Assembly: GCF_008001235.1 (NCBI RefSeq)
Contig: NZ_CP040751.1
Location: 417,001-481,000 of the forward strand
Length of the DNA stretch: 64,000 nucleotides
Reading direction: 5' to 3'
Origin: Salidesulfovibrio onnuriiensis
Lineage (GTDB): Bacteria; Desulfobacterota; Desulfovibrionia; Desulfovibrionales; Desulfovibrionaceae
Shown here: positions 1 to 64,000 of the stretch, in pieces
Layout: every line of letters starts with the position of its first letter
How positions within the stretch are numbered: position 1 is the first letter of the stretch
The notes under the pieces: generated by a model
The model's database searches: none
Told to the model about the DNA's origin: nothing
The model's input: only the letters and a program-made list of their open reading frames with translations
Program-made: the position numbers and the translations under genes

Positions 1-712
1 GCCAGTGCCCCTGGGTGGCGATGAGCACCGAGGCGACCACGGCCAGGGTGGCCCCCAGGCGGAAGGAGCGGCCAAAGAAGTCGGCCTCGCTCTTGCGGTA
101 CAGGTGCCAGGCCGAGATGCCCAGGACAAAGAAGGCCGCCACACAGAAGCCGCCGAGGATGGTGTGCATGAACTGCTGCCAGGCAAAGGGGTTGGTGACC
201 ACGGCCATGAAGTCGTCCAGCTCGGCGCGGCCGTTGCGCAGCACGTAGCCCAGCGGGTTCTGCATGAAACCGTTGGCGATGATGATCCACACGGCGGACA
301 GGTTGGATGCGCCCGCCACACACCAGGCCGCGATCATGTGCGCCCGGGGCGAAAGGCGGTTCCAGCCGAAGTGCCAAACGCCGATGAAAGTGGATTCAAG
401 AAAGAAGGCCGCCGTGGCCTCGATGGCCAGCAGGGAGCCGAAGATGTCCCCCACGTAGGCGGAGTAGCCCGCCCAGTTGGTGCCGAACTGGAACTCCAGG
501 GTGATGCCGGTGACCACGCCCAGGGCGAAGTTGACCAGAAAGAGCTTTCCCCAGAACTGGGCCATACGCCGGTACACTTCCTTGCCCGTGCGCACAAAGG
601 CCGTTTCCATGCAGGCGATGAGCACGGAAAGGCCGAGCGTGAGCGGGACGAAGATGAAGTGGAAGGCCGTGGCCGCAGCGAATTGCAGCCTCGAGAGCAT
701 CAACGCGTCCAT
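1..712 (-). CDS. cydA: cytochrome bd ubiquinol oxidase subunit I, N-terminal part (runs off window)
   Basis: Subunit I of cytochrome bd, the membrane quinol:O2 oxidoreductase that gives sulfate reducers O2 tolerance. Only about 237 residues are visible; the C-terminal part lies beyond position 1. The start reads SRLQFAAATAFHFIFVPLT, with the conserved His at residue 18 (heme b595 ligand in E. coli). KLFLVNFALGVVTGITLEFQ, FGTNWAGYSAYVGDIFG and the Trp/Asn-rich segment NGFMQNPLGYVLRN are family hallmarks. At least five hydrophobic helices are seen. The ATG at 712 is preceded by AAGGGGG at a good distance. It is the first gene of its transcript; cydB would be expected beyond the edge. Seen: motifs and start. 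Inferred: function and cydB. Confidence 0.93.
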   Translation of the reverse strand, partial: MDALMLSRLQFAAATAFHFIFVPLTLGLSVLIACMETAFVRTGKEVYRRMAQFWGKLFLVNFALGVVTGITLEFQFGTNWAGYSAYVGDIFGSLLAIEATAAFFLESTFIGVWHFGWNRLSPRAHMIAAWCVAGASNLSAVWIIIANGFMQNPLGYVLRNGRAELDDFMAVVTNPFAWQQFMHTILGGFCVAAFFVLGISAWHLYRKSEADFFGRSFRLGATLAVVASVLIATQGHW

Positions 713-793
713 ACAATCCCCCTTGAAAATATTTTTGTCTCTATATGCCTGAATTTCAGTTTTTGCGCCAGCCGAAAACTCAATTTCCCGGGT

Positions 794-838
794 AGAATAC
801 GTCTTTCTGATCTAAAATCAATAAAAATTATCATTACT
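794..838 (-). promoter_or_regulatory. candidate cydA promoter with Fur/PerR-like box
   Basis: On the minus strand a -35 TTGATT (821-816) and -10 TATTCT (799-794) are 16 bases apart and face cydA. Immediately upstream and overlapping the -35 is AGTAATGATAATTTTTATT (838-820), which matches the classical 19-base Fur consensus at 14 positions by eye. A Fur-family protein (Fur or PerR) could therefore control the oxidase. The match is good in the left half and weak in the right half. Confidence 0.35.
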
Positions 839-860
839 AATAAATAGACATGGGGTGGAG

Positions 861-887
861 GGAAAAGAAAAGGCCCCTTTCGGGGCC
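861..887 (-). terminator. intrinsic terminator of the glycosyltransferase operon
   Basis: GGCCCC-TTTC-GGGGCC hairpin (872-887). Read on the minus strand it is followed by TTTTCTTTTCC. It lies just past the stop of the gene ending at 899. Confidence 0.8.
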
Positions 888-898
888 GGAAGAAATGG

Positions 899-2053
899 CT
901 ATGAAATGATTGTCCGAAGAAGCCGGGCGGTGTTGGCCGCGCCGTCCAAGTCGATGGATTTGCCTGTCGGCCCCCGGCCCAGCCCGGCGATCATCTTTTG
1001 CGCCACGACGTCCGGGTTGAGATTGCCGGGATCGAGCACGGTCAGCAGGCCCATCTTCTCCAGGCGTTCGGCGCGCATGCGCTGCTCGCGGTTCTGGTCA
1101 AAGGGCATGACCAGCCCAAAGGTGGAGGCGGCCAGCAGGTTCATGGTCGTGTTGTACCCGGCCAGGCTCACGGACAGGGCGGCCGCTGCGATGTATGCGG
1201 GAAAGCGGTCCGTGAACCGTTCCACCATGGCCCGGTCCATGCCTTCCGCCTTGGCGCGCAGGGCCGCATAATCCGTTTCCGGGGCATAGGGCCCGGTGAA
1301 CAGGCAGAGCCGGTGCGGGTACTCCCGGCCGATGCGGCGCGAGGCCTCCAGGGTCGCGTGCAGCAGTTCCTGGCCCACGCTGCCTCCACCCGCGCTGGCC
1401 ACCACCAGGGGCGCATCCCCCAGTCCCAGTTCCCGCGCCAGCGCCCTGCCCTGCTCCGGGTCGGACCGGGGGGCCACATACCCGGTGTAGTGGACGGGAA
1501 TGGTTATGTCCCCGGCCGCGGGAAAGGTTTCCTCGAGCCTGACCAGCCCTGGGTCGGCATGCACCAGCAGGGCGTGGAACAGCGGATTGAGCGTCCCCAG
1601 CACCCGGGTCTCGAACCTGGCCTGATTCGGCTTTTCCACCAGGATGTCGCGCAGGCTGCACACGCTCTTGCACGCGCCGTATTTTCCCGCCCGCACGTTT
1701 TCCAGGATGGGCAATAGCTCGAACTTGAACTTGTTGCGGCCGAACGGGAAAAGCTCCACCAGAAAAATATCGGGCCGCTCGCGCTCCATGAGCTCCAGGA
1801 ACAACCCCTTGCGGCGCGCCAGGACCTCGTCCACGTCCGCCCCCGGCTCCACCGGGATGAACCGGCTGAACTCCTCGTCCATCATCAGGCCGGGCAGCCG
1901 GTAGCGGGTGGCGTGGTCCGGCAGGTCCAGGTCCACCTCGGCCCCGCCCGTGACAAAAACGACCTCATGGCCCCTGAGCGCCCGGACGATCTCCAGACTG
2001 CGGAACAGATGGCCCACGCCGAGCACGTGCTGGCTGTAGAAGACGATTTTCAT
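899..2053 (-). CDS. glycosyltransferase, MurG/GT28-like fold (COG4671 type)
   Basis: A 384-residue two-domain GT-B protein. The N-terminal Rossmann domain opens with VLGVGHLFRSLEIVRAL (10-26), the pattern seen in predicted glycosyltransferases that scan for nucleotide-sugar acceptors. The C-terminal nucleotide-sugar domain has SAGGGSVGQELL (220-231), SLAGYNTTMNLLA (296-308) and MPFDQNREQRMRAERL (316-331), as in MurG-like enzymes. No signal peptide or membrane span, so cytoplasmic. It is the last gene of a tight operon, starting one base after the phosphatase stop. The sugar and acceptor cannot be read from sequence; envelope or exopolysaccharide work is an inference from its GT4 partner. Confidence 0.8.
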   Translation of the reverse strand: MKIVFYSQHVLGVGHLFRSLEIVRALRGHEVVFVTGGAEVDLDLPDHATRYRLPGLMMDEEFSRFIPVEPGADVDEVLARRKGLFLELMERERPDIFLVELFPFGRNKFKFELLPILENVRAGKYGACKSVCSLRDILVEKPNQARFETRVLGTLNPLFHALLVHADPGLVRLEETFPAAGDITIPVHYTGYVAPRSDPEQGRALARELGLGDAPLVVASAGGGSVGQELLHATLEASRRIGREYPHRLCLFTGPYAPETDYAALRAKAEGMDRAMVERFTDRFPAYIAAAALSVSLAGYNTTMNLLAASTFGLVMPFDQNREQRMRAERLEKMGLLTVLDPGNLNPDVVAQKMIAGLGRGPTGKSIDLDGAANTARLLRTIIS

Positions 2054-2054
2054 G

Positions 2055-2660
2055 TCAGAATTCCAGGTTCAGTTGGCGCACGGCCAGTTCCCCGTCCGCG
2101 CAGACCAGATGGTGCAGCCGGTAGTCCTTGCTGATGGGCCGTTTCTCGTCCGGAATGAAGTCCATGCCCAGGAGCTTGTAGGCCAGCACGCGCAGCACGC
2201 CGTTATGGGTTGTCACCAGGATGCGCTTGCCCGCATGGGCTTTCGCGGCGTCGTGCAGGGCCTCGGCCGCCCGATCAAAGACCTGCTGCCGGTCCTCGCC
2301 GTTGGGCGGCCTGAACCCGTACCCCTGGTTCTCCAGGGCGCGCACCGTGTCGCGCATGGCCCGCAGGTCCGCCACATACAGTCCGGTCCAGTCGCCCCAG
2401 TGCTGCTCGCGCAGGCGCGCGTCCTCCAGCACGGGCACGTCCAGGCGTTCGTTGACCAGTTCGGAGGTCTGTCTGGCCCGTAGCATATCGCTGGTCAGGA
2501 TCAGGTCGATGTCGCGCAGTTCCGGGGAAGCCCCCCAGTTCCGGGCCATGTCGATGCCCTCCAGGGCGAGCGGGGTGTCGGTCTGGCCCTGGATGCGGCG
2601 CTGCTGGTTCCACTCGGTGCGGGCATGGCGCATGAGAATGAAGTGTGTTTCCATGGTCAT
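2055..2660 (-). CDS. histidine phosphatase family protein
   Basis: A 201-residue phosphoglycerate-mutase-like phosphatase. The phospho-accepting motif RHART is at residues 11-15, followed by EWN. SDMLRARQT (58-66) supplies the second arginine, REQHWGDW (84-91) the acid/base Glu, and THNG (151-154) the second catalytic His. Length fits CobC/GpmB-type enzymes, but no cobalamin gene is nearby. Its start overlaps the upstream GT4 stop by four bases (ATGA), so translation is probably coupled. In this context it may remove a phosphate from a sugar or lipid-linked intermediate; the substrate is unknown. Confidence 0.85.
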   Translation of the reverse strand: MTMETHFILMRHARTEWNQQRRIQGQTDTPLALEGIDMARNWGASPELRDIDLILTSDMLRARQTSELVNERLDVPVLEDARLREQHWGDWTGLYVADLRAMRDTVRALENQGYGFRPPNGEDRQQVFDRAAEALHDAAKAHAGKRILVTTHNGVLRVLAYKLLGMDFIPDEKRPISKDYRLHHLVCADGELAVRQLNLEF

Positions 2661-3763
2661 CCATTATACACGATTTTAGTCATGATGTGTTCCACGGGCT
2701 TGCAGGTGATCCGCAGGTCGTGCTCCTCGCGCACGTATTCGGCGGCCTGGGAGCCCAGCCGGGTGCGCAGGCCGCCGTCGGCCACAATCCGGTCCAGGGC
2801 CTCGGTGAAATCCTGGGGCGTGTTGGGGGAAATAAGACCGGAGTGCTCATGCCTGACGACCTGGGGCGCGCCCTCGTCGTTGGTGGCCACGACGGGCACC
2901 CCGCAGGACTGGGCCTCCAGGTAGACCATGCCGATGCTCTCCTCCAGGCCCGGAAAGGCGAACACGTCGCCGGCGCTGTAGAACCTGGTCATGTCCTCGC
3001 GCGGCACGGCTCCCAGGAAAAGGACCGCATCGCTAAGCTGCTCCCTGGCGCGGGTTTCCAGGTCGGGGCGCAGCGGCCCGTCCCCGGCGATGACCAGTAA
3101 AACATCCCGGCCCCGCCGTTGGATCTCGGCGCAGGCGTCCATGGTCCAGCGCAATCCCTCGGCCTTGACCCCGGCCCGCATCATGGCCGCCGTGCAGATG
3201 ACGACCCTGTCCCGCGCGCCCCATGCCCGGCGCAGTTGCTCGCGGCCCTGCTCGTCGCGCATGAATTCCCCGGGCCGGAACCCGGGCCTGACCATGCTGT
3301 ATTTTCCCGGGGGCAGCAGCCAGCCGGCGGTCTCGAAATAGGGGAGCTTGTTGCAGAAGACATGGTCGGCCGCCAACATGGCGCGGCGGTTGAGCCAGTG
3401 CCCGGCCAGGGTCCTCACCGCCCGGGCCCGCTTCGGGGCGTAGGAGGCCGAAAACAGGAAATAGGGAAGGCCGAGCTGCCGGGCAATGGCCGGGCCGAAC
3501 ACGTCCGGCACCTTGTAGTAGGAGCTGTAGGTCAGCACGCAGTCCGCGTTTTTCGCCCGCTCGACCATCCGGTCCAGGGCCCTGAACGCGGCGCGCCAGC
3601 GCCAGGGCCGCCAGTAGATCCACTTGGCCGGGAAGTGCGGCAACACGTCCACCTCGTGCCCCAGGTCCTCCAGGGCGGCCTTGAGGTCCGCGGCAATGGT
3701 CACGTCCCCGGACGGGCGCGGGTTGTCCAGGGGCTTGAAGGGCAGGCAATAGGCGATTTTCAT
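2657..3763 (-). CDS. glycosyltransferase family 4 protein
   Basis: A 368-residue GT-B retaining glycosyltransferase. The N-terminal acceptor domain starts MKIAYCLPFKPLDNPRPSG, with the Gly-rich loop typical of GT4. The donor-binding domain has VVICTAAMMRAGVKAEG and the hallmark EESIGMVYLEAQSCGVPVVA (E-x7-E), followed by NDEGAPQVV. No membrane segment. It is the first gene of the three-gene minus-strand operon with the phosphatase and the GT28-like enzyme. The AT-rich region 3764-3960 holds its promoter and is shared with the divergent amtB. Substrate unknown. Confidence 0.87.
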   Translation of the reverse strand: MKIAYCLPFKPLDNPRPSGDVTIAADLKAALEDLGHEVDVLPHFPAKWIYWRPWRWRAAFRALDRMVERAKNADCVLTYSSYYKVPDVFGPAIARQLGLPYFLFSASYAPKRARAVRTLAGHWLNRRAMLAADHVFCNKLPYFETAGWLLPPGKYSMVRPGFRPGEFMRDEQGREQLRRAWGARDRVVICTAAMMRAGVKAEGLRWTMDACAEIQRRGRDVLLVIAGDGPLRPDLETRAREQLSDAVLFLGAVPREDMTRFYSAGDVFAFPGLEESIGMVYLEAQSCGVPVVATNDEGAPQVVRHEHSGLISPNTPQDFTEALDRIVADGGLRTRLGSQAAEYVREEHDLRITCKPVEHIMTKIVYNG

Positions 3764-3966
3764 GCTTCTCGGGCCGGTTGCGGGTTATTGTTCTATCATG
3801 AGGCTTTTGCCCGCCCCCCGCAAGAGGGGGAATCCGCCTCGTGCCTTCGGCGCATTGGCTCATATCAAAATTGACAAAATCGTATATAACAAGAAAAAAT
3901 TGGCAAGATTGTTAATTTCAATACTGCTTAAAATGTAAAAATCAAGGAATATCAATCGAAATAGAA

Positions 3967-3982
3967 TGGCATCAGGTTTGCA
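3967..3982 (+). promoter_or_regulatory. sigma-54 (-24/-12) promoter of amtB
   Basis: TGGCATCAGGTTTGCA has the GG and GC dinucleotides exactly ten bases apart (GG 3968-3969, GC 3980-3981) and near-consensus TGGCA and TTGCA boxes. The predicted start is around 3993. This leaves only a dozen bases before the ATG at 4006, with the Shine-Dalgarno GGAGG (3995-3999) almost at the transcript 5' end. Sigma-54 control fits an ammonium transporter. No clear NtrC enhancer palindrome was found upstream. Confidence 0.75.
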
Positions 3983-4005
3983 TTTGGCGTTTTCGGAGGT
4001 TGCAA

Positions 4006-5208
4006 ATGAATCCAGTAGATAACGCTTTCATTCTCATCTGCGCGGCCCTGGTCATGTTCATGACCCCCGGCTTGGCGCTCTTCTACGGCGGTCTTGTCAG
4101 AAACAAGAACGTCCTGTCCACCGTCATGCACAGCTTCATGATGCTGGGCCTGGCCTCGGTCCTGTGGGCCGTGGTCGGGTATTCCCTTTCCTTCGGCAGC
4201 GACATCGGCGGCCTTATCGGCGGCATGGACTTCGCCTTTCTCAAGGGCGTGGGCATGGGCGTCGAGGGCTCCCCGGCGGACAACCTGCCGCACCTGACGT
4301 TCATGATCTTCCAGTGCATGTTCGCGGTCATCACCCCGGCGCTCATTTCCGGCGCCTTTGCCGAACGCATGAAGTTCTCGGGCTTCATGGTCTTTTCCGC
4401 GATCTGGCTGCTGCTGGTCTACGCCCCCATGTGCCACTGGGTCTGGGGCGGCGGCTGGATGGGCGAAATGGGCGCGCTCGACTTCGCGGGCGGGGCCGTG
4501 GTGCACATGAGCTCGGGGGCGGCCGCCCTGGCCTGCGCCCTGCTGCTGGGCAAGCGCAAGGGCTACGGCCGCGAGCCGTTCATCCCACACAACCTGCCCA
4601 TGACCATCCTGGGCGCGGGCATCCTGTGGTTCGGCTGGTTCGGCTTCAACGCCGGTTCGGCCCTGGCCGCGGATGGCCTGGCTGCCAACGCCTTCGTGAC
4701 CACGCACATGGCCACGGCGGCTGCGGCGCTGAGCTGGATCGTCGCGGAATGGGTCCACGGCGGCAAGGCCACCACCCTGGGCGCGGCCTCGGGCGCCGTG
4801 GCCGGCTTGGTGGCCATCACCCCGGCTGCCGGTTTCGTCACCCCCATGGCGGCCATCGTCATCGGCCTCATTGCGGGCGTGCTCTGCTTCGGCGGCATCA
4901 TGCTCAAGAACCGGTTCGGCTATGACGACGCCCTGGACGTGGTCGGCATCCACGGCCTGGGCGGGACCTTCGGCGCGCTGGCCACCGGAGTGTTCGCCAG
5001 CATCGGGGCCGAGGGGCTGTTCATGGGCAACGCCCACCAGCTCTGGGTCCAGTTCGTATCCGTGGTGGCCACCTGGGGCTACTGCTTCATCATGACCGTC
5101 GTCATTTTCAAGGCCGTGGACTTCATCATCGGCATGCGTCCCTCCGAAGAGGACGAAGTGCGCGGTCTGGACGTGACCCAGCACAGCGAAACGGGTTATC
5201 AGTTGTAA
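4006..5208 (+). CDS. amtB: ammonium transporter
   Basis: A 400-residue Amt/Rh channel that imports ammonium across the inner membrane. Eleven hydrophobic helices are expected; the first begins at residue 8 and no cleaved signal peptide is evident. The twin pore histidines are in VVHMSSGAAALA (H167) and GIHGLGGTFGALATGVF (H316). WFGFNAGSAL and PMCHWVWGGGWM are family signatures. The ATG at 4006 is chosen over an in-frame TTG at 4000 because CGGAGG ends six bases before it. The PII gene follows after 15 bases, the usual amtB-glnK pairing in which PII plugs the channel when nitrogen is plentiful. Confidence 0.96.
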   Translation: MNPVDNAFILICAALVMFMTPGLALFYGGLVRNKNVLSTVMHSFMMLGLASVLWAVVGYSLSFGSDIGGLIGGMDFAFLKGVGMGVEGSPADNLPHLTFMIFQCMFAVITPALISGAFAERMKFSGFMVFSAIWLLLVYAPMCHWVWGGGWMGEMGALDFAGGAVVHMSSGAAALACALLLGKRKGYGREPFIPHNLPMTILGAGILWFGWFGFNAGSALAADGLAANAFVTTHMATAAAALSWIVAEWVHGGKATTLGAASGAVAGLVAITPAAGFVTPMAAIVIGLIAGVLCFGGIMLKNRFGYDDALDVVGIHGLGGTFGALATGVFASIGAEGLFMGNAHQLWVQFVSVVATWGYCFIMTVVIFKAVDFIIGMRPSEEDEVRGLDVTQHSETGYQL

Positions 5209-5562
<354 letters not shown>

Positions 5563-5564
5563 GC

Positions 5565-5742
5565 CCCGGGGGAAGGCCGCTTCCCAGCCGCCACTGGGGC
5601 GTGCGGCCTTCCCGGGCCTCGACCATATTTCGCAGCCATCCCCCACCGGTTGCGAACCCCATGGAATCGGCAGGACACCCCCACCGTCCATCCGAAACCC
5701 CACTCTCCGGGCGGGCCGCAGCCCTCACACGGCGGCCCGCCC
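5565..5742 (+). other. two GC-rich hairpins between glnK and glnD
   Basis: First hairpin: GGAAGGCCGC (5571-5580) pairs with GCGGCCTTCC (5603-5612). Second: an 11-base perfect stem GGGCGGGCCGC (5709-5719) with GCGGCCCGCCC (5732-5742). Neither has a proper U-run. They may partly terminate or stabilise transcript ends, lowering glnD relative to amtB-glnK. The role is inferred. Confidence 0.45.
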
Positions 5743-5764
5743 AAGGGGGCGGGAGGGAATGAAA

Positions 5765-8395
5765 ATGAACGGCCCTGCAACGGCGGCAAACGCCACACAG
5801 ACATACGCCCGGGCCCGCAAGAGACTGCTGGACGGCCGCCGCGCAGGCGGGTTGCAGGGATTGCCCGGCGCCCTGGCGCACGCCACGGACGTCTATTTCA
5901 CCGACCGCCTCGGGGAGCTGGGGCACGGCCACGACCTGGAGGGCGTTCCCTATGTGCTGGCCGCCGTGGGCGGCTATGGCCGGAGCGAACTCTGCCCGGG
6001 TTCCGACATCGACCTGCTGCTGCTCTTCGAAAGCAGGATCCCCGAACAGGCCAGGGATTTCATCCGCGACATCGTCTACCCCCTCTGGGACCTGCGCCTG
6101 GACGTGGGCCACGGGGTGCGCACCGTGGCGGACTGCGTGTCCCTGTCCCGCGAGGACGGCAAGGTGCTGTCCTCCCTGCTGGACGCCCGCCCCCTGGCCG
6201 GGGACGCCGCCGTGCTCGGGACCTTTACCAAAACGTTCCGGGACAAGGTGCTGCACAGGCACACGGGCTCCTTTGCCGCCTGGCTCAGGGGGCACAACCT
6301 GGAGCGCGAGGCGCGGTACGGCGATTCCGGCGGCCTGCTGGAACCCGAGCTGAAAAACGGCCTGGGGGGCCTGCGCGACGCGCACCAGGTCATGTGGCTT
6401 TCCGCCGTGCAGGGCCGGACAGGGACCTCCCCGTTCCTGCCCCATGAGCTGGCCAGGCTGCGCGAGGACGTCCGCTTCCTGCTCCGCGTGCGCACGGCCC
6501 TGCATCTCCAGGCCCGACGCAAGATGGACAGACTCGTTTTCGACCTTCAGCCGAATATAGCCGAAACACTTGGCTTCCTGCCTTCCGAACACTCTCCGGA
6601 AAGCGCCGGACGGGCCGTGGAGTTCTTTCTTTCCCGCCTGCACCGGGCCATGAACCGCATCCTGGCCATGCGCGAGGCGCTCTTCCGGGAGGTCTACCCG
6701 GATTCCAAAACCGTGGCGCACCATGACAACGACCCGGCCACCAATGTGGAATGCGGGGCCTCGGGCCTGCGTTTCATCCGGCCGGACAGGGTGCGGGCCG
6801 AGCATGTGCTGGGCATATTCCTGCGCTGGGCGCGCCAGGGCGTGCCCCTGTCCTGGCAGGCCCGCCGGTTCGTCGCCGAAAACAGGGACCGCTTCGGCGC
6901 GGAGCTGGCGGACAGGCCCGAGGCCCTGGACATGCTGCTGGATATCTTCATGGCCGGGCACGGGGCCGCAGCCTCGCGCGGACTGGCCCAGACCGGGCTG
7001 CTGGCGGCCATCATCCCGGAGTTCGGACAGGTGCGCCATCTGGTGCAGTTCAACGACTTTCACGTGCACCCCGTGGGACGGCACACCCTGGAATGCATCG
7101 CCATGATCGCCGGACTTCTTGAAAAGGGCGGGGAAGGGGACGAAGACGGATGGGCCGGGGATATGGCCCGGATGCTCGAGCATCCGCAACGGCTGGTCCT
7201 GGCCGCCTTTTTCCACGACCTGGGCAAGCTGGAGAACGACCACTGCGCGGCGGGCGCGGAACTGGCCGAATCCGTGCTGGGCCGCTTCAACCGCCCCGAG
7301 GACGAAATCCGGGAGGTTGCCTTCCTGGTGCGTCACCACCTGCTCATCCCGGAGACGGCCACCCGCCGGGACCTGAGCGACGAAAACGTCATTGCCCGCG
7401 TGGCGGCCAGGGCCGGGAGCACGAACCGGCTGGACATGCTCTACCTGCTTTCCGTTGCCGACAGCAGGGCCACGGGGCCGCGCGCCTGGAACAACTGGAC
7501 CGCTTCGCTCTTTTCCGAGCTCTATGCCAAGGCCCGCTCATACATGACCCATGGCGAGCTGGCCGAGCCCCTCAGGGCCGAAAAGCTCATGAACACCTGG
7601 GACCGGGTCCGGGAACTGACCGACGGCAGGCATCCCGCGCCTTGGGTGGAGCGCACGCTGGAGGCCATGCCCCCGCGCGCCCTGTTCGCCCTGGATGCGG
7701 AGACCCTGGTGCGGCACATGGACCTGTGCGCCGAGCTGCTGGCAGCCGTGCGCGAGGACCGCATGCGCAAGCCCAGCCCCATGGGCGGCAAGGGGGTCAA
7801 CGTGCTGGACGCGCGCCCGGCAAAGGCCGGGGGGTGCTTCGAGGTCACCATCGCCGCCCTGGACCGGCCCGGTCTGTTCGCCACCCTGGCCGGGGCCCTG
7901 GCACTGCACAACCTGGACATCCTTTCCGCGGACATCTTCACCTGGGCCGACGGCATCGCCATGGACGTGTTCACCGTGGCCGAGCCCGAGGGCGCTCTCG
8001 TGCTGGACGAGGTCTGGGCCCGGGTGCGGCGCAGCATCATGTACGCCCTCACCGGCAAGCTGGACATCGAATCCCGGCTGGAGGACAAGCGCAACTCCCT
8101 GCTGGCCCCCAGGCGTTCCGCACCCAAGCTGCCGCCTTCCGTGAACATCGAAAACCGCTCCAGCGATTTTCACACGGTCATCGAGGTGGCCGCGCCCGAC
8201 CGCCAGGGACTGCTGCACGACCTGGCCCTGACCCTGAACCGCCAGGGCCTGAGCGTGGAGCTGGCCCGCATCACCACCATCGGCGGCCAGGCCGCGGACG
8301 TCTTTCACGTGCTGGACCGCGAGGGCATGAAGCTCACCGATTCCGAACGGATCGAATCGGTGCGCCAGGCGCTTTTCGACCGGGTCGCCGCCTGA
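5765..8395 (+). CDS. glnD: [protein-PII] uridylyltransferase / uridylyl-removing enzyme
   Basis: A bifunctional nitrogen sensor that uridylylates PII under nitrogen limitation and removes UMP when glutamine is high. About 876 residues, the usual GlnD size. Domains in order: nucleotidyltransferase with GGYGRSELCPGSDIDLLLLF (69-88); linker; HD domain with HTLECIAMI near 440 and FFHDLGKLENDH near 482; two ACT glutamine-sensing domains near 690 (ALDRPGLFATLAGALALHN) and 805 (APDRQGLLHDLALTLNRQG). ATG 5765 is eight bases after GGGAGG; an in-frame ATG at 5759 is too close to it. Part of the amtB-glnK-glnD group. Confidence 0.95.
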   Translation: MNGPATAANATQTYARARKRLLDGRRAGGLQGLPGALAHATDVYFTDRLGELGHGHDLEGVPYVLAAVGGYGRSELCPGSDIDLLLLFESRIPEQARDFIRDIVYPLWDLRLDVGHGVRTVADCVSLSREDGKVLSSLLDARPLAGDAAVLGTFTKTFRDKVLHRHTGSFAAWLRGHNLEREARYGDSGGLLEPELKNGLGGLRDAHQVMWLSAVQGRTGTSPFLPHELARLREDVRFLLRVRTALHLQARRKMDRLVFDLQPNIAETLGFLPSEHSPESAGRAVEFFLSRLHRAMNRILAMREALFREVYPDSKTVAHHDNDPATNVECGASGLRFIRPDRVRAEHVLGIFLRWARQGVPLSWQARRFVAENRDRFGAELADRPEALDMLLDIFMAGHGAAASRGLAQTGLLAAIIPEFGQVRHLVQFNDFHVHPVGRHTLECIAMIAGLLEKGGEGDEDGWAGDMARMLEHPQRLVLAAFFHDLGKLENDHCAAGAELAESVLGRFNRPEDEIREVAFLVRHHLLIPETATRRDLSDENVIARVAARAGSTNRLDMLYLLSVADSRATGPRAWNNWTASLFSELYAKARSYMTHGELAEPLRAEKLMNTWDRVRELTDGRHPAPWVERTLEAMPPRALFALDAETLVRHMDLCAELLAAVREDRMRKPSPMGGKGVNVLDARPAKAGGCFEVTIAALDRPGLFATLAGALALHNLDILSADIFTWADGIAMDVFTVAEPEGALVLDEVWARVRRSIMYALTGKLDIESRLEDKRNSLLAPRRSAPKLPPSVNIENRSSDFHTVIEVAAPDRQGLLHDLALTLNRQGLSVELARITTIGGQAADVFHVLDREGMKLTDSERIESVRQALFDRVAA

Positions 8396-8460
8396 GCGGC
8401 TTGCCCTTTGGCGGTTTCTCTGCCACACCTGTCCCACTGACATTTCCGGAGGTTGAATAC

Positions 8461-9459
8461 ATGGCGGCAATTTCGCGCAGCGGCGAGGTAGTGGTTTTCT
8501 TCACGGGCGGCACCATTGGCATGAGCCCGGCCCCGGGCGTTCCGGGCGTGGCGCCCGGCGGCAATTTCGACAGGCTGCTCAACGAGCTGGCCCCCCAGCC
8601 CGACGGCATTTCCCTGCGGCCCGTGCTCTGGTCCGACAAGCCCAGCCCGCACATGACCCCCGAGGACATGTTCCGGCTGGCCAAGGACATCCAGACGGCC
8701 GTGGACGAGAAGAACGTGCTCGGCGCGGTGGTGCTGCACGGCACCGACGTGCTGGTGGAGTCCGCCTTCATGGCCGACCTCACGGTGCAGTCCCCCAAGC
8801 CCGTACTGCTCACGGGTTCCATGCGCTACTACTCCGAATCCGGCTACGACGGCCTGCGCAACCTGATCAACGCGGTGCGCGCCGTGCTCCTTCCCCTGCC
8901 CGCCGGCACCGGGGTCTGCGTGCTCATGACCGACCGCATCTTCGCGGCCCGCGAGGCCGTGAAGGTCAACTCCCTGAACGTGGACGCCTTCGAATCCCGC
9001 GAGGCCGGCGTCATCGGCTACGTGGCGGGCGAATCCGTGGTCCTGGCCGGGTGCCCGCTCTCCAGCGAGCCCGGGCTCAAGCTGTGCGCCGACCGCATCG
9101 AACCCAACGTGCCGCTTCTCACCAGCTACACGGGCATGGATTCGTCCATGATCGATTTCGCCCTGCAGAATGGGGCCAAGGGACTGGTTATCGAGGGATT
9201 CGGGGCGGGCAACGTGCCGCCCAGGGCAGTGTCCGGCATCGAGCGCTGCATCAGGGCGGGCATTCCCGTGGTCCTGGCCACCCGCTGCATCGAGGGGGGC
9301 GTCTGGCCCATCTACGGGTACCCCGGCGGCGGGGCCGACCTCATGAACAAGGGCGTCATCAACTGCGGCCGCCTGGGCGGTCCCAAGGCGCGGCTGCAGC
9401 TCATGCTCGCCCTGGGCATGACCGGCGATATCCGGGAAATCAGGAATCTATTCGAGTAG
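8461..9459 (+). CDS. asparaginase (type I-like, cytoplasmic)
   Basis: Hydrolyses asparagine to aspartate and ammonia. 332 residues, no signal peptide, so cytoplasmic. Catalytic elements are all present: TGGTIGM (15-21, nucleophile Thr18), LHGTDVL with the second catalytic Thr and Asp, and AREAVKVNS with the Lys. The usual T-H-G-T-D is L-H-G-T-D here, a mild departure. GGAGG ends eight bases before the ATG. It follows the nitrogen cluster by 65 bases, consistent with ammonia metabolism. Its end overlaps the convergent kinase gene by 12 bases. Some family members also accept glutamine. Confidence 0.9.
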   Translation: MAAISRSGEVVVFFTGGTIGMSPAPGVPGVAPGGNFDRLLNELAPQPDGISLRPVLWSDKPSPHMTPEDMFRLAKDIQTAVDEKNVLGAVVLHGTDVLVESAFMADLTVQSPKPVLLTGSMRYYSESGYDGLRNLINAVRAVLLPLPAGTGVCVLMTDRIFAAREAVKVNSLNVDAFESREAGVIGYVAGESVVLAGCPLSSEPGLKLCADRIEPNVPLLTSYTGMDSSMIDFALQNGAKGLVIEGFGAGNVPPRAVSGIERCIRAGIPVVLATRCIEGGVWPIYGYPGGGADLMNKGVINCGRLGGPKARLQLMLALGMTGDIREIRNLFE

Positions 9460-9975
9460 GGAGCCGACAATGCGCACGGCTTCGGCCAGCCGCGCCTCCG
9501 GGCCGCCGAACAGCTCGGTATAGGCGCAGCCCCGGCGCACCAGCTCGGCCCGGAACAGGCCCTGCAGGTGCTCGCGCTCCCCGGGCCGGTCGCGCTGGCC
9601 GTCCGCCCGCCAGGGCACGTCGATGCCGCAGAGCAGGTAGTGGTGGTAGGAACGGCTTTGCAGCCGGCCCTCGATCCAGGCCGGAGAGGACCCGTAGTAA
9701 TAGTTGTTGTAGACCACCGAAGAGAGCGGGTTGGTGTCGCAGATGACCGGGTTGTCCCCGGCCATTTCGCGTTCGTCCTCCCCGGCGATCTGCCCTTGGG
9801 CGATGGGAACGGCGTCCTCGAGGGTGAGGACGCCGTTTTTCATCTCAAAGTATCGGCGCAGGAACTCGGGCGCGGCCCGCACCCCGAAATGGGCGGCCAG
9901 GGCCAGGGCCAGTGTGGACTTGCCCGTGCATTCCGAGCCGGTCACCACGATGCGCACCACGTCCCTTCCCGTCAT
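9448..9975 (-). CDS. NadR-like nicotinamide riboside kinase / AAA ATPase
   Basis: A 175-residue P-loop kinase. Walker A is GSECTGKST (13-21). EFLRRYFEMKN and DTNPLSSVVYNNYYYG match the kinase domain of NadR, which phosphorylates nicotinamide riboside to NMN. The N-terminal regulator and adenylyltransferase parts of NadR are absent, so this is a stand-alone kinase. The ATG overlaps the pnuC stop by four bases (ATGA). Pairing with the riboside importer PnuC supports trapping of imported riboside by phosphorylation. Substrate is inferred from this linkage. Confidence 0.82.
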   Translation of the reverse strand: MTGRDVVRIVVTGSECTGKSTLALALAAHFGVRAAPEFLRRYFEMKNGVLTLEDAVPIAQGQIAGEDEREMAGDNPVICDTNPLSSVVYNNYYYGSSPAWIEGRLQSRSYHHYLLCGIDVPWRADGQRDRPGEREHLQGLFRAELVRRGCAYTELFGGPEARLAEAVRIVGSLLE

Positions 9976-10595
9976 GCCGCCGCCCTGTCCGCCTTGAGGG
10001 ATTTCCACCAGCCGTAGAAGCCGAGCACGGCCATGAAGGTGTATACGGCCATGAGCACGCTGTAGCCGTGCCAGCCCTTGGCAATGTACAGCCAGATGTA
10101 GATGGCGTCGGCCACGATCCACAGCAGCCAGTTCTCGAGATACTTCTTGGCCAGCAGATACTGGGCGATGAGGCTGATGACCGTGGTGATGGTGTCCCAC
10201 CAGGGGAAGGAGGCGTTGAGCACGAACTGGGAAAGCAGGCCCAGGGGAATGGTGGTGGCCACGCCGATGGCCGCCAGCCGGACCCAGAGCTGCCGGTCCA
10301 CGGTCTGCACCTTGAGCGGGGTCTTGTCCTCGCCGCCGCGCAGCCATTGGTACCAGCCGTAGAAGCCGAGTACCACGTAGACGAAATTGAGCAGCGAATC
10401 CATGTACATGCGGCCCATGAACACCACCACCATCCAGATGCCCACGCTGACGATGCCAAAGGGCCAGCAGAGCGGGTTCTGGCGCACGCTGAGCACGATG
10501 TAGATGAGCCCGGTGAGGGTGGAAAGCCGTTCGGGCCATTCCATGTAGCCCACGAAGTCGGTGACGAATTTTATGGCGTCTGCGAATTCAAGCAT
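9972..10595 (-). CDS. pnuC: nicotinamide riboside transporter PnuC
   Basis: A 207-residue inner-membrane carrier with about seven helices that moves nicotinamide riboside by facilitated diffusion. Family features are the WPFGIVSVGIWM segment, the Trp/Asp-containing SFPWWDTITTVISLIAQYLL loop and helix, ENWLLWIVADAIYIWLYI, and the C-terminal FYGWWKSLK. The same FYGWYQWL element appears in the first half, reflecting the internal repeat. It lies six bases after the sulfite reductase stop and overlaps the kinase gene, so the three are an operon. No NAD riboswitch was recognised upstream. Confidence 0.92.
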   Translation of the reverse strand: MLEFADAIKFVTDFVGYMEWPERLSTLTGLIYIVLSVRQNPLCWPFGIVSVGIWMVVVFMGRMYMDSLLNFVYVVLGFYGWYQWLRGGEDKTPLKVQTVDRQLWVRLAAIGVATTIPLGLLSQFVLNASFPWWDTITTVISLIAQYLLAKKYLENWLLWIVADAIYIWLYIAKGWHGYSVLMAVYTFMAVLGFYGWWKSLKADRAAA

Positions 10596-10601
10596 GTCCT
10601 G

Positions 10602-11261
10602 TTACTCCAGCCCCACGCCCGCTTTCACGGTGTCGAGCCCGACCCGGTCCATGAACTTTGCGGTGCGTTCGCGCTTGTTGCCGTTTTCGCGGTAGAATTC
10701 CATGAGCCTGCGGACGAGCGCCTTGGCCTCCTCGCGGGTGAGGTCCTCGGCAATGACGTCGGCCTCGCGCACCCGGTTGCCCGCGTTGCCGCCCATGACC
10801 ACGGTCCAGCCGCTCTTCTTGCCGATGAGCCCCAGGTCGCGCACGCGGGATTCGCCGCAGCACAGCGGGCAGCCGGACACGCCGATCTTGACCTTGGCGG
10901 GCAGGTCCATGCCCAGGAATTCCTCTTCCAGCTCCATGCCGAAGCCCAGGGAATCGCGCAGGCCGAACTTGCAGACCTGGTTGCCGGGACAGGCCTGCAC
11001 ATAGTGCAGACAGAGCTCGGTGGCGCGGCCGATCTCCATTTCCAGGTCGGCCCAGATTTTGGGGATTGCGTCTTCTTCCATGCCCACCAGGGTCATGCGC
11101 TGGCCCGAGGTGATCTTGACCACGGGCACCTCGTATCTTTCCACCACAGCGGCCAGGGCGCGCAGCTGCCGGGGGGTGACGATGCCCACGGGCGTGCGCG
11201 GCACAATGGCGTATGTCTTCTTGTCTCGCTGGAGAATGGCTCCATCAAGGGGATTTTTCAT
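10602..11261 (-). CDS. assimilatory-type siroheme sulfite reductase (small, single-subunit)
   Basis: A 219-residue member of the nitrite/sulfite reductase half-domain family, matching in size the low-spin sulfite reductase known from Desulfovibrio. A ferredoxin-like N-terminal domain (PRTPVGIVTPRQLRALAAVV) is followed by the siroheme/[4Fe-4S] ligand set C91-x5-C97 (ACPGNQVCKFG) and C131-x3-C135 (SGCPLCCGES). ATG 11261 is preceded by AAGGAG. It reduces sulfite to sulfide with one siroheme and one cluster; the physiological role in sulfate reducers is unclear. It heads the operon with pnuC and the kinase. Confidence 0.88.
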   Translation of the reverse strand: MKNPLDGAILQRDKKTYAIVPRTPVGIVTPRQLRALAAVVERYEVPVVKITSGQRMTLVGMEEDAIPKIWADLEMEIGRATELCLHYVQACPGNQVCKFGLRDSLGFGMELEEEFLGMDLPAKVKIGVSGCPLCCGESRVRDLGLIGKKSGWTVVMGGNAGNRVREADVIAEDLTREEAKALVRRLMEFYRENGNKRERTAKFMDRVGLDTVKAGVGLE

Positions 11262-11549
11262 GGTCGGTCTCCTTCTCTTGCTTTTGTGTGGGGGACCATA
11301 CTGGGGAAGCGCAAAGCTGTAAATCGGGCGAAAAAGCTCTTTCCATTCGCCCGCTTTCGCCGTAACACCTCGTTTTTCGGCTGAAAAACGCAGCTTGATA
11401 AAGCTACGTCCAGTTTTTATAGCCTCTGCCACCGTATTTTCCAACAACCAATGTTGAAAACGTCCGAAGCCTCTCCTATGAAGGACATCCCTGCTTTACG
11501 CGGCGCATCCGCCGCTTCCGAAAACCTCCGAAAGGAACTGACCCCCTCT

Positions 11550-12752
11550 ATGAACAACAAGATTCTCGCGTCGGCCTTTTTTCTGGCGCTCCTGCTGACC
11601 TCGCTGCTCTCCTTTGCGGTGCACGCCGCCACACCGGCAGACTTCTGGAAAACCCAACGCACCGGAACCAACTGTTTCAACAAGGTTCCCGAGGAATCCT
11701 GGTTCAAGGACGCCGCAGACCTGGGCGTGAGCTGGGTGCGGCTGGCCATCGACAAATGGGAAGGCGAGCGGGACGACTTCCTCATGGGCGACGCCGACGA
11801 CTACCGGGGCCTGGTGGAGGCCGATGCGCAAGAGCTGGGACAGGTGCTGGACTGGGCCCACAAATACGGCCTCAAGGTGGTGCTGACCCCCCTGTCCCTG
11901 CCCGGCGCGCGCTGGAGCCAGAACAACGGCGGCCGGTTCGATTCCCGCCTGTGGGAAAACAGGAAATACTGGAACCAGACCAAGGCCTACTGGCGTGACA
12001 TCGCCGAACGCTTCGGCGGGCACCCTGCCCTGGTGGCCTACAACATCAAGAACGAGCCCGCCCCGGAAAAGGGGCGCGGCGTGGCCGAGCACGAACTGCT
12101 GGGCGATGTCTCCCGCTACCAGACCTGGTATGAGAAACACCGGGGGACCGCCGCCGACCTCTACCAGTTCTACACCGAGGTCATCGCCGCCATCCGCACG
12201 GTGGACAAGGACATGCCCATCATGGTGGACGGCGGCTGGTACGCCCAGCCCGGGGCCTTCACTTACTGGCCCGGGGCCCTGTCCGACCCCAACGTGCTCT
12301 ATTCCTTCCACATGTACGAGCCCTACAAATTCACCAGCAACGCCAACGCAAAGCGCAAATACCCCTTTGTCTACCCCGGCGTGATCCCCTTTGCGGGCAA
12401 GGAAGTGGACTGGAACCGGGACACCCTGGAGCTGTACATGTCCCCGCTGTTCCAGTGGGCCGCAAAGCACAACATTCCCAGCTACCGCATCGTGGCCGGG
12501 GAATTCGGCTGCATGCGCCGCAATTCCGGCTGCAGGCAGTACCTGGAGGACGTGCTGGCCATCCTGGACGACAACCAGCTCCACTGGGCCTTTTACTCCT
12601 TCCGCGAGGACGAATGGGACGGCTACGACTACGAGGTGGGCACCAAGCCCCTGGGCTGGAAATACTGGGAGGCCGTGGAACGCGGCGAACACCCCGGGGT
12701 GCCCCGCAAGCCGAATCCGCTCTTCGCCGTTATCCGGTCCCACCTGAAATAA
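11550..12752 (+). CDS. secreted glycoside hydrolase family 5 (cellulase-like)
   Basis: A 400-residue exported glycosidase. An N-terminal signal peptide (NNKILASAFFLALLLTSLLS, cleavage near AVHA|ATP) directs it to the periplasm or outside. The TIM-barrel shows the GH5 acid/base Glu in NIKNEPAP (about residue 169) and the nucleophile Glu in VAGEFGC (about 318). HMYEPYKFTS and GWYAQPGAF fit the barrel. ATG 11550 is chosen because it begins the signal peptide; an upstream in-frame ATG at 11478 would give a long non-signal extension. A possible role is trimming an exopolysaccharide. The substrate is not determinable. Confidence 0.85.
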   Translation: MNNKILASAFFLALLLTSLLSFAVHAATPADFWKTQRTGTNCFNKVPEESWFKDAADLGVSWVRLAIDKWEGERDDFLMGDADDYRGLVEADAQELGQVLDWAHKYGLKVVLTPLSLPGARWSQNNGGRFDSRLWENRKYWNQTKAYWRDIAERFGGHPALVAYNIKNEPAPEKGRGVAEHELLGDVSRYQTWYEKHRGTAADLYQFYTEVIAAIRTVDKDMPIMVDGGWYAQPGAFTYWPGALSDPNVLYSFHMYEPYKFTSNANAKRKYPFVYPGVIPFAGKEVDWNRDTLELYMSPLFQWAAKHNIPSYRIVAGEFGCMRRNSGCRQYLEDVLAILDDNQLHWAFYSFREDEWDGYDYEVGTKPLGWKYWEAVERGEHPGVPRKPNPLFAVIRSHLK

Positions 12753-12792
12753 CCTTCCAACCGCTCTCCCTTACGAGCTTTTTTTAGTCAAA

Positions 12793-12827
12793 ATAAAAAA
12801 GGCCCGGGCATTGCCCGGGCTCTTTTT
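12793..12827. terminator. bidirectional terminator between GH5 and hsp20
   Basis: GCCCGGGC (12802-12809), loop ATT, GCCCGGGC (12813-12820), flanked by TCTTTTT on one side and AAATAAAAAA on the other. It serves both convergent genes. Confidence 0.9.
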
Positions 12828-12858
12828 GGCGTCTACAAGAACAGGCAGACTGACTGGC

Positions 12859-13287
12859 CTATTCCACGGAAATGGTTCTGCGGCGGGGCTTGCTTTTTGA
12901 AATGACGATGGTCAGGACGCCGTCCTTGAGATGGGCGCGGATGGAGTCCTGGTCCACGTTGCGCGGCAGGGAAAAGGTGCGGCCGAACGGGCCGTAGGTG
13001 CGCTCGAGCATGTGATAGACGTTCTTGCGGGCATCCTTTTCAAAGCGGCGGCGGCCGTAGAGCTGCAGCTCGCCTTTCCGGAGTTCCACGCCGATGTCCT
13101 CGAGGCTCAGGCCGGGCACGTCCACCTGGATGGTGATGCGCTTCTCGTCCTCGACCATGTCGGCGGCGGGGGCCCAGGCCATGCCGCCGTGGTCGCCGGC
13201 GGCGGGCCGTCCGGCGGTGTCCCCCCGGAGCTGCTCGTCCGCGGAAAGGTCCAATCCCATCCAGGGATTCCAGTTGAGTTTTGCCAT
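12859..13287 (-). CDS. Hsp20/alpha-crystallin family small heat shock protein
   Basis: A 142-residue ATP-independent holdase. The alpha-crystallin domain spans roughly residues 45-135, with ITIQVDVPGLSLEDIGVELR, GELQLYGRRR, RTFSLPRNVDQDSIRAHLKD and GVLTIVISK. The C-terminal anchoring I-x-V is in RRTISVE. The N-terminal 40 residues are low-complexity, as usual for oligomerisation arms. An upstream TTGAGA / TATAAA pair with a 15-base spacer is a weak promoter candidate; no HrcA/CIRCE element was seen. Confidence 0.93.
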   Translation of the reverse strand: MAKLNWNPWMGLDLSADEQLRGDTAGRPAAGDHGGMAWAPAADMVEDEKRITIQVDVPGLSLEDIGVELRKGELQLYGRRRFEKDARKNVYHMLERTYGPFGRTFSLPRNVDQDSIRAHLKDGVLTIVISKSKPRRRTISVE

Positions 13288-13385
13288 GGGTGCCCGTGTA
13301 CCTCTATTAATAATATGCCCAGGTACCCATTTCTTTATAGCATTGTCCGAGTAATCTCAACCGCCCACGAAACTTGGAGCGTCAC

Positions 13386-14738
13386 ATGCCGCAAATTTGC
13401 AAGAAAAAAGTGTACAAGGCAGAGGATACGGTCATTTCCCGCCTCGGCCTCCCCAAGGTCAGCAGCCCGCTCAAGCACGGCCGCTATGTGGACGAGGAAG
13501 ACGCCGTCCTGGTGAACCTTTCCAAGGACAGCCTGGTTCCCAAGGGCAACAAGAAGCCCGACAGCCTCGTCTTTTTCGAAATGGCCGGGCCCCGGGAAAA
13601 GCTCTATTTCGACCCCAGCAAGGCCAAGTGCGCGGTGGTTACCTGCGGCGGGCTGTGCCCGGGCCTCAACGACGTGATCCGGGCCATCGTCATGACCGCG
13701 CACCACGAGTACCACGTGCCGTCCGTGCTCGGCATCCGCTACGGCCTGTCCGGCTTCATCCCCTCCGAGGGCTACGACGTCATGGAGCTGACCCCGGAAA
13801 ACGTGGGCCAGATCCACGAGTTCGGCGGCACCATGCTCGGCTCCTCGCGCGGACCCCAGGACGTGGAGGAGATCGTGGACGCCCTGGAGCGCCTGAACAT
13901 CTCCATCCTGTTCATGATCGGGGGCGACGGCACCCTCAAGGCCGCGGAAAAGGTCCAGGCCGAGATCAGCAAGCGCAAGCTGTCCATCGCCCTGGTGGGC
14001 CTGCCCAAGACAATTGACAACGACATCCAGTTCGCTTCGCCCTCGTTCGGGTTCGACACGGCCGTGGAAAAGGCCACCGAGGCCATCCGCTGCGCCCACG
14101 TGGAGGCCACGGGCGCACCCTGGGGCATCGGCCTGGTCAAGGTCATGGGCCGCGCCTCCGGCTTCATCGCCGCCCAGAGCGCCATGGCCCTGCAGGACGT
14201 GGACTTCGTGCTCGTACCCGAGGACGAGTTCGACCTGGACGGGGAAAACGGATTTCTCCAGCACCTGGAGGCGCGCATGCGCCAAAACGGCCACGCGGTC
14301 ATCGTGCTGGCCGAGGGATCGGGCCAGAACATCATCGGCGAGACCGGCAAAAAGGACAAATCCGGCAACCTGGTGCTGGGCGACATCGCGGGGACCATCC
14401 GCAACGGCATCAAGGACCATTTCGGCAAGCAGGGCATCGAGACCACCCTCAAGTACATCGACCCCAGCTACATCATCCGCTCGGTGCCCGCCAACGCCAA
14501 CGACCGCATCTACTGCTCGTTCCTGGGCATCCACGCCGTGCACGCGGGCATGTCCGGCCGCACCGGCCTGGTCATCTCTCGCTGGAACGGCCGCTACGTG
14601 CACATCCCCATGCAGCTCATGACCCGGGCACGCAAGTTTATCAACATCAACTCCAACTACTGGCGCGCGGTGCTCGAATCCACGGGTCAGCCCGTGAGCA
14701 TGAAGAACCCCGCCAAGGAGGCGGCCAAGTCGAAATAG
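13386..14738 (+). CDS. ATP-dependent 6-phosphofructokinase
   Basis: 450 residues, a long-type PFK of the plant/Treponema/trypanosome group. It phosphorylates fructose-6-phosphate in glycolysis. CGGLCPGLNDVIRAIV is the phosphate-binding start, GGDGT (near 178) carries Gly at the position that separates ATP enzymes from PPi enzymes (Asp), and PKTIDNDI (near 206) holds the catalytic Asp. The Lys in PKTIDND also occurs in trypanosome ATP-PFKs. ATG 13386 lies six bases after GGAG; an in-frame TTG at 13374 is less likely. Monocistronic, with its own terminator. Confidence 0.9.
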   Translation: MPQICKKKVYKAEDTVISRLGLPKVSSPLKHGRYVDEEDAVLVNLSKDSLVPKGNKKPDSLVFFEMAGPREKLYFDPSKAKCAVVTCGGLCPGLNDVIRAIVMTAHHEYHVPSVLGIRYGLSGFIPSEGYDVMELTPENVGQIHEFGGTMLGSSRGPQDVEEIVDALERLNISILFMIGGDGTLKAAEKVQAEISKRKLSIALVGLPKTIDNDIQFASPSFGFDTAVEKATEAIRCAHVEATGAPWGIGLVKVMGRASGFIAAQSAMALQDVDFVLVPEDEFDLDGENGFLQHLEARMRQNGHAVIVLAEGSGQNIIGETGKKDKSGNLVLGDIAGTIRNGIKDHFGKQGIETTLKYIDPSYIIRSVPANANDRIYCSFLGIHAVHAGMSGRTGLVISRWNGRYVHIPMQLMTRARKFININSNYWRAVLESTGQPVSMKNPAKEAAKSK

Positions 14739-14787
14739 GGAACGGTGAAGAGGGGGCCTTGAAGAAACGCCCCTGTCAGGGAATATC

Positions 14788-14817
14788 GGCCATCACGCTG
14801 CGCGTGGTGGCCTTTTT
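14788..14817 (+). terminator. terminator of the phosphofructokinase gene
   Basis: GGCCATCACGC (14788-14798), loop TGC, GCGTGGTGGCC (14802-14812) with one G-U pair, then TTTTT. Confidence 0.85.
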
Positions 14818-14835
14818 CATGCGCTCGCCGGCACA

Positions 14836-14871
14836 AGAAAACCCGGCCCAGGGACGGTTCCCTGGGCCGGG
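14836..14871 (-). terminator. terminator of the mauE-like/rhodanese operon
   Basis: A 13-base stem CCCGGCCCAGGGA (14842-14854) with TCCCTGGGCCGGG (14859-14871). On the minus strand it is followed by TTTTCTTG. Confidence 0.8.
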
Positions 14872-14941
14872 CTCTATAATCAGGGGGCCGGGGAAAGCCC
14901 TTTTCACAAGGGCCCTCCCCGAAAGGGATCATTCACGAAAG

Positions 14942-15466
14942 CTATTCTTCGCTTGCCACGGGGTAGTCGGCGCCCTTCCAGGCGAAGATGCCGCCGGGGT
15001 AGCGCACAACATTGGTGTAGCCGAGCTTCTTGGCCCAGACAGCGCCGTTGTGGGAGCGGGTGCATTTCACGAAGCCGCAATAGAACACGAGGAGCTTGTC
15101 CTTGTCCGGTCCGAGCAGCTCGATGAATTCTTCCTGGGACTTGCCCGCGGTCTGCGCATTGTCCCATTCGTTCATGTCCGGGATGGGGAATTCAAAGGCG
15201 ACGGCGCCGGGAACGTGATTCTTCTTGAAGCTGGCTTCGTAGGGCATGGTGTCCACGACGAGCATGTCCGTGCCCTTGTCCATGAGGGCCTTGAGCCCGG
15301 CGGTGTCGATGATGTCGTAGTCGCCGCGCTGCATTTCCCTGACCAGCTTGACGGCGCTCTTTTCCTTTTCCACTTCATCCTTGAACTTGCCGGAACCGAG
15401 GCAGCCGCCCAGGAAAGACAGGGCCACGACAGCCACCAGCGCAAACAGGAAATTCCTTTTAATCAC
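14942..15466 (-). CDS. rhodanese-like domain lipoprotein
   Basis: A 174-residue exported lipoprotein with one rhodanese domain. The signal ends in the lipobox LGGC (Cys22), so it should be anchored on the periplasmic side. The domain runs from about residue 45; LVVDTMPYEASFKKNHVPGA is the typical CH2A-like region, and the active loop YCGFVKCTRSH carries Cys130 plus a second Cys135. The GTG start at 15466 is preceded by AAGGAG at eight bases. The start overlaps the end of the MauE-like gene, so they are translationally coupled. A periplasmic sulfur-transfer or thiol role is inferred. Confidence 0.85.
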   Translation of the reverse strand: MIKRNFLFALVAVVALSFLGGCLGSGKFKDEVEKEKSAVKLVREMQRGDYDIIDTAGLKALMDKGTDMLVVDTMPYEASFKKNHVPGAVAFEFPIPDMNEWDNAQTAGKSQEEFIELLGPDKDKLLVFYCGFVKCTRSHNGAVWAKKLGYTNVVRYPGGIFAWKGADYPVASEE

Positions 15467-15956
15467 GAGTGTTTCTCCTTCGAGTAACCAGTTGCAGAAA
15501 ACGGGACGCGGGAACGGGGGCAACCCGGGCGGCCTTTCGCCGCCAGATCATGTAGCCACAGGCCGCAAGCAGGAACAGGTCCCGCACCAAAGCGGTCTTG
15601 AGCCCGTGATAGGCCTCGCCTTCGGGGTCGTTGGGCCCGTAACAGCCGCAATCCACGTCCAGCCCGAGATGGATGCCGTAGGCCAGGACGCCCACGAACA
15701 CCAGCAGTTGTGCCACGATCAGTCCCAGAGAGCCCTTGATGTCAAACACCAGGCCGATTCCCGCCAGAACCTCCAGCGCTGGCAGGCACACGGCCAGGGG
15801 CAGGTCGGCCCAGGACGGGGTCAGGCCGTAGCCGGCAATGACCACGGCGAAACCCTGCGGGTCGGCCAGCTTGCCCACCCCCGCATACACGAACACGGCA
15901 GCCAGCAGAATGCGGGCCGCAATGTACAGATGCCTGGATATAAGCAGACGTTTCAT
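15459..15956 (-). CDS. MauE/DoxX-like redox membrane protein
   Basis: A 165-residue protein with four predicted helices. YIAARILLAAVFVYAGVGKL is the typical first helix of MauE/DoxX proteins and LEVLAGIGLVF the third. A Cys-x-Cys pair, DCGCYG (C103, C105), sits in the loop before the last helix, the MauE hallmark thought to exchange electrons with partner thiols. ATG 15956 follows GGAG by five bases; an upstream in-frame ATG gives no helix. Its partner is a lipoprotein rhodanese, so the pair may form a membrane-periplasm thiol or persulfide relay. Confidence 0.83.
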   Translation of the reverse strand: MKRLLISRHLYIAARILLAAVFVYAGVGKLADPQGFAVVIAGYGLTPSWADLPLAVCLPALEVLAGIGLVFDIKGSLGLIVAQLLVFVGVLAYGIHLGLDVDCGCYGPNDPEGEAYHGLKTALVRDLFLLAACGYMIWRRKAARVAPVPASRFLQLVTRRRNTRD

Positions 15957-16248
15957 AAAAGCTCCATGGAGGGCACAAAATCCCCAATGGAAAACTATAG
16001 ACATGATTTGATGCGGAAACACAAATAGCTATCTTGTATATAATTATATTGTTCACATAGAAAATATCTATAAAGACTTGCTTGAAGCGAAAAAGTCTAG
16101 AAAAAATCAAGATTTAAGCAACAACAGAACACATGAAGAAGAAAAGCTACAAAATTCAAGCGGATAAATCTTGCAGAAGGGGTTGCATTGCTCGTGCAAA
16201 ATCGGTACTCCAATGAAGAACAACAACCGACCGCAAGAGGGGTGAACC
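15957..16248. other. AT-rich divergent intergenic region
   Basis: This 292-base region is much more AT-rich than its surroundings and separates the minus-strand MauE-like operon from the plus-strand MerR gene. It contains TTGTATATAATTATATTG (16034-16051) and other -10-like stretches, so divergent promoters are likely. A 27-codon ORF at 16133-16216 has no ribosome binding site and is not called. Confidence 0.4.
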
Positions 16249-16848
16249 ATGACAGGGAAGAAACTGCTTTCGGTGGCCGAGATAGCGAGGGAGCTCGAGC
16301 TGCCGGAGTCCACGGTGCACTACTGGAAAAACCGGTTTGCACAGCATCTGCCCAGCGTGGGCAGGGGCCGCCAGAAGCGATTCAAGCCCGATGCCGTGGA
16401 AGTCTTTTCGGTCATCTCCCGCATGCTCAAGGAGGGCCACACGGCCCGCGACGTCATGGAGCACCTCAGCCAGTCCTACCCGCTCCAGGCGGACGCGGTG
16501 CCCGCCCTCAGCGAAAGCGCCGCCATGCCCGCCGCCGGCATGGACAACGCCATGCAGATGGCCTCGGCCATCGGCATGGAGATCGCCAAATCCATCGGCG
16601 AAGGCATCCGCAACGTGCTCAATCCCGAAGCGCCCAGCGCCCAGGAACTCACCTCCATCCGCGACGAGGTGCAGCAGGTCATGAGCCGCATCACCTCCGG
16701 CCACGACGACCTGGAAAGCCTGCGCACGGAAAACGCCGAGCTCAAGGAAAAGCTGCGCATCATGGAAGCGGAAATGGTCCGGCTCCGCAAGGACCGCCGC
16801 GAAATGGAAAAGTACCTCCTTGACAAGATCAGGACAGTAACTACCTAA
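16249..16848 (+). CDS. MerR family transcriptional regulator
   Basis: A 199-residue regulator. The N-terminal winged HTH (about 5-75) reads LLSVAEIARELELPESTVHY and RFKPDAVEVFSVISRMLKEG, the MerR pattern. The middle is Ala/Met-rich. The C-terminal third (about 140-195) is a long charged coiled coil (ENAELKEKLRIMEAEMVRLR), as in MerR dimer helices, but no Cys-based metal site or drug-binding domain is evident. A GAGGGG Shine-Dalgarno precedes the ATG. It lies upstream of htpG; whether it controls htpG is not known. Confidence 0.87.
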   Translation: MTGKKLLSVAEIARELELPESTVHYWKNRFAQHLPSVGRGRQKRFKPDAVEVFSVISRMLKEGHTARDVMEHLSQSYPLQADAVPALSESAAMPAAGMDNAMQMASAIGMEIAKSIGEGIRNVLNPEAPSAQELTSIRDEVQQVMSRITSGHDDLESLRTENAELKEKLRIMEAEMVRLRKDRREMEKYLLDKIRTVTT

Positions 16849-16982
16849 GCCTCTGGCGCGGACATCCTTTCGGGATAGCCATCACCCGGAAGGCGCGCTT
16901 GCCATTCCCAAATAGTTCATGCCGGACGGGCGGCCCGCAAGGGCCGCTCTTCGCGGTCGTTTGCATAAGGTAAGGAGGAAAC

Positions 16983-18875
16983 ATGGGTAAGAAAAGCACA
17001 CACAAATTCAAGGCCGAGATCAGCCAGCTCCTGGATATCCTGGTCCACTCCCTGTACACCAACAAGGAAATATTCCTGCGCGAACTGGTATCCAACGCCT
17101 CGGACGCACTGGAAAAATACCGTTTCAAGTCCAGCAGCTCCGAAAACGGCGGGGAGGACCTGCCGCTGGAGATCCGCATCAGCGCGGACAAGGACGCGGG
17201 CACCCTGACCATCACGGACACGGGCATCGGCATGACCGCCGATGAGGTCATGGCCAACATCGGCACCATCGCCCATTCGGGCACGGCCGAGCTGACCAGG
17301 CTGGCCCAGGAGGGCAAGGAATCCCTGGACGCCCTTATCGGCCGTTTCGGCGTGGGCTTCTATTCCGCATACATGGTGGCCGACGAGGTCGCCGTGACCA
17401 CCCGCTCCATGGACAGGGACGCCAAACCCGTGCGCTGGGTCTCGGACGGCCGCACCGACTACGACCTGCAGGAGCTGGACGAGGACCTGCCGCGCGGCAC
17501 CCGCATCGAGGTCCGGCTCAAGGAGGACCTCAAGGACCAGTTCACCAACACGGCCCACCTCAAGTCGGTCATCAACAGGCACTCCAACTTCGTGAACTTC
17601 CCCATCTTCGTGGAGGAGGAACGGGTCAACACCGTGCCCGCCCTGTGGCGCGAGCCCAAGTTCCAGATCAAGCCCGAGCAGTACGCCGAGTTCTACAAGT
17701 TCCTGACCTTTGACGGCGAGGACCCCTTCGAGACCATCCACACCTCGGTGGATGCTCCCGTGCAGTTCAACGCCCTGCTGTTCGTGCCGCGGAAAAGCAC
17801 GGACTTCATGACCAGCATGAACCGCGACAACTGGGGCCTGGACCTCTACGCGCGCCGCGTGCTCATCCAGCACCAGAACAAGGAGCTGCTTCCCGAGTAC
17901 CTGAGCTTCGTCAAGGGCGTGGTGGATATCGAGGACCTGCCCCTGAACATCTCCCGCGAGACCCTGCAGGACAACGTGGTCATGCGCAAAGTCGCCTCCA
18001 CGCTCACCAAGCACGTACTCTCCCACCTGGAAAAGCTGGCCAAGGACAACGCCGACCGCTACGCCGAGTTCTGGAAGGAGCACGGCACCCTGTTCAAGGC
18101 CGGGTACATGGATTTCATCCACAAGGACCGCTACGCCGAGCTGGTGCGCTTCAACTCCTCGGCCTCGGACGACGCCGAAGCCCTGTCCTCCCTGGCCGAC
18201 TACGTGTCCCGCGCCAAGGAGGGCCAGAAGGAAATCTACTACGCCTACGGCGCGTCCCGCGAGGCCCTGGCCCTCAACCCGCACCTGGAGATCTTCCGGC
18301 GCAAGGGCATCGAGGTGCTCTACCTTTATGAGCCCATCGACGAATTCGCCATGGACACCATCCGCGAATTCAAGGAATTCAAGCTGGTGGCCGCGGAACA
18401 CGCGGACCCGGCCAAGCTGGACGAGTTCGAGACCCTGGAGAAGAAGGACGACGTGGAAGACCTGTCCTCCGACGACGCCTCGGTTCTCGACAAGCTGCTG
18501 GGACGCATCAAGGACGTGCTGGGCGGCGCGGTTTCCGAGGTCAAGGCCTCCAAGCGCCTTTCGGATTCGCCGGTCTGCCTGTCCAACCCAGACGGCCACG
18601 TGACCAGCTCCATGGACAAGATCATGCGCGCCATGTCCAAGGACACCTCCATTCCGGTCAAGGTGCTGGAGGTCAACCCGGACCATGCGCTGGTGCGCAA
18701 CATGATCGACATCTTCAAGCGGGACGAAAACGACCCGTTCATCGAGCAGGCCGCGCAGCAGCTCTACGAGTCCGCGCTGCTGCTCGAGGGCTACCTCTCC
18801 GACCCGCACGCCCTGGTGGGCCGCATCCAGTCCCTGCTCACCCAGTCCTCGGGCTGGTACGTGAAGGGCAAATAG
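16983..18875 (+). CDS. htpG: molecular chaperone HtpG (Hsp90)
   Basis: 630 residues, full length. The N-terminal GHKL ATPase has LLDILVHSLYTNKEIFLREL, SNASDALEKYRF, ITDTGIGMTADEVMANIGTI and GRFGVGFYSAYMVAD. The middle domain includes VKGVVDIEDLPLNISRE, a near-invariant Hsp90 stretch. The C-terminal dimerisation part follows. TAAGGAGG precedes the ATG by five bases. A small GCGGCCC-GCAA-GGGCCGC hairpin (16930-16947) lies in the leader. No CIRCE element was found. Confidence 0.97.
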   Translation: MGKKSTHKFKAEISQLLDILVHSLYTNKEIFLRELVSNASDALEKYRFKSSSSENGGEDLPLEIRISADKDAGTLTITDTGIGMTADEVMANIGTIAHSGTAELTRLAQEGKESLDALIGRFGVGFYSAYMVADEVAVTTRSMDRDAKPVRWVSDGRTDYDLQELDEDLPRGTRIEVRLKEDLKDQFTNTAHLKSVINRHSNFVNFPIFVEEERVNTVPALWREPKFQIKPEQYAEFYKFLTFDGEDPFETIHTSVDAPVQFNALLFVPRKSTDFMTSMNRDNWGLDLYARRVLIQHQNKELLPEYLSFVKGVVDIEDLPLNISRETLQDNVVMRKVASTLTKHVLSHLEKLAKDNADRYAEFWKEHGTLFKAGYMDFIHKDRYAELVRFNSSASDDAEALSSLADYVSRAKEGQKEIYYAYGASREALALNPHLEIFRRKGIEVLYLYEPIDEFAMDTIREFKEFKLVAAEHADPAKLDEFETLEKKDDVEDLSSDDASVLDKLLGRIKDVLGGAVSEVKASKRLSDSPVCLSNPDGHVTSSMDKIMRAMSKDTSIPVKVLEVNPDHALVRNMIDIFKRDENDPFIEQAAQQLYESALLLEGYLSDPHALVGRIQSLLTQSSGWYVKGK

Positions 18876-19001
18876 CCGCACAAGAAACACTCGGCCGCGC
18901 AGGGAGGAGACAAGCCCCCCTGCGCGGCCCTTGCCAACCGAGCGTTCATGCCTTACTTGGTGCTTCAAGGCCTCGCCCGACCCCGAGGCCGGGGGTGCAC
19001 C

Positions 19002-19790
19002 ATGACCGATATCATTCGAACCATCCTTGTGGACGACGAGCCGCCCGCCCGGGACGAGCTGGCCTATCTGCTCTCATCCCATGCGGACGTGGAGATCGTC
19101 GCCACGGCGGGCAACGCGGCCGAGGCCGTGAAGGCCATCCGCAGGCACGAGCCCGACCTGGTCTTTCTGGACATCCAGATGCCGGGCAGGAACGGCTTCC
19201 ACGTGCTGGGGGACGTGATGGGCATGGAGCATCCGCCCCTGGTCATCTTTGCCACGGCCTACGACGAATACGCCATCCGCGCCTTCGAGGAGAACGCGGT
19301 GGACTACATCCTCAAGCCCGTGGCCGAAAACCGGCTGGCCACCAGCCTGGACCGCGCCCGCGCCCGGCTCCGGGAGGATTCCCCCAAGGAGCGGGACGAC
19401 ACGGGCGAAGCCCTGCGCAAGCTGCTGGCCGGGGTGGGCATCAAAAAGGGCATCACCCGCATCAGCGTGGAGCATTCGGGCCGCAACGTACTCCTGAGCC
19501 CCCGCGAGGTGGTCTACTTCAACTACGAGAACCGCCGGGTCCACGCGGGAACCCGCGACGGCCTCTTTCCCTGCGCCGCGGACCTGACCCTGGACCGGCT
19601 CGAGGAGCGCCTGGACGGGTTCGCCTTTTTCCGGGCCAACCGCTCCCAGCTCGTGAACCTGGCCCAGGTGCGCACCTATGCGCCGTGGTTCAACGGCAAG
19701 TACGTGCTGACCATGGCCGACGCCCGGGAAACCGAAATCACCGTCAGCAAGTCCCGGGTGCGGGACTTCAAGGACGCCATAGAACTGTAA
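19002..19790 (+). CDS. LytTR-type response regulator
   Basis: 262 residues. Receiver domain 1-120 with acidic pair DDE (11-13), phospho-acceptor Asp57 in LVFLDIQMPG, and the ATAYDEYAI / DYILKPV switch residues. The LytTR DNA-binding domain covers about 160-260 (ENRRVHAGTRDGLFPC, LDGFAFFRANRSQLVNLAQV). It is of the BtsR/YpdB class. ATG 19002 follows GGGGGTG. The cognate kinase gene starts three bases after its stop. Direct repeats matching the YpdB site lie before cstA, making that carrier the likely target. Confidence 0.93.
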   Translation: MTDIIRTILVDDEPPARDELAYLLSSHADVEIVATAGNAAEAVKAIRRHEPDLVFLDIQMPGRNGFHVLGDVMGMEHPPLVIFATAYDEYAIRAFEENAVDYILKPVAENRLATSLDRARARLREDSPKERDDTGEALRKLLAGVGIKKGITRISVEHSGRNVLLSPREVVYFNYENRRVHAGTRDGLFPCAADLTLDRLEERLDGFAFFRANRSQLVNLAQVRTYAPWFNGKYVLTMADARETEITVSKSRVRDFKDAIEL

Positions 19791-19793
19791 TAC

Positions 19794-21494
19794 ATGGATA
19801 CCTTTGAAATCATACTGGCCCTGGCCGAACGCTTCGGCCTCATGGTGGGCGTGGTCTTCCTGCTCATGACCATCACGCCCGTGCAGCGCATGGACTTTTC
19901 CCGCGTGGAATCGCGCTGGCGCACCGTGCTGGTCATGCTCCTCTTCGGCACCTTCGGCATCCTGGGCACCTACACCGGCAACTCGGTGTTCCAGTCCGTG
20001 GCCAACCTGCGCGCCATGGTGGTCATCACCGGCGGTCTGTTCGGCGGCCCCGTGGTGGGCATCGGCGCGGGGCTCATTGCCGGGGCGCACCGCATCGCCA
20101 CGGACCTGCACGGGTTCAGCGCCTGGCCCTGCGGCATTGCCACGGCCCTGGAAGGGCTGGCGGCGGGCATGGTCTGCCTGTGGCTGCGCGAACGGGCCAT
20201 GAACTGGCGCATCGCCGCGGGCCTGGCCGTGCTCGGGGAGACCGTGCACATGCTCCTGCTGCTGCTCCTGGCCCGGCCCTTTGCCGATGCCGTGGAACTG
20301 GTGCGGCTCATCGCGCCGCCCATGCTCCTGGTCAACAGCGTGGGCGCGGCCCTGTTCGTGGAGGTCATCAACATCTTTTCCCGCGACCGGGAACGGCGGG
20401 AATCACTGCATGCGCAGCTGATCCTGGATATAGCCAACCTGACGGTCAGCTACCTGCGGTCCGGCCTGAGCCGCGCCACGGCGGAAGCCACGGCCGAAAT
20501 CATCCACCAGCGCGTGGGCGTGGGGGCCGTGGCCATCACCGACACCCGCAACGTGCTGGCCCACGTGGGCGAGGGCGGCGACCACCACCTGCCCGGCCAC
20601 GAAATCCGCACGGACGCCACCCGCCGGGTCCTGGAAACCGGCGAAGCCGTGTTCCTGCACACGGCCCGGGAGATCGGCTGCAACCATGCGGCCTGTCCCA
20701 TGACCTCGGGCATCATCGTGCCCCTGCACAAGGACGGCGGCGTCGTGGGTACGCTCAAGTTCTACGGCAGCGCCACGCGGCCTTTGAACAACACCCTGTT
20801 CGAGGTGGCCAAGGGATTGGGTAACCTCTTTTCCACCCAGCTGGAGCTGGAGGACATCCAGGTCAAGGAGCAGATGCTGGCCCATGCGGAAATCCGCCGC
20901 CTCCAGTCCCAGATCAACCCGCACTTCCTGTTCAACTCCCTGAACACCATCACCAGCTTCTGCCGCACCAACGCGGAACGGGCCCGCGAACTGCTCATGG
21001 ACCTTTCCCTGTACATGCGCCGCAACCTGGACCTGAGCCGGGGCTTCATCCCCCTGAGCGAAGAGCTGGAGCAGGTGCGCTCCTATCTGGCCATCGAGCA
21101 GGCCCGGTTCGGGGAACGCATCAAGGTGGACATGGACATTGCCGACGGCTGCCTGGCCTGGCCCATTCCGCCGCTCATCATCCAGCCCCTGGTGGAAAAC
21201 TCCATCCGCCACGGGGTGCTGGCCCAGGAGCGGGGAGGCACCGTGCGCGTGAGCGCGGCCCGGCGGGACGACTGCCTGGAGGTGACCATCTCGGACAACG
21301 GCGTGGGCATGGACCCGGAAACCGTGGCGCGCGTGCTCTCCCGCGAATGCGCGGACTCCCTGCACGACGGCATCGGCATGCGCAACTGCCTGAGCCGCCT
21401 GGAGCAGATCTACGGGCCGCAGTACAGCCCGGAGGTGACCAGCGCTCCTGGCCAGGGCACCTCCATCCGGCTGCGCATCCCGGAAAAGGCCTGA
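19794..21494 (+). CDS. LytS/YpdA-family sensor histidine kinase
   Basis: 566 residues. Six or so N-terminal helices (1-195) form the 5TM-5TMR_LYT sensor (NLRAMVVITGGLFGGPVVGI). A GAF-like domain (about 215-350) contains a short Cys/His stretch, EIGCNHAACPM. The kinase core has HAEIRRLQSQINPHFLFNSL, with the phospho-His near 377, and the HATPase motifs PLVENSIRHG and ISDNGVGMD. E. coli homologues BtsS and YpdA respond to external pyruvate. Three bases separate it from the regulator gene and 148 from cstA. Pyruvate as ligand is inferred. Confidence 0.92.
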   Translation: MDTFEIILALAERFGLMVGVVFLLMTITPVQRMDFSRVESRWRTVLVMLLFGTFGILGTYTGNSVFQSVANLRAMVVITGGLFGGPVVGIGAGLIAGAHRIATDLHGFSAWPCGIATALEGLAAGMVCLWLRERAMNWRIAAGLAVLGETVHMLLLLLLARPFADAVELVRLIAPPMLLVNSVGAALFVEVINIFSRDRERRESLHAQLILDIANLTVSYLRSGLSRATAEATAEIIHQRVGVGAVAITDTRNVLAHVGEGGDHHLPGHEIRTDATRRVLETGEAVFLHTAREIGCNHAACPMTSGIIVPLHKDGGVVGTLKFYGSATRPLNNTLFEVAKGLGNLFSTQLELEDIQVKEQMLAHAEIRRLQSQINPHFLFNSLNTITSFCRTNAERARELLMDLSLYMRRNLDLSRGFIPLSEELEQVRSYLAIEQARFGERIKVDMDIADGCLAWPIPPLIIQPLVENSIRHGVLAQERGGTVRVSAARRDDCLEVTISDNGVGMDPETVARVLSRECADSLHDGIGMRNCLSRLEQIYGPQYSPEVTSAPGQGTSIRLRIPEKA

Positions 21495-21502
21495 ACCGGG
21501 CC

Positions 21503-21554
21503 CGCGTTTCAGTCCGGCGAACCGGCATTTCAACCCTCCGAAAAGGCGTTTCAG
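21503..21554 (+). promoter_or_regulatory. three phased LytTR-type direct repeats upstream of cstA
   Basis: CGCGTTTCAG (21503-21512), GGCATTTCAA (21524-21533) and GGCGTTTCAG (21545-21554) begin exactly 21 bases apart, two helical turns. The E. coli YpdB site is GGCATTTCAT-N11-GGCATTTCAT, the same core and the same spacing. This strongly suggests the adjacent LytTR regulator binds here and activates cstA. The array begins eight bases after the kinase stop codon. Confidence 0.75.
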
Positions 21555-21642
21555 CCCGAATCCGTGGATCCGGATCCTAGAAATCTCCTACAAAGCCGCA
21601 AAAGCCGCCTGGCGGCCAAACTGCTTTTCGGAGGTTTCAACC

Positions 21643-23064
21643 ATGCTGTTCTTCTTTGCCTGTATCGCCCTGCTTGTGGTGGGTTACTACACCTACGGCA
21701 AGTTCATGGACCGCGTCTTTGCGCCGGACGCTTCCCGCACCACCCCGGCCTACGCCCTTCAGGACGGCATCGACTACATGCCGATGCCCAAATGGAAACT
21801 GATTTTCATCCAGGTGCTGGACATCGCGGGCATCGGCCCCATCTTCGGCCCCATCCTGGGCGCGCTGTACGGCCCGGCCGCCATGCTCTGGATCGTCATC
21901 GGCTGCATCTTCGCGGGTGCGGTGCACGACTACTTCAGCGGCATGCTCTCCCTGCGCAACAAGGGCGCTTCCGTGCCCGAGGTCGTGGGTGAATACCTGG
22001 GCATGTCCGCCCGCCAGGTCATGCGCGTGTTCTCCTTCGTGCTGCTCATGCTCGTGGGCGTGGTCTTCGTGCTCAGCCCGGCCAAGCTGCTCAACGGCCT
22101 GACCGGCATCGACACCGGCTACCTGGTGGCCGCCATCTTCGGGTACTATTTCCTGGCAACCATCCTGCCCATCGACAAGGTCATCGGCCGCATCTACCCG
22201 CTGCTCGGCGCACTGCTGCTGACCATGACCGTGGCCCTGGTCATCGCCCTGCTGGCGGGCGGCTACGAACTGCTGCCCAACCTGGACGTCATGACCAACG
22301 TGCACCCGGGCGACAAGCCTATCTGGCCGCTGCTGTTCATCACCCTGTCCTGCGGCGCCATCTCCGGATTCCACTCCACCCAGTCCCCGCTCATGGCCCG
22401 CTGCGTCAAGAACGAGCGCGAAGGCCGCTCCGTGTTCTACGGCGCCATGGTCATCGAAGGCATCATCGGCCTGATCTGGTGCACCATCGGCCTGTCCTTC
22501 TACGCTTCCCCGGAAGCCCTGTCCGCAGTCATCGCATCCGGCAGCCCCGCAGCCGTGGTGGCCGAAGTCTCCAACACCCTGCTCGGCTCCGTGGGCGGCG
22601 CGCTGGCCATCGCCGCCATCATCGTGCTGCCCATCACCTCGGGCGACACCGCGTTCCGCTCCACCCGCCTCATCGTGGCCGAGACCTTCAAGGTCAAGCA
22701 GGAAGCCACGGTCAAGCGCCTGCTGATCGCTGTGCCCCTGTTCGTGCTGGGGTACATCATCTCCACCCAGAACTTCTCCACCATCTGGCGCTACTTCGGC
22801 TTCGCCAACCAGAGCCTGGCCACCCTGGTGCTCTGGACCGCCGCCGTGTACCTGGCCCAGCGCGCCAAGCTGCACTGGATCGCCACCATCCCGGCCGTGT
22901 TCATGACCGCGGTCTGCGTGACCTTCATCTGCAACGCGCAGATCGGCCTGAACCTGGACTACACCATCTCCGTGGTCGCGGGCACAGCTGCCGCCGCCGT
23001 CGCCCTGGCTTTCTTCCTGGTCAAGTTCGTCATCACCAAGAAGCCTGCGACCGACGCCGCATAA
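21643..23064 (+). CDS. cstA: carbon starvation protein CstA family carrier (pyruvate/peptide uptake)
   Basis: 473 residues, the short form of the family (E. coli CstA and BtsT are about 700). It has over ten hydrophobic helices. Signatures are DIAGIGPIFGPILGALYGP, GAVHDYFSGMLSLRNKG, ISGFHSTQSPLMARC and LPITSGDTAFRSTRLIVAE. Such carriers import pyruvate or peptides by proton symport. GGAGG ends eight bases before the ATG. Context: BtsSR/YpdAB-like two-component genes immediately upstream plus three LytTR-like boxes, so a pyruvate-sensing and uptake module is the best reading. A terminator follows. Confidence 0.92.
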   Translation: MLFFFACIALLVVGYYTYGKFMDRVFAPDASRTTPAYALQDGIDYMPMPKWKLIFIQVLDIAGIGPIFGPILGALYGPAAMLWIVIGCIFAGAVHDYFSGMLSLRNKGASVPEVVGEYLGMSARQVMRVFSFVLLMLVGVVFVLSPAKLLNGLTGIDTGYLVAAIFGYYFLATILPIDKVIGRIYPLLGALLLTMTVALVIALLAGGYELLPNLDVMTNVHPGDKPIWPLLFITLSCGAISGFHSTQSPLMARCVKNEREGRSVFYGAMVIEGIIGLIWCTIGLSFYASPEALSAVIASGSPAAVVAEVSNTLLGSVGGALAIAAIIVLPITSGDTAFRSTRLIVAETFKVKQEATVKRLLIAVPLFVLGYIISTQNFSTIWRYFGFANQSLATLVLWTAAVYLAQRAKLHWIATIPAVFMTAVCVTFICNAQIGLNLDYTISVVAGTAAAAVALAFFLVKFVITKKPATDAA

Positions 23065-23099
23065 CCATATCCGTCTCCTCTGACAGACGACCTCATACA

Positions 23100-23136
23100 G
23101 AAACGCCCGCTTTCGAAAGAAGGCGGGCGTTTCGCT
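23100..23136 (+). terminator. cstA terminator
   Basis: GAAACGCCCGC (23100-23110) pairs with GCGGGCGTTTC (23123-23133), a perfect 11-base stem; the downstream arm carries the T-rich end. Confidence 0.75.
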
Positions 23137-23199
23137 TATGATCGGTTATTCCATGAGTACGCTTGATAAATCCACGGCCCCTCTGTACCTTTCAAGACC

Positions 23200-23781
23200 A
23201 TGAATACTCCAAGCGATCCATCCATGCCGGAAAAAACGGTGCTGCATGTGGGCTGCGGCGTGAAGCGGGACGACAAGCTGCCCGAGCAGTACCGCACGCC
23301 CGAGTGGCGGGAGGTCCGACTGGACATCAATCCCAATGCGGAACCCGACATTGTCGGCGACATCCGCGACCTGCGCATGATCGAAGACGCCAGCGTGGAC
23401 GCCGTGTTCTCCTCCCACAACCTGGAGCATCTCTACTACCATGAGGCCGAAACGGCCTTGCGGGAGTTCTTCCGCGTGGTCAGGGCCGGGGGGCACGTGC
23501 TCATCGCCTGCCCGGACCTGCAGCAGGTGGCCAGGCTCATTGCCGAGGACAGGCTCATGGATCCGGTGTTCACCCCGCCCGCGGGCCCCGTCGCCCCCAT
23601 CGACATGCTCTACGGCTACCGTCCCGGGCTGGCCAGGGGGAACCATTTCATGGCCCACAAGACCGGGTTCACGCCGTCCTCGCTCCGAAAGCTGCTGGAG
23701 GATACCGGCTTCGAGGACATCCGCATCGTCACCCAGCCCGAGCCGCTCATGGACATGGCTGCCCTGGCCCACAAGAAATAG
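23200..23781 (+). CDS. class I SAM-dependent methyltransferase
   Basis: 193 residues. The SAM-binding loop is VLHVGCGVKRDD (14-25), followed by RLDINPNAEPDIVGDIRDL (acidic loop) and the post-II motif AVFSSHNLEHLYYHEA. RVVRAGGHVLIACPDL matches the motif III region of methyltransferases found in polysaccharide clusters. Translation may start at 23200 or at the ATG 23224, as neither has a good ribosome site. It is convergent with a glycosyltransferase gene 11 bases away. The acceptor is unknown; sugar or glycan methylation is plausible. Confidence 0.83.
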   Translation: MNTPSDPSMPEKTVLHVGCGVKRDDKLPEQYRTPEWREVRLDINPNAEPDIVGDIRDLRMIEDASVDAVFSSHNLEHLYYHEAETALREFFRVVRAGGHVLIACPDLQQVARLIAEDRLMDPVFTPPAGPVAPIDMLYGYRPGLARGNHFMAHKTGFTPSSLRKLLEDTGFEDIRIVTQPEPLMDMAALAHKK

Positions 23782-23792
23782 CGGCTGTCCAA

Positions 23793-24713
23793 CTACCCCA
23801 GCCGCTTCTGCCAGTACCGGAGCAGGGCCACCTTCTGGTGGTCCAGGGTGTAGTCCTTCACGGTCTCCCGGCCTGCGGCGCGCATCCTTTCGAGGGCCGG
23901 GTCCTCGGCTTCCAGAAGATCGAACGCCTTGCCCAGCAGGCGGGCGCACTGGGGAATGTCGGCCTGGTCGCACCAGAAGCCGTTTTCCCTGTTTGCGAAC
24001 TCCCTGCCGCCGTATCCGTGGGTGCCCACCACGATGGTCTCGCAGGCCATGGCCTCCAGGGGCGGCATGCCGAATCCCTCGAAAAAGCTGGTGGACAGGT
24101 AAGCGAAGCAGGAGCCCATGACTTCGGCCGCCTCTTCCTTGGTCATGTTTTCGACGGGAATCCACTCCACGTCCCGGCGTCCGGGAAAGGCCGCCTGGAA
24201 CAGTCCCTTCACCGCATAGAGGAAGCGCTTTTCCTTGCGCGGCATGTAGGCCACGGCCCTGCGCTTGTTGCCGGGCCGGAACAGACTCGCGTCCACGGCA
24301 TTGGGGACGCGCGTGGGGCGCAGCCCCAGGAACTCCGCCAGCATGGAGCGCAGCATCTTGGAGCAGCACAGAATATTTTCCCTGGGTATGTCCGAAGGAA
24401 ATTCGGTGTCGTTCATGCCGCCGTACAGGGGAAGCAGGCCCTGGACGAAAACATGCTTTTCCACCGGCAGGGCGAGCAGCTCCGGCAAAAGCCAGCCCTC
24501 GGGCAGCACCAGGTGGTCGTCGTGACTCAGACGCATGCATCCCAGGCTTGTCGCGGGAACGTCCGCGGGGGCGAATGGCCAGCGGAAGCCTTCGGAAAAA
24601 TGGACCACACTCGCGGGCAGGCCCACCTGATGCAGCAGCCGCACATGGTGGTAGATCTGTTCCACGCCCCCGGAGGGGCCGTCCAGATCCGGGCACAGAT
24701 AGAGGATTCGCAT
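23793..24713 (-). CDS. glycosyltransferase (GT4-like)
   Basis: 306 residues, short for GT4. It begins MRILYLCPDLDGPSGGVEQI, with a Gly-rich loop. A characteristic LPEGWLLPELLALP segment is followed by VPNAVDASLFRP and VAYMPRKEKRF. The donor motif is SFFEGFGMPPLEAMACETIV (E-x7-E), then GTHGYGGREFA. It shares the PEGW and (A)(F/Y)MPRK elements with the frameshifted gene at 38846-39861, so the two appear to be paralogues. Substrate unknown. The start has no strong ribosome site but fits the family N-terminus. Confidence 0.8.
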   Translation of the reverse strand: MRILYLCPDLDGPSGGVEQIYHHVRLLHQVGLPASVVHFSEGFRWPFAPADVPATSLGCMRLSHDDHLVLPEGWLLPELLALPVEKHVFVQGLLPLYGGMNDTEFPSDIPRENILCCSKMLRSMLAEFLGLRPTRVPNAVDASLFRPGNKRRAVAYMPRKEKRFLYAVKGLFQAAFPGRRDVEWIPVENMTKEEAAEVMGSCFAYLSTSFFEGFGMPPLEAMACETIVVGTHGYGGREFANRENGFWCDQADIPQCARLLGKAFDLLEAEDPALERMRAAGRETVKDYTLDHQKVALLRYWQKRLG

Positions 24714-24850
24714 GGGGAGGCATGGTGCCCCAAGGAATCTTGGGGGTCAATCCACTTAAATGTGCCTCGACCCACAATCATGAGGTTCCTCCCGAAAGCC
24801 GACTGTGCTAGGGTGCGCGGACCAAAAACAAGGTTCGGAGCACGGAATAC

Positions 24851-27800
24851 ATGAGCGAACAAGAGAATATTCTTCGGAGAGAAGTGGAGGAACTGCGCAG
24901 GAGAGTAGCCGAACTCGAGGCCCAGCAGGAAATGCTGGTGCCCGTCACCAGCGTGCTGGACGCCCTGCATGTGCCCGTGCTGCTCAAGGACACGAACCTG
25001 CGCTGGAAATACGCCAACGACGCCCTGTGCGACATGCTGGGGTATACCCGCGACCAGCTCATGGACATCACCGACTTCGACGTGCACACCCGCGAAGAGG
25101 CCGACATGGTCACCCAGTGCGACCGCCGGGTGCTGGAGAGCGGCCATCCTTCCAGCTACGAGCGCACCATGCTGCTCAACGGCGACTACTACCACCTGAC
25201 CACCCTGAAGATGCTCTGGGACCATCCCCTGTCCGGGGAGCGCTTCATCGTCTCGGTGGTGCGCGACCTCACGGCCGTCAGGCAGGCCGAGGAGGCCCTG
25301 GCCGAAACCCGGGAGCGCTTCGGGGCCGTGATCCGCCATTCGCCCGTGGGCATCCAGATGTTCCGGCTCACGGAAAAGAACGAGCTCCTGCTCATGGACG
25401 CCAACCCGGCGGCGGACAGGATTCTCGGTTTCGACAGCCGCGACGCCCTGGGCATCCCCATGGAGCAGGCCTTTCCCGGCCTGAGGGATACGGAAATCCC
25501 CGAGCGGTTCCGGGCCGTGGCCGCCACCGGGGAATCCTGGCTGCACCATCATTTTTCCTGCGACGACGACATCATCTCCGGCATATACGACGTCTATGCC
25601 TTCCAGCTCACCCCCGGGCTCATGGCCGTGCTGTTCCAGGACGTCAGCGAGCAGATCCGGGTCCGGGAGACCGTGGAGGCCAGCGAGCTCCGCTACCGCA
25701 GCCTGTTTGAAAATTCGCCCATCTCCCTGCTGGAAGAGGACTTCTCCGGAGTCCGGGAACACCTGGAGCGCATCAGGGCCCTGGGCGTCGACGACTACGA
25801 ATCCTATTTCCGGGCCCATCCCGAGGAGGTGCGCGCCTGCACCACCGCCATCCGCCCGATGCGGGTCAACGGGGCCTGCATGAAGATGCTCGGGGTTTTC
25901 AGCAAGGAGGAGATCACCGAGAACCTCCAGCAGTTCTTTACCGAAGAATCCTATGAAATGTTCGTGCGCGAGCTGGCCGCCCTGGCCCGTGGCGAAACCT
26001 CCTACCCGCTCCAGGGCGTCTACCGGACGCTCCAGGGCGAACACCGGCAGTTCATCGGCAGCCTGAACATCATTCCGGGCTGCGAGGAAAGCATGGAGCA
26101 GGTGCTCATTTCCGCCATGGACGTGACCGAACGGCACCGCGCCGAACTGGCCCTGCAGGAAAGCGAGGAACAGCTGCGGCTGGCGCTCGGCGCCACCCAA
26201 GACGGCCTCTGGGACTGGGACGTGCGCACGGGCCGCTGCCAGTTCTCCCCGACCTTCTATTCCATGGTGGGGTACGAGCCGGGCGACTTCCCTGCCTCGC
26301 AGGAAGGCTGGCGGACCCTGCTGCACCCGGAGGACCTGCCCCTAGTCGAACGGGAGACCGTGGAAACCTTCAAAAGCGGCGAACCGTTCCGCCAGGAATT
26401 CCGACTCCGGCGCAAGGACGGCGATTGGCACTGGGTCATGAGCCGGGGGCGTGTGGTGGACTTTGACGAGGACGGCAACGCCACCCGCATGGTCGGCGCG
26501 CATACGGACATCAATGAGCTCAAGAAGACCCAGGAAGCGCTGGTGGAGTACCGCAACCTGGTGGAAGCCATGTCCGACAACATGATCGACATGCTCTGGG
26601 CCAAGGACCTGGACGGCAACTACCGCTTTTCCAACCGGGCCAACTACGAGACCCTGCTCTGCGGGGACGGGGTCGACGCCATCGGGCACAACCATCTCTT
26701 TTTCGCCAACCGCCTGCGCGAACAGGGCTTCACCTACACCTTCGGGGAAAAGTGCGTGGACAGCGACGCCGTGGTGCTCCAGGACATGGCCCCGGGACGG
26801 TTCATCGAGGACGGCATGGTCAAGGACCGCTACATGGTCCTCGACGTGCGCAAGTCGCCGCTCTACGACAGCTCGGGGGCGCTCATCGGCACCGTGGGCA
26901 TGGGCCGGGACATCACCGAGCAGAAAAAGGCGGGCGAGGCCCTGGTCCGGGCCAAGGAGGCCGCCGAGGCCGCGGCCAAGTCCAAGGACCAGTTCCTGGC
27001 CAACATGAGCCACGAGATCCGTACGCCCATGAACGGGGTGCTGGGCATGCTTCAGCTGCTGCGGGGCACCACCCTGGACAGCGAACAGAAGGAATACGTG
27101 GACACCTGCCTGGAATCCGGGCGGGGCCTGCTTTCGGTCATCAACGACATTCTCGACTTTTCCAAGCTGGACGCGGGCACCTTCGAGCTGGCCTGCCGCG
27201 AATTCACCCTGCGGGAAACCGTGCGCACCGTGCTGCACAGCTTTTCGGTCCAGGCCCGGGACAAGCGTATCGGCCTGGGGTACGAGATCGACCCCCGTCT
27301 GCCCGCCCAGCTGGCCGGGGACGACGCCCGGCTCCGGCAGGTGCTGTTCAACGTGGTGGGCAACGCGGTCAAGTTCACCCATTCGGGCAGCGTGCGGGTG
27401 CAGGCCGACCTGCTGCGCCGGGAGGGCTCGGAACTGCTGGTGGGATTCGAGATCGCGGACACGGGCATAGGCATTCCCGAGCGCATGCTGGACGACATTT
27501 TCGAGCCCTTTACCCAGGCCGACGGCTCCTACACCCGGGAATATCATGGAACGGGCCTGGGGCTGGGCATCGTGCGCCAGCTGGTGCACCGCATGGGCGG
27601 CACCATCAGCGTGGAATCCCGGGAAGGGGAAGGCACCACCTTCTACCTGACCATCCGCTGCCTGTGCTGCCTGCCAGGGGAGCAGGGAGCGGCCGGCTGC
27701 CAGGAATGCGCCAAGCCGGGCATCACCCTGCTGCTGGCCGAGGACGACGAGGTAAACCGGTTCACCATCAAGCGCTACCTGGAAAAGAACGGGTACCGCG

Positions 27801-28090
27801 TCTTTGCCGCCGAGGACGGACAGCAGGCTCTGGACCTGTTCCGGGAGCACGAGTTCCAGTGCATTCTCATGGATATCCAGATGCCGGGCGTGGACGGGCT
27901 GGACGCGACCGCCGCCATCCGCGAGCAGGAACAGCGGGAAAACCGCACTCCGGTGCCCATCATCGCCCTCACGGCCCATGCCATGCAGGGCGACCGGGAA
28001 CGCTTCCTGGAGGCGGGCATGGACGAATACCTGTCCAAGCCCCTGGAGCTGGACGCGCTCATGGAGGCCATCGAGGCCATCCTGAGCTGA
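24851..28090 (+). CDS. multi-PAS hybrid sensor histidine kinase with receiver domain
   Basis: 1079 residues with no membrane span or signal peptide, so a cytoplasmic sensor. A short N-terminal coiled coil (1-35) precedes about five PAS/PAC units (roughly 37-150, 155-275, 280-430, 435-560, 565-690), with repeats such as YTRDQLMDITDFDVH and GATQDGLWDWDVRTGRC. The kinase core has NMSHEIRTPMNGVLGMLQLL (His near 720), VVGNAVKFTHSG and GTGLGLGIV. The C-terminal receiver has ILMDIQMPGVDGLDA (Asp near 1007). A cysteine group C-LCC-...-CQEC lies between kinase and receiver. No cognate regulator is adjacent; the signal is unknown. Confidence 0.93.
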   Translation: MSEQENILRREVEELRRRVAELEAQQEMLVPVTSVLDALHVPVLLKDTNLRWKYANDALCDMLGYTRDQLMDITDFDVHTREEADMVTQCDRRVLESGHPSSYERTMLLNGDYYHLTTLKMLWDHPLSGERFIVSVVRDLTAVRQAEEALAETRERFGAVIRHSPVGIQMFRLTEKNELLLMDANPAADRILGFDSRDALGIPMEQAFPGLRDTEIPERFRAVAATGESWLHHHFSCDDDIISGIYDVYAFQLTPGLMAVLFQDVSEQIRVRETVEASELRYRSLFENSPISLLEEDFSGVREHLERIRALGVDDYESYFRAHPEEVRACTTAIRPMRVNGACMKMLGVFSKEEITENLQQFFTEESYEMFVRELAALARGETSYPLQGVYRTLQGEHRQFIGSLNIIPGCEESMEQVLISAMDVTERHRAELALQESEEQLRLALGATQDGLWDWDVRTGRCQFSPTFYSMVGYEPGDFPASQEGWRTLLHPEDLPLVERETVETFKSGEPFRQEFRLRRKDGDWHWVMSRGRVVDFDEDGNATRMVGAHTDINELKKTQEALVEYRNLVEAMSDNMIDMLWAKDLDGNYRFSNRANYETLLCGDGVDAIGHNHLFFANRLREQGFTYTFGEKCVDSDAVVLQDMAPGRFIEDGMVKDRYMVLDVRKSPLYDSSGALIGTVGMGRDITEQKKAGEALVRAKEAAEAAAKSKDQFLANMSHEIRTPMNGVLGMLQLLRGTTLDSEQKEYVDTCLESGRGLLSVINDILDFSKLDAGTFELACREFTLRETVRTVLHSFSVQARDKRIGLGYEIDPRLPAQLAGDDARLRQVLFNVVGNAVKFTHSGSVRVQADLLRREGSELLVGFEIADTGIGIPERMLDDIFEPFTQADGSYTREYHGTGLGLGIVRQLVHRMGGTISVESREGEGTTFYLTIRCLCCLPGEQGAAGCQECAKPGITLLLAEDDEVNRFTIKRYLEKNGYRVFAAEDGQQALDLFREHEFQCILMDIQMPGVDGLDATAAIREQEQRENRTPVPIIALTAHAMQGDRERFLEAGMDEYLSKPLELDALMEAIEAILS

Positions 28091-28155
28091 TCCGCTATAA
28101 GTATCTGTTTCTGAAACTCTTCATGCCCCGGTTGCGGACGCCAAAAACTCGGCAG

Positions 28156-29904
28156 CTATTCTTCTGGGGGCTTGCCAAGCTCCCTGATCCGCCGGGCGTA
28201 TTCCCGCTTGAGGGCCGCCATGTATTCCGGGTCCACCTCGCCCTTCCAGGTGACCACCTCTTGGTAGCGCTTGGGAATGTCTACGGCGTCCGGGTCGTAG
28301 CCGGTCTCGATCCGGGTGCGCCAGCGCAGCCGCTGGATGTTCTCGCCCACCGAGTCCTGGTCCTGGGCCAGCCGGGCATAGCCCACGGATTCCAGCGCCT
28401 GCCCCAGCATGTCGTCGCCGTAGACGCCCCTGGCGAACAGGCAGGAGACCATGGCCGTGAGGAAACAGCGCTTTTTCTCGTCCTCCACCAGGAAGTCCAC
28501 GGCCCGCCGCACGTCCTTGTCCTCGTGCTTCTGGTCGTAGGAATAGCCGCCCGTGTCCAGGTGGGCGTGGCGGAACCCCAGGGCCTCGGCCACGAAAAAG
28601 ACCTCGCCCGTGGCGTATCCGGCCATTTCCTGGCCCAGCACGCAGGCGAAATCCGCGCCCCCCAGCACCGAGGCGGCCTTGAGCGTCCCCCGGGCCAGCA
28701 GGGCGTAGAAGTCGTTTTCGGCCCGGCCCAGGTGGACAATGGCCTTTTCATAGTTGGCCGCATCCCCGAAGCGGAGCGGCACAATGGTCTGCTCCTCGGT
28801 AAGGATGCCCTTTTCCAGTGCCTCGGTGGCCCAGGCCAGGGCCACGCCCGCGCTCATGACGTCCAGGCCCATGAGCTCCACGGTGTCCATGAGCTGCAGG
28901 GCGTTGAAGGAATCCGTGACCCCGAGCATGGAGCCCACGGCAAAGAGCAATTCGTAGTCGTAGCCCACCTGGCGATAGCGGTACTGGTAGTTCTTCTTGA
29001 ACTGCTCGCGGATGTAGCCGATGTGGATGCAGCCCACGGGACAGCCCGCGCAGGCCGCATTGCGCAGCAGGCGCTCCTCGGCCATCTTCTCGCCGGTGAT
29101 GCCGCCCGGCTCCGGGTCGTGGGTGGCCTGGAGGTTGCGCCAGGGCAGGCTTTTGAGCTCGTTGAGCGGTGCCACGTTTACCGCAGTCCCCAACCCGTGA
29201 TACTTGTTCATGATCTCAGTATCGGTAAGTTGTTGGTAAAGTGTCTGGAACAGCTTGGGATAGGCAGGGGTTTCGGGCAGGGCAAAGCCCCGGTCGCCCA
29301 GGATGACGATGGCCTTGAGATTTTTGCTGCCCATGACCCCGCCCGCGCCCATGCGCCCGAAGTGACGGTAGGTGTCCACGTTGATGCAGGCGTAGGCGCA
29401 GCCGTTTTCGCCCGCCGGACCGATGCGCAGCATGGAGCGGCGGCCCGAGCCCGGGAACATGGACCGGAGGATCTTGCCCGAGCTGAGCGTGTCGCGGCCG
29501 CGCAGGAATTCCACGTCCCGGATCTCGAAACGCCGCGCACCGATACACAGGGCGGAAAGCCGCCTGGCGCGGCCCTTGATGACCAGGGCGTCCATGTCCC
29601 CGAAGCGCATGGACAGGGCCGAGCGCCCGCCCGCGTGGGATTCGCTGTATTGGTCGTGGTAGGGGGACTTGAAGGCGCAGACCGTCTTGCTCATGAGCGG
29701 GAAATACCCCGTGAGCGGGCCTATGGCGAAAATCAGTGGCTGGTCCGGGTCGTCCCAGGGCCGGTCCGCATGACCGTATTCCCGGAAGAGCATGGCGGCC
29801 AGGCCGCCGCCCCCGGCCACCAGGTCGCGGCCCTCGTGCTCGGCCACGTTCATGCGTCCGCTGTCCAGGTCCACCACCGAAACTCGGAAGAAATCGCGGA
29901 TCAT
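28156..29904 (-). CDS. aldehyde:ferredoxin oxidoreductase (tungsten AOR family)
   Basis: 582 residues. Oxidises aldehydes to acids with a tungstopterin and a [4Fe-4S] cluster, passing electrons to ferredoxin. The pterin-binding N-domain has GPLTGYFPLMSKTVCAF, SPYHDQYSESHAGGR and RIGPAGENGCAYACI. Cluster ligands are CAGCPVGC (C-x2-C-x3-C near 283-290) plus a distal Cys in VSCLFARGVYGDD near 487. GRMGAGGVMGSKNLKAI is a family hallmark. ATG 29904 overlaps the ferredoxin stop by four bases. Aldehyde detoxification or reversible carboxylate reduction is plausible. Confidence 0.92.
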   Translation of the reverse strand: MIRDFFRVSVVDLDSGRMNVAEHEGRDLVAGGGGLAAMLFREYGHADRPWDDPDQPLIFAIGPLTGYFPLMSKTVCAFKSPYHDQYSESHAGGRSALSMRFGDMDALVIKGRARRLSALCIGARRFEIRDVEFLRGRDTLSSGKILRSMFPGSGRRSMLRIGPAGENGCAYACINVDTYRHFGRMGAGGVMGSKNLKAIVILGDRGFALPETPAYPKLFQTLYQQLTDTEIMNKYHGLGTAVNVAPLNELKSLPWRNLQATHDPEPGGITGEKMAEERLLRNAACAGCPVGCIHIGYIREQFKKNYQYRYRQVGYDYELLFAVGSMLGVTDSFNALQLMDTVELMGLDVMSAGVALAWATEALEKGILTEEQTIVPLRFGDAANYEKAIVHLGRAENDFYALLARGTLKAASVLGGADFACVLGQEMAGYATGEVFFVAEALGFRHAHLDTGGYSYDQKHEDKDVRRAVDFLVEDEKKRCFLTAMVSCLFARGVYGDDMLGQALESVGYARLAQDQDSVGENIQRLRWRTRIETGYDPDAVDIPKRYQEVVTWKGEVDPEYMAALKREYARRIRELGKPPEE

Positions 29905-30323
29905 GACGCCCCCTCCTCCTTGACGGAAATTTCCTTCATCTCCAGACAGTCGTGCGGACAAAAGGCCACGCAGCGCCCGCAATGGATGCAGACATAGGGA
30001 TTCACCAGGTGGTCCAGGAAAATGGCGTCCACCGGGCAGGCCGCGGCGCATTTGCCGCACCGGATGCACAGCTTGCGCTTCTGGATCACGCCGCCGCCCT
30101 TGCGCTGGGAAAGCGCGCCCGTGGGGCAGGCCTCGGCGCAGGGAGCCGGGGAGCAGGCCAGGCAGAGCTTGGCCTCGAACCCCGCGGCCATGCCGCCGGA
30201 CGAGCGGATGCGGATGCCCGCCTTGTTCCAGGAAAGCTGCTTGTGGACCAGCCGAGCGCAGGCCAATGAGCAGGAATGACAGCCGATGCACTGTTCCATG
30301 CGGGCCGCCGAGAGCTTTTTCAT
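29901..30323 (-). CDS. polyferredoxin, four [4Fe-4S] clusters (AOR electron-transfer partner)
   Basis: A 140-residue ferredoxin of the HycB/DmsB type. Sixteen cysteines are arranged in four sets: C12/15/18/22, C54/57/62/66, C86/89/92/96 and C112/115/118/122. The later ones pair in classical ferredoxin style (CIRCGKCAAACPVDAI, CIHCGRCVAFCPHD). No signal peptide, so it works in the cytoplasm. It immediately precedes and overlaps the AOR gene and is therefore its likely electron acceptor or a wire to another oxidoreductase. Confidence 0.9.
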   Translation of the reverse strand: MKKLSAARMEQCIGCHSCSLACARLVHKQLSWNKAGIRIRSSGGMAAGFEAKLCLACSPAPCAEACPTGALSQRKGGGVIQKRKLCIRCGKCAAACPVDAIFLDHLVNPYVCIHCGRCVAFCPHDCLEMKEISVKEEGAS

Positions 30324-30367
30324 GGCGCGACCTCCGGGAGCCCCTCGCGGGGATACGGGATTACGGA

Positions 30368-31981
30368 CTACTGGAGTTCGAGAATGTCATGCTTCAGGGC
30401 CCACAGGACATGATATTCTGCCCTGTCCCGCAGCATGGCGGAGGAAATCTCGGCGATTTTTCGAAGCAACTCGTCGCAATGGATGGATTTTCTGGCCAGG
30501 AAGGCGATTTTCCTGAGCACCTCGGGATCGATGATCCGCTCCATGCCCGCATAGAGCAGGGGGAAGTCCTTGCCCCGGTACATGGCCTCGCCCGTGCGCC
30601 CGGTCCTGAGCGCCATGTCCGGCGAAAGGTTTTGCGTGCAGTAGTGGCCGAAGATCTCCGAATAGGTGATGTGCCCGGGATGGCGCAGGGCGCGCAGGGC
30701 TTCCTCGTCCACGGGCTCCCGCCAAAGCTCGTCCCAGAGCTGCACATACTGCCGGATGACCGCGCTCCAGGAATAGTTTTCCTCCACGCGCCTGCGGGCG
30801 GCGGCGCCCATGGAGCGGCGCAGGTCCGAATTTTCCACCAGCGACCGGATAGCTTCGGCCAGGTCCGGGATGCGCACCACGGTCTGCTGGGCCAGCATGA
30901 GGTGATACTGGCTGTCGAAGACGAACGGGGCCATGAGGTCCGCGTCCAGGGTGGAGACAGCGCCCACCGTGGGAACCCGGATGCCGGTTTCCCCGTCCAC
31001 CACCAGGTCCTTGTACCCGTCGTAGTCCGAGGCGATGCAGGGCAGCCCGAAGGCCGCGGCTTCCAGCACGGTGATCCCGAAGGTCTCCTGCGGGTTGTCG
31101 GCAATGGTCACAAAGATGTCGGCCTCGCGGAAGATGCGCACCTTTTCCGCCTCGGTGGGCCGGGCCTCGATAACCAGCTCCAGGCCGATGTTCCTGGCCA
31201 GTTCGCCCAGGGTGGGGGTGAAGTCGTCCTCGTCCTCGGTCCAGCCGCCCAGGACCAGGCGCACGCCCGAAGGATCCAGCCCGTCCGCGAACAGCCGGTG
31301 CAGGGCCCGGAACAGGGGCAGCAGGTCCATCTTGGAAAAATGCGAGATGCGCCCGAAGACCAGGATGTTGCAAACTTCGCCGCCGCCCTGGCCCGGGGTG
31401 TAGGTGCCGGGGTCGATACCCAGCGGCACGCGGCGCACGCTGGGCCGGGCAAAGGCGTCGCTCAGCCCGTAGTCGCGGCGCAGGGCCTCCAGGTACTGTT
31501 CCACGGCCCGGACCCCGGCCGTGGAGGTGGAGACGATGCAGTCGCGCGGGGTTGCGCCGGGCCAGAGGTGCTGCAGGAACTGGCGGGCGTAGTCCGCATA
31601 GCTCAGGGAATGGGTCACGCCGGTTATGGGAAAGATTTCCGGACTGTAGGCGTTGCGCAGCCGGGCCAGGTGGGGCTGGTAGGTGATGCAGTCGGACTGG
31701 TGAAAGCAGCGGTAGCCGCCCCTGGCCAGGGCGTCGGGCAGCTCCCTGCGGTCCATGACCTTGAACCCTTCCCTGGCCGCGATGTTCGGAGCCAGGGAGG
31801 CCAAGGTCGCCCGCAGGTCACGGCGCGCTGGCTGGCTGTTCAGAAAGAAATGGTATTCGTCGAAGGGGTCGGCGGCCAGGAGAAAATCCATGAACCGGGC
31901 ATTGGCGACCTTGCGGCCCAGAATGCCGCCGCTTTCGTAAAACTGGTCCAGTGTCCCCCAAAATCCTTTTTGTGTTCCCAT
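30368..31981 (-). CDS. glycosyltransferase family 4 with C-terminal extension
   Basis: 537 residues, about 150 longer than usual GT4 enzymes. The N-terminal domain has a FYESGGILGRKVANARFMDF start and a Ser-rich GVTHSLSYADYARQF. The donor domain has VLVFGRISHFSKMDLLPLFR-like residues, ADNPQETFGITVLEAAAFG (E-x7-E type) and SDYDGYKDLVVDGETG. The last 130 residues are helical and charged, with no recognised domain. No ribosome site stands out before 31981. It is transcribed towards the AOR operon, starting a separate unit. Acceptor unknown. Confidence 0.82.
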   Translation of the reverse strand: MGTQKGFWGTLDQFYESGGILGRKVANARFMDFLLAADPFDEYHFFLNSQPARRDLRATLASLAPNIAAREGFKVMDRRELPDALARGGYRCFHQSDCITYQPHLARLRNAYSPEIFPITGVTHSLSYADYARQFLQHLWPGATPRDCIVSTSTAGVRAVEQYLEALRRDYGLSDAFARPSVRRVPLGIDPGTYTPGQGGGEVCNILVFGRISHFSKMDLLPLFRALHRLFADGLDPSGVRLVLGGWTEDEDDFTPTLGELARNIGLELVIEARPTEAEKVRIFREADIFVTIADNPQETFGITVLEAAAFGLPCIASDYDGYKDLVVDGETGIRVPTVGAVSTLDADLMAPFVFDSQYHLMLAQQTVVRIPDLAEAIRSLVENSDLRRSMGAAARRRVEENYSWSAVIRQYVQLWDELWREPVDEEALRALRHPGHITYSEIFGHYCTQNLSPDMALRTGRTGEAMYRGKDFPLLYAGMERIIDPEVLRKIAFLARKSIHCDELLRKIAEISSAMLRDRAEYHVLWALKHDILELQ

Positions 31982-32161
31982 GCTTCTAGGTCAAACCCGA
32001 CTTTGTCTGCTTTGTCAAAGACTTTGCCCTGCACGGTGTCGGAATATTGTTCCCCTTGTGAAGGTTTGTTCACATGTTCCGGCGAAACGGCCTGATCAAA
32101 AAACAAATGAATTCGGGATGATGATTCTCAGGCGATTCTCTTTTGCCGCAACAGGGAGCAC

Positions 32162-32178
32162 TTGGCCCTGTTTTTGCA
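32162..32178 (+). promoter_or_regulatory. candidate sigma-54 promoter of the diguanylate cyclase gene
   Basis: TTGGCCCTGTTTTTGCA has GG (32164-32165) and GC (32176-32177) ten bases apart, with TGGC and TTGC boxes. The predicted start near 32189 would give a 48-base leader containing the GAGGAG ribosome site. Confidence 0.6.
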
Positions 32179-32236
32179 AAATCGGAGTGGGTCGAGACGG
32201 ATACTCGACGCAGAACCAGTTGAGGAGTGTACCGGC

Positions 32237-33730
32237 ATGAAGGGAAACATGAGACGCGGAGAACGCCCCGAATTGATGTGGGGCCTCGGTTTGACCGAAG
32301 CGCAGAAGGAACAGATCGAAAATGCAGTCGGTCCCGGGTTCTTCCTAAGAAACTTCCCCGAGGGCAAGCTGCCCTGGAACAAGGAACTCAACCAGGCGGA
32401 AAGACCTTCCGCCACGTGGATACCCATGAAGGTTTGGAAGCAGATTTCGGACAACCGGAAGGACGAATACAAGCGTCTGGAGGAAACCCAGCGCATCCTG
32501 ATCCAGGATGAGCAGGACGAGCCCGTGGAAATGGAGCAGGTCCTGGAGCAGGGCTTCCTGACCGTGGTCACCTCCCCCCTGACCCGCCGCAAGGTGCAGG
32601 ACGCCGTGTTCCGGGCCAAGGAAGTCACCAGCATGTACTCGGACATCTACCGCATGACCGAGGAAATCATGCTGGAGCGCGAACTGCTCGCCCGCAAGAC
32701 CGACCAGCTTCTGTTCCTCAACCGTATCCTGACCGTCTGCACCGAGAGCCTTGACCCGGCCATCATCCTGGCGAACGCCAAGGAAAACCTGAACATGCTC
32801 CTGCCCGTGTACGAGATGCACGCGGTTTTCTGGCATCATCACGAGGCCACCGGTTTCACGGACGTGGAAATGTTCCTGGACCGCAAGGCCGACGCCAAGC
32901 AGGAAAACGAGTGGGTGGAAACCCTCATGGACTGCGCCGAACGCATGGGCGGCGGAGCCATCGGCGGCTTCCAGATGACCCATATCGATCCGCTCAACCG
33001 CCCGGCCATGGGCACGGCGGAGCGCCACGGCCGCGTGGTGACCATGCCCCTTTCCGCCGGCAACGCCCACTTCGGGTCCCTGGTCCTCACCGTGGACAGC
33101 GAAGTGCGCATGGGCAAGGACGAAGTGGAGACCTTCAAGGCTGCGGCCAGCCACCTGGGCCTGGCCCTGCGCAACGCCCTGACCTTCAAGGAGGTCAAGC
33201 TGCGCGCCGACCACGACGCCCTGACCCGCATCTACAACCGTCACACCTTTGACGACAGGCTGGTCTACGAGCTCAAGCGCCGCCAGCGCTACGGGCACGA
33301 ACTGTCCCTGCTCATGGTCGACCTGGACCACTTCAAGGGCGTCAACGACACCTACGGCCACAAGGCCGGGGACATGGTGCTCAAGGAAATGGGCACCATC
33401 CTGCGCAAGGCGCTGCGCTCCACTGACCTGGCCGCCCGTTACGGGGGCGAGGAGTTCGTGGTCCTGCTGCCGCATACCACCGAAAAGGACGCCCACATGC
33501 TGGCCGAGCGCATCCGCTCCCGCGTGGAGGCAACGGTCTTTTCCTCCGAGGGCGTCCAGTTCTCGGTGACCGCCAGCATCGGCGTGGCCTCCATCGAGTC
33601 CGGCTGCCTCTCCCGCGACGAGGACCTGCTGCTCAAGGCGGACAAGGCCCTGTACGAGGCCAAGAACAACGGCCGCAACATGGTCGTGGTCTCCAAGATC
33701 CACGAAACCGTGCAGCAGGCGCGGCAATAG
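32237..33730 (+). CDS. GAF-GGDEF diguanylate cyclase
   Basis: 497 residues. A novel N-terminal region of about 150 residues is followed by a GAF-like domain (about 160-320) and a GGDEF domain (about 325-490). The active loop is ARYGGEEFVVLLP (near 400-412) and the preceding RSTD, five residues before GGEEF, is an intact inhibitory I-site. It makes cyclic di-GMP. The start ATG 32237 has GAGGAG nine bases upstream. Sigma-54 control would link c-di-GMP output to a growth or motility state. Soluble; the signal is unknown. Confidence 0.92.
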   Translation: MKGNMRRGERPELMWGLGLTEAQKEQIENAVGPGFFLRNFPEGKLPWNKELNQAERPSATWIPMKVWKQISDNRKDEYKRLEETQRILIQDEQDEPVEMEQVLEQGFLTVVTSPLTRRKVQDAVFRAKEVTSMYSDIYRMTEEIMLERELLARKTDQLLFLNRILTVCTESLDPAIILANAKENLNMLLPVYEMHAVFWHHHEATGFTDVEMFLDRKADAKQENEWVETLMDCAERMGGGAIGGFQMTHIDPLNRPAMGTAERHGRVVTMPLSAGNAHFGSLVLTVDSEVRMGKDEVETFKAAASHLGLALRNALTFKEVKLRADHDALTRIYNRHTFDDRLVYELKRRQRYGHELSLLMVDLDHFKGVNDTYGHKAGDMVLKEMGTILRKALRSTDLAARYGGEEFVVLLPHTTEKDAHMLAERIRSRVEATVFSSEGVQFSVTASIGVASIESGCLSRDEDLLLKADKALYEAKNNGRNMVVVSKIHETVQQARQ

Positions 33731-33752
33731 TTCCCCCCACCATAGAATAATC

Positions 33753-33781
33753 AAAAGGCACGGTTTTCCGTGCCTTTATCA
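33753..33781 (+). terminator. diguanylate cyclase terminator
   Basis: AAAGGCACGG (33754-33763), TTTT loop, CCGTGCCTTT (33768-33777), followed by a T-rich tail. Confidence 0.9.
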
Positions 33782-33840
33782 TTTTCGCGCCCCTCCATGC
33801 GTGCTATGTTCAAAAGGCATTTCAACCAAGGAAACATGCC

Positions 33841-34770
33841 ATGCGAGCTATCATTGCCGGTGGGACCGGCTTCATAGGCCGGGCCCTGTGCGCCGAGTTG
33901 CTGGAAAACGGATGGGAGGTCGTGATCCTTTCCCGCAAGCCATCCCGCGTGGGCGAGCTTTTTGACGGCGGGGTCATCGGCATGGACTGGGACGGCGGCG
34001 GGCACTGGGATTCCGTCATGGGCAAGGACACCGTGGTGGTCAACCTGGCCGGGGAAAACATCGCCGGCCGCTGGACCGAAGCCAGGAAGCGCCGCATCCT
34101 GGAAAGCAGGCTCATGGCCGGGCAGCGCCTGGTGGACGTCATTTCCCAGGTTTCGGTGAAGCCACGGGCCTTTGTCCAGGCCTCGGCAGTGGGCTATTAC
34201 GGTCCGCACAAGAGCACGCCCCAGAACGAGGAGTGCCCTCCGGGCACGGGATTCCTGGCCGACGTGACCCGCCAGTGGGAGGCTTCCACCCGCACGGTGG
34301 GGGACATGGGCGTGCGCCGGGTGGTCATCCGCACCGGCGTGGTGCTCGGCCAGGGCGGGGCCCTGGCAAAAATGCTGCCCTTGTTCCGGCTGTTCCTGGG
34401 CGGCCCCACCGGGCACGGCCACCAGGGCATGTCCTGGATCCACCTGGCCGACGAAGCCGGGGCCATCCGGTTTCTCATGGAAAACGAGGAGGAGCGCGGG
34501 GCCTACAATCTGGTGGCGCCGGCTCCCTGCGACAACAACCGCTTTGCCCACACCCTGGGCCGGGTGCTCGGGCGGCCCTCCTGGCTGCGGGTCCCGGCCG
34601 CGGCCTTGCGCACGCTCTTCGGGCAGATGGCCGACGAAGTGCTGCTCACCGGGCAGTTCGCCCTGCCCGAGGCCCTGCAGCGCGCCGGGTACCAATTCCG
34701 ATTTCCGGACCTGGAAGGGGCGCTGCGCGATATCTTGTCCCGGGATGCCTCCGGCGGCCCAAGGGGATAA
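33841..34770 (+). CDS. TIGR01777 family NAD(P)-binding epimerase-like protein (YfcH type)
   Basis: 309 residues. The Rossmann loop GGTGFIGRAL (7-16) opens the protein; VVNLAGENIAGRWTEARKR and ASAVGYYGPHK are hallmarks of the SDR39U1/YfcH group. The C-terminal DUF1731-like part has NRFAHTLGRVLGRP and FPDLEGALRDIL. The in vivo reaction of this family is not established. Single gene; its stop codon TAA forms the loop of a strong hairpin. Confidence 0.9.
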   Translation: MRAIIAGGTGFIGRALCAELLENGWEVVILSRKPSRVGELFDGGVIGMDWDGGGHWDSVMGKDTVVVNLAGENIAGRWTEARKRRILESRLMAGQRLVDVISQVSVKPRAFVQASAVGYYGPHKSTPQNEECPPGTGFLADVTRQWEASTRTVGDMGVRRVVIRTGVVLGQGGALAKMLPLFRLFLGGPTGHGHQGMSWIHLADEAGAIRFLMENEEERGAYNLVAPAPCDNNRFAHTLGRVLGRPSWLRVPAAALRTLFGQMADEVLLTGQFALPEALQRAGYQFRFPDLEGALRDILSRDASGGPRG

Positions 34771-34780
34771 TCCCCTTGGG
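34758..34780 (+). terminator. hairpin with the stop codon in its loop
   Basis: CCCAAGGGGA (34758-34767), loop TAA (the stop codon, 34768-34770), TCCCCTTGGG (34771-34780). No U-run follows, so a 3'-end stabilising or weak terminator role is possible. Confidence 0.55.
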
Positions 34781-34966
34781 GAACCCTGATGCAAGCAAGC
34801 GGATATAGCCATCGCTCCGCTCGGCTTACATTCGCTTGCCTGGTTTGTTTCCAAAGAGAATTTTCAACACGGCCAGGACGGCCCCGACATAAATTTTGTT
34901 GCAGTTTCCGTCAGTGCGGATTTGCAGAGAAGCGAATCGCAAAGACGCACTGGCAGATCAGGGTTT

Positions 34967-34989
34967 GCAAAGGGAATTATTCCCTTTGC
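34967..34989 (-). terminator. hairpin downstream of the HD-GYP gene
   Basis: GCAAAGGGAA (34967-34976), loop TTA, TTCCCTTTGC (34980-34989). It lies just past the minus-strand HD-GYP gene, preceded by a second short GGGGC/GCCCC hairpin. Poor U-run. Confidence 0.55.
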
Positions 34990-35012
34990 CGGGGTGCAGG
35001 GGCGGAGCCCCG

Positions 35013-35792
35013 CTACATTTCCAGGCCGCCCTCCTCGATCTCCTCCATGAACGCCTCCACCACATCGGGATCCAGGGCGCCGGAATCGGCCATGCTGCCC
35101 AGGGTGGCCAGGGCCACTTCGGCGGGCCTGCCGCGCTGGTAGGGCCGGTCCGTGGTCATGGCGTCAAAGCAGTCCACCACGCCCAGGATCCGCGCGCCCA
35201 GGGGGATCTCGTCCCCTTCCAGGCCGCGCGGATAACCGCGTCCGTCCAGGCGCTCATGGTGCGCGTAGACGTATTCGAGCACCGGCCCCAGGAAATTCAG
35301 GCTCGACAGGATGTCATAGCCCCATTGCGGATGGGAGCGAATCTCCAGCATCATGGCCTCGTTCATGGAGGTGTCCTCGTTGCAGAACATGCGGTCGCTG
35401 AAGCCGATCTTGCCGATGTCGTGCAGGATGCCCGCAATGCGCACGTCCTCGACCTCCTCGTCGGAAAGCCCCATGCGCAGGGCCAGGCGGGCGCTGTAGG
35501 CCCCCACCCGGTCGCCATGCCCCTCGGTATACTCGTCGCGGCGGCCCAGGGCCGTGGCAATGGAGGTCACGGTCTGCAGCGAATTGATCTTGATGCGTTC
35601 CAGCAGCTGTTCGAGGTGGAATTCCCTGGCCTCGATCTTGACCATCATCATGCCCACGGCCTCGGCCAGCTCCTGCACGTCGGACGGATATTCGGGGCCG
35701 GTCAGGGCCATGATGTCATCCGAATAATTGCCGGCGGCGATCTCCTGGATGATGCCCATGAGCTTCTTGTGCGCGGCTTTGTCGTCGACCAT
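35013..35792 (-). CDS. HD-GYP domain phosphohydrolase
   Basis: 259 residues. A helical N-terminal region (about 1-65) links to an HD-GYP domain: LGRRDEYTEGHGDRVGAYS, ILHDIGKIGFSD, VYAHHERLDGRGYP (the GYP motif) and GVVDCFDAMTTDRPYQ. The metal-binding His/Asp set is complete, so it probably degrades cyclic di-GMP. No receiver or membrane part. It follows the NmrA-like gene by 22 bases in the same direction. Confidence 0.9.
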   Translation of the reverse strand: MVDDKAAHKKLMGIIQEIAAGNYSDDIMALTGPEYPSDVQELAEAVGMMMVKIEAREFHLEQLLERIKINSLQTVTSIATALGRRDEYTEGHGDRVGAYSARLALRMGLSDEEVEDVRIAGILHDIGKIGFSDRMFCNEDTSMNEAMMLEIRSHPQWGYDILSSLNFLGPVLEYVYAHHERLDGRGYPRGLEGDEIPLGARILGVVDCFDAMTTDRPYQRGRPAEVALATLGSMADSGALDPDVVEAFMEEIEEGGLEM

Positions 35793-35814
35793 GTTCCCTT
35801 TCCCCCGGCGGCCG

Positions 35815-36666
35815 CTATTTCCAGATGTGGGCGTGCTCGGCCGCGAAGGCCGCCAGGCTGCGCGGTTTTGCCCCGGTGAGGTATTCCACGGCTCCGGTCA
35901 CGTTCCAGGCCATGTCGCGGCGGATGATGCGCGCCAGGCTTACCAGCATGTCCACGTTCCACTGGGGCGCGCCCGCATCCAGAAGCGCCTGCCTGTATTC
36001 CGGTTCCTCCACGGGCGCATATTCGACGGGAACGCCCGCATCGGAAAGGATCGAGGCCACGTCCGCGCCGGTCAGGGGCTCGGGGCCGGTCAGGGCATAA
36101 ACCTTACCGTCGTGCTCCCCGCGATTCTCGAAAACCGCCGCCGCACAGGCCGCGATGTCGCGCACGTCCGTGTAGCTGACCCTGGCCTCCTTGTAAGGCA
36201 GGGGTAGCACGCCCCGCTTCACGGCTCCGGCAAGATGGGTGGTGAAATTCTGCATAAACACGTTGGGCCGCAGGATGGTGTGGCCCAGGCCGCTCTGCTC
36301 CACGGCCAGGTCCACGGCCCCGTGCTCGCGGCCCAGCCTCCAATGCGCATCGAACGAGGAACCCATGCCCGAGGAACGGACAATGTGCTCGATGCCCGCC
36401 TCCTTGGCGGCCAGCACCGCATTATGGCCGTATTTCTTCATCTGCTCCACCAGGGGCAGCACCAGGACCATCCCCCGGCACCCCTGCATGGCGTGAAAAA
36501 TGGTTTCCGGGGCGGCCAGGTCCATGGCCCGGACCTCGTCCGCGCCAAGCCCCTGCCCGCGGGACTCCTCGCGCACTCCCGCCACCACGGAAAATCCGCG
36601 CGCCTTCAGTTCCCCCACCATTGCCGAGCCCACGGTGCCAGCCGCACCGGTCACGAAAATCTGCAT
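35815..36666 (-). CDS. NmrA/QOR2-like NAD(P)H-binding SDR protein
   Basis: 283 residues of the atypical SDR group. The glycine loop is FVTGAAGTVGSAMVGEL (4-20). The central RSSGMGSS replaces the classical YxxxK. VSYTDVRDIAACAAAVFENR and YALTGPEPLTGADVASILS are typical of NmrA-like quinone or redox-sensing proteins. ATG 36666 is preceded by GGAGG. Substrate is unknown. Probably co-transcribed with the HD-GYP gene. Confidence 0.88.
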   Translation of the reverse strand: MQIFVTGAAGTVGSAMVGELKARGFSVVAGVREESRGQGLGADEVRAMDLAAPETIFHAMQGCRGMVLVLPLVEQMKKYGHNAVLAAKEAGIEHIVRSSGMGSSFDAHWRLGREHGAVDLAVEQSGLGHTILRPNVFMQNFTTHLAGAVKRGVLPLPYKEARVSYTDVRDIAACAAAVFENRGEHDGKVYALTGPEPLTGADVASILSDAGVPVEYAPVEEPEYRQALLDAGAPQWNVDMLVSLARIIRRDMAWNVTGAVEYLTGAKPRSLAAFAAEHAHIWK

Positions 36667-36751
36667 GCAACCTCCGAAAATTATGCTCGGCACACTCTAG
36701 GACGTATGACGGGCAAATTCAACGGGTTGTTACATCTGGACAACAGGACGC

Positions 36752-36779
36752 AAAAAAGGCCCCGCCGGAGCGGGGCCTT
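36752..36779 (-). terminator. nhaB terminator
   Basis: AAGGCCCCG (36756-36764), loop of six, CGGGGCCTT (36771-36779); on the minus strand it runs into TTTTTTG. Confidence 0.9.
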
Positions 36780-36801
36780 GTGCGTTCGATGGCATGCGCC
36801 T

Positions 36802-38451
36802 CTAGTAGCCCATGAAGTGCATGATGTCTTCCATGTGCCAGGTCGCGAAAAGGCCGGCCAGGGACATGGTGATGGTGTACGGCAGGGCCAGTATGACCAT
36901 GCGGCCGTAGGACAGGCGGATGACCGGGGCCAGGGCCGAGGTCAGCAGGAACAGGAAGGCTGCCTGCCCGTTGGGGGTCGCCACGCTGGGGATGTTGGTG
37001 CCGGTGTTGATGGCCACGGCCAAATGGTCGAACTTGGTCATGGTGGTGGCCACGGTTTGCTGGATGCCCTGCGGCAAGGAGGCGATCACGTCGGCGCGGA
37101 CCAGTTCCGCATCGGTGAGCCTGTCCATGAGGGCGGCGCCGTCCGTCACGCCGGGCAGGGCGCTCAGAACGCTTTCAAAGTGCATCTTGGTCTCGGTGAT
37201 GTACACGGTGGCCACGAACACGTTGTCCGAAATCATGGAGAGCAGGCCGTTGGCCAGATAGTAGGCCGCCAACTGGGTCTGTCCTTGCATATCAAGCACG
37301 AAGTGGATGACCGGGGCGAACAGGTGGTTGTCGTGGATCACGGCCACGATGGAGAAGAAGACCACCAGCAATGCGGTGAAGGGCAGGGCCTCTTCAAAGG
37401 CCTTGCCGAGCTGGTGTTCCTCGGTAAAACCGTTGAAGGAGGTCAGGATGACGATGACCGACAGGCCGATGATGCCCACCTCGGCAAGGTGGAAACCCAG
37501 GGCCAGCACCAGCCAGACGCCCGTGAGGGCCTGGATGATGAGCTTCATCCGGCCACGTGCGCCGCGTTTGGCTTCGTCGCGGGCCGACTGTTCCATGAGG
37601 ATGGACCGCACGTTGCCCGGCATGCGGTGCCCGTAGCCGAAGAGCTTGAAATGCTCCAGGCAGACACAGGTCAGCAGGCCGGTGGCCAGCACGGGCATGG
37701 AGATGGGGGCGACCATGATGAAGAAGTCCATGAAGTGCCAGCCCATTTCAGTGCCGATGAGCAGGTTCTGGGGCTCGCCCACGATGGTGCACACGCCGCC
37801 CAGGGCCGTACCCACGGCGCCGTGCATCATCAGGTTGCGCAGATAGGCGCGGAAGGTCACGAGATCCTCGCGGTTCATCTCTGCGGTGTCGTCGTTGCAC
37901 AGGTCGTGGGAGCAGCTCATGTCCACGCCGGACGCCCACCGATGGTAGACGTTGTAGAAGCCGTAGGCCACGGCGATGATCACCGCGGTGACGGTCAGGG
38001 CGTCCAGGAAGGCGGACAGGAACGCGCCCGCGAAGCTGAAGAGCAGGGAGATGACGATCTTGGACCGGATGCGGACCAGCATTTTGGTGAAGGTGAACTG
38101 CAGCAGGTCCTTCATGAAGTAGATGCCCGCCACCATGAAGATCAGCAGCAGGATGACCTCGAAGTTGTTTTCGGCTTCATGGAAGACGCTTTTGGCGCTG
38201 GTCATGCCCATTGCCACGGCCTGAAGGGCCAGCAGACCGCCCGCAGGCAGCGGGTAGCACTTGAGTGCCATGGCCAGGGTGAAGATGAATTCGCAGATGA
38301 GCACCCAGCCGGCAATGAAGTGGCCGCCAGGCACCGCGAACCAGATGATCGGGTTGATGATCAGGAACGCCAGGATACAGAGTTTGTACCAGTTGGGAGC
38401 GTTGCCCAGCAGGTTTGCCTTAAAGGCTTGTCCAAGGGTCATGTCCGTCAC
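36802..38451 (-). CDS. nhaB: Na+/H+ antiporter NhaB
   Basis: 549 residues with about 12 helices. Extremely typical segments: [87 protein letters not shown]-like [15 protein letters not shown], and [20 protein letters not shown], all near-identical to enterobacterial NhaB. It exports Na+ in exchange for H+ and suits a salt-exposed organism. Good ribosome site (AAGGAG). Single gene with its own terminator. Confidence 0.96.
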
Positions 38452-38845
38452 TCTCCTTATGTATTGAAAAACAGGGACTTCTTAGTGTCCAAAAGAGAAT
38501 ACGCTGGTTTTTTAGCCATTTTGAACGATCGCGTCTAGCAAAATCGGTGAAAAACGGCCTGTATCAACGGTTTCCCAAAGATATATAGGAAATGGTTGCG
38601 GCCGCAATTATTCCTTTTGCGGCCAGGGGGACGCACCGGATAATAATAACGCCTTTTTCCGAATCGGCGAGTTTCCGTCATACTTCTGTGACCAAAGCCA
38701 AGTACTCCTGCACCTGCGACAGCATACAGAACCTCCCATCCTGACAGACGGCGCGGCGGCCCCCACAACCCTCACCCGCCGCGCCGCTCTCCTCCCCGAA
38801 ACCGGGCCATGCTTGCCAAACCACCCTGAATATGGTTGTTTTCCT
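38452..38845. other. long intergenic region with inverted repeats
   Basis: 394 bases between divergent nhaB and the glycosyltransferase. It contains the 12-base palindrome TTGCGGCCGCAA (38596-38607) inside a longer imperfect one, then a second TTGCGGCC copy nearby, and a 10-base stem GGCGCGGCGG (38750-38759) with CCGCCGCGCC (38776-38785). The left part is AT-rich and holds the nhaB promoter. No coding sequence is supported. Confidence 0.4.
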
Positions 38846-39861
38846 ATGGAACAGAAACCAATGGAAACGACCATGAAGACATGCATTTTCCTGCCGCCGG
38901 TCCGAAAGCCCACCGGCGGGGTCACCGTGCTGCGACAGATCGCCGACATCCTGCACCAGTCCGGCCGCGAGGCCTGCCTGGTGGCTCGCGACAGGTCGGG
39001 CTGGCGGCCCGAGGGCCTGGCCGACGCGGCCCCGGTGCTGGACTGGGAAAAACTGGATCTTTCGCCCGAGGACATCTGGCTGGTGCCCGAGGGCTGGGTC
39101 AACGCGCTGGCCCCGGGCCTGGAGGCCCGCGCCCGCTGCTACAGCTACGTGCAGAACTGGGCCTATCTCTTTTCCTCCCTGCCCCCGGGCGTGACCTGGG
39201 CCCAGCTGCCCGCCTCGTTCCTGTCCGTATCCGCCCCCGTGGCCCATTTTGTCCGGGAAGCCACGGGCAGGGATTCCCTCGTGCTCCGGCCGGGGATCGA
39301 CCGTTCCATCTTCCAGGCTCCCGAAGCCAAGCCCGGCGGCAAGCCGCGCATCGCCTTCATGCCGCGCAAGAACAAGGCCCTGGCCGCCCAGATCCGCGCG
39401 GTGTTCGAAAACCGCAACGGGCCGGACCGGGCCCGCTGGCTGGAGGTGGAAGGCCTGGACACCTTCGGGGTGGCCGAAGCCCTGCGGTCGAGCCACATTT
39501 TTCTCATGACCGGGTTCCCGGAGGGGTGCCCGCTGCCCCCCTGGAGGCCATGGCCTGCGGCTGCCTGCCCGTGGGCTTCACCGGCCTGGGCGGCTGGGAC
39601 TATATGCGCCAGGCCCAGGAAAACCCGCGCTTTTCGCCCTGGTGGCCGGTGCGCGAGGTTCCGTGGTCCGGCAACGGGCTGTGGTGCGCGGACGGCGACG
39701 TGCTGGACGCGGCCCTGTGCCTGGAACAGGCCGTGGGCTGGGTGGAATCGGGCGCGCCTGAATATGCCGACGCCCTGGAGGCCGGGCAGCGGACAGCCGA
39801 CGCCTACTCCACGGCACAGCAACGGGAAAATGTCCTGAAAGTTTGGAAAACTTTGGAATAA
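38846..39861 (+). pseudogene. glycosyltransferase, frameshifted in a poly-C run
   Basis: A GT4-like gene whose reading frame breaks at CTGCCCCCCTGG (39533-39544). Upstream, the first frame gives LVPEGW, RPGIDRSIF, AFMPRKNKA and FLMTGFPEGCPLPP. Downstream the coding continues in the -1 frame as PLEAMACGCLPVGFTGLGG and ends at 39861. One extra C (seven instead of six) or a -1 ribosomal slip restores a continuous protein of about 330 residues. Causes could be a sequencing error, phase variation by slippage, or true loss. Starts at 38846 or 38873 are both possible. Paralogous to the gene at 23793-24713. Confidence 0.8.
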
Positions 39862-39882
39862 AACCGAAGAGACAAACAACAC

Positions 39883-39928
39883 GGGGGAAGGAAAACCGGC
39901 CTTGTGCGGTTCGGCCTTCCCCCTTTTC
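39883..39928 (+). terminator. terminator after the glycosyltransferase
   Basis: GGGGGAAGG (39883-39891) pairs with CCTTCCCCC (39915-39923), with an inner AACCG/CGGTT stem, then TTTTC. It lies between convergent genes. Confidence 0.8.
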
Positions 39929-39934
39929 TGTTCG

Positions 39935-40357
39935 CTATTTCACCACGAGCACGGGGCAGGGGGCGATGTGCAGCACCTTGTGGGTCACGCTGCCGAGCAT
40001 GAAGCCCTCGAAATCGGACTTGCCCTTGGAACCCATGATGATGATGTCAGCCTTTTCGCTTCTTGCCACGTCGTCAATGACCTCGGCGGGCCTGCCGCCG
40101 ATGACCATGTCCTTGCAGGGGATGCCCTCGGCCTCGATCTGTTTCCTGTAGGGTTCGATGATCTCCTCGGAATCCTTGGTGTAATGGTCCAGCACCCATT
40201 GCAGGTTGGGCTCGCCCAGCTCGTTGGGAACGGGCTTGCGGCACTGGAGCAGCACGATGGAGGCGCGCAGGGTCTTGGCCATGCCCACGGCGTAGTCCGC
40301 GGCCTTGTCCGAATGGGCCGAGCCGTCCACGGGGAGCAGGATGGTCTTCACGTTCAT
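39935..40357 (-). CDS. universal stress protein (UspA family)
   Basis: 140 residues. ILLPVDGSAHSDKAADYAVG is the N-terminal Usp signature, and IIMGSKGKSDFEGFMLGSVT contains the ATP-binding G-x2-G-x9-G-S/T pattern, so it is an ATP-binding type Usp. Its ATG overlaps the PglC-like stop by four bases, so it is in the glycosylation operon, an odd partner. GAGGGGG precedes the start. Confidence 0.92.
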   Translation of the reverse strand: MNVKTILLPVDGSAHSDKAADYAVGMAKTLRASIVLLQCRKPVPNELGEPNLQWVLDHYTKDSEEIIEPYRKQIEAEGIPCKDMVIGGRPAEVIDDVARSEKADIIIMGSKGKSDFEGFMLGSVTHKVLHIAPCPVLVVK

Positions 40358-40974
40358 GTTCGGTCCCCCTCTTGTTCGGGTTGATCGTCGTTGCCCATGA
40401 ACACTTCCATGGTGGCGTGCCCGGGCTGGGATACATCCTCGCGCTTGAACACCTGGGCCACGGTCATCAGCAGGATCCGCAGGTCGAGCCGCAGGCTGCG
40501 GTTGTCCACATACCAGACATCGTGCTCGAACTTGTCCTGCCAGGAAATGGCGTTGCGGCCGTTGACCTGCGCCCAGCCGGTGATGCCGGGCCGAACCTCG
40601 TGCCGCCGCGCCTGCCTGGCCGAATAGCGCGGCAGGTATTCCATGAGCAGTGGGCGCGGGCCCACCAGACTCATCTTACCTTGTATCACATTGACCAATT
40701 CCGGCAACTCGTCCAGGGAGGTGGAGCGCAGGAAGCGGCCGAAAGGCGTCAGCCGCTCTGCGTCGGGCAGGGGATTGCCCTCCCGGTCCACGGCGTCACG
40801 CATGGTGCGGAACTTGACCATGGTGAAGGGGGCCCCGTTCAGGCCGGGCCGCACCTGCCGGAAAAGCACCGGCCCGCCGAGCTTGAGGCGCACCAGCACG
40901 GCGACGGCGAGCATGACCGGCAGCAGCAGGACAAAGGCCGGAACCGTGATGAGCAAATCGAAAAGCCGTTTCAC
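40354..40974 (-). CDS. undecaprenyl-phosphate sugar-1-phosphate transferase (PglC-like)
   Basis: 206 residues, the minimal monotopic phosphoglycosyl transferase size, as in Campylobacter PglC. A re-entrant membrane helix (5-27) is followed by the catalytic region: KFRTMRD, SLDELPELVNVIQGKMSLVG (Asp-Glu dyad), GPRPLL, and RHEVRPGITGWAQVNGR. It attaches the first sugar phosphate to undecaprenyl phosphate. It overlaps the PglA-like stop and the Usp start. Strong candidate for starting glycan assembly for PglB at 46156. Confidence 0.92.
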   Translation of the reverse strand: MKRLFDLLITVPAFVLLLPVMLAVAVLVRLKLGGPVLFRQVRPGLNGAPFTMVKFRTMRDAVDREGNPLPDAERLTPFGRFLRSTSLDELPELVNVIQGKMSLVGPRPLLMEYLPRYSARQARRHEVRPGITGWAQVNGRNAISWQDKFEHDVWYVDNRSLRLDLRILLMTVAQVFKREDVSQPGHATMEVFMGNDDQPEQEGDRT

Positions 40975-42080
40975 GACACCCCCATGAAATTGAGAATGAT
41001 CTCGTTGACCTTGGTCACGTCGAACCGTTCCTCGGCCAGCCGCCTGGACGCCGCACCCATACGCGCGGCCAGCTCCATGTCCATGAGCCTTTCCATGGCT
41101 GCGGCCAGGGAATCCACGTCGTGCACCGGCACCAGAAATCCGTTGACGCCCCGCTCCACGGTTTCGCGGCAGCCGGGCGCGTCCGTGGTGATCACGGCCC
41201 TGCCCGTGCTCATGGCCTCGAGCACGGAACGAGGGGTGCCCTCGCGCCAGGACGGCAGCACGTAGACGCTGGCGCTGGTCAGATAGGGGCGCACGTCGTC
41301 CACGGCGGGCAGCACCTCCAGCCCGCCCTTCTGCCAGGAACGCACCGTGTCGTCGTCAATGCCGTCCGGGCCGTGTTCGCGCGGGCCCACCAGCCGGAAG
41401 GTCGCCTCCGGGAAGCGGGCCTTGAGCCGCACGGCCGCCTCGGCGTATTCCACCACGCCCTTGGAGCGCAGGAATCGCGACAGGCACAGGAACGAGGGCA
41501 GCTCCGGGGGCTCGGTGCAGTTGTAATGGTCGAGATCCACGCCCGACCCGCCGGTGACGGCCACGGGCAGGTTGGCGGGCAGCACGCCTATGGTGCGGAA
41601 GAATTTGGGATCGTCCGGGTTCTGGAACAGGGCCCCGCTGGAAAAGCGCAGGCCCGCAGCATACAGGCCGCGCGCCAGGTTGAACAGCACCCGCCTGCGC
41701 AGGCCCGAAGCCTCGGTAAAGGCGTAGCCCAGCCCGGTGATGAGTGAAAAGAACCGGGGCACGCCCGCCAGCCTCGCCGCAACGGCCCCGTAGACCACGG
41801 GCTTGATGGTGTAGGCCAGGACCACGTCCGGCCGGAGACGCTCGAATTCCCGCCTGAGCCGGAAGAGGAGCCCCAGGTCGGCAAGGGGGTTGAGGCCGCG
41901 CCGCTGCATCTCGATGGGCGCATAGGCGACGCCCATGGCCGCCAGCTCGGGCGCGGCGTCCGGCTTGAAGGGCGGGGCCATGGCGAGCACCTCGTGGCCG
42001 CGCGCCACCATTTCGGCCAGCAGCGCCCCCCGGAAACGGGTCAGGGACGGGGCAAGGCTTCCAAGCACAAGTATCTTCAT
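40971..42080 (-). CDS. glycosyltransferase family 4 (PglA-like)
   Basis: 369 residues. The acceptor domain starts MKILVLGSLAPSLTRFRGAL, with PDVVLAYTIKPVVYGAVAAR, which resembles PglA and WbnK-type GlcNAc or GalNAc transferases. The donor domain has FLCLSRFLRSKGVVEYAEAA and PSWREGTPRSVLEAMSTG (E-x7-E), then TTDAPGCRETVERG. An in-frame TTG at 42131 falls inside the repeat element, so ATG 42080 is preferred despite a weak ribosome site. It probably adds the second sugar to the PglC product. Confidence 0.87.
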   Translation of the reverse strand: MKILVLGSLAPSLTRFRGALLAEMVARGHEVLAMAPPFKPDAAPELAAMGVAYAPIEMQRRGLNPLADLGLLFRLRREFERLRPDVVLAYTIKPVVYGAVAARLAGVPRFFSLITGLGYAFTEASGLRRRVLFNLARGLYAAGLRFSSGALFQNPDDPKFFRTIGVLPANLPVAVTGGSGVDLDHYNCTEPPELPSFLCLSRFLRSKGVVEYAEAAVRLKARFPEATFRLVGPREHGPDGIDDDTVRSWQKGGLEVLPAVDDVRPYLTSASVYVLPSWREGTPRSVLEAMSTGRAVITTDAPGCRETVERGVNGFLVPVHDVDSLAAAMERLMDMELAARMGAASRRLAEERFDVTKVNEIILNFMGVS

Positions 42081-42122
42081 CTTTTTAGTATCCCATAGCC
42101 TTGAAGCAGCTGCAAACCCGTT

Positions 42123-42241
42123 GCTGTTCAAAAAGGTTGGGAGGCAAGACGCCAGAAAAAGGCAGGGCCGAAGCGTATTGCGGCATACGTGAGGGTCTGC
42201 CTTTTGCGCAGTAACGTGGCATATGGGCCTTTTTCAACAGC
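42123..42241. repeat. nested inverted-repeat element between asnB and the PglA-like gene
   Basis: Outer arms GCTGTTCAAAAAGG (42123-42136) and CCTTTTTCAACAGC (42228-42241) are complementary at 13 of 14 positions. Inside are AAAAAGGCAG (42156-42165) / CTGCCTTTT (42197-42205) and CGTAT (42174-42178) / ATACG (42185-42189). It could be a structured 3' element or attenuator, since U-runs occur on both strands, or a dispersed repeat. Confidence 0.6.
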
Positions 42242-42247
42242 ACCCCC

Positions 42248-44194
42248 CTACATCCACTCGTTGAGCCACGCCTGCAGCATCAGAATGTTCCAGATGCGGA
42301 ACTGGTTGTCGCGCCGTCCAGAAAGGTGGTCCGCCCACTGCATACCGACGACCTCCGGACGTAGGATTCCCTGTTGTGCAAGGCGGTTGGGACTTAACAA
42401 CTCTTCGGCCCACGGGCGCAGCGGCCCGCGCAGCCAAGTGTCGATGGGAATGCCGAACCCGGTCTTGGGCCGGTCCACCAGCTCCCGGGGCACGTGGCGG
42501 TCGAGCACCCTGCGCAGGATGTACTTGCCCTGTTTGCCCCGGAGCTTCATGGACAGGGGCAGGCGCCAGGCGAACTCCACCACCTTGTGGTCCAGGAAGG
42601 GCGCGCGCGATTCCAGGCTGCAGGCCATGGCCGCACGATCCACCTTGGTCAGGATGTCTCCGGGAAGATAGGAGACCGAATCCAGGAACTGCATCCAGGC
42701 CGTGTACTCGGTGAGCCCGGGCCACAGCGACGGCATGTCCATGGCCGACGGGGGCTCCTGCCCGGAAACAAGCACCTGTTCCGGGTTCTGCCAGGTGGAG
42801 GCCAGGCTCTTGTAGACATCCTCGCGCGAGTCCAGACCCAGGACCTCGGCCACGCGGTGCAGCTTGTAACCGGGCATGGACAGGGACCTGCCGGGCAGCA
42901 TGCTGAAAATCGTGTTGTAGGCCCCCGGCGAAACCATCCGGATCGCCCGGGCCGCGATACGGCGCACCCGGGGAGGCAGCGAGCGCATGCGCTCCCACAC
43001 GGCCGGGGCCCAGACATGACGGTTGTAGCCCGCAAAGGTCTCGTCCCCGCCGTCGCCGGAGAGGCAGACCGTGACATGTTTTCGGGTCAGGGCCGCCACC
43101 AGGTGAGTGGGGATCATGGAGGCGTCGGCAAAGGGTTCGTCGTACATGCGGGGCAGCGCGGGAACGAGGTCCAGGGCCTGCCTCGGGGTGACGGTCAGCT
43201 CGGTGTGCTCGGTGCCCAGGTGCTCTGCCACGCGCCGGGCGTGACCGGCCTCGTCGTAGGCAGGGTCGTCGTAGCCGATGGTGAAGGTGCGCACGGGCCG
43301 GGAGGACTCGGCCTGCATGAGCGCCGTGACCAGGGAGGAATCAACGCCGCCCGAAAGCAGCGAGCCCAGGGGCACGTCCGAGAGCATCTGGTTGCGCACC
43401 GTGGCCCGCAGCAGGGTTTCCAACTGGTCGACCGCCTCTTCCTCACCGCCCTGGAACGGGGCGTACAGGCCCCGATTCACGGCGTCCTTGAGGCTCCAGT
43501 AGGGCGCGCTTTCCAGCCGGTCCGGATTGTCCGGGCGCAGGGCCAGCAGATGGCCGGGCCGCAGCTTGCGCACGCCCTGATAGATGGTGCGCGGGGCCGG
43601 AATGTACTGGAAGCGCAGGTACTGGGCCACGGCCCCCATGTCCAGCTCCGGCTCCAGGACGCCCGAGGCCCGCAGGGCCTTGAGCTCGGAACCGAATATG
43701 AAGAATTGCCCGGTGCGGCTGTAGTACAGGGGTTTTTCACCCATGCGGTCCCGGGCCAGGAACAGGGTGCGCTCCCGGACATCCCAAAGCGCGAAGGCGA
43801 ACATGCCCGAAAAACGCCTGACCGCCTTTTCCACGCCCCAGCTGGCAAAGGCCGCCAGCATGACCTCGGTGTCCGAGGTGCCGCGCCAGGGCAGGAACGG
43901 TCCGCCCTCGGTTTCCAGTTCGGCACGGAGTTCCAGATAGTTGTAGATTTCACCGTTGTGGACGAGCACGTAACGCCCGTCCCGGCTGCGCATGGGCTGG
44001 GCCCCGGATTCGGAAAGGTCGATGATGGCCAGGCGGCGGTGCCCCAGGGCCAGGCCGCTTTCCGCGTCCGTGAACACGCCGTCCGCATCCGGGCCGCGGT
44101 GGCGCAGGGAATCGGCCATGTCCCGCACGCGTTTTTCAAGCCCCTCTGCCGTGGCGGCGGGCGAAAAATCGATGAATCCGGTTATTCCACACAT
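42248..44194 (-). CDS. asnB: asparagine synthase (glutamine-hydrolysing)
   Basis: 648 residues. Cys2 (MCGITGF) is the glutaminase nucleophile; RHRGPDADG, HRRLAIIDLS, NGEIYNYLELR and GTSDTEVMLAAF complete the N-terminal domain. The synthetase domain has the PP-loop LLSGGVDSSLV and SGDGGDETFAGYNR. Polysaccharide clusters often carry such proteins, where they may amidate sugars (uronamide) rather than make free asparagine; that is an inference. Positioned at the head of the minus-strand glycan operon. Confidence 0.92.
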   Translation of the reverse strand: MCGITGFIDFSPAATAEGLEKRVRDMADSLRHRGPDADGVFTDAESGLALGHRRLAIIDLSESGAQPMRSRDGRYVLVHNGEIYNYLELRAELETEGGPFLPWRGTSDTEVMLAAFASWGVEKAVRRFSGMFAFALWDVRERTLFLARDRMGEKPLYYSRTGQFFIFGSELKALRASGVLEPELDMGAVAQYLRFQYIPAPRTIYQGVRKLRPGHLLALRPDNPDRLESAPYWSLKDAVNRGLYAPFQGGEEEAVDQLETLLRATVRNQMLSDVPLGSLLSGGVDSSLVTALMQAESSRPVRTFTIGYDDPAYDEAGHARRVAEHLGTEHTELTVTPRQALDLVPALPRMYDEPFADASMIPTHLVAALTRKHVTVCLSGDGGDETFAGYNRHVWAPAVWERMRSLPPRVRRIAARAIRMVSPGAYNTIFSMLPGRSLSMPGYKLHRVAEVLGLDSREDVYKSLASTWQNPEQVLVSGQEPPSAMDMPSLWPGLTEYTAWMQFLDSVSYLPGDILTKVDRAAMACSLESRAPFLDHKVVEFAWRLPLSMKLRGKQGKYILRRVLDRHVPRELVDRPKTGFGIPIDTWLRGPLRPWAEELLSPNRLAQQGILRPEVVGMQWADHLSGRRDNQFRIWNILMLQAWLNEWM

Positions 44195-44278
44195 AACAAG
44201 GACTTGTTATCAGCCGTCCCGCGCTTTGTCATCTGCCCGGAGGGCATGCGCCACGCCTTGCCCGCGACCCGGCTTTTG

Positions 44279-44307
44279 TTTACATTGCCCACTGTCCGGT
44301 ATATAGC
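44279..44307 (+). promoter_or_regulatory. sigma-70-type promoter of the gsp-like/pglB operon
   Basis: TTTACA (44279-44284), 17-base spacer, TATAGC (44302-44307), a short leader then ATG at 44331. It faces away from asnB in the divergent intergenic region. Confidence 0.5.
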
Positions 44308-44330
44308 GCCGGGCAGGATAAACTATAGAT

Positions 44331-44897
44331 ATGGCAGAAAACAAAGCCGCGCCGACCCGCAGGAAGGCCGTCAAGATAAAACCCCCGGGCGTCAGGACCC
44401 GCAGGGAGCCGCCCCGGTACGACGCCCGGGCCGCCTCCGAGCGGTTCGTGCGCGCCATGACCTGGATCACGGCCATCGGCCTGCTGTTCTGCGCCGGGCA
44501 GGGGCTTCGCTGGTACACCCACAAGGCACAGCTGGACCGCATCGAGCAGGAGCTGCAGGCCCAGTACGTTTCCGTGCTCGGCGACGACGTGGGCGCATCT
44601 CCCTTCGGACGCATGCAGTTTCTGCACGGCCAGCTCACGGCCCAGGATTCCTTCGGACTCGACCCCCTGGCAGTCATTGCGGCCTTCAGCCGCCATTCCG
44701 ACTTCATGGTCCGCATCGACAAGGCGCACCTCTGGGGGGAATCCGGCACCCTGGAAGGGCTGTACGCCCATGACGCCCAGGCCTTCGAGACCTTCATCCA
44801 ACGGCTCGACACGGATGAGGAATATGCCTTTGATCTCAAATCCAAGGAAGACGCGCTGGGCGGCATCCGGTTCCGCGTCGGCGTGGGGCGGAGGTAG
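44331..44897 (+). CDS. GspL C-terminal-like / PilN-like inner-membrane protein
   Basis: 188 residues. A basic cytoplasmic tail (1-42) precedes a single helix (AMTWITAIGLLFCAGQG, about 42-58) and a periplasmic coiled-coil plus ferredoxin-like domain with FGLDPLAVIAAFSRHSDFMV and RIDKAHLWGESGTLEGL. The topology matches the membrane and periplasmic part of T2SS GspL; the actin-like cytoplasmic domain is missing. The next genes look like GspM and GspN, which supports the reading. Homology is inferred from topology and order. Confidence 0.5.
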   Translation: MAENKAAPTRRKAVKIKPPGVRTRREPPRYDARAASERFVRAMTWITAIGLLFCAGQGLRWYTHKAQLDRIEQELQAQYVSVLGDDVGASPFGRMQFLHGQLTAQDSFGLDPLAVIAAFSRHSDFMVRIDKAHLWGESGTLEGLYAHDAQAFETFIQRLDTDEEYAFDLKSKEDALGGIRFRVGVGRR

Positions 44898-44899
44898 GC

Positions 44900-45385
44900 G
44901 TGGCGAGGCGCAATTGGTTCTGGCTCAAGTGGCCGCAGCACAAGCAGCAGCGTTTCTTCAGTATGGCCAAATGGGCCTGGCTCCTGCTGCTGGTGGCTTC
45001 CTTCGGGCCCCAGTATTTTCTGACCGTCAACGCCCAGAAACGGATCGAACGGCAAAAGGACCTCTATGCCCGGGTGGTGCCAGTGGCCATGGAACTGCGC
45101 ATGGCCCGGGAACGGGAAAATGCCGACAAGGACATTGACCCGCAGTCGCTGGTTTCGCGCATTGCCGAGCAATCGGGGATCGGCTGGGAGCGCATCCGCT
45201 TCGAGGAGCAGCAGTCCGACAGGTTCGGAATCACGTTCGCCCTGCGCGAGGTGACCCTGGTGGAATTGACCTCCTTTCTCATGAAAATCCGCAATTCCTC
45301 GGGATTGCACTGCTTTGAATTCACCCTGCAACGCAGTCCGTCCAACGCCATGCTGGCGGATGTGACCCTGACCCTTGCCCGCTAG
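44900..45385 (+). CDS. GspM-like membrane protein
   Basis: 161 residues. A short cytoplasmic N-terminus, one helix (AKWAWLLLLVASFGPQYFL, about 23-41), a coiled-coil stretch with RMARERENADKDID, and a C-terminal ferredoxin-like domain (FALREVTLVELTSFLMKIRN). This is the GspM architecture. It starts with GTG three bases after the upstream stop. Sequence identity to GspM is modest at best, so the name rests on topology and position. Confidence 0.5.
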   Translation: MARRNWFWLKWPQHKQQRFFSMAKWAWLLLLVASFGPQYFLTVNAQKRIERQKDLYARVVPVAMELRMARERENADKDIDPQSLVSRIAEQSGIGWERIRFEEQQSDRFGITFALREVTLVELTSFLMKIRNSSGLHCFEFTLQRSPSNAMLADVTLTLAR

Positions 45386-45395
45386 AGAAAATTTC

Positions 45396-46130
45396 ATGCG
45401 CAGCCAATCCAACAAACGCGGCGGGGCCGGCCTCGCCTTTCTCGTTCTCCTGCTGGGCTTTGCCGTGGGCATCACCCTGTTCATGCCCTGGGAGACGTTG
45501 TGCGAACGGCTGGTGCGCCATGTGGACTCCAAACTGGAATCCGTCAATTTCACCTGGAAGGACATCCGCCGGGCAGGCCCCTCGGGCTTCAGGATCGACA
45601 ACCTGGCCGTTGGTTTCGCAAATGCACCCGGCGCGCTGCGCTTCGAGCACGCGGACCTGCGGTTCGGGATTTCCCCCCTGGCGCGGGTCAGGCTCAACAC
45701 AGGCGGGGAGGAATGCCTCCTGAAGATCTACCGCAGCGGGCTTGTCGAATGCGAGGGGCAGATCAACCTGACCTACCTTCTGGGGGGCAGCGGCATGCAG
45801 GGAACCCTGTTCGCCAAGGGCGGGATCATGACCTCGGAAACGGAAAGCGGCTGGCTGCACCTGCGCTCGCACCGGCTGATCCTGGCGGACGGCACCGAAT
45901 CCGAAGACCTTTCCTTGACCGTGGAGATACGCGGCGGCACCTGGGAACTGAAAAACATTTCTCTTCGAAAACCACTGGATTTCCAAGGAAAAGGATCCGT
46001 CGCGCTGGACCGGGGGGATTTGCGAAACTCCCTGGTGACCCTGGCCGGCGAGGTGGCCGTGGGCAACACCTTTCATCCGCTGAACCTGGAAAACCGCCTG
46101 GGCTTCCTGCTGGGAGCCCCGGGCCGATAG
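45396..46130 (+). CDS. GspN/AsmA-like membrane protein
   Basis: 244 residues. A single N-terminal helix (GAGLAFLVLLLGFAVGITLF) anchors a periplasmic beta-rich domain with FTWKDIRRAGPSGFRIDNLA and GALRFEHADLRFGISPLARV, the type II secretion GspN/AsmA repeat style. The preferred ATG 45396 begins eight bases past the upstream stop; a TTG at 45375 would overlap. With the two preceding genes it forms an L-M-N-like trio whose next neighbour is pglB. Confidence 0.55.
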   Translation: MRSQSNKRGGAGLAFLVLLLGFAVGITLFMPWETLCERLVRHVDSKLESVNFTWKDIRRAGPSGFRIDNLAVGFANAPGALRFEHADLRFGISPLARVRLNTGGEECLLKIYRSGLVECEGQINLTYLLGGSGMQGTLFAKGGIMTSETESGWLHLRSHRLILADGTESEDLSLTVEIRGGTWELKNISLRKPLDFQGKGSVALDRGDLRNSLVTLAGEVAVGNTFHPLNLENRLGFLLGAPGR

Positions 46131-46155
46131 AAACCGCAACACGTATGGATGCAAA

Positions 46156-48399
46156 ATGACCGAGTCTGGGCTTATGAACCGGTATTCAGGGGCGTTCGGG
46201 CAACCCTGCCCACTGCAGAAGGATTGGCGCTGGCTGCTTTCCGTCGGCGTCTGTTGCTACCTGGCCATCCTGGGATTGCGCCTGAGCCTCTGGACCATGT
46301 GGGACAATCCCCTGCTCCGGGTGGGCGACGAGTTCATCATGTCCACCCACGATTCCTACCTCTGGCTGGCCCATGCGCGCGTGGCAGAATTCGGCGACGG
46401 CCGATCCCTGGCCTATTTCACCAGGCTGCTGCACGAATATCTGGGCCTCGCCCTGGGCGCCATCGGTTTCTGGGGACCGGCCTTCCTTTCCAGCCTGCTG
46501 GCAATTCCCTGCGTTCTCTGGGGCTGGGCCCTGGGCGGCAGGGAAGGGGCGGTCTTCGCGGGCATTGCCGGCTGCCTGACCCCCGGCTTCTACGCCCGCA
46601 CCAAGCTCGGCTATTACGACACCGACATGTTCACCCTGCTCCTGCCCATGCTGGTGGCCTTCTGGCTGGCCTGGTGGCTGCGTCAGCGCACCAGCTTCCG
46701 CTGGCAGGAGACGCGGGAGGAAATCCAGCCGTCCCAACGGCTTCCCCTCCAGGTTTTGGGCATAGGCCTGTTCACGCGCTTTGCGGGCTGGTGGCATCAG
46801 GACATCGCCAACTATTCTGTACTTCTGTCCCTGTTGGCAATTGTAGTCGGCACAATCTTCGCCAGGAAAAACCACCGTTCGCATTTTGCGTATGAAGGGG
46901 CCATTTTCATTCTCGCCGCCATCCCCGCCACGGTTTGGGATTATTCTCTCGCCCCCCTCCTGCATGCAGCAGGAATGACCCCTTACATACTCATTTCCAT
47001 ACTGCTGGCTGCAACTCTGGCGGTATGGAGGGTGCAGGGCAGACACGGCGACACAGAAACGCCAGTGGACAAATACCTTTCCCTCGGACTCCTGTTGGCC
47101 GCCCTGATCTTGGCCGGAATATTCTCCGGCCCCCTCATGGGGATATGGACCAAGCTGCTGCTATACCTGAAACCCGCGGCAACCCAGGCCACAACCACGG
47201 CTCAACAGACCGCCCCCATCTTTCCCCGGGTCACCCAGAGCATCATCGAGGCCAAGCTCCTTCCTCTGGGAACAGCGCTGGAACGATCGGCCTATTATTA
47301 CTGGGTCGGTCTCGCTGCCCTGGCCGCCATGATTCCAGTACTCATTGCCCGGCCTTTGTCCGTGCTGCTGCTGCCCCTGGTAGCCCTCTCCATTCTCAGT
47401 ATCAAGATGGGCACCCGGTTCAGCATGTTCGGCGGGGCAGCGCTAATGATCTTCCTGAGTGTGGCGGGAACCGCCCTGTCCCGGAAGCTGCTGCCGTCCA
47501 TGATCGATAGAGGACGTGAAATCGTCATTGCCGCGGTCATGGCAGCCCTGGCCTGCTGCCTGGTCCTGCCCAAATATCGGGAATACCGTTCCCTGCCCCC
47601 CACCCCCGTGGTGGACAAGGTGCATGCCGAAGCCCTCATGGGGCTGGGCAAACGCGCCCCCAAGGATGCTTCGGTATGGACCTGGTGGGACTGGGGCTAC
47701 GCCACCCAGTATTATGCAGGGTTAAAAACGCCCATTGACGGGGGCAAGCACTCGGGCATGGACCTGTACCCCACCGCCGTGGCGCTTGCCACGGATTCCC
47801 CCCGGCAGGCCAACCAGCTCATTCGCTACTGCACCCGGTTCCCAGGGCAGGACCCCACCAGGGAATGGGCAAAAAAATCCGGGGCAGACGTCCAACGGAC
47901 CATCGACCAACTGGCCGCAAGCGGTCCTGCGTTCAAGCCGGCCCCCAAACAATACCTGGCCGTGTCCTACAAGGATCTCCGTATTGCCAAATGGCTCATG
48001 TTTTACGGGAACTGGAACGTGACTTCCGGCACAACCCATGAGGCCGTGGTTCGACGGTTCGGGCCGGGACAAATGGCCGTCAACCTTCAGATCGGCGCCG
48101 TCATGAACCGCGGGGGTATGAAAAACGCCATTCTCACGGCGGACATGCTCGACATCGACAAGGCCGACCACTTCGACTACCCGCAGAACCGATACTCCCC
48201 CACGCTTGTGCCCCAGACGCCCCATCTGGTCTTCAACACCGTGGCCGGGGAAACCAACTTTTTCGACAAGGACACCTACAACTCCATGCTGGTGCAACTT
48301 TTCACCGGCGATCCGGAGTCTGAATCAATCAAACCCTATTTTCGCCTCGTCGCCGATGGACTGCCCTTCATCCGCATTTACGAGGTGGTGCAAAACTAG
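46156..48399 (+). CDS. pglB: STT3/PglB-type oligosaccharyltransferase
   Basis: 747 residues. About 12-13 helices fill the first 480 residues and a periplasmic domain follows. The catalytic signature WWDWGYATQYYAG (near 508) is the WWDYG motif of STT3/PglB that recognises the N-x-S/T sequon. Acidic metal-binding loops include RVGDEF and GYYDTDMFT. It transfers lipid-linked glycan to Asn in periplasmic proteins. Desulfovibrio species are known to carry such enzymes. The central part (46.8-47.6 kb) is visibly less GC-rich than its neighbours. Ribosome site weak; an alternative start is ATG 46186 or nearby. Confidence 0.9.
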   Translation: MTESGLMNRYSGAFGQPCPLQKDWRWLLSVGVCCYLAILGLRLSLWTMWDNPLLRVGDEFIMSTHDSYLWLAHARVAEFGDGRSLAYFTRLLHEYLGLALGAIGFWGPAFLSSLLAIPCVLWGWALGGREGAVFAGIAGCLTPGFYARTKLGYYDTDMFTLLLPMLVAFWLAWWLRQRTSFRWQETREEIQPSQRLPLQVLGIGLFTRFAGWWHQDIANYSVLLSLLAIVVGTIFARKNHRSHFAYEGAIFILAAIPATVWDYSLAPLLHAAGMTPYILISILLAATLAVWRVQGRHGDTETPVDKYLSLGLLLAALILAGIFSGPLMGIWTKLLLYLKPAATQATTTAQQTAPIFPRVTQSIIEAKLLPLGTALERSAYYYWVGLAALAAMIPVLIARPLSVLLLPLVALSILSIKMGTRFSMFGGAALMIFLSVAGTALSRKLLPSMIDRGREIVIAAVMAALACCLVLPKYREYRSLPPTPVVDKVHAEALMGLGKRAPKDASVWTWWDWGYATQYYAGLKTPIDGGKHSGMDLYPTAVALATDSPRQANQLIRYCTRFPGQDPTREWAKKSGADVQRTIDQLAASGPAFKPAPKQYLAVSYKDLRIAKWLMFYGNWNVTSGTTHEAVVRRFGPGQMAVNLQIGAVMNRGGMKNAILTADMLDIDKADHFDYPQNRYSPTLVPQTPHLVFNTVAGETNFFDKDTYNSMLVQLFTGDPESESIKPYFRLVADGLPFIRIYEVVQN

Positions 48400-48413
48400 C
48401 AAAGGAATACATC

Positions 48414-49541
48414 ATGGGAATACCGTTTATCGATCTGAAATCTCAGTACAAACGAATTGAAAATGAAGTCCGGGGCGGCATTGAGGCCGTTCTGGAGCAC
48501 GGCGCCTACATCATGGGCCCGGAAATCAGAGAACTGGAAAGCGAGCTGGCCGGCTACAGCAAGGTCAACCACGCCGTGGGCTGCGCCTCGGGCACCGACG
48601 CCCTGGTCATGGCCCTCATGGCCCTGGACGTGAAGCCCGGCGACGCGGTGTTCACCACGCCGTTCACCTTCATGGCCACCGCCGAGGCCGTGGCCCTGCT
48701 GGGCGCCACCCCGGTGTTCGTGGACATCGATCCCGTCACCTACAACATCGATCCGGCCGCCCTCAAAAAGGCCATCCGCAAGGTGCACGACGAAGGCAAG
48801 CTGCGGCCCAAGGGCGTCATTGCCGTGGACCTGTTCGGGGTGCCCGCCGATTATGACGCCATCGAACCCATCGCCAAGAACAACGGCCTGTTCCTCATCG
48901 TGGATGCGGCCCAGTCCTTTGGCGCGGTCTACAAGGGCCGCCCGGTCTGCTCCATCGGCGACATCGCCTGCACCTCGTTCTTCCCGGCCAAGCCCCTGGG
49001 CTGCTACGGCGACGGCGGCATGGTCTTCACGGACGACGAAACCCTGGACGGACTGCTGCGCTCGGTGCGCGTGCACGGCCAGGGCACCGACAAGTACGAC
49101 AACGTGCGCCTGGGCATCAACGGCCGCCTGGACTCCATGCAGGCCGCAGTGCTCAAGGCCAAGTTCGCCATCTTCCCGGAAGAGGTTGAACTGCGCAACG
49201 AAGTGGCCGACCGCTACCGCGAAGTGCTCGCCGGCGTGGAAAACCTGGTGACCCCCACGGTTCCCGAAGGCTGCACCTCTGTCTGGGCCCAGTACTCGGT
49301 TTTGGCGCGCGACGCCGAACACCGCGCCGAGCTCCAGGCCAAGCTCCAGGAGGCGGGCATCCCCTCGGCCATCTACTACCCCCTGCCCCTGCACCTGCAG
49401 CAGGCATTTGCCTATCTCGGGTACTCCAAGGGCGACCTGCCCGTGTGCGAAGGCATCGGCGAACGCATCTTCGCCCTGCCCATGCATCCGTACCTCAAGG
49501 CGGAAGACCAGCAGGCCATTGCCGAAGCCCTGGCCGGTTAA
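48414..49541 (+). CDS. DegT/DnrJ/EryC1/StrS aminotransferase (PglE/WbpE-like)
   Basis: 375 residues, PLP fold type I. IPFIDLKSQYKRIENEV is the classical opening; GCASGTDALVMALMAL binds the phosphate, VDAAQSFGAVYKG holds the Asp, and TSFFPAKPLGCYGDGG has the PLP Lys near 192. It transaminates a nucleotide keto-sugar to make amino sugars such as bacillosamine precursors or 2,3-diamino uronates. It begins 14 bases after the pglB stop (AAGGA site). It fits supply of sugar for the glycosylation pathway. Confidence 0.93.
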   Translation: MGIPFIDLKSQYKRIENEVRGGIEAVLEHGAYIMGPEIRELESELAGYSKVNHAVGCASGTDALVMALMALDVKPGDAVFTTPFTFMATAEAVALLGATPVFVDIDPVTYNIDPAALKKAIRKVHDEGKLRPKGVIAVDLFGVPADYDAIEPIAKNNGLFLIVDAAQSFGAVYKGRPVCSIGDIACTSFFPAKPLGCYGDGGMVFTDDETLDGLLRSVRVHGQGTDKYDNVRLGINGRLDSMQAAVLKAKFAIFPEEVELRNEVADRYREVLAGVENLVTPTVPEGCTSVWAQYSVLARDAEHRAELQAKLQEAGIPSAIYYPLPLHLQQAFAYLGYSKGDLPVCEGIGERIFALPMHPYLKAEDQQAIAEALAG

Positions 49542-49552
49542 GGAGATACATC

Positions 49553-49849
49553 ATGGCCCGTCGTCAGAGCAAACCAAGTTATTTCAAGCTGTTCCTTTTG
49601 GGACTGGCCTTGGCCTATCTGGCGACGGGCTTTGTGGACAAACCCACGCCCATCCATTTTGAACCGGGCGATTCCACGCGGGCGGCCCAGAGCGCGGTGG
49701 TGGAAAGCGACGTGCAGGTCGTGCAGCGCATGAATGTCTTCAAGCTGGGCGACCCCCTGACCATGCAGCTCCTGTTGCCGGAATTCGGCGCGGACGATGA
49801 CTGGGAATTCAAGGGCGAGGTCGCGCCCCCGCCCGTTTTCGAAGAATAG
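49553..49849 (+). CDS. small membrane-anchored protein of unknown function
   Basis: 98 residues. A basic start (MARRQSKPSYFK) is followed by one helix, LFLLGLALAYLATGFV (about 13-28), and a soluble periplasmic-side tail ending in acidic/Pro-rich PPPVFEE. AAGGAG is placed well before the ATG at 49553, and it follows the aminotransferase by 11 bases in the same operon. I do not recognise a family. Association with the glycosylation locus is the only clue. Confidence 0.7.
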   Translation: MARRQSKPSYFKLFLLGLALAYLATGFVDKPTPIHFEPGDSTRAAQSAVVESDVQVVQRMNVFKLGDPLTMQLLLPEFGADDDWEFKGEVAPPPVFEE

Positions 49850-49855
49850 GGGAAA

Positions 49856-51121
49856 TCAGCCTTCCATCACCCGGTTGCGTCCGGTTTCCTTGGCCCGGTA
49901 CAGGGCCTCGTCCACCCGCTTGATGAATTCGTCCTGGGATTCGCCCCGGACATACTCCACGATGCCGAAGCTCGAGGTGACGGTCCTGGGGACGCCTGAA
50001 AAGGAAAAGTCTTCCACGGCCTGCCGAAGCCGCTCGGCCACCTGCCGCACCCGGTCCATGTCCGAGGCCGGGGCCAGGACCATGAACTCCTCGCCGCCCC
50101 AACGCACCAATCGATCGGTCTCGCGGATGTTTTCCCGCACCAGCTGGGAGATTTCGCGCAGCACCGCGTCCCCCACGTCATGCCCGTACTCGTCGTTGAT
50201 GGACTTGAAGTGGTCGATGTCGAACATGACCAGGGAAAAGGGTCTGCCGACGATAATCTCGGTGCCCAGCAGGCGCAGGAAGCTGCGCCGGTTCATGGCC
50301 TTGGTCAGCGGGTCGGTGGAGGCCTCGTCGGCCAGCAGGTCCTTTTCATCCTCCAGCTCGCTGATGTCCTGAAAGGAGAACAGCCGCAGGGGCGTGTTCT
50401 GGAAGGTGGCGAAGGTCACGGCGAACACCCCGGGCCTGCCCGATGGATTGCCCGGGTTATCCAGGTGCACCACGGCGTCGCGGTCGAGCTGGTCCTCCAC
50501 GATGGCCGTTATCCATCCGGACGGTCCGCCGGTGTATTCTTCCCCGTTGAGCCTGAGGATGCGGTCGGCGATACGTGCGCCCCCTGCCCGGAAATGGTCG
50601 AAGGAGGGATAGCCGAGATAGGCCGCCATGCGCTGGTTGGCATAGACCACCTGGCCCTTGAGCTCCAGCAGGGCCATGCCCGGAAAGGCGTCCAGCAGAT
50701 TCCAGAGCATCCTGTCGGCCTGGGCCAGCTTGCGGCGCAAATACACGGCGCGGGCGCACCGGCGCACCGCGTCCAGCAGCTTGGAAGGGTCGGCGGGCAG
50801 GCGCAGAAAGGCGTCGATGTTCAGTTCCAGAACATTGAGCAGGGCCTTGGGGTTGTACTGGTCGTAGGCCACGATGAAAGGCATGTCCTCGTCTTCGCCC
50901 CGGATCATGGCGATCATGTCCGGGCCGTCCAGCACCGGCAGCACTATGTCCGTGAAGACCACGTCCGGGTGGTTGTCGCGATAGCTGCGAAGTCCCTCCC
51001 TGCCGTCCGCAGCCGTAAAGACCGCGCTCACCGCCTTTCTGAGCAGTCCGGCAATGCGCTCGCGCTCATATTCCCCCTGCATGACCACGAGTATGGAAAT
51101 ACCCTGTTTTCTGCCTGCCAT
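49856..51121 (-). CDS. REC-PAS-GGDEF diguanylate cyclase
   Basis: 421 residues. A receiver-like domain (1-120) with the phospho-acceptor in VVFTDIVLPVLDG, but the usual N-terminal acidic pair is replaced by MQGE, so phosphorylation may be altered. A PAS-like segment (about 140-250) follows, then GGDEF (about 265-420): LTKAMNRRSFLRLL, FDIDHFKSINDEYGHDVGD, RWGGEEFMVLAP, with an intact I-site RETD five residues earlier. Makes cyclic di-GMP. Convergent with the previous gene, six bases away. Confidence 0.92.
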   Translation of the reverse strand: MAGRKQGISILVVMQGEYERERIAGLLRKAVSAVFTAADGREGLRSYRDNHPDVVFTDIVLPVLDGPDMIAMIRGEDEDMPFIVAYDQYNPKALLNVLELNIDAFLRLPADPSKLLDAVRRCARAVYLRRKLAQADRMLWNLLDAFPGMALLELKGQVVYANQRMAAYLGYPSFDHFRAGGARIADRILRLNGEEYTGGPSGWITAIVEDQLDRDAVVHLDNPGNPSGRPGVFAVTFATFQNTPLRLFSFQDISELEDEKDLLADEASTDPLTKAMNRRSFLRLLGTEIIVGRPFSLVMFDIDHFKSINDEYGHDVGDAVLREISQLVRENIRETDRLVRWGGEEFMVLAPASDMDRVRQVAERLRQAVEDFSFSGVPRTVTSSFGIVEYVRGESQDEFIKRVDEALYRAKETGRNRVMEG

Positions 51122-51416
51122 TCTCCGTCCCCTCCTGAATGCGTTTTTCGAGCATACCCTGTGCGTGCACCGGGAACAACAGCGGAATCATTATAAGTCC
51201 ATGCAGGCACGCCGCCTCGAATTGCAAAAAAGCGTACCGCCAACCTGTCGAAACCGGCATGCGCCGCGCACAATGTTTTACTCTTTTCCTTTTGCCACGC
51301 GATATGCGTTTTCCTATTTTAAGATGGGAGGCATGGCCCAAGGACATGTGGGGAGAAGGGAGCCTGCCCGTTGCGGGCGGGAATTTGCAATGTCGTATAA
51401 CCCACAAGGAGGTCCC

Positions 51417-51866
51417 ATGAAACTGGGCGGAATGTTTGAACAGGAAGGCATGAAACTTCAGACGGGCATGCAGGCCGCGGAAAAGAACGAGGAAACCAGG
51501 CAGCGCGACAAACCCGTCAAGGAGGTCGCGGCCGAGGGCGACAAGCTGAGCATTTCGCAGGAGGCCAAGGAAAAGGCCGCGGAAATGACCAGCCAGGAGT
51601 CCGGGGACAAGAGCCAGGCCAAAAGCGGTGAAGGCGGCGTGAAGCTGACCATGGGCAACCAGTCCGGCGCGGAAGGAGCCTCCTCGGGCGACGACCTGCA
51701 GGACGCCCAGACCGAGGTCAGCAAGAAGGAGAAGGAAATCGAGGAACTGGAGGCCAACTTCATCGGTTCGGACGAGGACAGGAAGCGGGAGCTTTCCAAA
51801 CTCAACCGGGAACTGGAAGACCTGGAAGATGCGGAAAAGCAGCTCCAGAACCAGATTGAACTCTGA
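51417..51866 (+). CDS. charged coiled-coil protein of unknown function
   Basis: 149 residues, soluble, very rich in Glu, Lys, Gln and Ser. A Met-rich start (MKLGGMFEQEGMKLQTGM) is followed by a disordered region with EGDKLSISQEAKEKAAEM, which loosely recalls FlgM-like or flagellar linkers, then a coiled coil from about 105 to 149 (KKEKEIEELEANFIGSDEDR). AAGGAGG lies four bases before ATG 51417; an ATG at 51390 has a poor site. No family recognised. Confidence 0.65.
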   Translation: MKLGGMFEQEGMKLQTGMQAAEKNEETRQRDKPVKEVAAEGDKLSISQEAKEKAAEMTSQESGDKSQAKSGEGGVKLTMGNQSGAEGASSGDDLQDAQTEVSKKEKEIEELEANFIGSDEDRKRELSKLNRELEDLEDAEKQLQNQIEL

Positions 51867-51873
51867 TTGCCGC

Positions 51874-51908
51874 ATGCGCAACGCCAGGGACGGCGTTGCG
51901 CATTTCCC
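51874..51908 (+). terminator. terminator after the coiled-coil gene
   Basis: A perfect 12-base stem ATGCGCAACGCC (51874-51885) with GGCGTTGCGCAT (51892-51903), then TTTCC. Confidence 0.8.
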
Positions 51909-51940
51909 CTGCCGCGCACACGAAAACCCTGGGCTGCCTC

Positions 51941-53122
51941 CTACCGATCCCCGGGGCAGAAGACGTCCTTGCCGCCCGCCTGAATCACCCGCCTCTGCAG
52001 CGCCAGGCTGAGCAGCCAGCTCAGGAGCGTGGCCAGCAAAAAGACCGCCGCCATCTTGATGCCCGACCCCAGCGCCAGGGGAAAGAACGCGGCCTGCAAA
52101 AAGATGCAGAACGGAAGGTGCACCAGATAGATATGGTAGGAGCTGGCAGCCAGCCCGGCCTGGACTGCGCCGGGCCGGTTCAGGAAGCGATGCGACAGGT
52201 TGATGAATCCGGCAATGGCGGTAAAGGCCGTGACCGTGCGAGACAGGCCGGCGGCAAGCGCCAGGAGCGGCGGCAGGCCTCCCGGCACCCCGATGCATTT
52301 GCCGCCCACGGCAATGGAAAAGACCGAGCTGACCGCAAAGCCGATCATCCAGAGCCACCACGGGCCGGCAAACACGCCCCGGCTTTCGAGCCAGCCGTTT
52401 TCCGCCAGGAACACCCCCAGTATGAAGAAGCCCGCATAATAGGGAATGCGCACCGGCTGGAACAGGAAGAACGGCCCGATCTTGGCCCAGGCCAGGGGCG
52501 TCATGAGCAGGGAAAGCGCGGCGTAGCCCAGGCCGGAAAACGCCAGGCACAGCAAAACGGCAATGCCGTACCGGGACGGACCGCGCCGCAGGGACCTCGG
52601 CCGGATTTCGCGGAACAGGGCGTAGCAGACGAAAAAGACCAGCAGCATGGTGATGAACCAGACATGCATGGGCGTGACGTCCCATTCGTGCCCGGCGTAG
52701 GACTGCATGGAGTCGATGTAATACAGCTTCCAGTCCAGGCAGGACGCCAGCCAGTCCAGATAGAACCCGCCGAAGCCCTTGGGGCCGGGATAGCCCACAT
52801 ACATGGCCAGGGGCAGCAGGGTCAGGAGCAGCGCCACCGAGGGAATCCCGAGACGCCGGAACTTGCCGAGGAGAAACCTGCGCATGCCGTGGCGGTTCAG
52901 GGAGGACGGGGCGAACAGCCCGGCCACCAGGAAGAGCACCGGCAGGGCGAACCCGTCGATGACGATGATGAGCAGGTCATAGGCCAGGCCGGGTGTGTCG
53001 CGCACCTGCCACCAGGGAATGAGATTGCTGTAGGCGCAGGCCGCATGCAGCAGCACCACGAGCAGGACCATCAGGGTCCGGGTGTTGTCCAGATAGGTCC
53101 GTCGTTGCCGATTGTCGGACAT
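51941..53122 (-). CDS. acyltransferase 3 family membrane protein (OafA/OpgC-like)
   Basis: 393 residues with ten or more helices. It opens RTYLDNTRTLMVLLVVLLHA, the family's conserved Arg/Asp-Asn start. PMHVWFITMLLVFFVCYALF and YHIYLVHLPFCIFLQ are also typical. Such enzymes acylate sugars or glycans at the membrane; MdoC/OpgC succinylates periplasmic glucans. Strong AAGGAGG before the ATG. It lies 23 bases after tetR in the same direction. Confidence 0.88.
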   Translation of the reverse strand: MSDNRQRRTYLDNTRTLMVLLVVLLHAACAYSNLIPWWQVRDTPGLAYDLLIIVIDGFALPVLFLVAGLFAPSSLNRHGMRRFLLGKFRRLGIPSVALLLTLLPLAMYVGYPGPKGFGGFYLDWLASCLDWKLYYIDSMQSYAGHEWDVTPMHVWFITMLLVFFVCYALFREIRPRSLRRGPSRYGIAVLLCLAFSGLGYAALSLLMTPLAWAKIGPFFLFQPVRIPYYAGFFILGVFLAENGWLESRGVFAGPWWLWMIGFAVSSVFSIAVGGKCIGVPGGLPPLLALAAGLSRTVTAFTAIAGFINLSHRFLNRPGAVQAGLAASSYHIYLVHLPFCIFLQAAFFPLALGSGIKMAAVFLLATLLSWLLSLALQRRVIQAGGKDVFCPGDR

Positions 53123-53145
53123 GGTCGCCTCCTTGCCGCGCCTCC

Positions 53146-53820
53146 CTAGCCGGGCGGGGATTCGATTTCGCCCCGCTCCCAGGCCTCTCGCGCGGCCCGG
53201 AACCCTGCCAGGGAAAAACGCATGGTATGGTCGATGATTTCCTTCATATATCCGCAAATCCCGGGATGTTCCGGGAACACCTTGCTGAAAAGGGGCCAGT
53301 GCAGCATGTAGTAGGACATCTGGCCCACCAGGCTGGCCAGGCAGTCGCGAATGACGAACTCGGGCGTGTCCCCGCCCAGCAGTTCCTTGACCGTGTCCAT
53401 AATCATCATTGTGTCCGGGATGATGTAGGTCTCGATCAACCGGTTCAGGATTTCCGAGGGCCGGACCATCTCCCGCGTGACGATGGCCCGGGCCTCCCCG
53501 CTCAATTCGCTGCAGTAGGTCAGCGTGTAATAGGCGGTGACGAAATCGCGCAGCCGCTCTTCCGGACTCATGCGCCGGAATTCCTCGCTGGAATACCGCA
53601 TGCAGGAATGTTCCCGCAGGGCGGCGAACATCATGGTCAGAATGCTCTCGTACAGCTTTCGCTTTCCCCCGAAATAATAGCTCACGGCCGTGACATTGGC
53701 GGCCCCGGCCTCCCGGCAGATTTCGCGCACGGTGGCGCCCTCGTATCCCTTGGCGGCAAAGACCTTCATTGCGGCCAGGAACAGCAGGTCCTTTGTTGTC
53801 GGATTTTCCGGTAACGGCAT
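53146..53820 (-). CDS. TetR/AcrR family transcriptional regulator
   Basis: 224 residues. HTH (about 8-55) in KDLLFLAAMKVFAAKGYEGA, TVREICREAGAANVTAVSYY and FGGKRKLYE. The C-terminal domain (about 80-224) resembles CecR/DUF1956-type ligand domains. The ATG at 53820 is preceded by GGAG. Followed by the acyltransferase gene, which it may control along with itself through the palindrome 60 bases upstream. Confidence 0.9.
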   Translation of the reverse strand: MPLPENPTTKDLLFLAAMKVFAAKGYEGATVREICREAGAANVTAVSYYFGGKRKLYESILTMMFAALREHSCMRYSSEEFRRMSPEERLRDFVTAYYTLTYCSELSGEARAIVTREMVRPSEILNRLIETYIIPDTMMIMDTVKELLGGDTPEFVIRDCLASLVGQMSYYMLHWPLFSKVFPEHPGICGYMKEIIDHTMRFSLAGFRAAREAWERGEIESPPG

Positions 53821-53879
53821 CTTTTCTCCGTATGCGCGGCATCGGCACCAGTGCGACGCCAGCATGTAATGCAAATGTT

Positions 53880-53895
53880 TAATGCATATGTATTA
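53880..53895 (-). promoter_or_regulatory. candidate TetR operator
   Basis: TAATGCATATGTATTA (53880-53895) is a near-perfect palindrome, 14 of 16 positions, centred on CATATG. A further AATGCA half-site is at 53868. It lies 60 bases upstream of the tetR start in an AT-rich patch, a usual place for an autoregulatory operator. Confidence 0.45.
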
Positions 53896-54028
53896 GAAAA
53901 GGAGGAACGTGTCAAGAGGGGCGGAAAAAGTCTCGTGCCCCTTGTTCGGGTCCGGCTTGCGTCCCATGGGGAAATGAAGGTAGGGTACGGCCTTGGCGAG
54001 AATCTGAATTTCCCGTTACGGAGCGCAC

Positions 54029-55453
<1,425 letters not shown>

Positions 55454-55536
55454 GAGCGCGGCGCAGACGTTTCCGATGCGGGAACCGGACGGTTCCGCTT
55501 CTGGATTGTCGTGATGCCCCGTGCTATCAAACGCCC

Positions 55537-56118
55537 ATGAACAAGGACCAAAAGGCAGCCCTTCGCAGGGAACTCCTGGAGCGGCGCAAGGCGCTCACCG
55601 CCGAAACCGTGCGCCGGGCCAGCCTGGCCGTTGCCGGGGCCATCCGCTGCCTGAGCGAATGGAAGAACGCCCGGCAGGTGCTGCTGTACTGGCCGGTGCG
55701 GGGCGAGGTGGACACCCGCCCGCTCATGGCCGAGCTCTGGCAGCGCGGGGTGGAGGTGCTCCTGCCGAGATGCCGCGAAGCCCAGCCCGGCATCATGGAT
55801 CTGGCCTGCGTGAGCTGCGAGACCGACCTGCGGCCCGGCATGTTCGCCATCATGGAGCCGAACGAGGCAACCTGCCCGGTCATGCACGAATACGAGCCCG
55901 ACGTGGCGCTCATCCCCGGCGTGGGCTATGCCCCGGACGGCACCCGCCTCGGGTTCGGCGGCGGCTATTACGACCGGCTGCTGGCCGAGCCCTGCATGCG
56001 CCAGACCCTGACCATCGGGCTGTGCTACGAATTCCAGAAGCTGGACAAACTGCCCGCCGAGGATTGGGACCAGCCGGTGCGGGCCATCTGTACGGAAAAC
56101 GAACTATGTCGAATATAG
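55537..56118 (+). CDS. 5-formyltetrahydrofolate cyclo-ligase
   Basis: 193 residues. Converts 5-formyl-THF to 5,10-methenyl-THF with ATP. RRELLERRKAL is the N-terminal substrate loop, LLYWPVRGEVDTRPLM the central part, and GYAPDGTRLGFGGGYYDRLL the ATP/phosphate motif. Length is typical. Overlaps the start of pgeF by 13 bases, so coupled. Confidence 0.93.
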   Translation: MNKDQKAALRRELLERRKALTAETVRRASLAVAGAIRCLSEWKNARQVLLYWPVRGEVDTRPLMAELWQRGVEVLLPRCREAQPGIMDLACVSCETDLRPGMFAIMEPNEATCPVMHEYEPDVALIPGVGYAPDGTRLGFGGGYYDRLLAEPCMRQTLTIGLCYEFQKLDKLPAEDWDQPVRAICTENELCRI

Positions 56119-56870
56119 CGGTATTTCCCTTCGCCTTCGAGGCCGTCCCCGGCGTCAAGGTGGTCTTCACCACCCGCTGCGGGGGCGTGAGCACCGACCA
56201 TTACGAATCGGCCAACCTCTCCTACGACGTGTGCGACGAGGACGAGCACGTCTACCAGAACCGCGTCACCCTGCAAAAGCAGCTCGGTTTCGTGCATTGG
56301 AACGAGCTCAAACAGGTGCACGGCGACGACATCCTGTTCGAAACCGCCCTGAGCGGGGCCGGCCGCAAGTCGCTCCTGGAGGGCGACGGACTGGCCACCA
56401 CCAAGCCCCGCACCGCGCTCATGGTCAAGACCGCGGACTGCCAGCCGATCATGCTCGCCCACCGCAGCGGCAACTTTGTCGCGGGGCTGCACGCGGGCTG
56501 GCGCGGCAATGTCGCGGGCTTCCCCACCACCGGCGTGCAGCGCTTCTGCCTGCATTACAAGCTCAGTCCCAAGGACGTCTTTGCGGTGCGCGGGCCGAGT
56601 CTGGGGCCGCTGGCCGCGGAGTTCACCAACTTCGAAAAGGAATTTCCGCCGGAGCACCGGCCCTTTTACAACCCGGAAACCAGGACCATGGACCTCTGGG
56701 CCCTGACCCGGGTCCAGCTCATGGCAGCGGGCGTGCCCGAGGAGAACATTTTCGGGTTCGACCTGTGCACCAAGACCATGTCCGATACCTTCTTCTCCTA
56801 CCGGGCCTCCTGGTTCGTGCCGGGCAATGTCTCGGGCCGTCAGGCCGGGTTCATCTGGATCGACAAATAG
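56106..56870 (+). CDS. pgeF: peptidoglycan editing factor PgeF (YfiH, multicopper-type fold)
   Basis: 254 residues. Removes L-serine-containing muropeptides (UDP-MurNAc-L-Ser); the fold is laccase-like. Metal-binding residues are visible in LKQVHGDD (His), VKTADCQPIM (Cys) and LHAGWRGNVAG (His). FTTRCGGVST is the N-terminal signature. It starts inside the fau end and is followed by a small membrane protein after nine bases. Confidence 0.92.
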   Translation: MSNIAVFPFAFEAVPGVKVVFTTRCGGVSTDHYESANLSYDVCDEDEHVYQNRVTLQKQLGFVHWNELKQVHGDDILFETALSGAGRKSLLEGDGLATTKPRTALMVKTADCQPIMLAHRSGNFVAGLHAGWRGNVAGFPTTGVQRFCLHYKLSPKDVFAVRGPSLGPLAAEFTNFEKEFPPEHRPFYNPETRTMDLWALTRVQLMAAGVPEENIFGFDLCTKTMSDTFFSYRASWFVPGNVSGRQAGFIWIDK

Positions 56871-56879
56871 GACCGCGCC

Positions 56880-57050
56880 GTGGGTATCCTGCTCAAGCTG
56901 ATCATCATCCTCGTGCTCGTCCTGTTCCTTGCCGGGCAGTTCACCCGCGACAAGGCCAAACGCGCCCGCAGCCGCCAGAACCTGACCAACGGCCTGCTGG
57001 TCGTGCTCATCCTCATGGTGGCCTTCATGATCATCAACCAATTGCGATGA
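56880..57050 (+). CDS. small two-helix membrane protein (56 aa)
   Basis: GTG start at 56880, TGA at 57048-57050. The 56-residue product has a first helix (GILLKLIIILVLVLFLAG), a very basic loop (TRDKAKRARSRQN) and a second helix (GLLVVLILMVAFMII). It follows pgeF by nine bases and is likely in the same transcript. The composition is not that of random high-GC sequence. No family recognised. Confidence 0.6.
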   Translation: MGILLKLIIILVLVLFLAGQFTRDKAKRARSRQNLTNGLLVVLILMVAFMIINQLR

Positions 57051-57072
57051 ACGCCGCAGAGCGGGGCGGACC

Positions 57073-57603
57073 TTACTCCTTGCCGGTGATGACGAACCCC
57101 TGCGGGGCCAGCCCCGTGGACGAGGACGTGCCCGCGATGCGGGAAAGGTAGGAGTCGCCCAGGCTTTCGATGTGCCCCTTGATGGCGTCGAAGTAGTTGA
57201 AGTGCGCCTGCTCGTCGTCGATGATCTGCTCGAAGAGCTTGACGCTGATGCTGTCGCCGTTGTCCCGACAGACCAGCAGGAACTGGTTGTAGGCTTCGAT
57301 GACGCGGTCTTCCTCCACTGTGTCGTGGACATAGATTTTGGAAATGTTCTGTCCCTTTGCCACCGGCCCGGAGAGTTCAGTGGTGGGTTCGCCGTCCAGC
57401 TCCTTGATGCGCTCGGCAAAGGCCTCTGCGTGGCGCATTTCGTCTATGGCGATGAGCTTCATCTTGGCGGCCAGCTCGCCGTAGTCCATGGCGTCCAGGC
57501 CGTAATGCTGGTTCATGTATTGGTGGATGGCCTGCAGCTCCATTGCCCGGGCCTTGTTCAGCACCTCGATCACCTTGGCTCTTCTTTCTTCCTTGGTCGC
57601 CAT
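57073..57603 (-). CDS. bfr: bacterioferritin
   Basis: 176 residues. Very similar to Desulfovibrio desulfuricans bacterioferritin, which binds iron-coproporphyrin III. Conserved ARAMELQAIHQYMNQHYGLD, DYGELAAKMKLIAIDEMRHA and DDEQAHFNYFDAIKGHIESL. Ferroxidase ligands Glu22, Glu55, His58 and the downstream Glu/His are visible; Met56 matches the heme-ligand position. It stores iron and scavenges peroxide or O2. ATG 57603 follows AAGGAG. A perfect -10, TATAAT (57678-57673 minus), lies upstream. Confidence 0.95.
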   Translation of the reverse strand: MATKEERRAKVIEVLNKARAMELQAIHQYMNQHYGLDAMDYGELAAKMKLIAIDEMRHAEAFAERIKELDGEPTTELSGPVAKGQNISKIYVHDTVEEDRVIEAYNQFLLVCRDNGDSISVKLFEQIIDDEQAHFNYFDAIKGHIESLGDSYLSRIAGTSSSTGLAPQGFVITGKE

Positions 57604-57702
57604 TTCATGCTCCTTGTCGTTGGATGTGGTGGGTTGCCCTTTCTGCCATACCGTTACCATGGTTCTGTGACAATTATATGGAGCGAAAGTCCCCGGCGTC
57701 CC

Positions 57703-57759
57703 AAGAACAAAAGGCGCTCCATCTGGAGCGCCTTTTTCATGTGAGCCTTCATGCCCTAC
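57703..57759 (-). ncRNA. candidate small RNA or attenuated leader upstream of bfr
   Basis: On the minus strand, TTGACA (57795-57790), an 18-base spacer and TATTAT (57771-57766) form a good sigma-70 promoter, predicting a start near 57759. About 30 bases later is an intrinsic terminator: GGAGCGCC (57732-57725), loop AGAT, GGCGCTCC (57720-57713), TTTTGTTC. The transcript would be near 55 bases and has no credible ORF. bfr has its own -10 downstream. It could be an sRNA or a bfr attenuator. Confidence 0.45.
57706..57737. terminator. bidirectional terminator upstream of bfr
   Basis: AAAAGGCGCTCC-ATCT-GGAGCGCCTTTTT; U-runs on both strands. No annotated gene ends here on either strand. Confidence 0.85.
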
Positions 57760-57926
57760 ATAAAAATAATATCAAGCCTGTCTTCAGCCTGTCAACGGTG
57801 TAATATCTTGAAAAATAAGGTAAAAGTTGTCGAATGTCTAAAGGGGATGTGCACGGATGCCGCCAGTGTTTCACGCCCTTGCGCCGGTCTGCCGCGAAAC
57901 AACGGCTTTAAAAAAAGGAGGAGACC

Positions 57927-58622
57927 ATGAAACAACCGTTGAACAGAGAGGGCGTCAAATATCTTTTTTCCCCATTCCGATGGACCCTGCTCATGGCGGC
58001 CGCCTTCTTCATCGCGGCGGGCAGGCTGGATATCGGAAAAGCCTGGGCAGCCTTTGGACTTCATTTGTCCGGTGCTGCCGTCGGCGCAATATTGATGTGG
58101 AGATTCGCTCCTGAACTGGCAAACCTGAGGGCTGCGGCGAGGCAGGGAACAAAGGCATGGGACAAGGCTATTCTGACGATATACTTTTCACTGACTCTTC
58201 TGGTGATTCCCGTAATCGCGGGCCTGGATGTCGGCAGATACGAAAGCTCGCATTGGGGGAACGCATCTTATGCGGTGGGAATATTTCTGTACTTGGCGTT
58301 TTTCACTCTTCTCCATTGGGCGATGTTGACGAACAAGCATTTTGAAGTGAGCGCCAGAATTCAGGACGATCGTTCGCATGCGGTCGTGACGCACGGGCCA
58401 TACGCTTTCATCCGGCATCCTGGTTACGTTGCTATGGCGTTTGCCGCCATGGCGGATTCGTTTCTCCTTGGTTCACTGTATTCACTGATTCCAGGCATAC
58501 TTGCCGTGACGGTGACGGTAGTCCGCACCCATATGGAAGACAAAATGCTGCGCAACGGACTGAATGGATACCCCGAATATGCGGAAAGGGTGAGGTATCG
58601 CTTGATCCCGAGAGTCTGGTAG
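57927..58622 (+). CDS. isoprenylcysteine carboxyl methyltransferase-like (PEMT/ICMT) membrane protein
   Basis: 231 residues with about six helices. The C-terminal SAM-binding signature is VVTHGPYAFIRHPGYVAM, followed by RTHMEDKMLRNGLNGYPEYA and VRYRLIPRVW, typical of ICMT/PEMT-like methyltransferases. The bacterial substrate is usually unknown. GGAGGAG precedes the ATG. The gene is visibly AT-richer, with different codon choice from its neighbours, suggesting acquisition by transfer. Confidence 0.85.
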   Translation: MKQPLNREGVKYLFSPFRWTLLMAAAFFIAAGRLDIGKAWAAFGLHLSGAAVGAILMWRFAPELANLRAAARQGTKAWDKAILTIYFSLTLLVIPVIAGLDVGRYESSHWGNASYAVGIFLYLAFFTLLHWAMLTNKHFEVSARIQDDRSHAVVTHGPYAFIRHPGYVAMAFAAMADSFLLGSLYSLIPGILAVTVTVVRTHMEDKMLRNGLNGYPEYAERVRYRLIPRVW

Positions 58623-58626
58623 GCTT

Positions 58627-58657
58627 TAAAAAAAGGGGCGCCTGGCAAGCGCCCCCT
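58627..58657 (-). terminator. mgtE terminator
   Basis: GGGGCGC (58635-58641), loop CTGGCAA, GCGCCCC (58649-58655); on the minus strand followed by TTTTTTT. Shared with the convergent ICMT-like gene. Confidence 0.88.
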
Positions 58658-58666
58658 TGTGTTCCG

Positions 58667-60046
58667 TCAAATTCCCAGAAGCATCTTCGCCGTGCCGAAA
58701 TAGATGAGCAGGCCCGAGATATCCACCACAGTGGTCAGGGCCGGGCTGGCCACCACGGCCGGGTCCAGCCGGAGCTTTGCCGCGCCCATGGGCAGGAGCG
58801 CGCCGATGAGGGTGGCGGTGACCACCTGCAGGCCCAGGGCCAGGGCAATGGCCGCGCCGATCTTCCACAGGGAGAAACCGTCGGGTATGACCGTGCCGTG
58901 GGACAGGAACATGACCTTGCCGAAGGACAGGACCGCCAGGACCACGCCGAGCAGCAGCGAGACCTGCAGCTCCTTGAACAGCACCCGCATGGCGTCCCCG
59001 GTCTTGATCTCGCCCAGGGCCAGGGCGCGGACCACCACCGTGGAGGACTGGCTGCCCGTGTTGCCGCCCGTGTCCGCCACCATGGGCATGTACAGGGCCA
59101 GGACCATAAGGCTCATGAGCGAGCCCTCGAAGCCGTGGATGATTATGCCCGAGAGCAGGCCCAGGGCCGCGAGGCCCACCACCCAGAACATCCTGTTCTT
59201 GAAGTGCACCCAGGACGAGGTCTTGAGATAGGTCCCGGCCTGGTGCGAGCCCCGGATGGCCATGAGCTTTTCCAGGTCTTCCTGCTGCTCCTGCATGATG
59301 ACGTCGATGGCGTCGTCGTGGGTGATGATGCCCACCAGGGCGTCCCCGCCGTTGATGACCGGCAGGGCGATGAGGTCGAACTTCTCGATCTTGCGGGCGG
59401 CGTCTTCCTGGTCGTCCCCGGCGTGGGCGCAGATGATTTCGCGGTGCATGAAATCCTCGATGCGCTCGCCCGGCCTAGCCAGGATCAGGTCCTTGAGGGA
59501 AACGAAGCCGATGAGGGTGCGCGCGTCGTCCACCACGTAGGCGTAGTAGATGGTGTCCTTCTGGGTGGCCTCCAGGCGGATCTGCTGCATGGCCTGGCTC
59601 GCGGTCATGTCCCTTTGCAGGGAGACGTAGTCCGAGGTCATGATGGACCCGGCCGTGCCCAGGGGATAGGAGGTCAGCTTGCGGATGTCCTCGCGCTCGG
59701 CCTTGGCCAGGGCCGGATAAAGGCGCTCACGCTGTTCCTCGGGCAGCCTGCGGAACAGGTCCGCGCGGTTGTCCGAGGACATGCCGGTCAGAAGGGAGGC
59801 CGCGTCCCGGACATCGAGGACGGGCACCAGCTCCTGCTGGGTGTCCTCGTCGATATGGCTGACGATTTCCCCCTGCAGTTCCGGGGAGACCGTGCGCAGG
59901 ATGCGCCAGATCTCCGCGGGCTCCAGGGCGGAAAGCCATTCGGCGACGGAGGCCGGGTGTTCGGCTTCGCAGAGCCTGCGAAGGGCTTCAATATCGTTTT
60001 TGGCAAGGTGGTCCCGGATGGTCGGGACAAGAAGATCTTTGGTCAT
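58667..60046 (-). CDS. mgtE: magnesium transporter MgtE
   Basis: 459 residues. N-terminal superhelical domain (about 1-130), two CBS domains (about 135-255: GTAGSIMTSDYVSLQRDMTA, ALPVINGGDALVGIITHDDA), a plug helix and five helices (about 285-459) with YMPMVADTGGNTGSQSST, the Mg2+ pore signature, and PALTTVVDISGLLIYFGTAK. It is a Mg2+-gated channel. A possible leader peptide lies 57 bases upstream. Confidence 0.95.
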   Translation of the reverse strand: MTKDLLVPTIRDHLAKNDIEALRRLCEAEHPASVAEWLSALEPAEIWRILRTVSPELQGEIVSHIDEDTQQELVPVLDVRDAASLLTGMSSDNRADLFRRLPEEQRERLYPALAKAEREDIRKLTSYPLGTAGSIMTSDYVSLQRDMTASQAMQQIRLEATQKDTIYYAYVVDDARTLIGFVSLKDLILARPGERIEDFMHREIICAHAGDDQEDAARKIEKFDLIALPVINGGDALVGIITHDDAIDVIMQEQQEDLEKLMAIRGSHQAGTYLKTSSWVHFKNRMFWVVGLAALGLLSGIIIHGFEGSLMSLMVLALYMPMVADTGGNTGSQSSTVVVRALALGEIKTGDAMRVLFKELQVSLLLGVVLAVLSFGKVMFLSHGTVIPDGFSLWKIGAAIALALGLQVVTATLIGALLPMGAAKLRLDPAVVASPALTTVVDISGLLIYFGTAKMLLGI

Positions 60047-60103
60047 GGTTCACCTCGTTCATTGCCGCACCGGGCGGACGGCAGCGAGGCGAACCTTCGG
60101 GAC

Positions 60104-60235
60104 TCAGGGGAGCGACGAAAGGCGCGTCAGGGCAGCCGTCCCATGATGCCCGTGATGGCGCGGGCTGGAATTCTGCATCGCAAAAATGGGATCAGGCATG
60201 TTCGTATGGCTACTACTGCCTTCCGGACTGTCCAT
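60104..60235 (-). CDS. possible leader peptide upstream of mgtE (43 aa)
   Basis: AAGGAGGAG is placed at a good distance before an ATG (60235), giving a 43-codon ORF ending at 60104, 57 bases before the mgtE start. The peptide begins Met-Asp-Ser-Pro-Glu-Gly and contains SPRHHGHHG. Acidic/proline-rich N-termini occur in the E. coli mgtA leader MgtL, where low Mg2+ makes ribosomes fall off. The parallel is suggestive, not demonstrated. The start codon also sits in an opposite-strand reading frame, which I do not consider coding. Confidence 0.4.
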   Translation of the reverse strand: MDSPEGSSSHTNMPDPIFAMQNSSPRHHGHHGTAALTRLSSLP

Positions 60236-60366
60236 TGAGTCTCCTCCTTGAAATTGATGTCGGGGTCATACGCCCCGAAACGCGGTTTTGGCAAGCCCCA
60301 ATCCGGCGGACACCGGGCGGGCTGATTATAACGGCGAGGCCGGGGCCTCCGGGTTATGATGGTTCC

Positions 60367-61167
60367 ATGTCCGTTGGACCACCGGTTTCAAGACAAGGCC
60401 GCCTGCGGCCTGTGCGCATGCTCGGGATCGCGCTTGCGGTCCTGGCGATCCTCGCCCTTTGCCCCCGGGCGGGCCGCGCGGAAGGCCATGTGGTCATCAC
60501 CGCCTGGAACTACTACCAGCATCCCCCCTTTCTCTGCGCCGCCAAGGAGGGCCTGGCCCCGGAATTCATCCGGCTCCTGAACGACATGTCGCGGGGCAAA
60601 TACCGCTTCTCCCTGGTCAACCTGCCCCGGAAGCGCGTCGACCAATACCTGGAGTTCAAGGAGCCGGGAATCGTCCTGTTCGTGAACTGGATCTGGATGG
60701 ACGACGCGGACAGGACCAAATACCACTGGTCGCAAACGCTCCTTTCCGACAGAAACGAGATTCTTTCCAATGCCGCCGCCCCCATCGACTACCGGGGAGT
60801 GCACTCCCTGTACGGCAAGCTGCTTGGCGGGGTTCCCGGGCGTCGGTACCAGGGGATCGACAAGGCCGTCGCACAGGGACGTCTCTACCGCCAGGACAGT
60901 CCGAGCACGGAACAGAATCTGGAAAAGCTCCTGCTGAGGCGCATCGATTTCCTGACCGCGCCCCGAAGCATCCTCCGCTGCCTGATCAAGGAGCACAAGT
61001 GCGGGGAACAGGTCTATTTTTCCCCGGAACCGCTCATCCGGTTCACCCGTCATATCCTCGTACCCCGGTATATGCCCGACGTGTTCGCCCAAGTGAAGGA
61101 AACCCTGGGCAGGCTGCTGGACTCCCCGGAATGGGCGCGGCTCAAAGGGAAATACCTTGTGGACTGA
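60367..61167 (+). CDS. periplasmic substrate-binding-like protein (SBP family 3 type)
   Basis: 266 residues. Signal peptide MLGIALAVLAILALCPRAG (after a short basic start), cleavage near GRA|EG. VVITAWNYYQHPPFLC and EGLAPEFIRLLNDMSRG match family 3 binding proteins or their transporter-free relatives; GIVLFVNWIWMDD and LLRRIDFLTAPRSILRCL follow. Start 60367 or 60418. No ABC transporter genes are adjacent, so it may be an orphan sensor or binding protein. Confidence 0.75.
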   Translation: MSVGPPVSRQGRLRPVRMLGIALAVLAILALCPRAGRAEGHVVITAWNYYQHPPFLCAAKEGLAPEFIRLLNDMSRGKYRFSLVNLPRKRVDQYLEFKEPGIVLFVNWIWMDDADRTKYHWSQTLLSDRNEILSNAAAPIDYRGVHSLYGKLLGGVPGRRYQGIDKAVAQGRLYRQDSPSTEQNLEKLLLRRIDFLTAPRSILRCLIKEHKCGEQVYFSPEPLIRFTRHILVPRYMPDVFAQVKETLGRLLDSPEWARLKGKYLVD

Positions 61168-61238
61168 CGGCTTCCTCCCGGCGGCGGGGTAAAAAATGTC
61201 ATGGACAGGCCCGGGAGGCCGGGTGTATTCCGCCGCCC

Positions 61239-61682
61239 ATGAGAACCGCAAAAGACAGGCTTCGCCACACCATTCTCTTCGAACTGCTCGGCCTGGTCAC
61301 GGTGACGCCGCTGGCCGCCCTGATCCTGAACAAGGACATGGGGCGCATCGGCGCGCTGGCAGTGGCCATCTCCCTGCTGGCCATGGCCACCAACTACGTG
61401 TTCAACCTGGCCTTCGACCATGCCCTGGTCCGCATGGGGCGGCCCGTGAACGTGCGCCCGCCCTGGATGCGCGCGCTGCACGCCGTGCTTTTCGAGGCCA
61501 CCCTGATGCTCATCACCCTGCCCATCGTGGCCTGGTGGCTGAACATGAGCCTGTGGCAGGCCCTGGCCACGGACGTGGGGTTCGCCCTGTTCTATCTCGC
61601 CTACGCCTATGTCTACAACTGGGCCTACGACCGGGTCTTTCCCATGCCCTCGGCGGTGCGGATCAAGGCCGCCGATCGTTAG
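61239..61682 (+). CDS. PACE family multidrug efflux transporter (AceI-like)
   Basis: 147 residues, four helices in two tandem bacterial transmembrane pair units. The key Glu15 of AceI is conserved at exactly residue 15 (RTAKDRLRHTILFEL). Other signatures are NYVFNLAFDHALVRMGRPVN, RALHAVLFEATLMLITLPIV and FALFYLAYAYVYNWAYDRVF. It exports biocides such as chlorhexidine in Acinetobacter. Single gene with a terminator. Native substrate unknown. Confidence 0.92.
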   Translation: MRTAKDRLRHTILFELLGLVTVTPLAALILNKDMGRIGALAVAISLLAMATNYVFNLAFDHALVRMGRPVNVRPPWMRALHAVLFEATLMLITLPIVAWWLNMSLWQALATDVGFALFYLAYAYVYNWAYDRVFPMPSAVRIKAADR

Positions 61683-61714
61683 CGAAACGCGACGCAGCTC
61701 CCTTTTACGGAACC

Positions 61715-61760
61715 GAACGAGCCGGGCAACCTTTCGAGGTTACCCGGCTTGTCTCGTTGG
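61715..61760 (+). terminator. terminator after the PACE gene
   Basis: GCCGGGCAACCT (61721-61732) with AGGTTACCCGGC (61737-61748), loop TTCG, extended by an outer AACGAG/CTCGTT stem. Confidence 0.8.
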
Positions 61761-61833
61761 ACGGTTCGCTGTATCGTGCGCTTCGATATCGGCCACCCTG
61801 TATTGAAACACAATCGAAACCGTGGAGTCTTTC

Positions 61834-62958
61834 ATGCCCCAGCGCCTTCTGATCCTGACCGCTCTTCTGATCTCCTGCCTTCTCCCGTGCCCCGCCCGCG
61901 CCGCGGACGAGGTGCTGGTGGTGGTTTCCGCCCCCGTGGAAGGGGACATGCGCGATTTCGGCCTGCCCACGCTCCAGGCCGCGGAGCTTGCCGTGGAGGA
62001 CTACAATGCTGCGGGCGGCGTGCTGGGCCGGCCCGTGCGCCTGCTGCCCTTCAACGACGAATGCCGCCCCGAAAAGGTCGAGGAACTCCTGAAACTGGTG
62101 GACGGCGCCAACGCCACGCTCATGATCGGCCCGGTCTGCAACGGCATGGCCCGGGAGGCGCTTCCCCGGCTCAACCAGCGGGGCGTGGTGGTGATTTCGC
62201 CGTCCGTGACCGACCCGGACCTGACCAAGCCCCGCACCTATCCGCTCTTTTTCCGGACAATGACGCCCTCGGACGCCCAGCCCGAGACGCAGGCGGCCTT
62301 TTTGCGGAAAAAGGGATTCACGCGCATTGCCCTGCTGCATGACGCTTCCAGGGACGGCCTGGAGCAGGGGGCCGTGGTGCGCAGGCTGGTGCAGGGCGAT
62401 CCGGCCCTGACCCTGGCGTACGACGTCGACCTCAAGGGCGGCGAGGAAGCCGTGCCCGCCGTGAAATCCATCCTGAGAGACAGGGCGGACGCCGTGGTCT
62501 ACCAGGGCGAACGCGGCCTGGGCTGCGCCATGCTGGCCCTGCTGCGCGAGGCGGGATTCAAGGGCGCGTTCCTCTGCAACGACCAGTTCTGGGACGACGC
62601 CCTGCTGGCCAAGCTGAACGCCTTTGCCGAGGACCTGTACTTCACCGGGCCGCTGGATCCGGCCGAAAACCCGCTCTATCAGGTGGCCCTGGAGCGCTTC
62701 CGGGCGGCCTCCGAGGACGCGGACCCGCCGGGCCCGTATTTCTACCACGCCTATGCGGCCACCCTGGCCCTGCTCAATGCCGTGGAGCGTGCGGAAACCA
62801 CGGAGCCGCGCAAGGTGGCCGACATGCTCCGGCTGCACAAGGCGGAAACGCCGCTCGGCAGGATCGGCTTTGACGAGGCCGGGGACGTGACCGGCGCGGG
62901 CATGGTCGTCTACCAGTACCGGGACGGCGAGATACGGGAAGTGTTCCGCCAACCATAA
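61834..62958 (+). CDS. periplasmic branched-chain amino acid-type binding protein
   Basis: 374 residues. Signal peptide MPQRLLILTALLISCLLPCP, cleavage near ARA|ADEV. The Peripla_BP_6 fold shows APVEGDMRDFGLPTLQAAEL, DYNAAGGVLGRPVRLLPFND and GPVCNGMAREALPRLNQRGV. Two-lobed, typical length. GGAG ends six bases before ATG 61834; a GTG at 61822 is less likely. The matching permease and ATPase genes are not in view. Confidence 0.9.
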   Translation: MPQRLLILTALLISCLLPCPARAADEVLVVVSAPVEGDMRDFGLPTLQAAELAVEDYNAAGGVLGRPVRLLPFNDECRPEKVEELLKLVDGANATLMIGPVCNGMAREALPRLNQRGVVVISPSVTDPDLTKPRTYPLFFRTMTPSDAQPETQAAFLRKKGFTRIALLHDASRDGLEQGAVVRRLVQGDPALTLAYDVDLKGGEEAVPAVKSILRDRADAVVYQGERGLGCAMLALLREAGFKGAFLCNDQFWDDALLAKLNAFAEDLYFTGPLDPAENPLYQVALERFRAASEDADPPGPYFYHAYAATLALLNAVERAETTEPRKVADMLRLHKAETPLGRIGFDEAGDVTGAGMVVYQYRDGEIREVFRQP

Positions 62959-63120
62959 CCGTGCTGGTGCGGAATCAGGAAAATTTGTGCTTCATGGTTG
63001 CCTCCCCTGCGGATTTGGGCGACCATGGAAGAACTGGAAAATAAATTGAAAATCGTAAAAATGCCGACCGGATGGGACGGCGAATCACCATGCCCTCGGG
63101 GCCGCAAGGAGAATAATCCA

Positions 63121-64000
63121 ATGATCCGAAAACAACTGCGTTTCCTGTTCGTCGTCCTGCTGCTGGTTGCCGTGGCCGGGTGCACGGCGGCCAAAACCAG
63201 AAGCACCGGCACCTATTTCGACCAGGTCCGCGAAGACCCGGTGCGGCTGCGCATCTTCCTGACCGAGATGCCCAAGGGCGGGGACATCCACAACCACCTG
63301 CCGGGCATGGTCTATGCCGAGGACTTCCTGCGCATGGCTGCGGCCAAGGACATGTGCCTGGACCCGCAGAACGGCTACACCGCCTCGGCGGGCCCGTGCA
63401 AGGACGGCCAGGTCAAGGCGACGGACGCCCTGCGCAACGCCGCGCACTGGAACGGGGCCATCAATGCCTGGTCCACGCGCCAGGACCGGCGCGACTCCTT
63501 CATGTGGGGGCATGACCAGTTCTTCGCCACCTTTTTCCGCTTCGGCGCCGCGGCCAACGACATGGGCTACATGCTGGCCGAGGCCGCCAAGCAGGCCAGC
63601 CATGAGAACATGGCCTATCTGGAGCTGATGCTTTCCGTGTTCCCCAGGGACCTCTGGGGACTTTCCGCCGTGGCCGCCGACCCCATCGCCAAGGGCGACC
63701 TGGCCGGGGCGTATGCGGCCCTGGAACAGGCCGGACTGTTCAACGAAACGCATCTGGACGAATGCAGCCGGACTCTCATCGAGGGCGAACAGCGCCGCGA
63801 CATGCTGCTCAAGGGCGGCCCCGGCAGCGAGGTGCACATGCGCTTCATGAACCACGCCATCCGCACCCTGCCGCGCCACGTGGTCTTTGCCCAGCTGGCC
63901 TACTCCTTTGCCCTGGCCGCCCAGGAACCGCGCATGGTGGGCATCAACCTGGTGGCCCCCGAGGACGACCCCGTGTCCATGCAGGACTATGAGCTGCACA
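63121..64000 (+). CDS. adenosine deaminase-like lipoprotein, N-terminal part (runs off window)
   Basis: At least 293 residues in frame, open to the window edge. The signal ends in a lipobox (LLLVAVAGC), so it is a lipoprotein exposed to the periplasm or outside. MPKGGDIHNHLPGMVYAEDF carries the His-x-His metal motif and the KxxxxxHxHL start of the adenosine deaminase/ADGF family. AAGGAG is eight bases before the ATG. Extracytoplasmic purine deamination would be a nutrient-scavenging role. The catalytic C-terminal half is not visible. Confidence 0.85.
   Translation, partial: MIRKQLRFLFVVLLLVAVAGCTAAKTRSTGTYFDQVREDPVRLRIFLTEMPKGGDIHNHLPGMVYAEDFLRMAAAKDMCLDPQNGYTASAGPCKDGQVKATDALRNAAHWNGAINAWSTRQDRRDSFMWGHDQFFATFFRFGAAANDMGYMLAEAAKQASHENMAYLELMLSVFPRDLWGLSAVAADPIAKGDLAGAYAALEQAGLFNETHLDECSRTLIEGEQRRDMLLKGGPGSEVHMRFMNHAIRTLPRHVVFAQLAYSFALAAQEPRMVGINLVAPEDDPVSMQDYELH

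Follow-up and report, generated by a model that had tools for sequence, protein, structure and literature searches.

A conserved, phased LytTR-type operator upstream of a CstA-family carrier gene in Salidesulfovibrio onnuriiensis and related sulfate reducers

The phased LytTR boxes that precede a cstA gene of Salidesulfovibrio onnuriiensis are a real and well-conserved operator of a pyruvate-type switch already known in sulfate reducers, and the binding of the neighbouring regulator to these boxes, the activation of the carrier gene and the identity of the ligand in this organism are predicted from sequence. Our preferred reading, to which we would assign a probability of roughly 0.85, is that of a LytS/LytTR pair that responds to pyruvate and activates a single target, the adjacent CstA carrier. 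A first, sequence-only reading of this DNA had suggested that a sulfate reducer might use a pyruvate-sensing switch of this type, and this part of it stands, in that the gene block fits such a switch and the data available for D. vulgaris agree with it; as a novelty for sulfate reducers, however, the suggestion had been anticipated by reports from 2011 and 2023. What is new is the layout of operator and promoter in the group as a whole, the finding that a long form of CstA can be preceded by the same operator, the occurrence of an Ala in the kinase pocket throughout the group, and the frequency of arrays with at least three boxes. Pyruvate is a central electron donor in Desulfovibrionaceae and in some other Thermodesulfobacteriota, and the comparison establishes the likely operator and promoter geometry of a pyruvate switch for this family and for some other members of the phylum. 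Arrays of at least three boxes, in turn, are frequent among LytTR-controlled pyruvate carriers and vary between them, and one is found in E. coli btsT, the promoter of which is usually drawn with two sites.

The switch locus and its box array

In the window (the whole stretch of 64,000 nucleotides that was analysed), the regulator gene is followed by the kinase gene, the box array and cstA, so that the whole switch lies in one block (Table 1). Pfam searches identified all three protein families, and thus bore out the assignment of a LytS/LytTR pair next to a CstA-type carrier that had been made from the sequence. In the kinase, the match to GAF_2 fell slightly below the cut-off, and that to PF01590 (GAF) slightly above it, while the start of the regulator at 19002 was picked by homology, using an alignment. 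The carrier found its top NCBIfam match in the pyruvate/proton symporter CstA, under the cut-off of that model, and it is 32-35% identical to portions of E. coli BtsT; comparison by sequence with solved structures returned no match. Pyruvate would be the compound it transports, based on the fitness data for DVU0599 of D. vulgaris discussed below and on the E. coli relatives. Only two LytTR proteins are encoded in the 3.89-Mb genome. Elsewhere in the window, on the minus strand, an aldehyde ferredoxin oxidoreductase gene (AFOR_N and AFOR_C domains) spans positions 28156-30323 and is adjoined by the gene of a multi-[4Fe-4S] protein.

Table 1. Features of the switch block, in window positions
Feature	Position	Strand	Basis
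LytTR response regulator, 262 aa, receiver + LytTR, YpdB/BtsR-type	19002..19790	+	Pfam PF00072 and PF04397, over cut-off
LytS-type histidine kinase, 566 aa, 5TM-5TMR_LYT + GAF-like + His_kinase + HATPase	19794..21494	+	Pfam
Upstream (third) LytTR box, CGCGTTTCAG	21503..21512	+	Direct reading; in-phase profile score 8.9 bits
Middle LytTR box, GGCATTTCAA, conserved site A	21524..21533	+	Direct reading; 14.2 bits; kept in relatives
Promoter-proximal LytTR box, GGCGTTTCAG, conserved site B	21545..21554	+	Direct reading; 13.0 bits; kept in relatives
Predicted -35, TGGATC	21565..21570	+	Column conservation; weak match in this genome
Predicted -10, TACAAA	21589..21594	+	Conserved TA at +44/+45; 18-bp spacer
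Predicted ribosome-binding site, GGAGG	21630..21634	+	Direct reading
Short CstA-family carrier, 473 aa, predicted pyruvate importer	21643..23064	+	Pfam PF02554, E 6e-59

All three boxes fall into the 148 bp that separate the stop codon of the kinase gene from the start of cstA, and their positions are those that had been read from the sequence, with starts exactly 21 bp apart on the plus strand. A conserved A-tract lies just 5' of the promoter-proximal box. The likeness to the E. coli YpdB site, which had also been pointed out, was confirmed for both the core and the N11 spacing, given a consensus of GGCATTTCA and a period of 21 bp. The phased array is not a product of chance, though single boxes do sit at chance frequency: when up to one mismatch was allowed, 26 of them were observed in the window and 33 were expected. 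In-phase pairs, in contrast, are expected about 3e-5 times in 128 kb, and triples about 5e-10 times, based on simulated composition and on the per-site rate. In the whole 3.89-Mb genome, a spaced pair with fewer than three mismatches occurs only within this array, where there are two such pairs that overlap, and the search for further targets with up to three mismatches in the same genome returned three-mismatch matches at about the level of the reversed-pattern control. No chain was found upstream of the long CstA gene of the same genome (G000:C1:686016, L185).

Conservation of the operator and of the promoter layout

The boxes are kept before orthologous cstA genes of related genomes, which is where the sequence-only reading had proposed to look for them and where their lack would have counted against it. 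The order and adjacency of regulator, kinase and cstA are maintained in most of the Desulfovibrionaceae loci examined that carry a close kinase, and the same order is found in several Desulfocapsaceae and in other Thermodesulfobacteriota. In searches of 149 genomes, every kinase at least 49% identical comes with a CstA match, among the matches listed, and the three members of the genus that lack the kinase are devoid of CstA as well. A repeat scan that used no motif singled out a period of 21 bp, which occurred upstream of 19 out of 34 cstA genes against an expectation of 1.8, and no other period came close. Because a strict list of GGCRTTTCA sites missed many degenerate boxes, we instead trained a profile on the sequences upstream of the 34 kinase-linked genes, which yielded the consensus given above. 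At a threshold of 5 bits, a chain of at least two boxes was seen in 26/34 kinase-linked cstA promoters and one of at least three in 11/34, while in the remaining eight a second box was not reached; at the same threshold, the reversed-sequence control gave a chain of two in 1/34, and cstA genes without a regulator/kinase pair gave a chain in 0/25.

As the profile was trained on the same 34 regions that it scored, a cleaner test is provided by regions held out from it. In several genomes (L171-L181 and L184), open reading frames show that the gene after this regulator/kinase pair encodes another CstA, a long one with about 600 aa, which indicates that in other Desulfovibrionaceae the switch has changed carrier. 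In the 12 regions before these long genes, which had no part in profile learning but are not all independent, as some come from one genus, a 21-bp chain was present on the gene strand in 8/12 and on the other strand in 0/12. Because the chains recur before long CstA genes that have the same kinase, the boxes track the regulator and not the sequence of the carrier. Where the carrier gene is multiplied, one locus with two tandem cstA copies after the pair (L135), the arrangement described for D. vulgaris, has phased boxes (three to four) before the first copy only, and in another (L141), in which three tandem copies follow the pair, a chain was found before none of them.

Alignment of the 34 promoters on the last box (start = 0), which was chosen partly by eye, revealed boxes at -21 and 0 with weaker conservation at -42, an A-tract from -5 to -2, a T.GA motif from +20 to +23, with conserved T, G and A columns at +20, +22 and +23, and a TA at +44/+45. 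This layout is that of a sigma-70-like promoter in which 18 bp separate the two predicted elements and the -35 begins 20 bp past the start of the last box; in the window, transcription of cstA would hence begin near position 21601. The location of the boxes upstream of a weak -35 fits an activator.

Relation to known pyruvate switches

In the phylogenetic tree, the regulator groups with E. coli YpdB (support 100/98), and its grouping with BtsR was rejected (p-AU 0.002). This placement is good but not final because YpdB is a long branch, and it agrees with the YpdB-like box. With a YpdB-like regulator and box on one side, and a BtsT-like (CstA) carrier on the other, the system combines the two E. 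coli switches. We do not call the system YpdAB itself, as the adjacent target is CstA and not the MFS carrier YhjX. In E. coli, the YpdA/YpdB (PyrS/PyrR) system that controls yhjX has GGCATTTCAT boxes with an 11-bp spacer, which agree in core and 21-bp period with those of the locus described here, and likewise a single target; its target, however, is an unlinked MFS carrier and not an adjoining CstA, and its gene order is kinase-regulator instead of regulator-kinase. The BtsS/BtsR system shares with this locus a carrier of the CstA family as its target, for pyruvate in E. coli and by prediction here, 35% identity between the kinases, and the Arg, Arg and Cys residues of the pocket. Its boxes, in contrast, read ACC(G/A)CT(C/T)A and not GGCATTTCA, BtsR sits on the other branch of the tree, btsT is unlinked, and BtsT has 716 aa whereas the CstA found here has 473. 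The operators of CoxC and RcoM resemble the present one in having three direct repeats with a 20-21 bp period that are bound by LytTR domains (PMC11347149), although binding is predicted in our case; these proteins are one-component CO sensors that use another repeat sequence, and CoxC represses.

For one sulfate reducer, D. vulgaris Hildenborough, a chip-based study of affinity-purified DNA reported that the LytR-type regulator DVU0596 has as targets two cstA genes, which follow its own operon (PMC3333781), and additionally the kdp operon (PMC3333781); the main text of that paper gives no motif or operator sequence for it. In genome-wide fitness data, DVU0599 (cstA) and DVU0596:DVU0597 have pyruvate-specific phenotypes (PMC10102598), and the authors of that study put DVU0599 forward as a transporter of pyruvate (PMC10102598). 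As in our window, the D. vulgaris locus consists of a LytR-type regulator and kinase operon (DVU0596/DVU0597) followed by CstA (DVU0598/DVU0599), from which it differs by its two tandem cstA copies and the reported kdp target. Due to the latter, a single-target switch does not fit D. vulgaris. Based on family, gene order and the tree of relatives, the genes of the window are probably orthologous to DVU0596-0599.

At 35% identity, the kinase is equally close to BtsS and YpdA of E. coli. Its residues Arg73, Arg100, Cys113 and His377 align with Arg72, Arg99, Cys110 and His382 of BtsS, in which Arg72, Arg99, Cys110 and Ser113 are required for pyruvate (PMC10653868). At the position of Ser113 stands Ala116, so that three of the four pocket residues are kept. 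The codon for Ala116 occupies window positions 20139-20141.

Proposed mechanism, rival readings and the number of boxes

In the mechanism that we propose, the membrane domain of the kinase would sense pyruvate outside the cell, or an acid that closely resembles it, and the kinase would phosphorylate the YpdB-like regulator, which in turn would bind to the direct repeats, two helical turns apart and on the same side of the helix, beside a promoter with a weak -35. The bound regulator would then turn on the CstA carrier and, with it, the import of pyruvate. The two promoter-proximal boxes would serve as the core operator, and the third, upstream box would be an in-phase addition to it, optional and probably of use for cooperativity of binding or for sensitivity.

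The same operator and regulator could also serve a signal that is not mainly pyruvate, such as lactate, another 2-oxo acid or several compounds, in which case the carrier would import that compound instead. Such a possibility is raised by the position of BtsS Ser113, which is Ala in 31/31 kinases of the sulfate-reducer group, Ser in 43/44 others and Thr in YpdA, and by the remark of the BtsS authors that changes in pocket residues might shift specificity, for example to lactate (PMC10653868). Nonetheless, the equivalents of Arg72, Arg99 and Cys110 are invariant in the same 31/31 kinases, YpdA responds to pyruvate in spite of its Thr (PMC5552118), and the phenotype of regulator, kinase and carrier in D. 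vulgaris is pyruvate-specific (PMC10102598), all of which makes a different signal rather improbable. Even less probable, in our opinion, is that the boxes are a repressor site from which the regulator blocks cstA until the signal comes. Although the three-repeat LytTR operators of CoxC do repress (PMC11347149), the CoxC sites overlap the -35, whereas every box here lies upstream of it, as is the case for activators; the weakness of the -35 is what would be expected where an activator is needed, and YpdB activates from two repeats with equal spacing. As for a chance repeat unrelated to the neighbouring regulator, to which the chance frequency of single boxes in the window might seem to point, its probability is negligible in view of the expectation for triples, the conservation and promoter geometry of the boxes, their absence before unlinked cstA genes and their recurrence with long CstA.

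The role of the third box within the activator switch that we favour is a separate matter. The sequence-only reading had presented three rather than two sites as a peculiarity of this locus, a view that we abandoned, as about a third of the relatives have at least three boxes (10 to 13 of the 34 linked promoters, depending on the threshold) and so do other BtsR and LytTR arrays. In gamma-proteobacterial cstA promoters, boxes of the form ACC(G/A)CT(T/C)A are 20 or 21 bp apart, and at least three are present in 39/63 of these promoters, many of which are close relatives, while the reversed control never exceeded two. E. coli btsT (MG1655, L170) carries GCCGCTCA, ACCGCTTA and ACCACTCA, spaced 20 and 21 bp, and for E. 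coli yhjX a weak third box, CGTCATTCAT, could be recognised by eye 21 bp upstream of the two published sites. Three-repeat LytTR operators are, moreover, known for RcoM and CoxC (PMC11347149). With third boxes so common in relatives, in gamma-proteobacteria and in RcoM/CoxC, having three instead of two is not a distinguishing feature.

It is conceivable, if on balance unlikely, that only the two proximal boxes work, and that the box at 21503 is a functionless match due to chance or a relic. Its profile score is the weakest of the three (8.9 versus 14.2 and 13.0 bits), the close relatives L115, L118 and L123 have no clear third box, and box number, which ranges among relatives from one or two up to five, underwent at least eight changes across the regulator tree, with states assigned partly by eye. 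Against this, the third in-phase positions, -21 and +42 relative to the best pair, exceed 4.8 bits in 5/34 and 7/34 promoters, compared to 0-2 at other offsets, and arrays of three or more in-phase boxes are frequent in the BtsR-type promoters mentioned above and never occur in their reversed control. Judging from in-phase occupancy and frequent changes, third boxes are real as a class, and yet optional. More generally, we would tentatively propose, at somewhat less than even odds, that LytTR pyruvate switches use phased arrays of variable length, from two to seven boxes at 20-21 bp, in which length would tune sensitivity or pulse shape, that the operator follows the regulator when the carrier changes from short to long CstA, and that the third box here is a functional tuning element. 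As box number varies across LytTR-controlled pyruvate carriers, its role is directly testable. In E. coli btsT, the third box GCCGCTCA is located 20 bp upstream of two ACC(G/A)CT(C/T)A boxes, and in Vibrio several cstA promoters (L086, L090, L092, L096, L098 and L106) contain, well in excess of the two drawn for E. coli, six to seven phased boxes of the BtsR type with a spacing of 20-21 bp.
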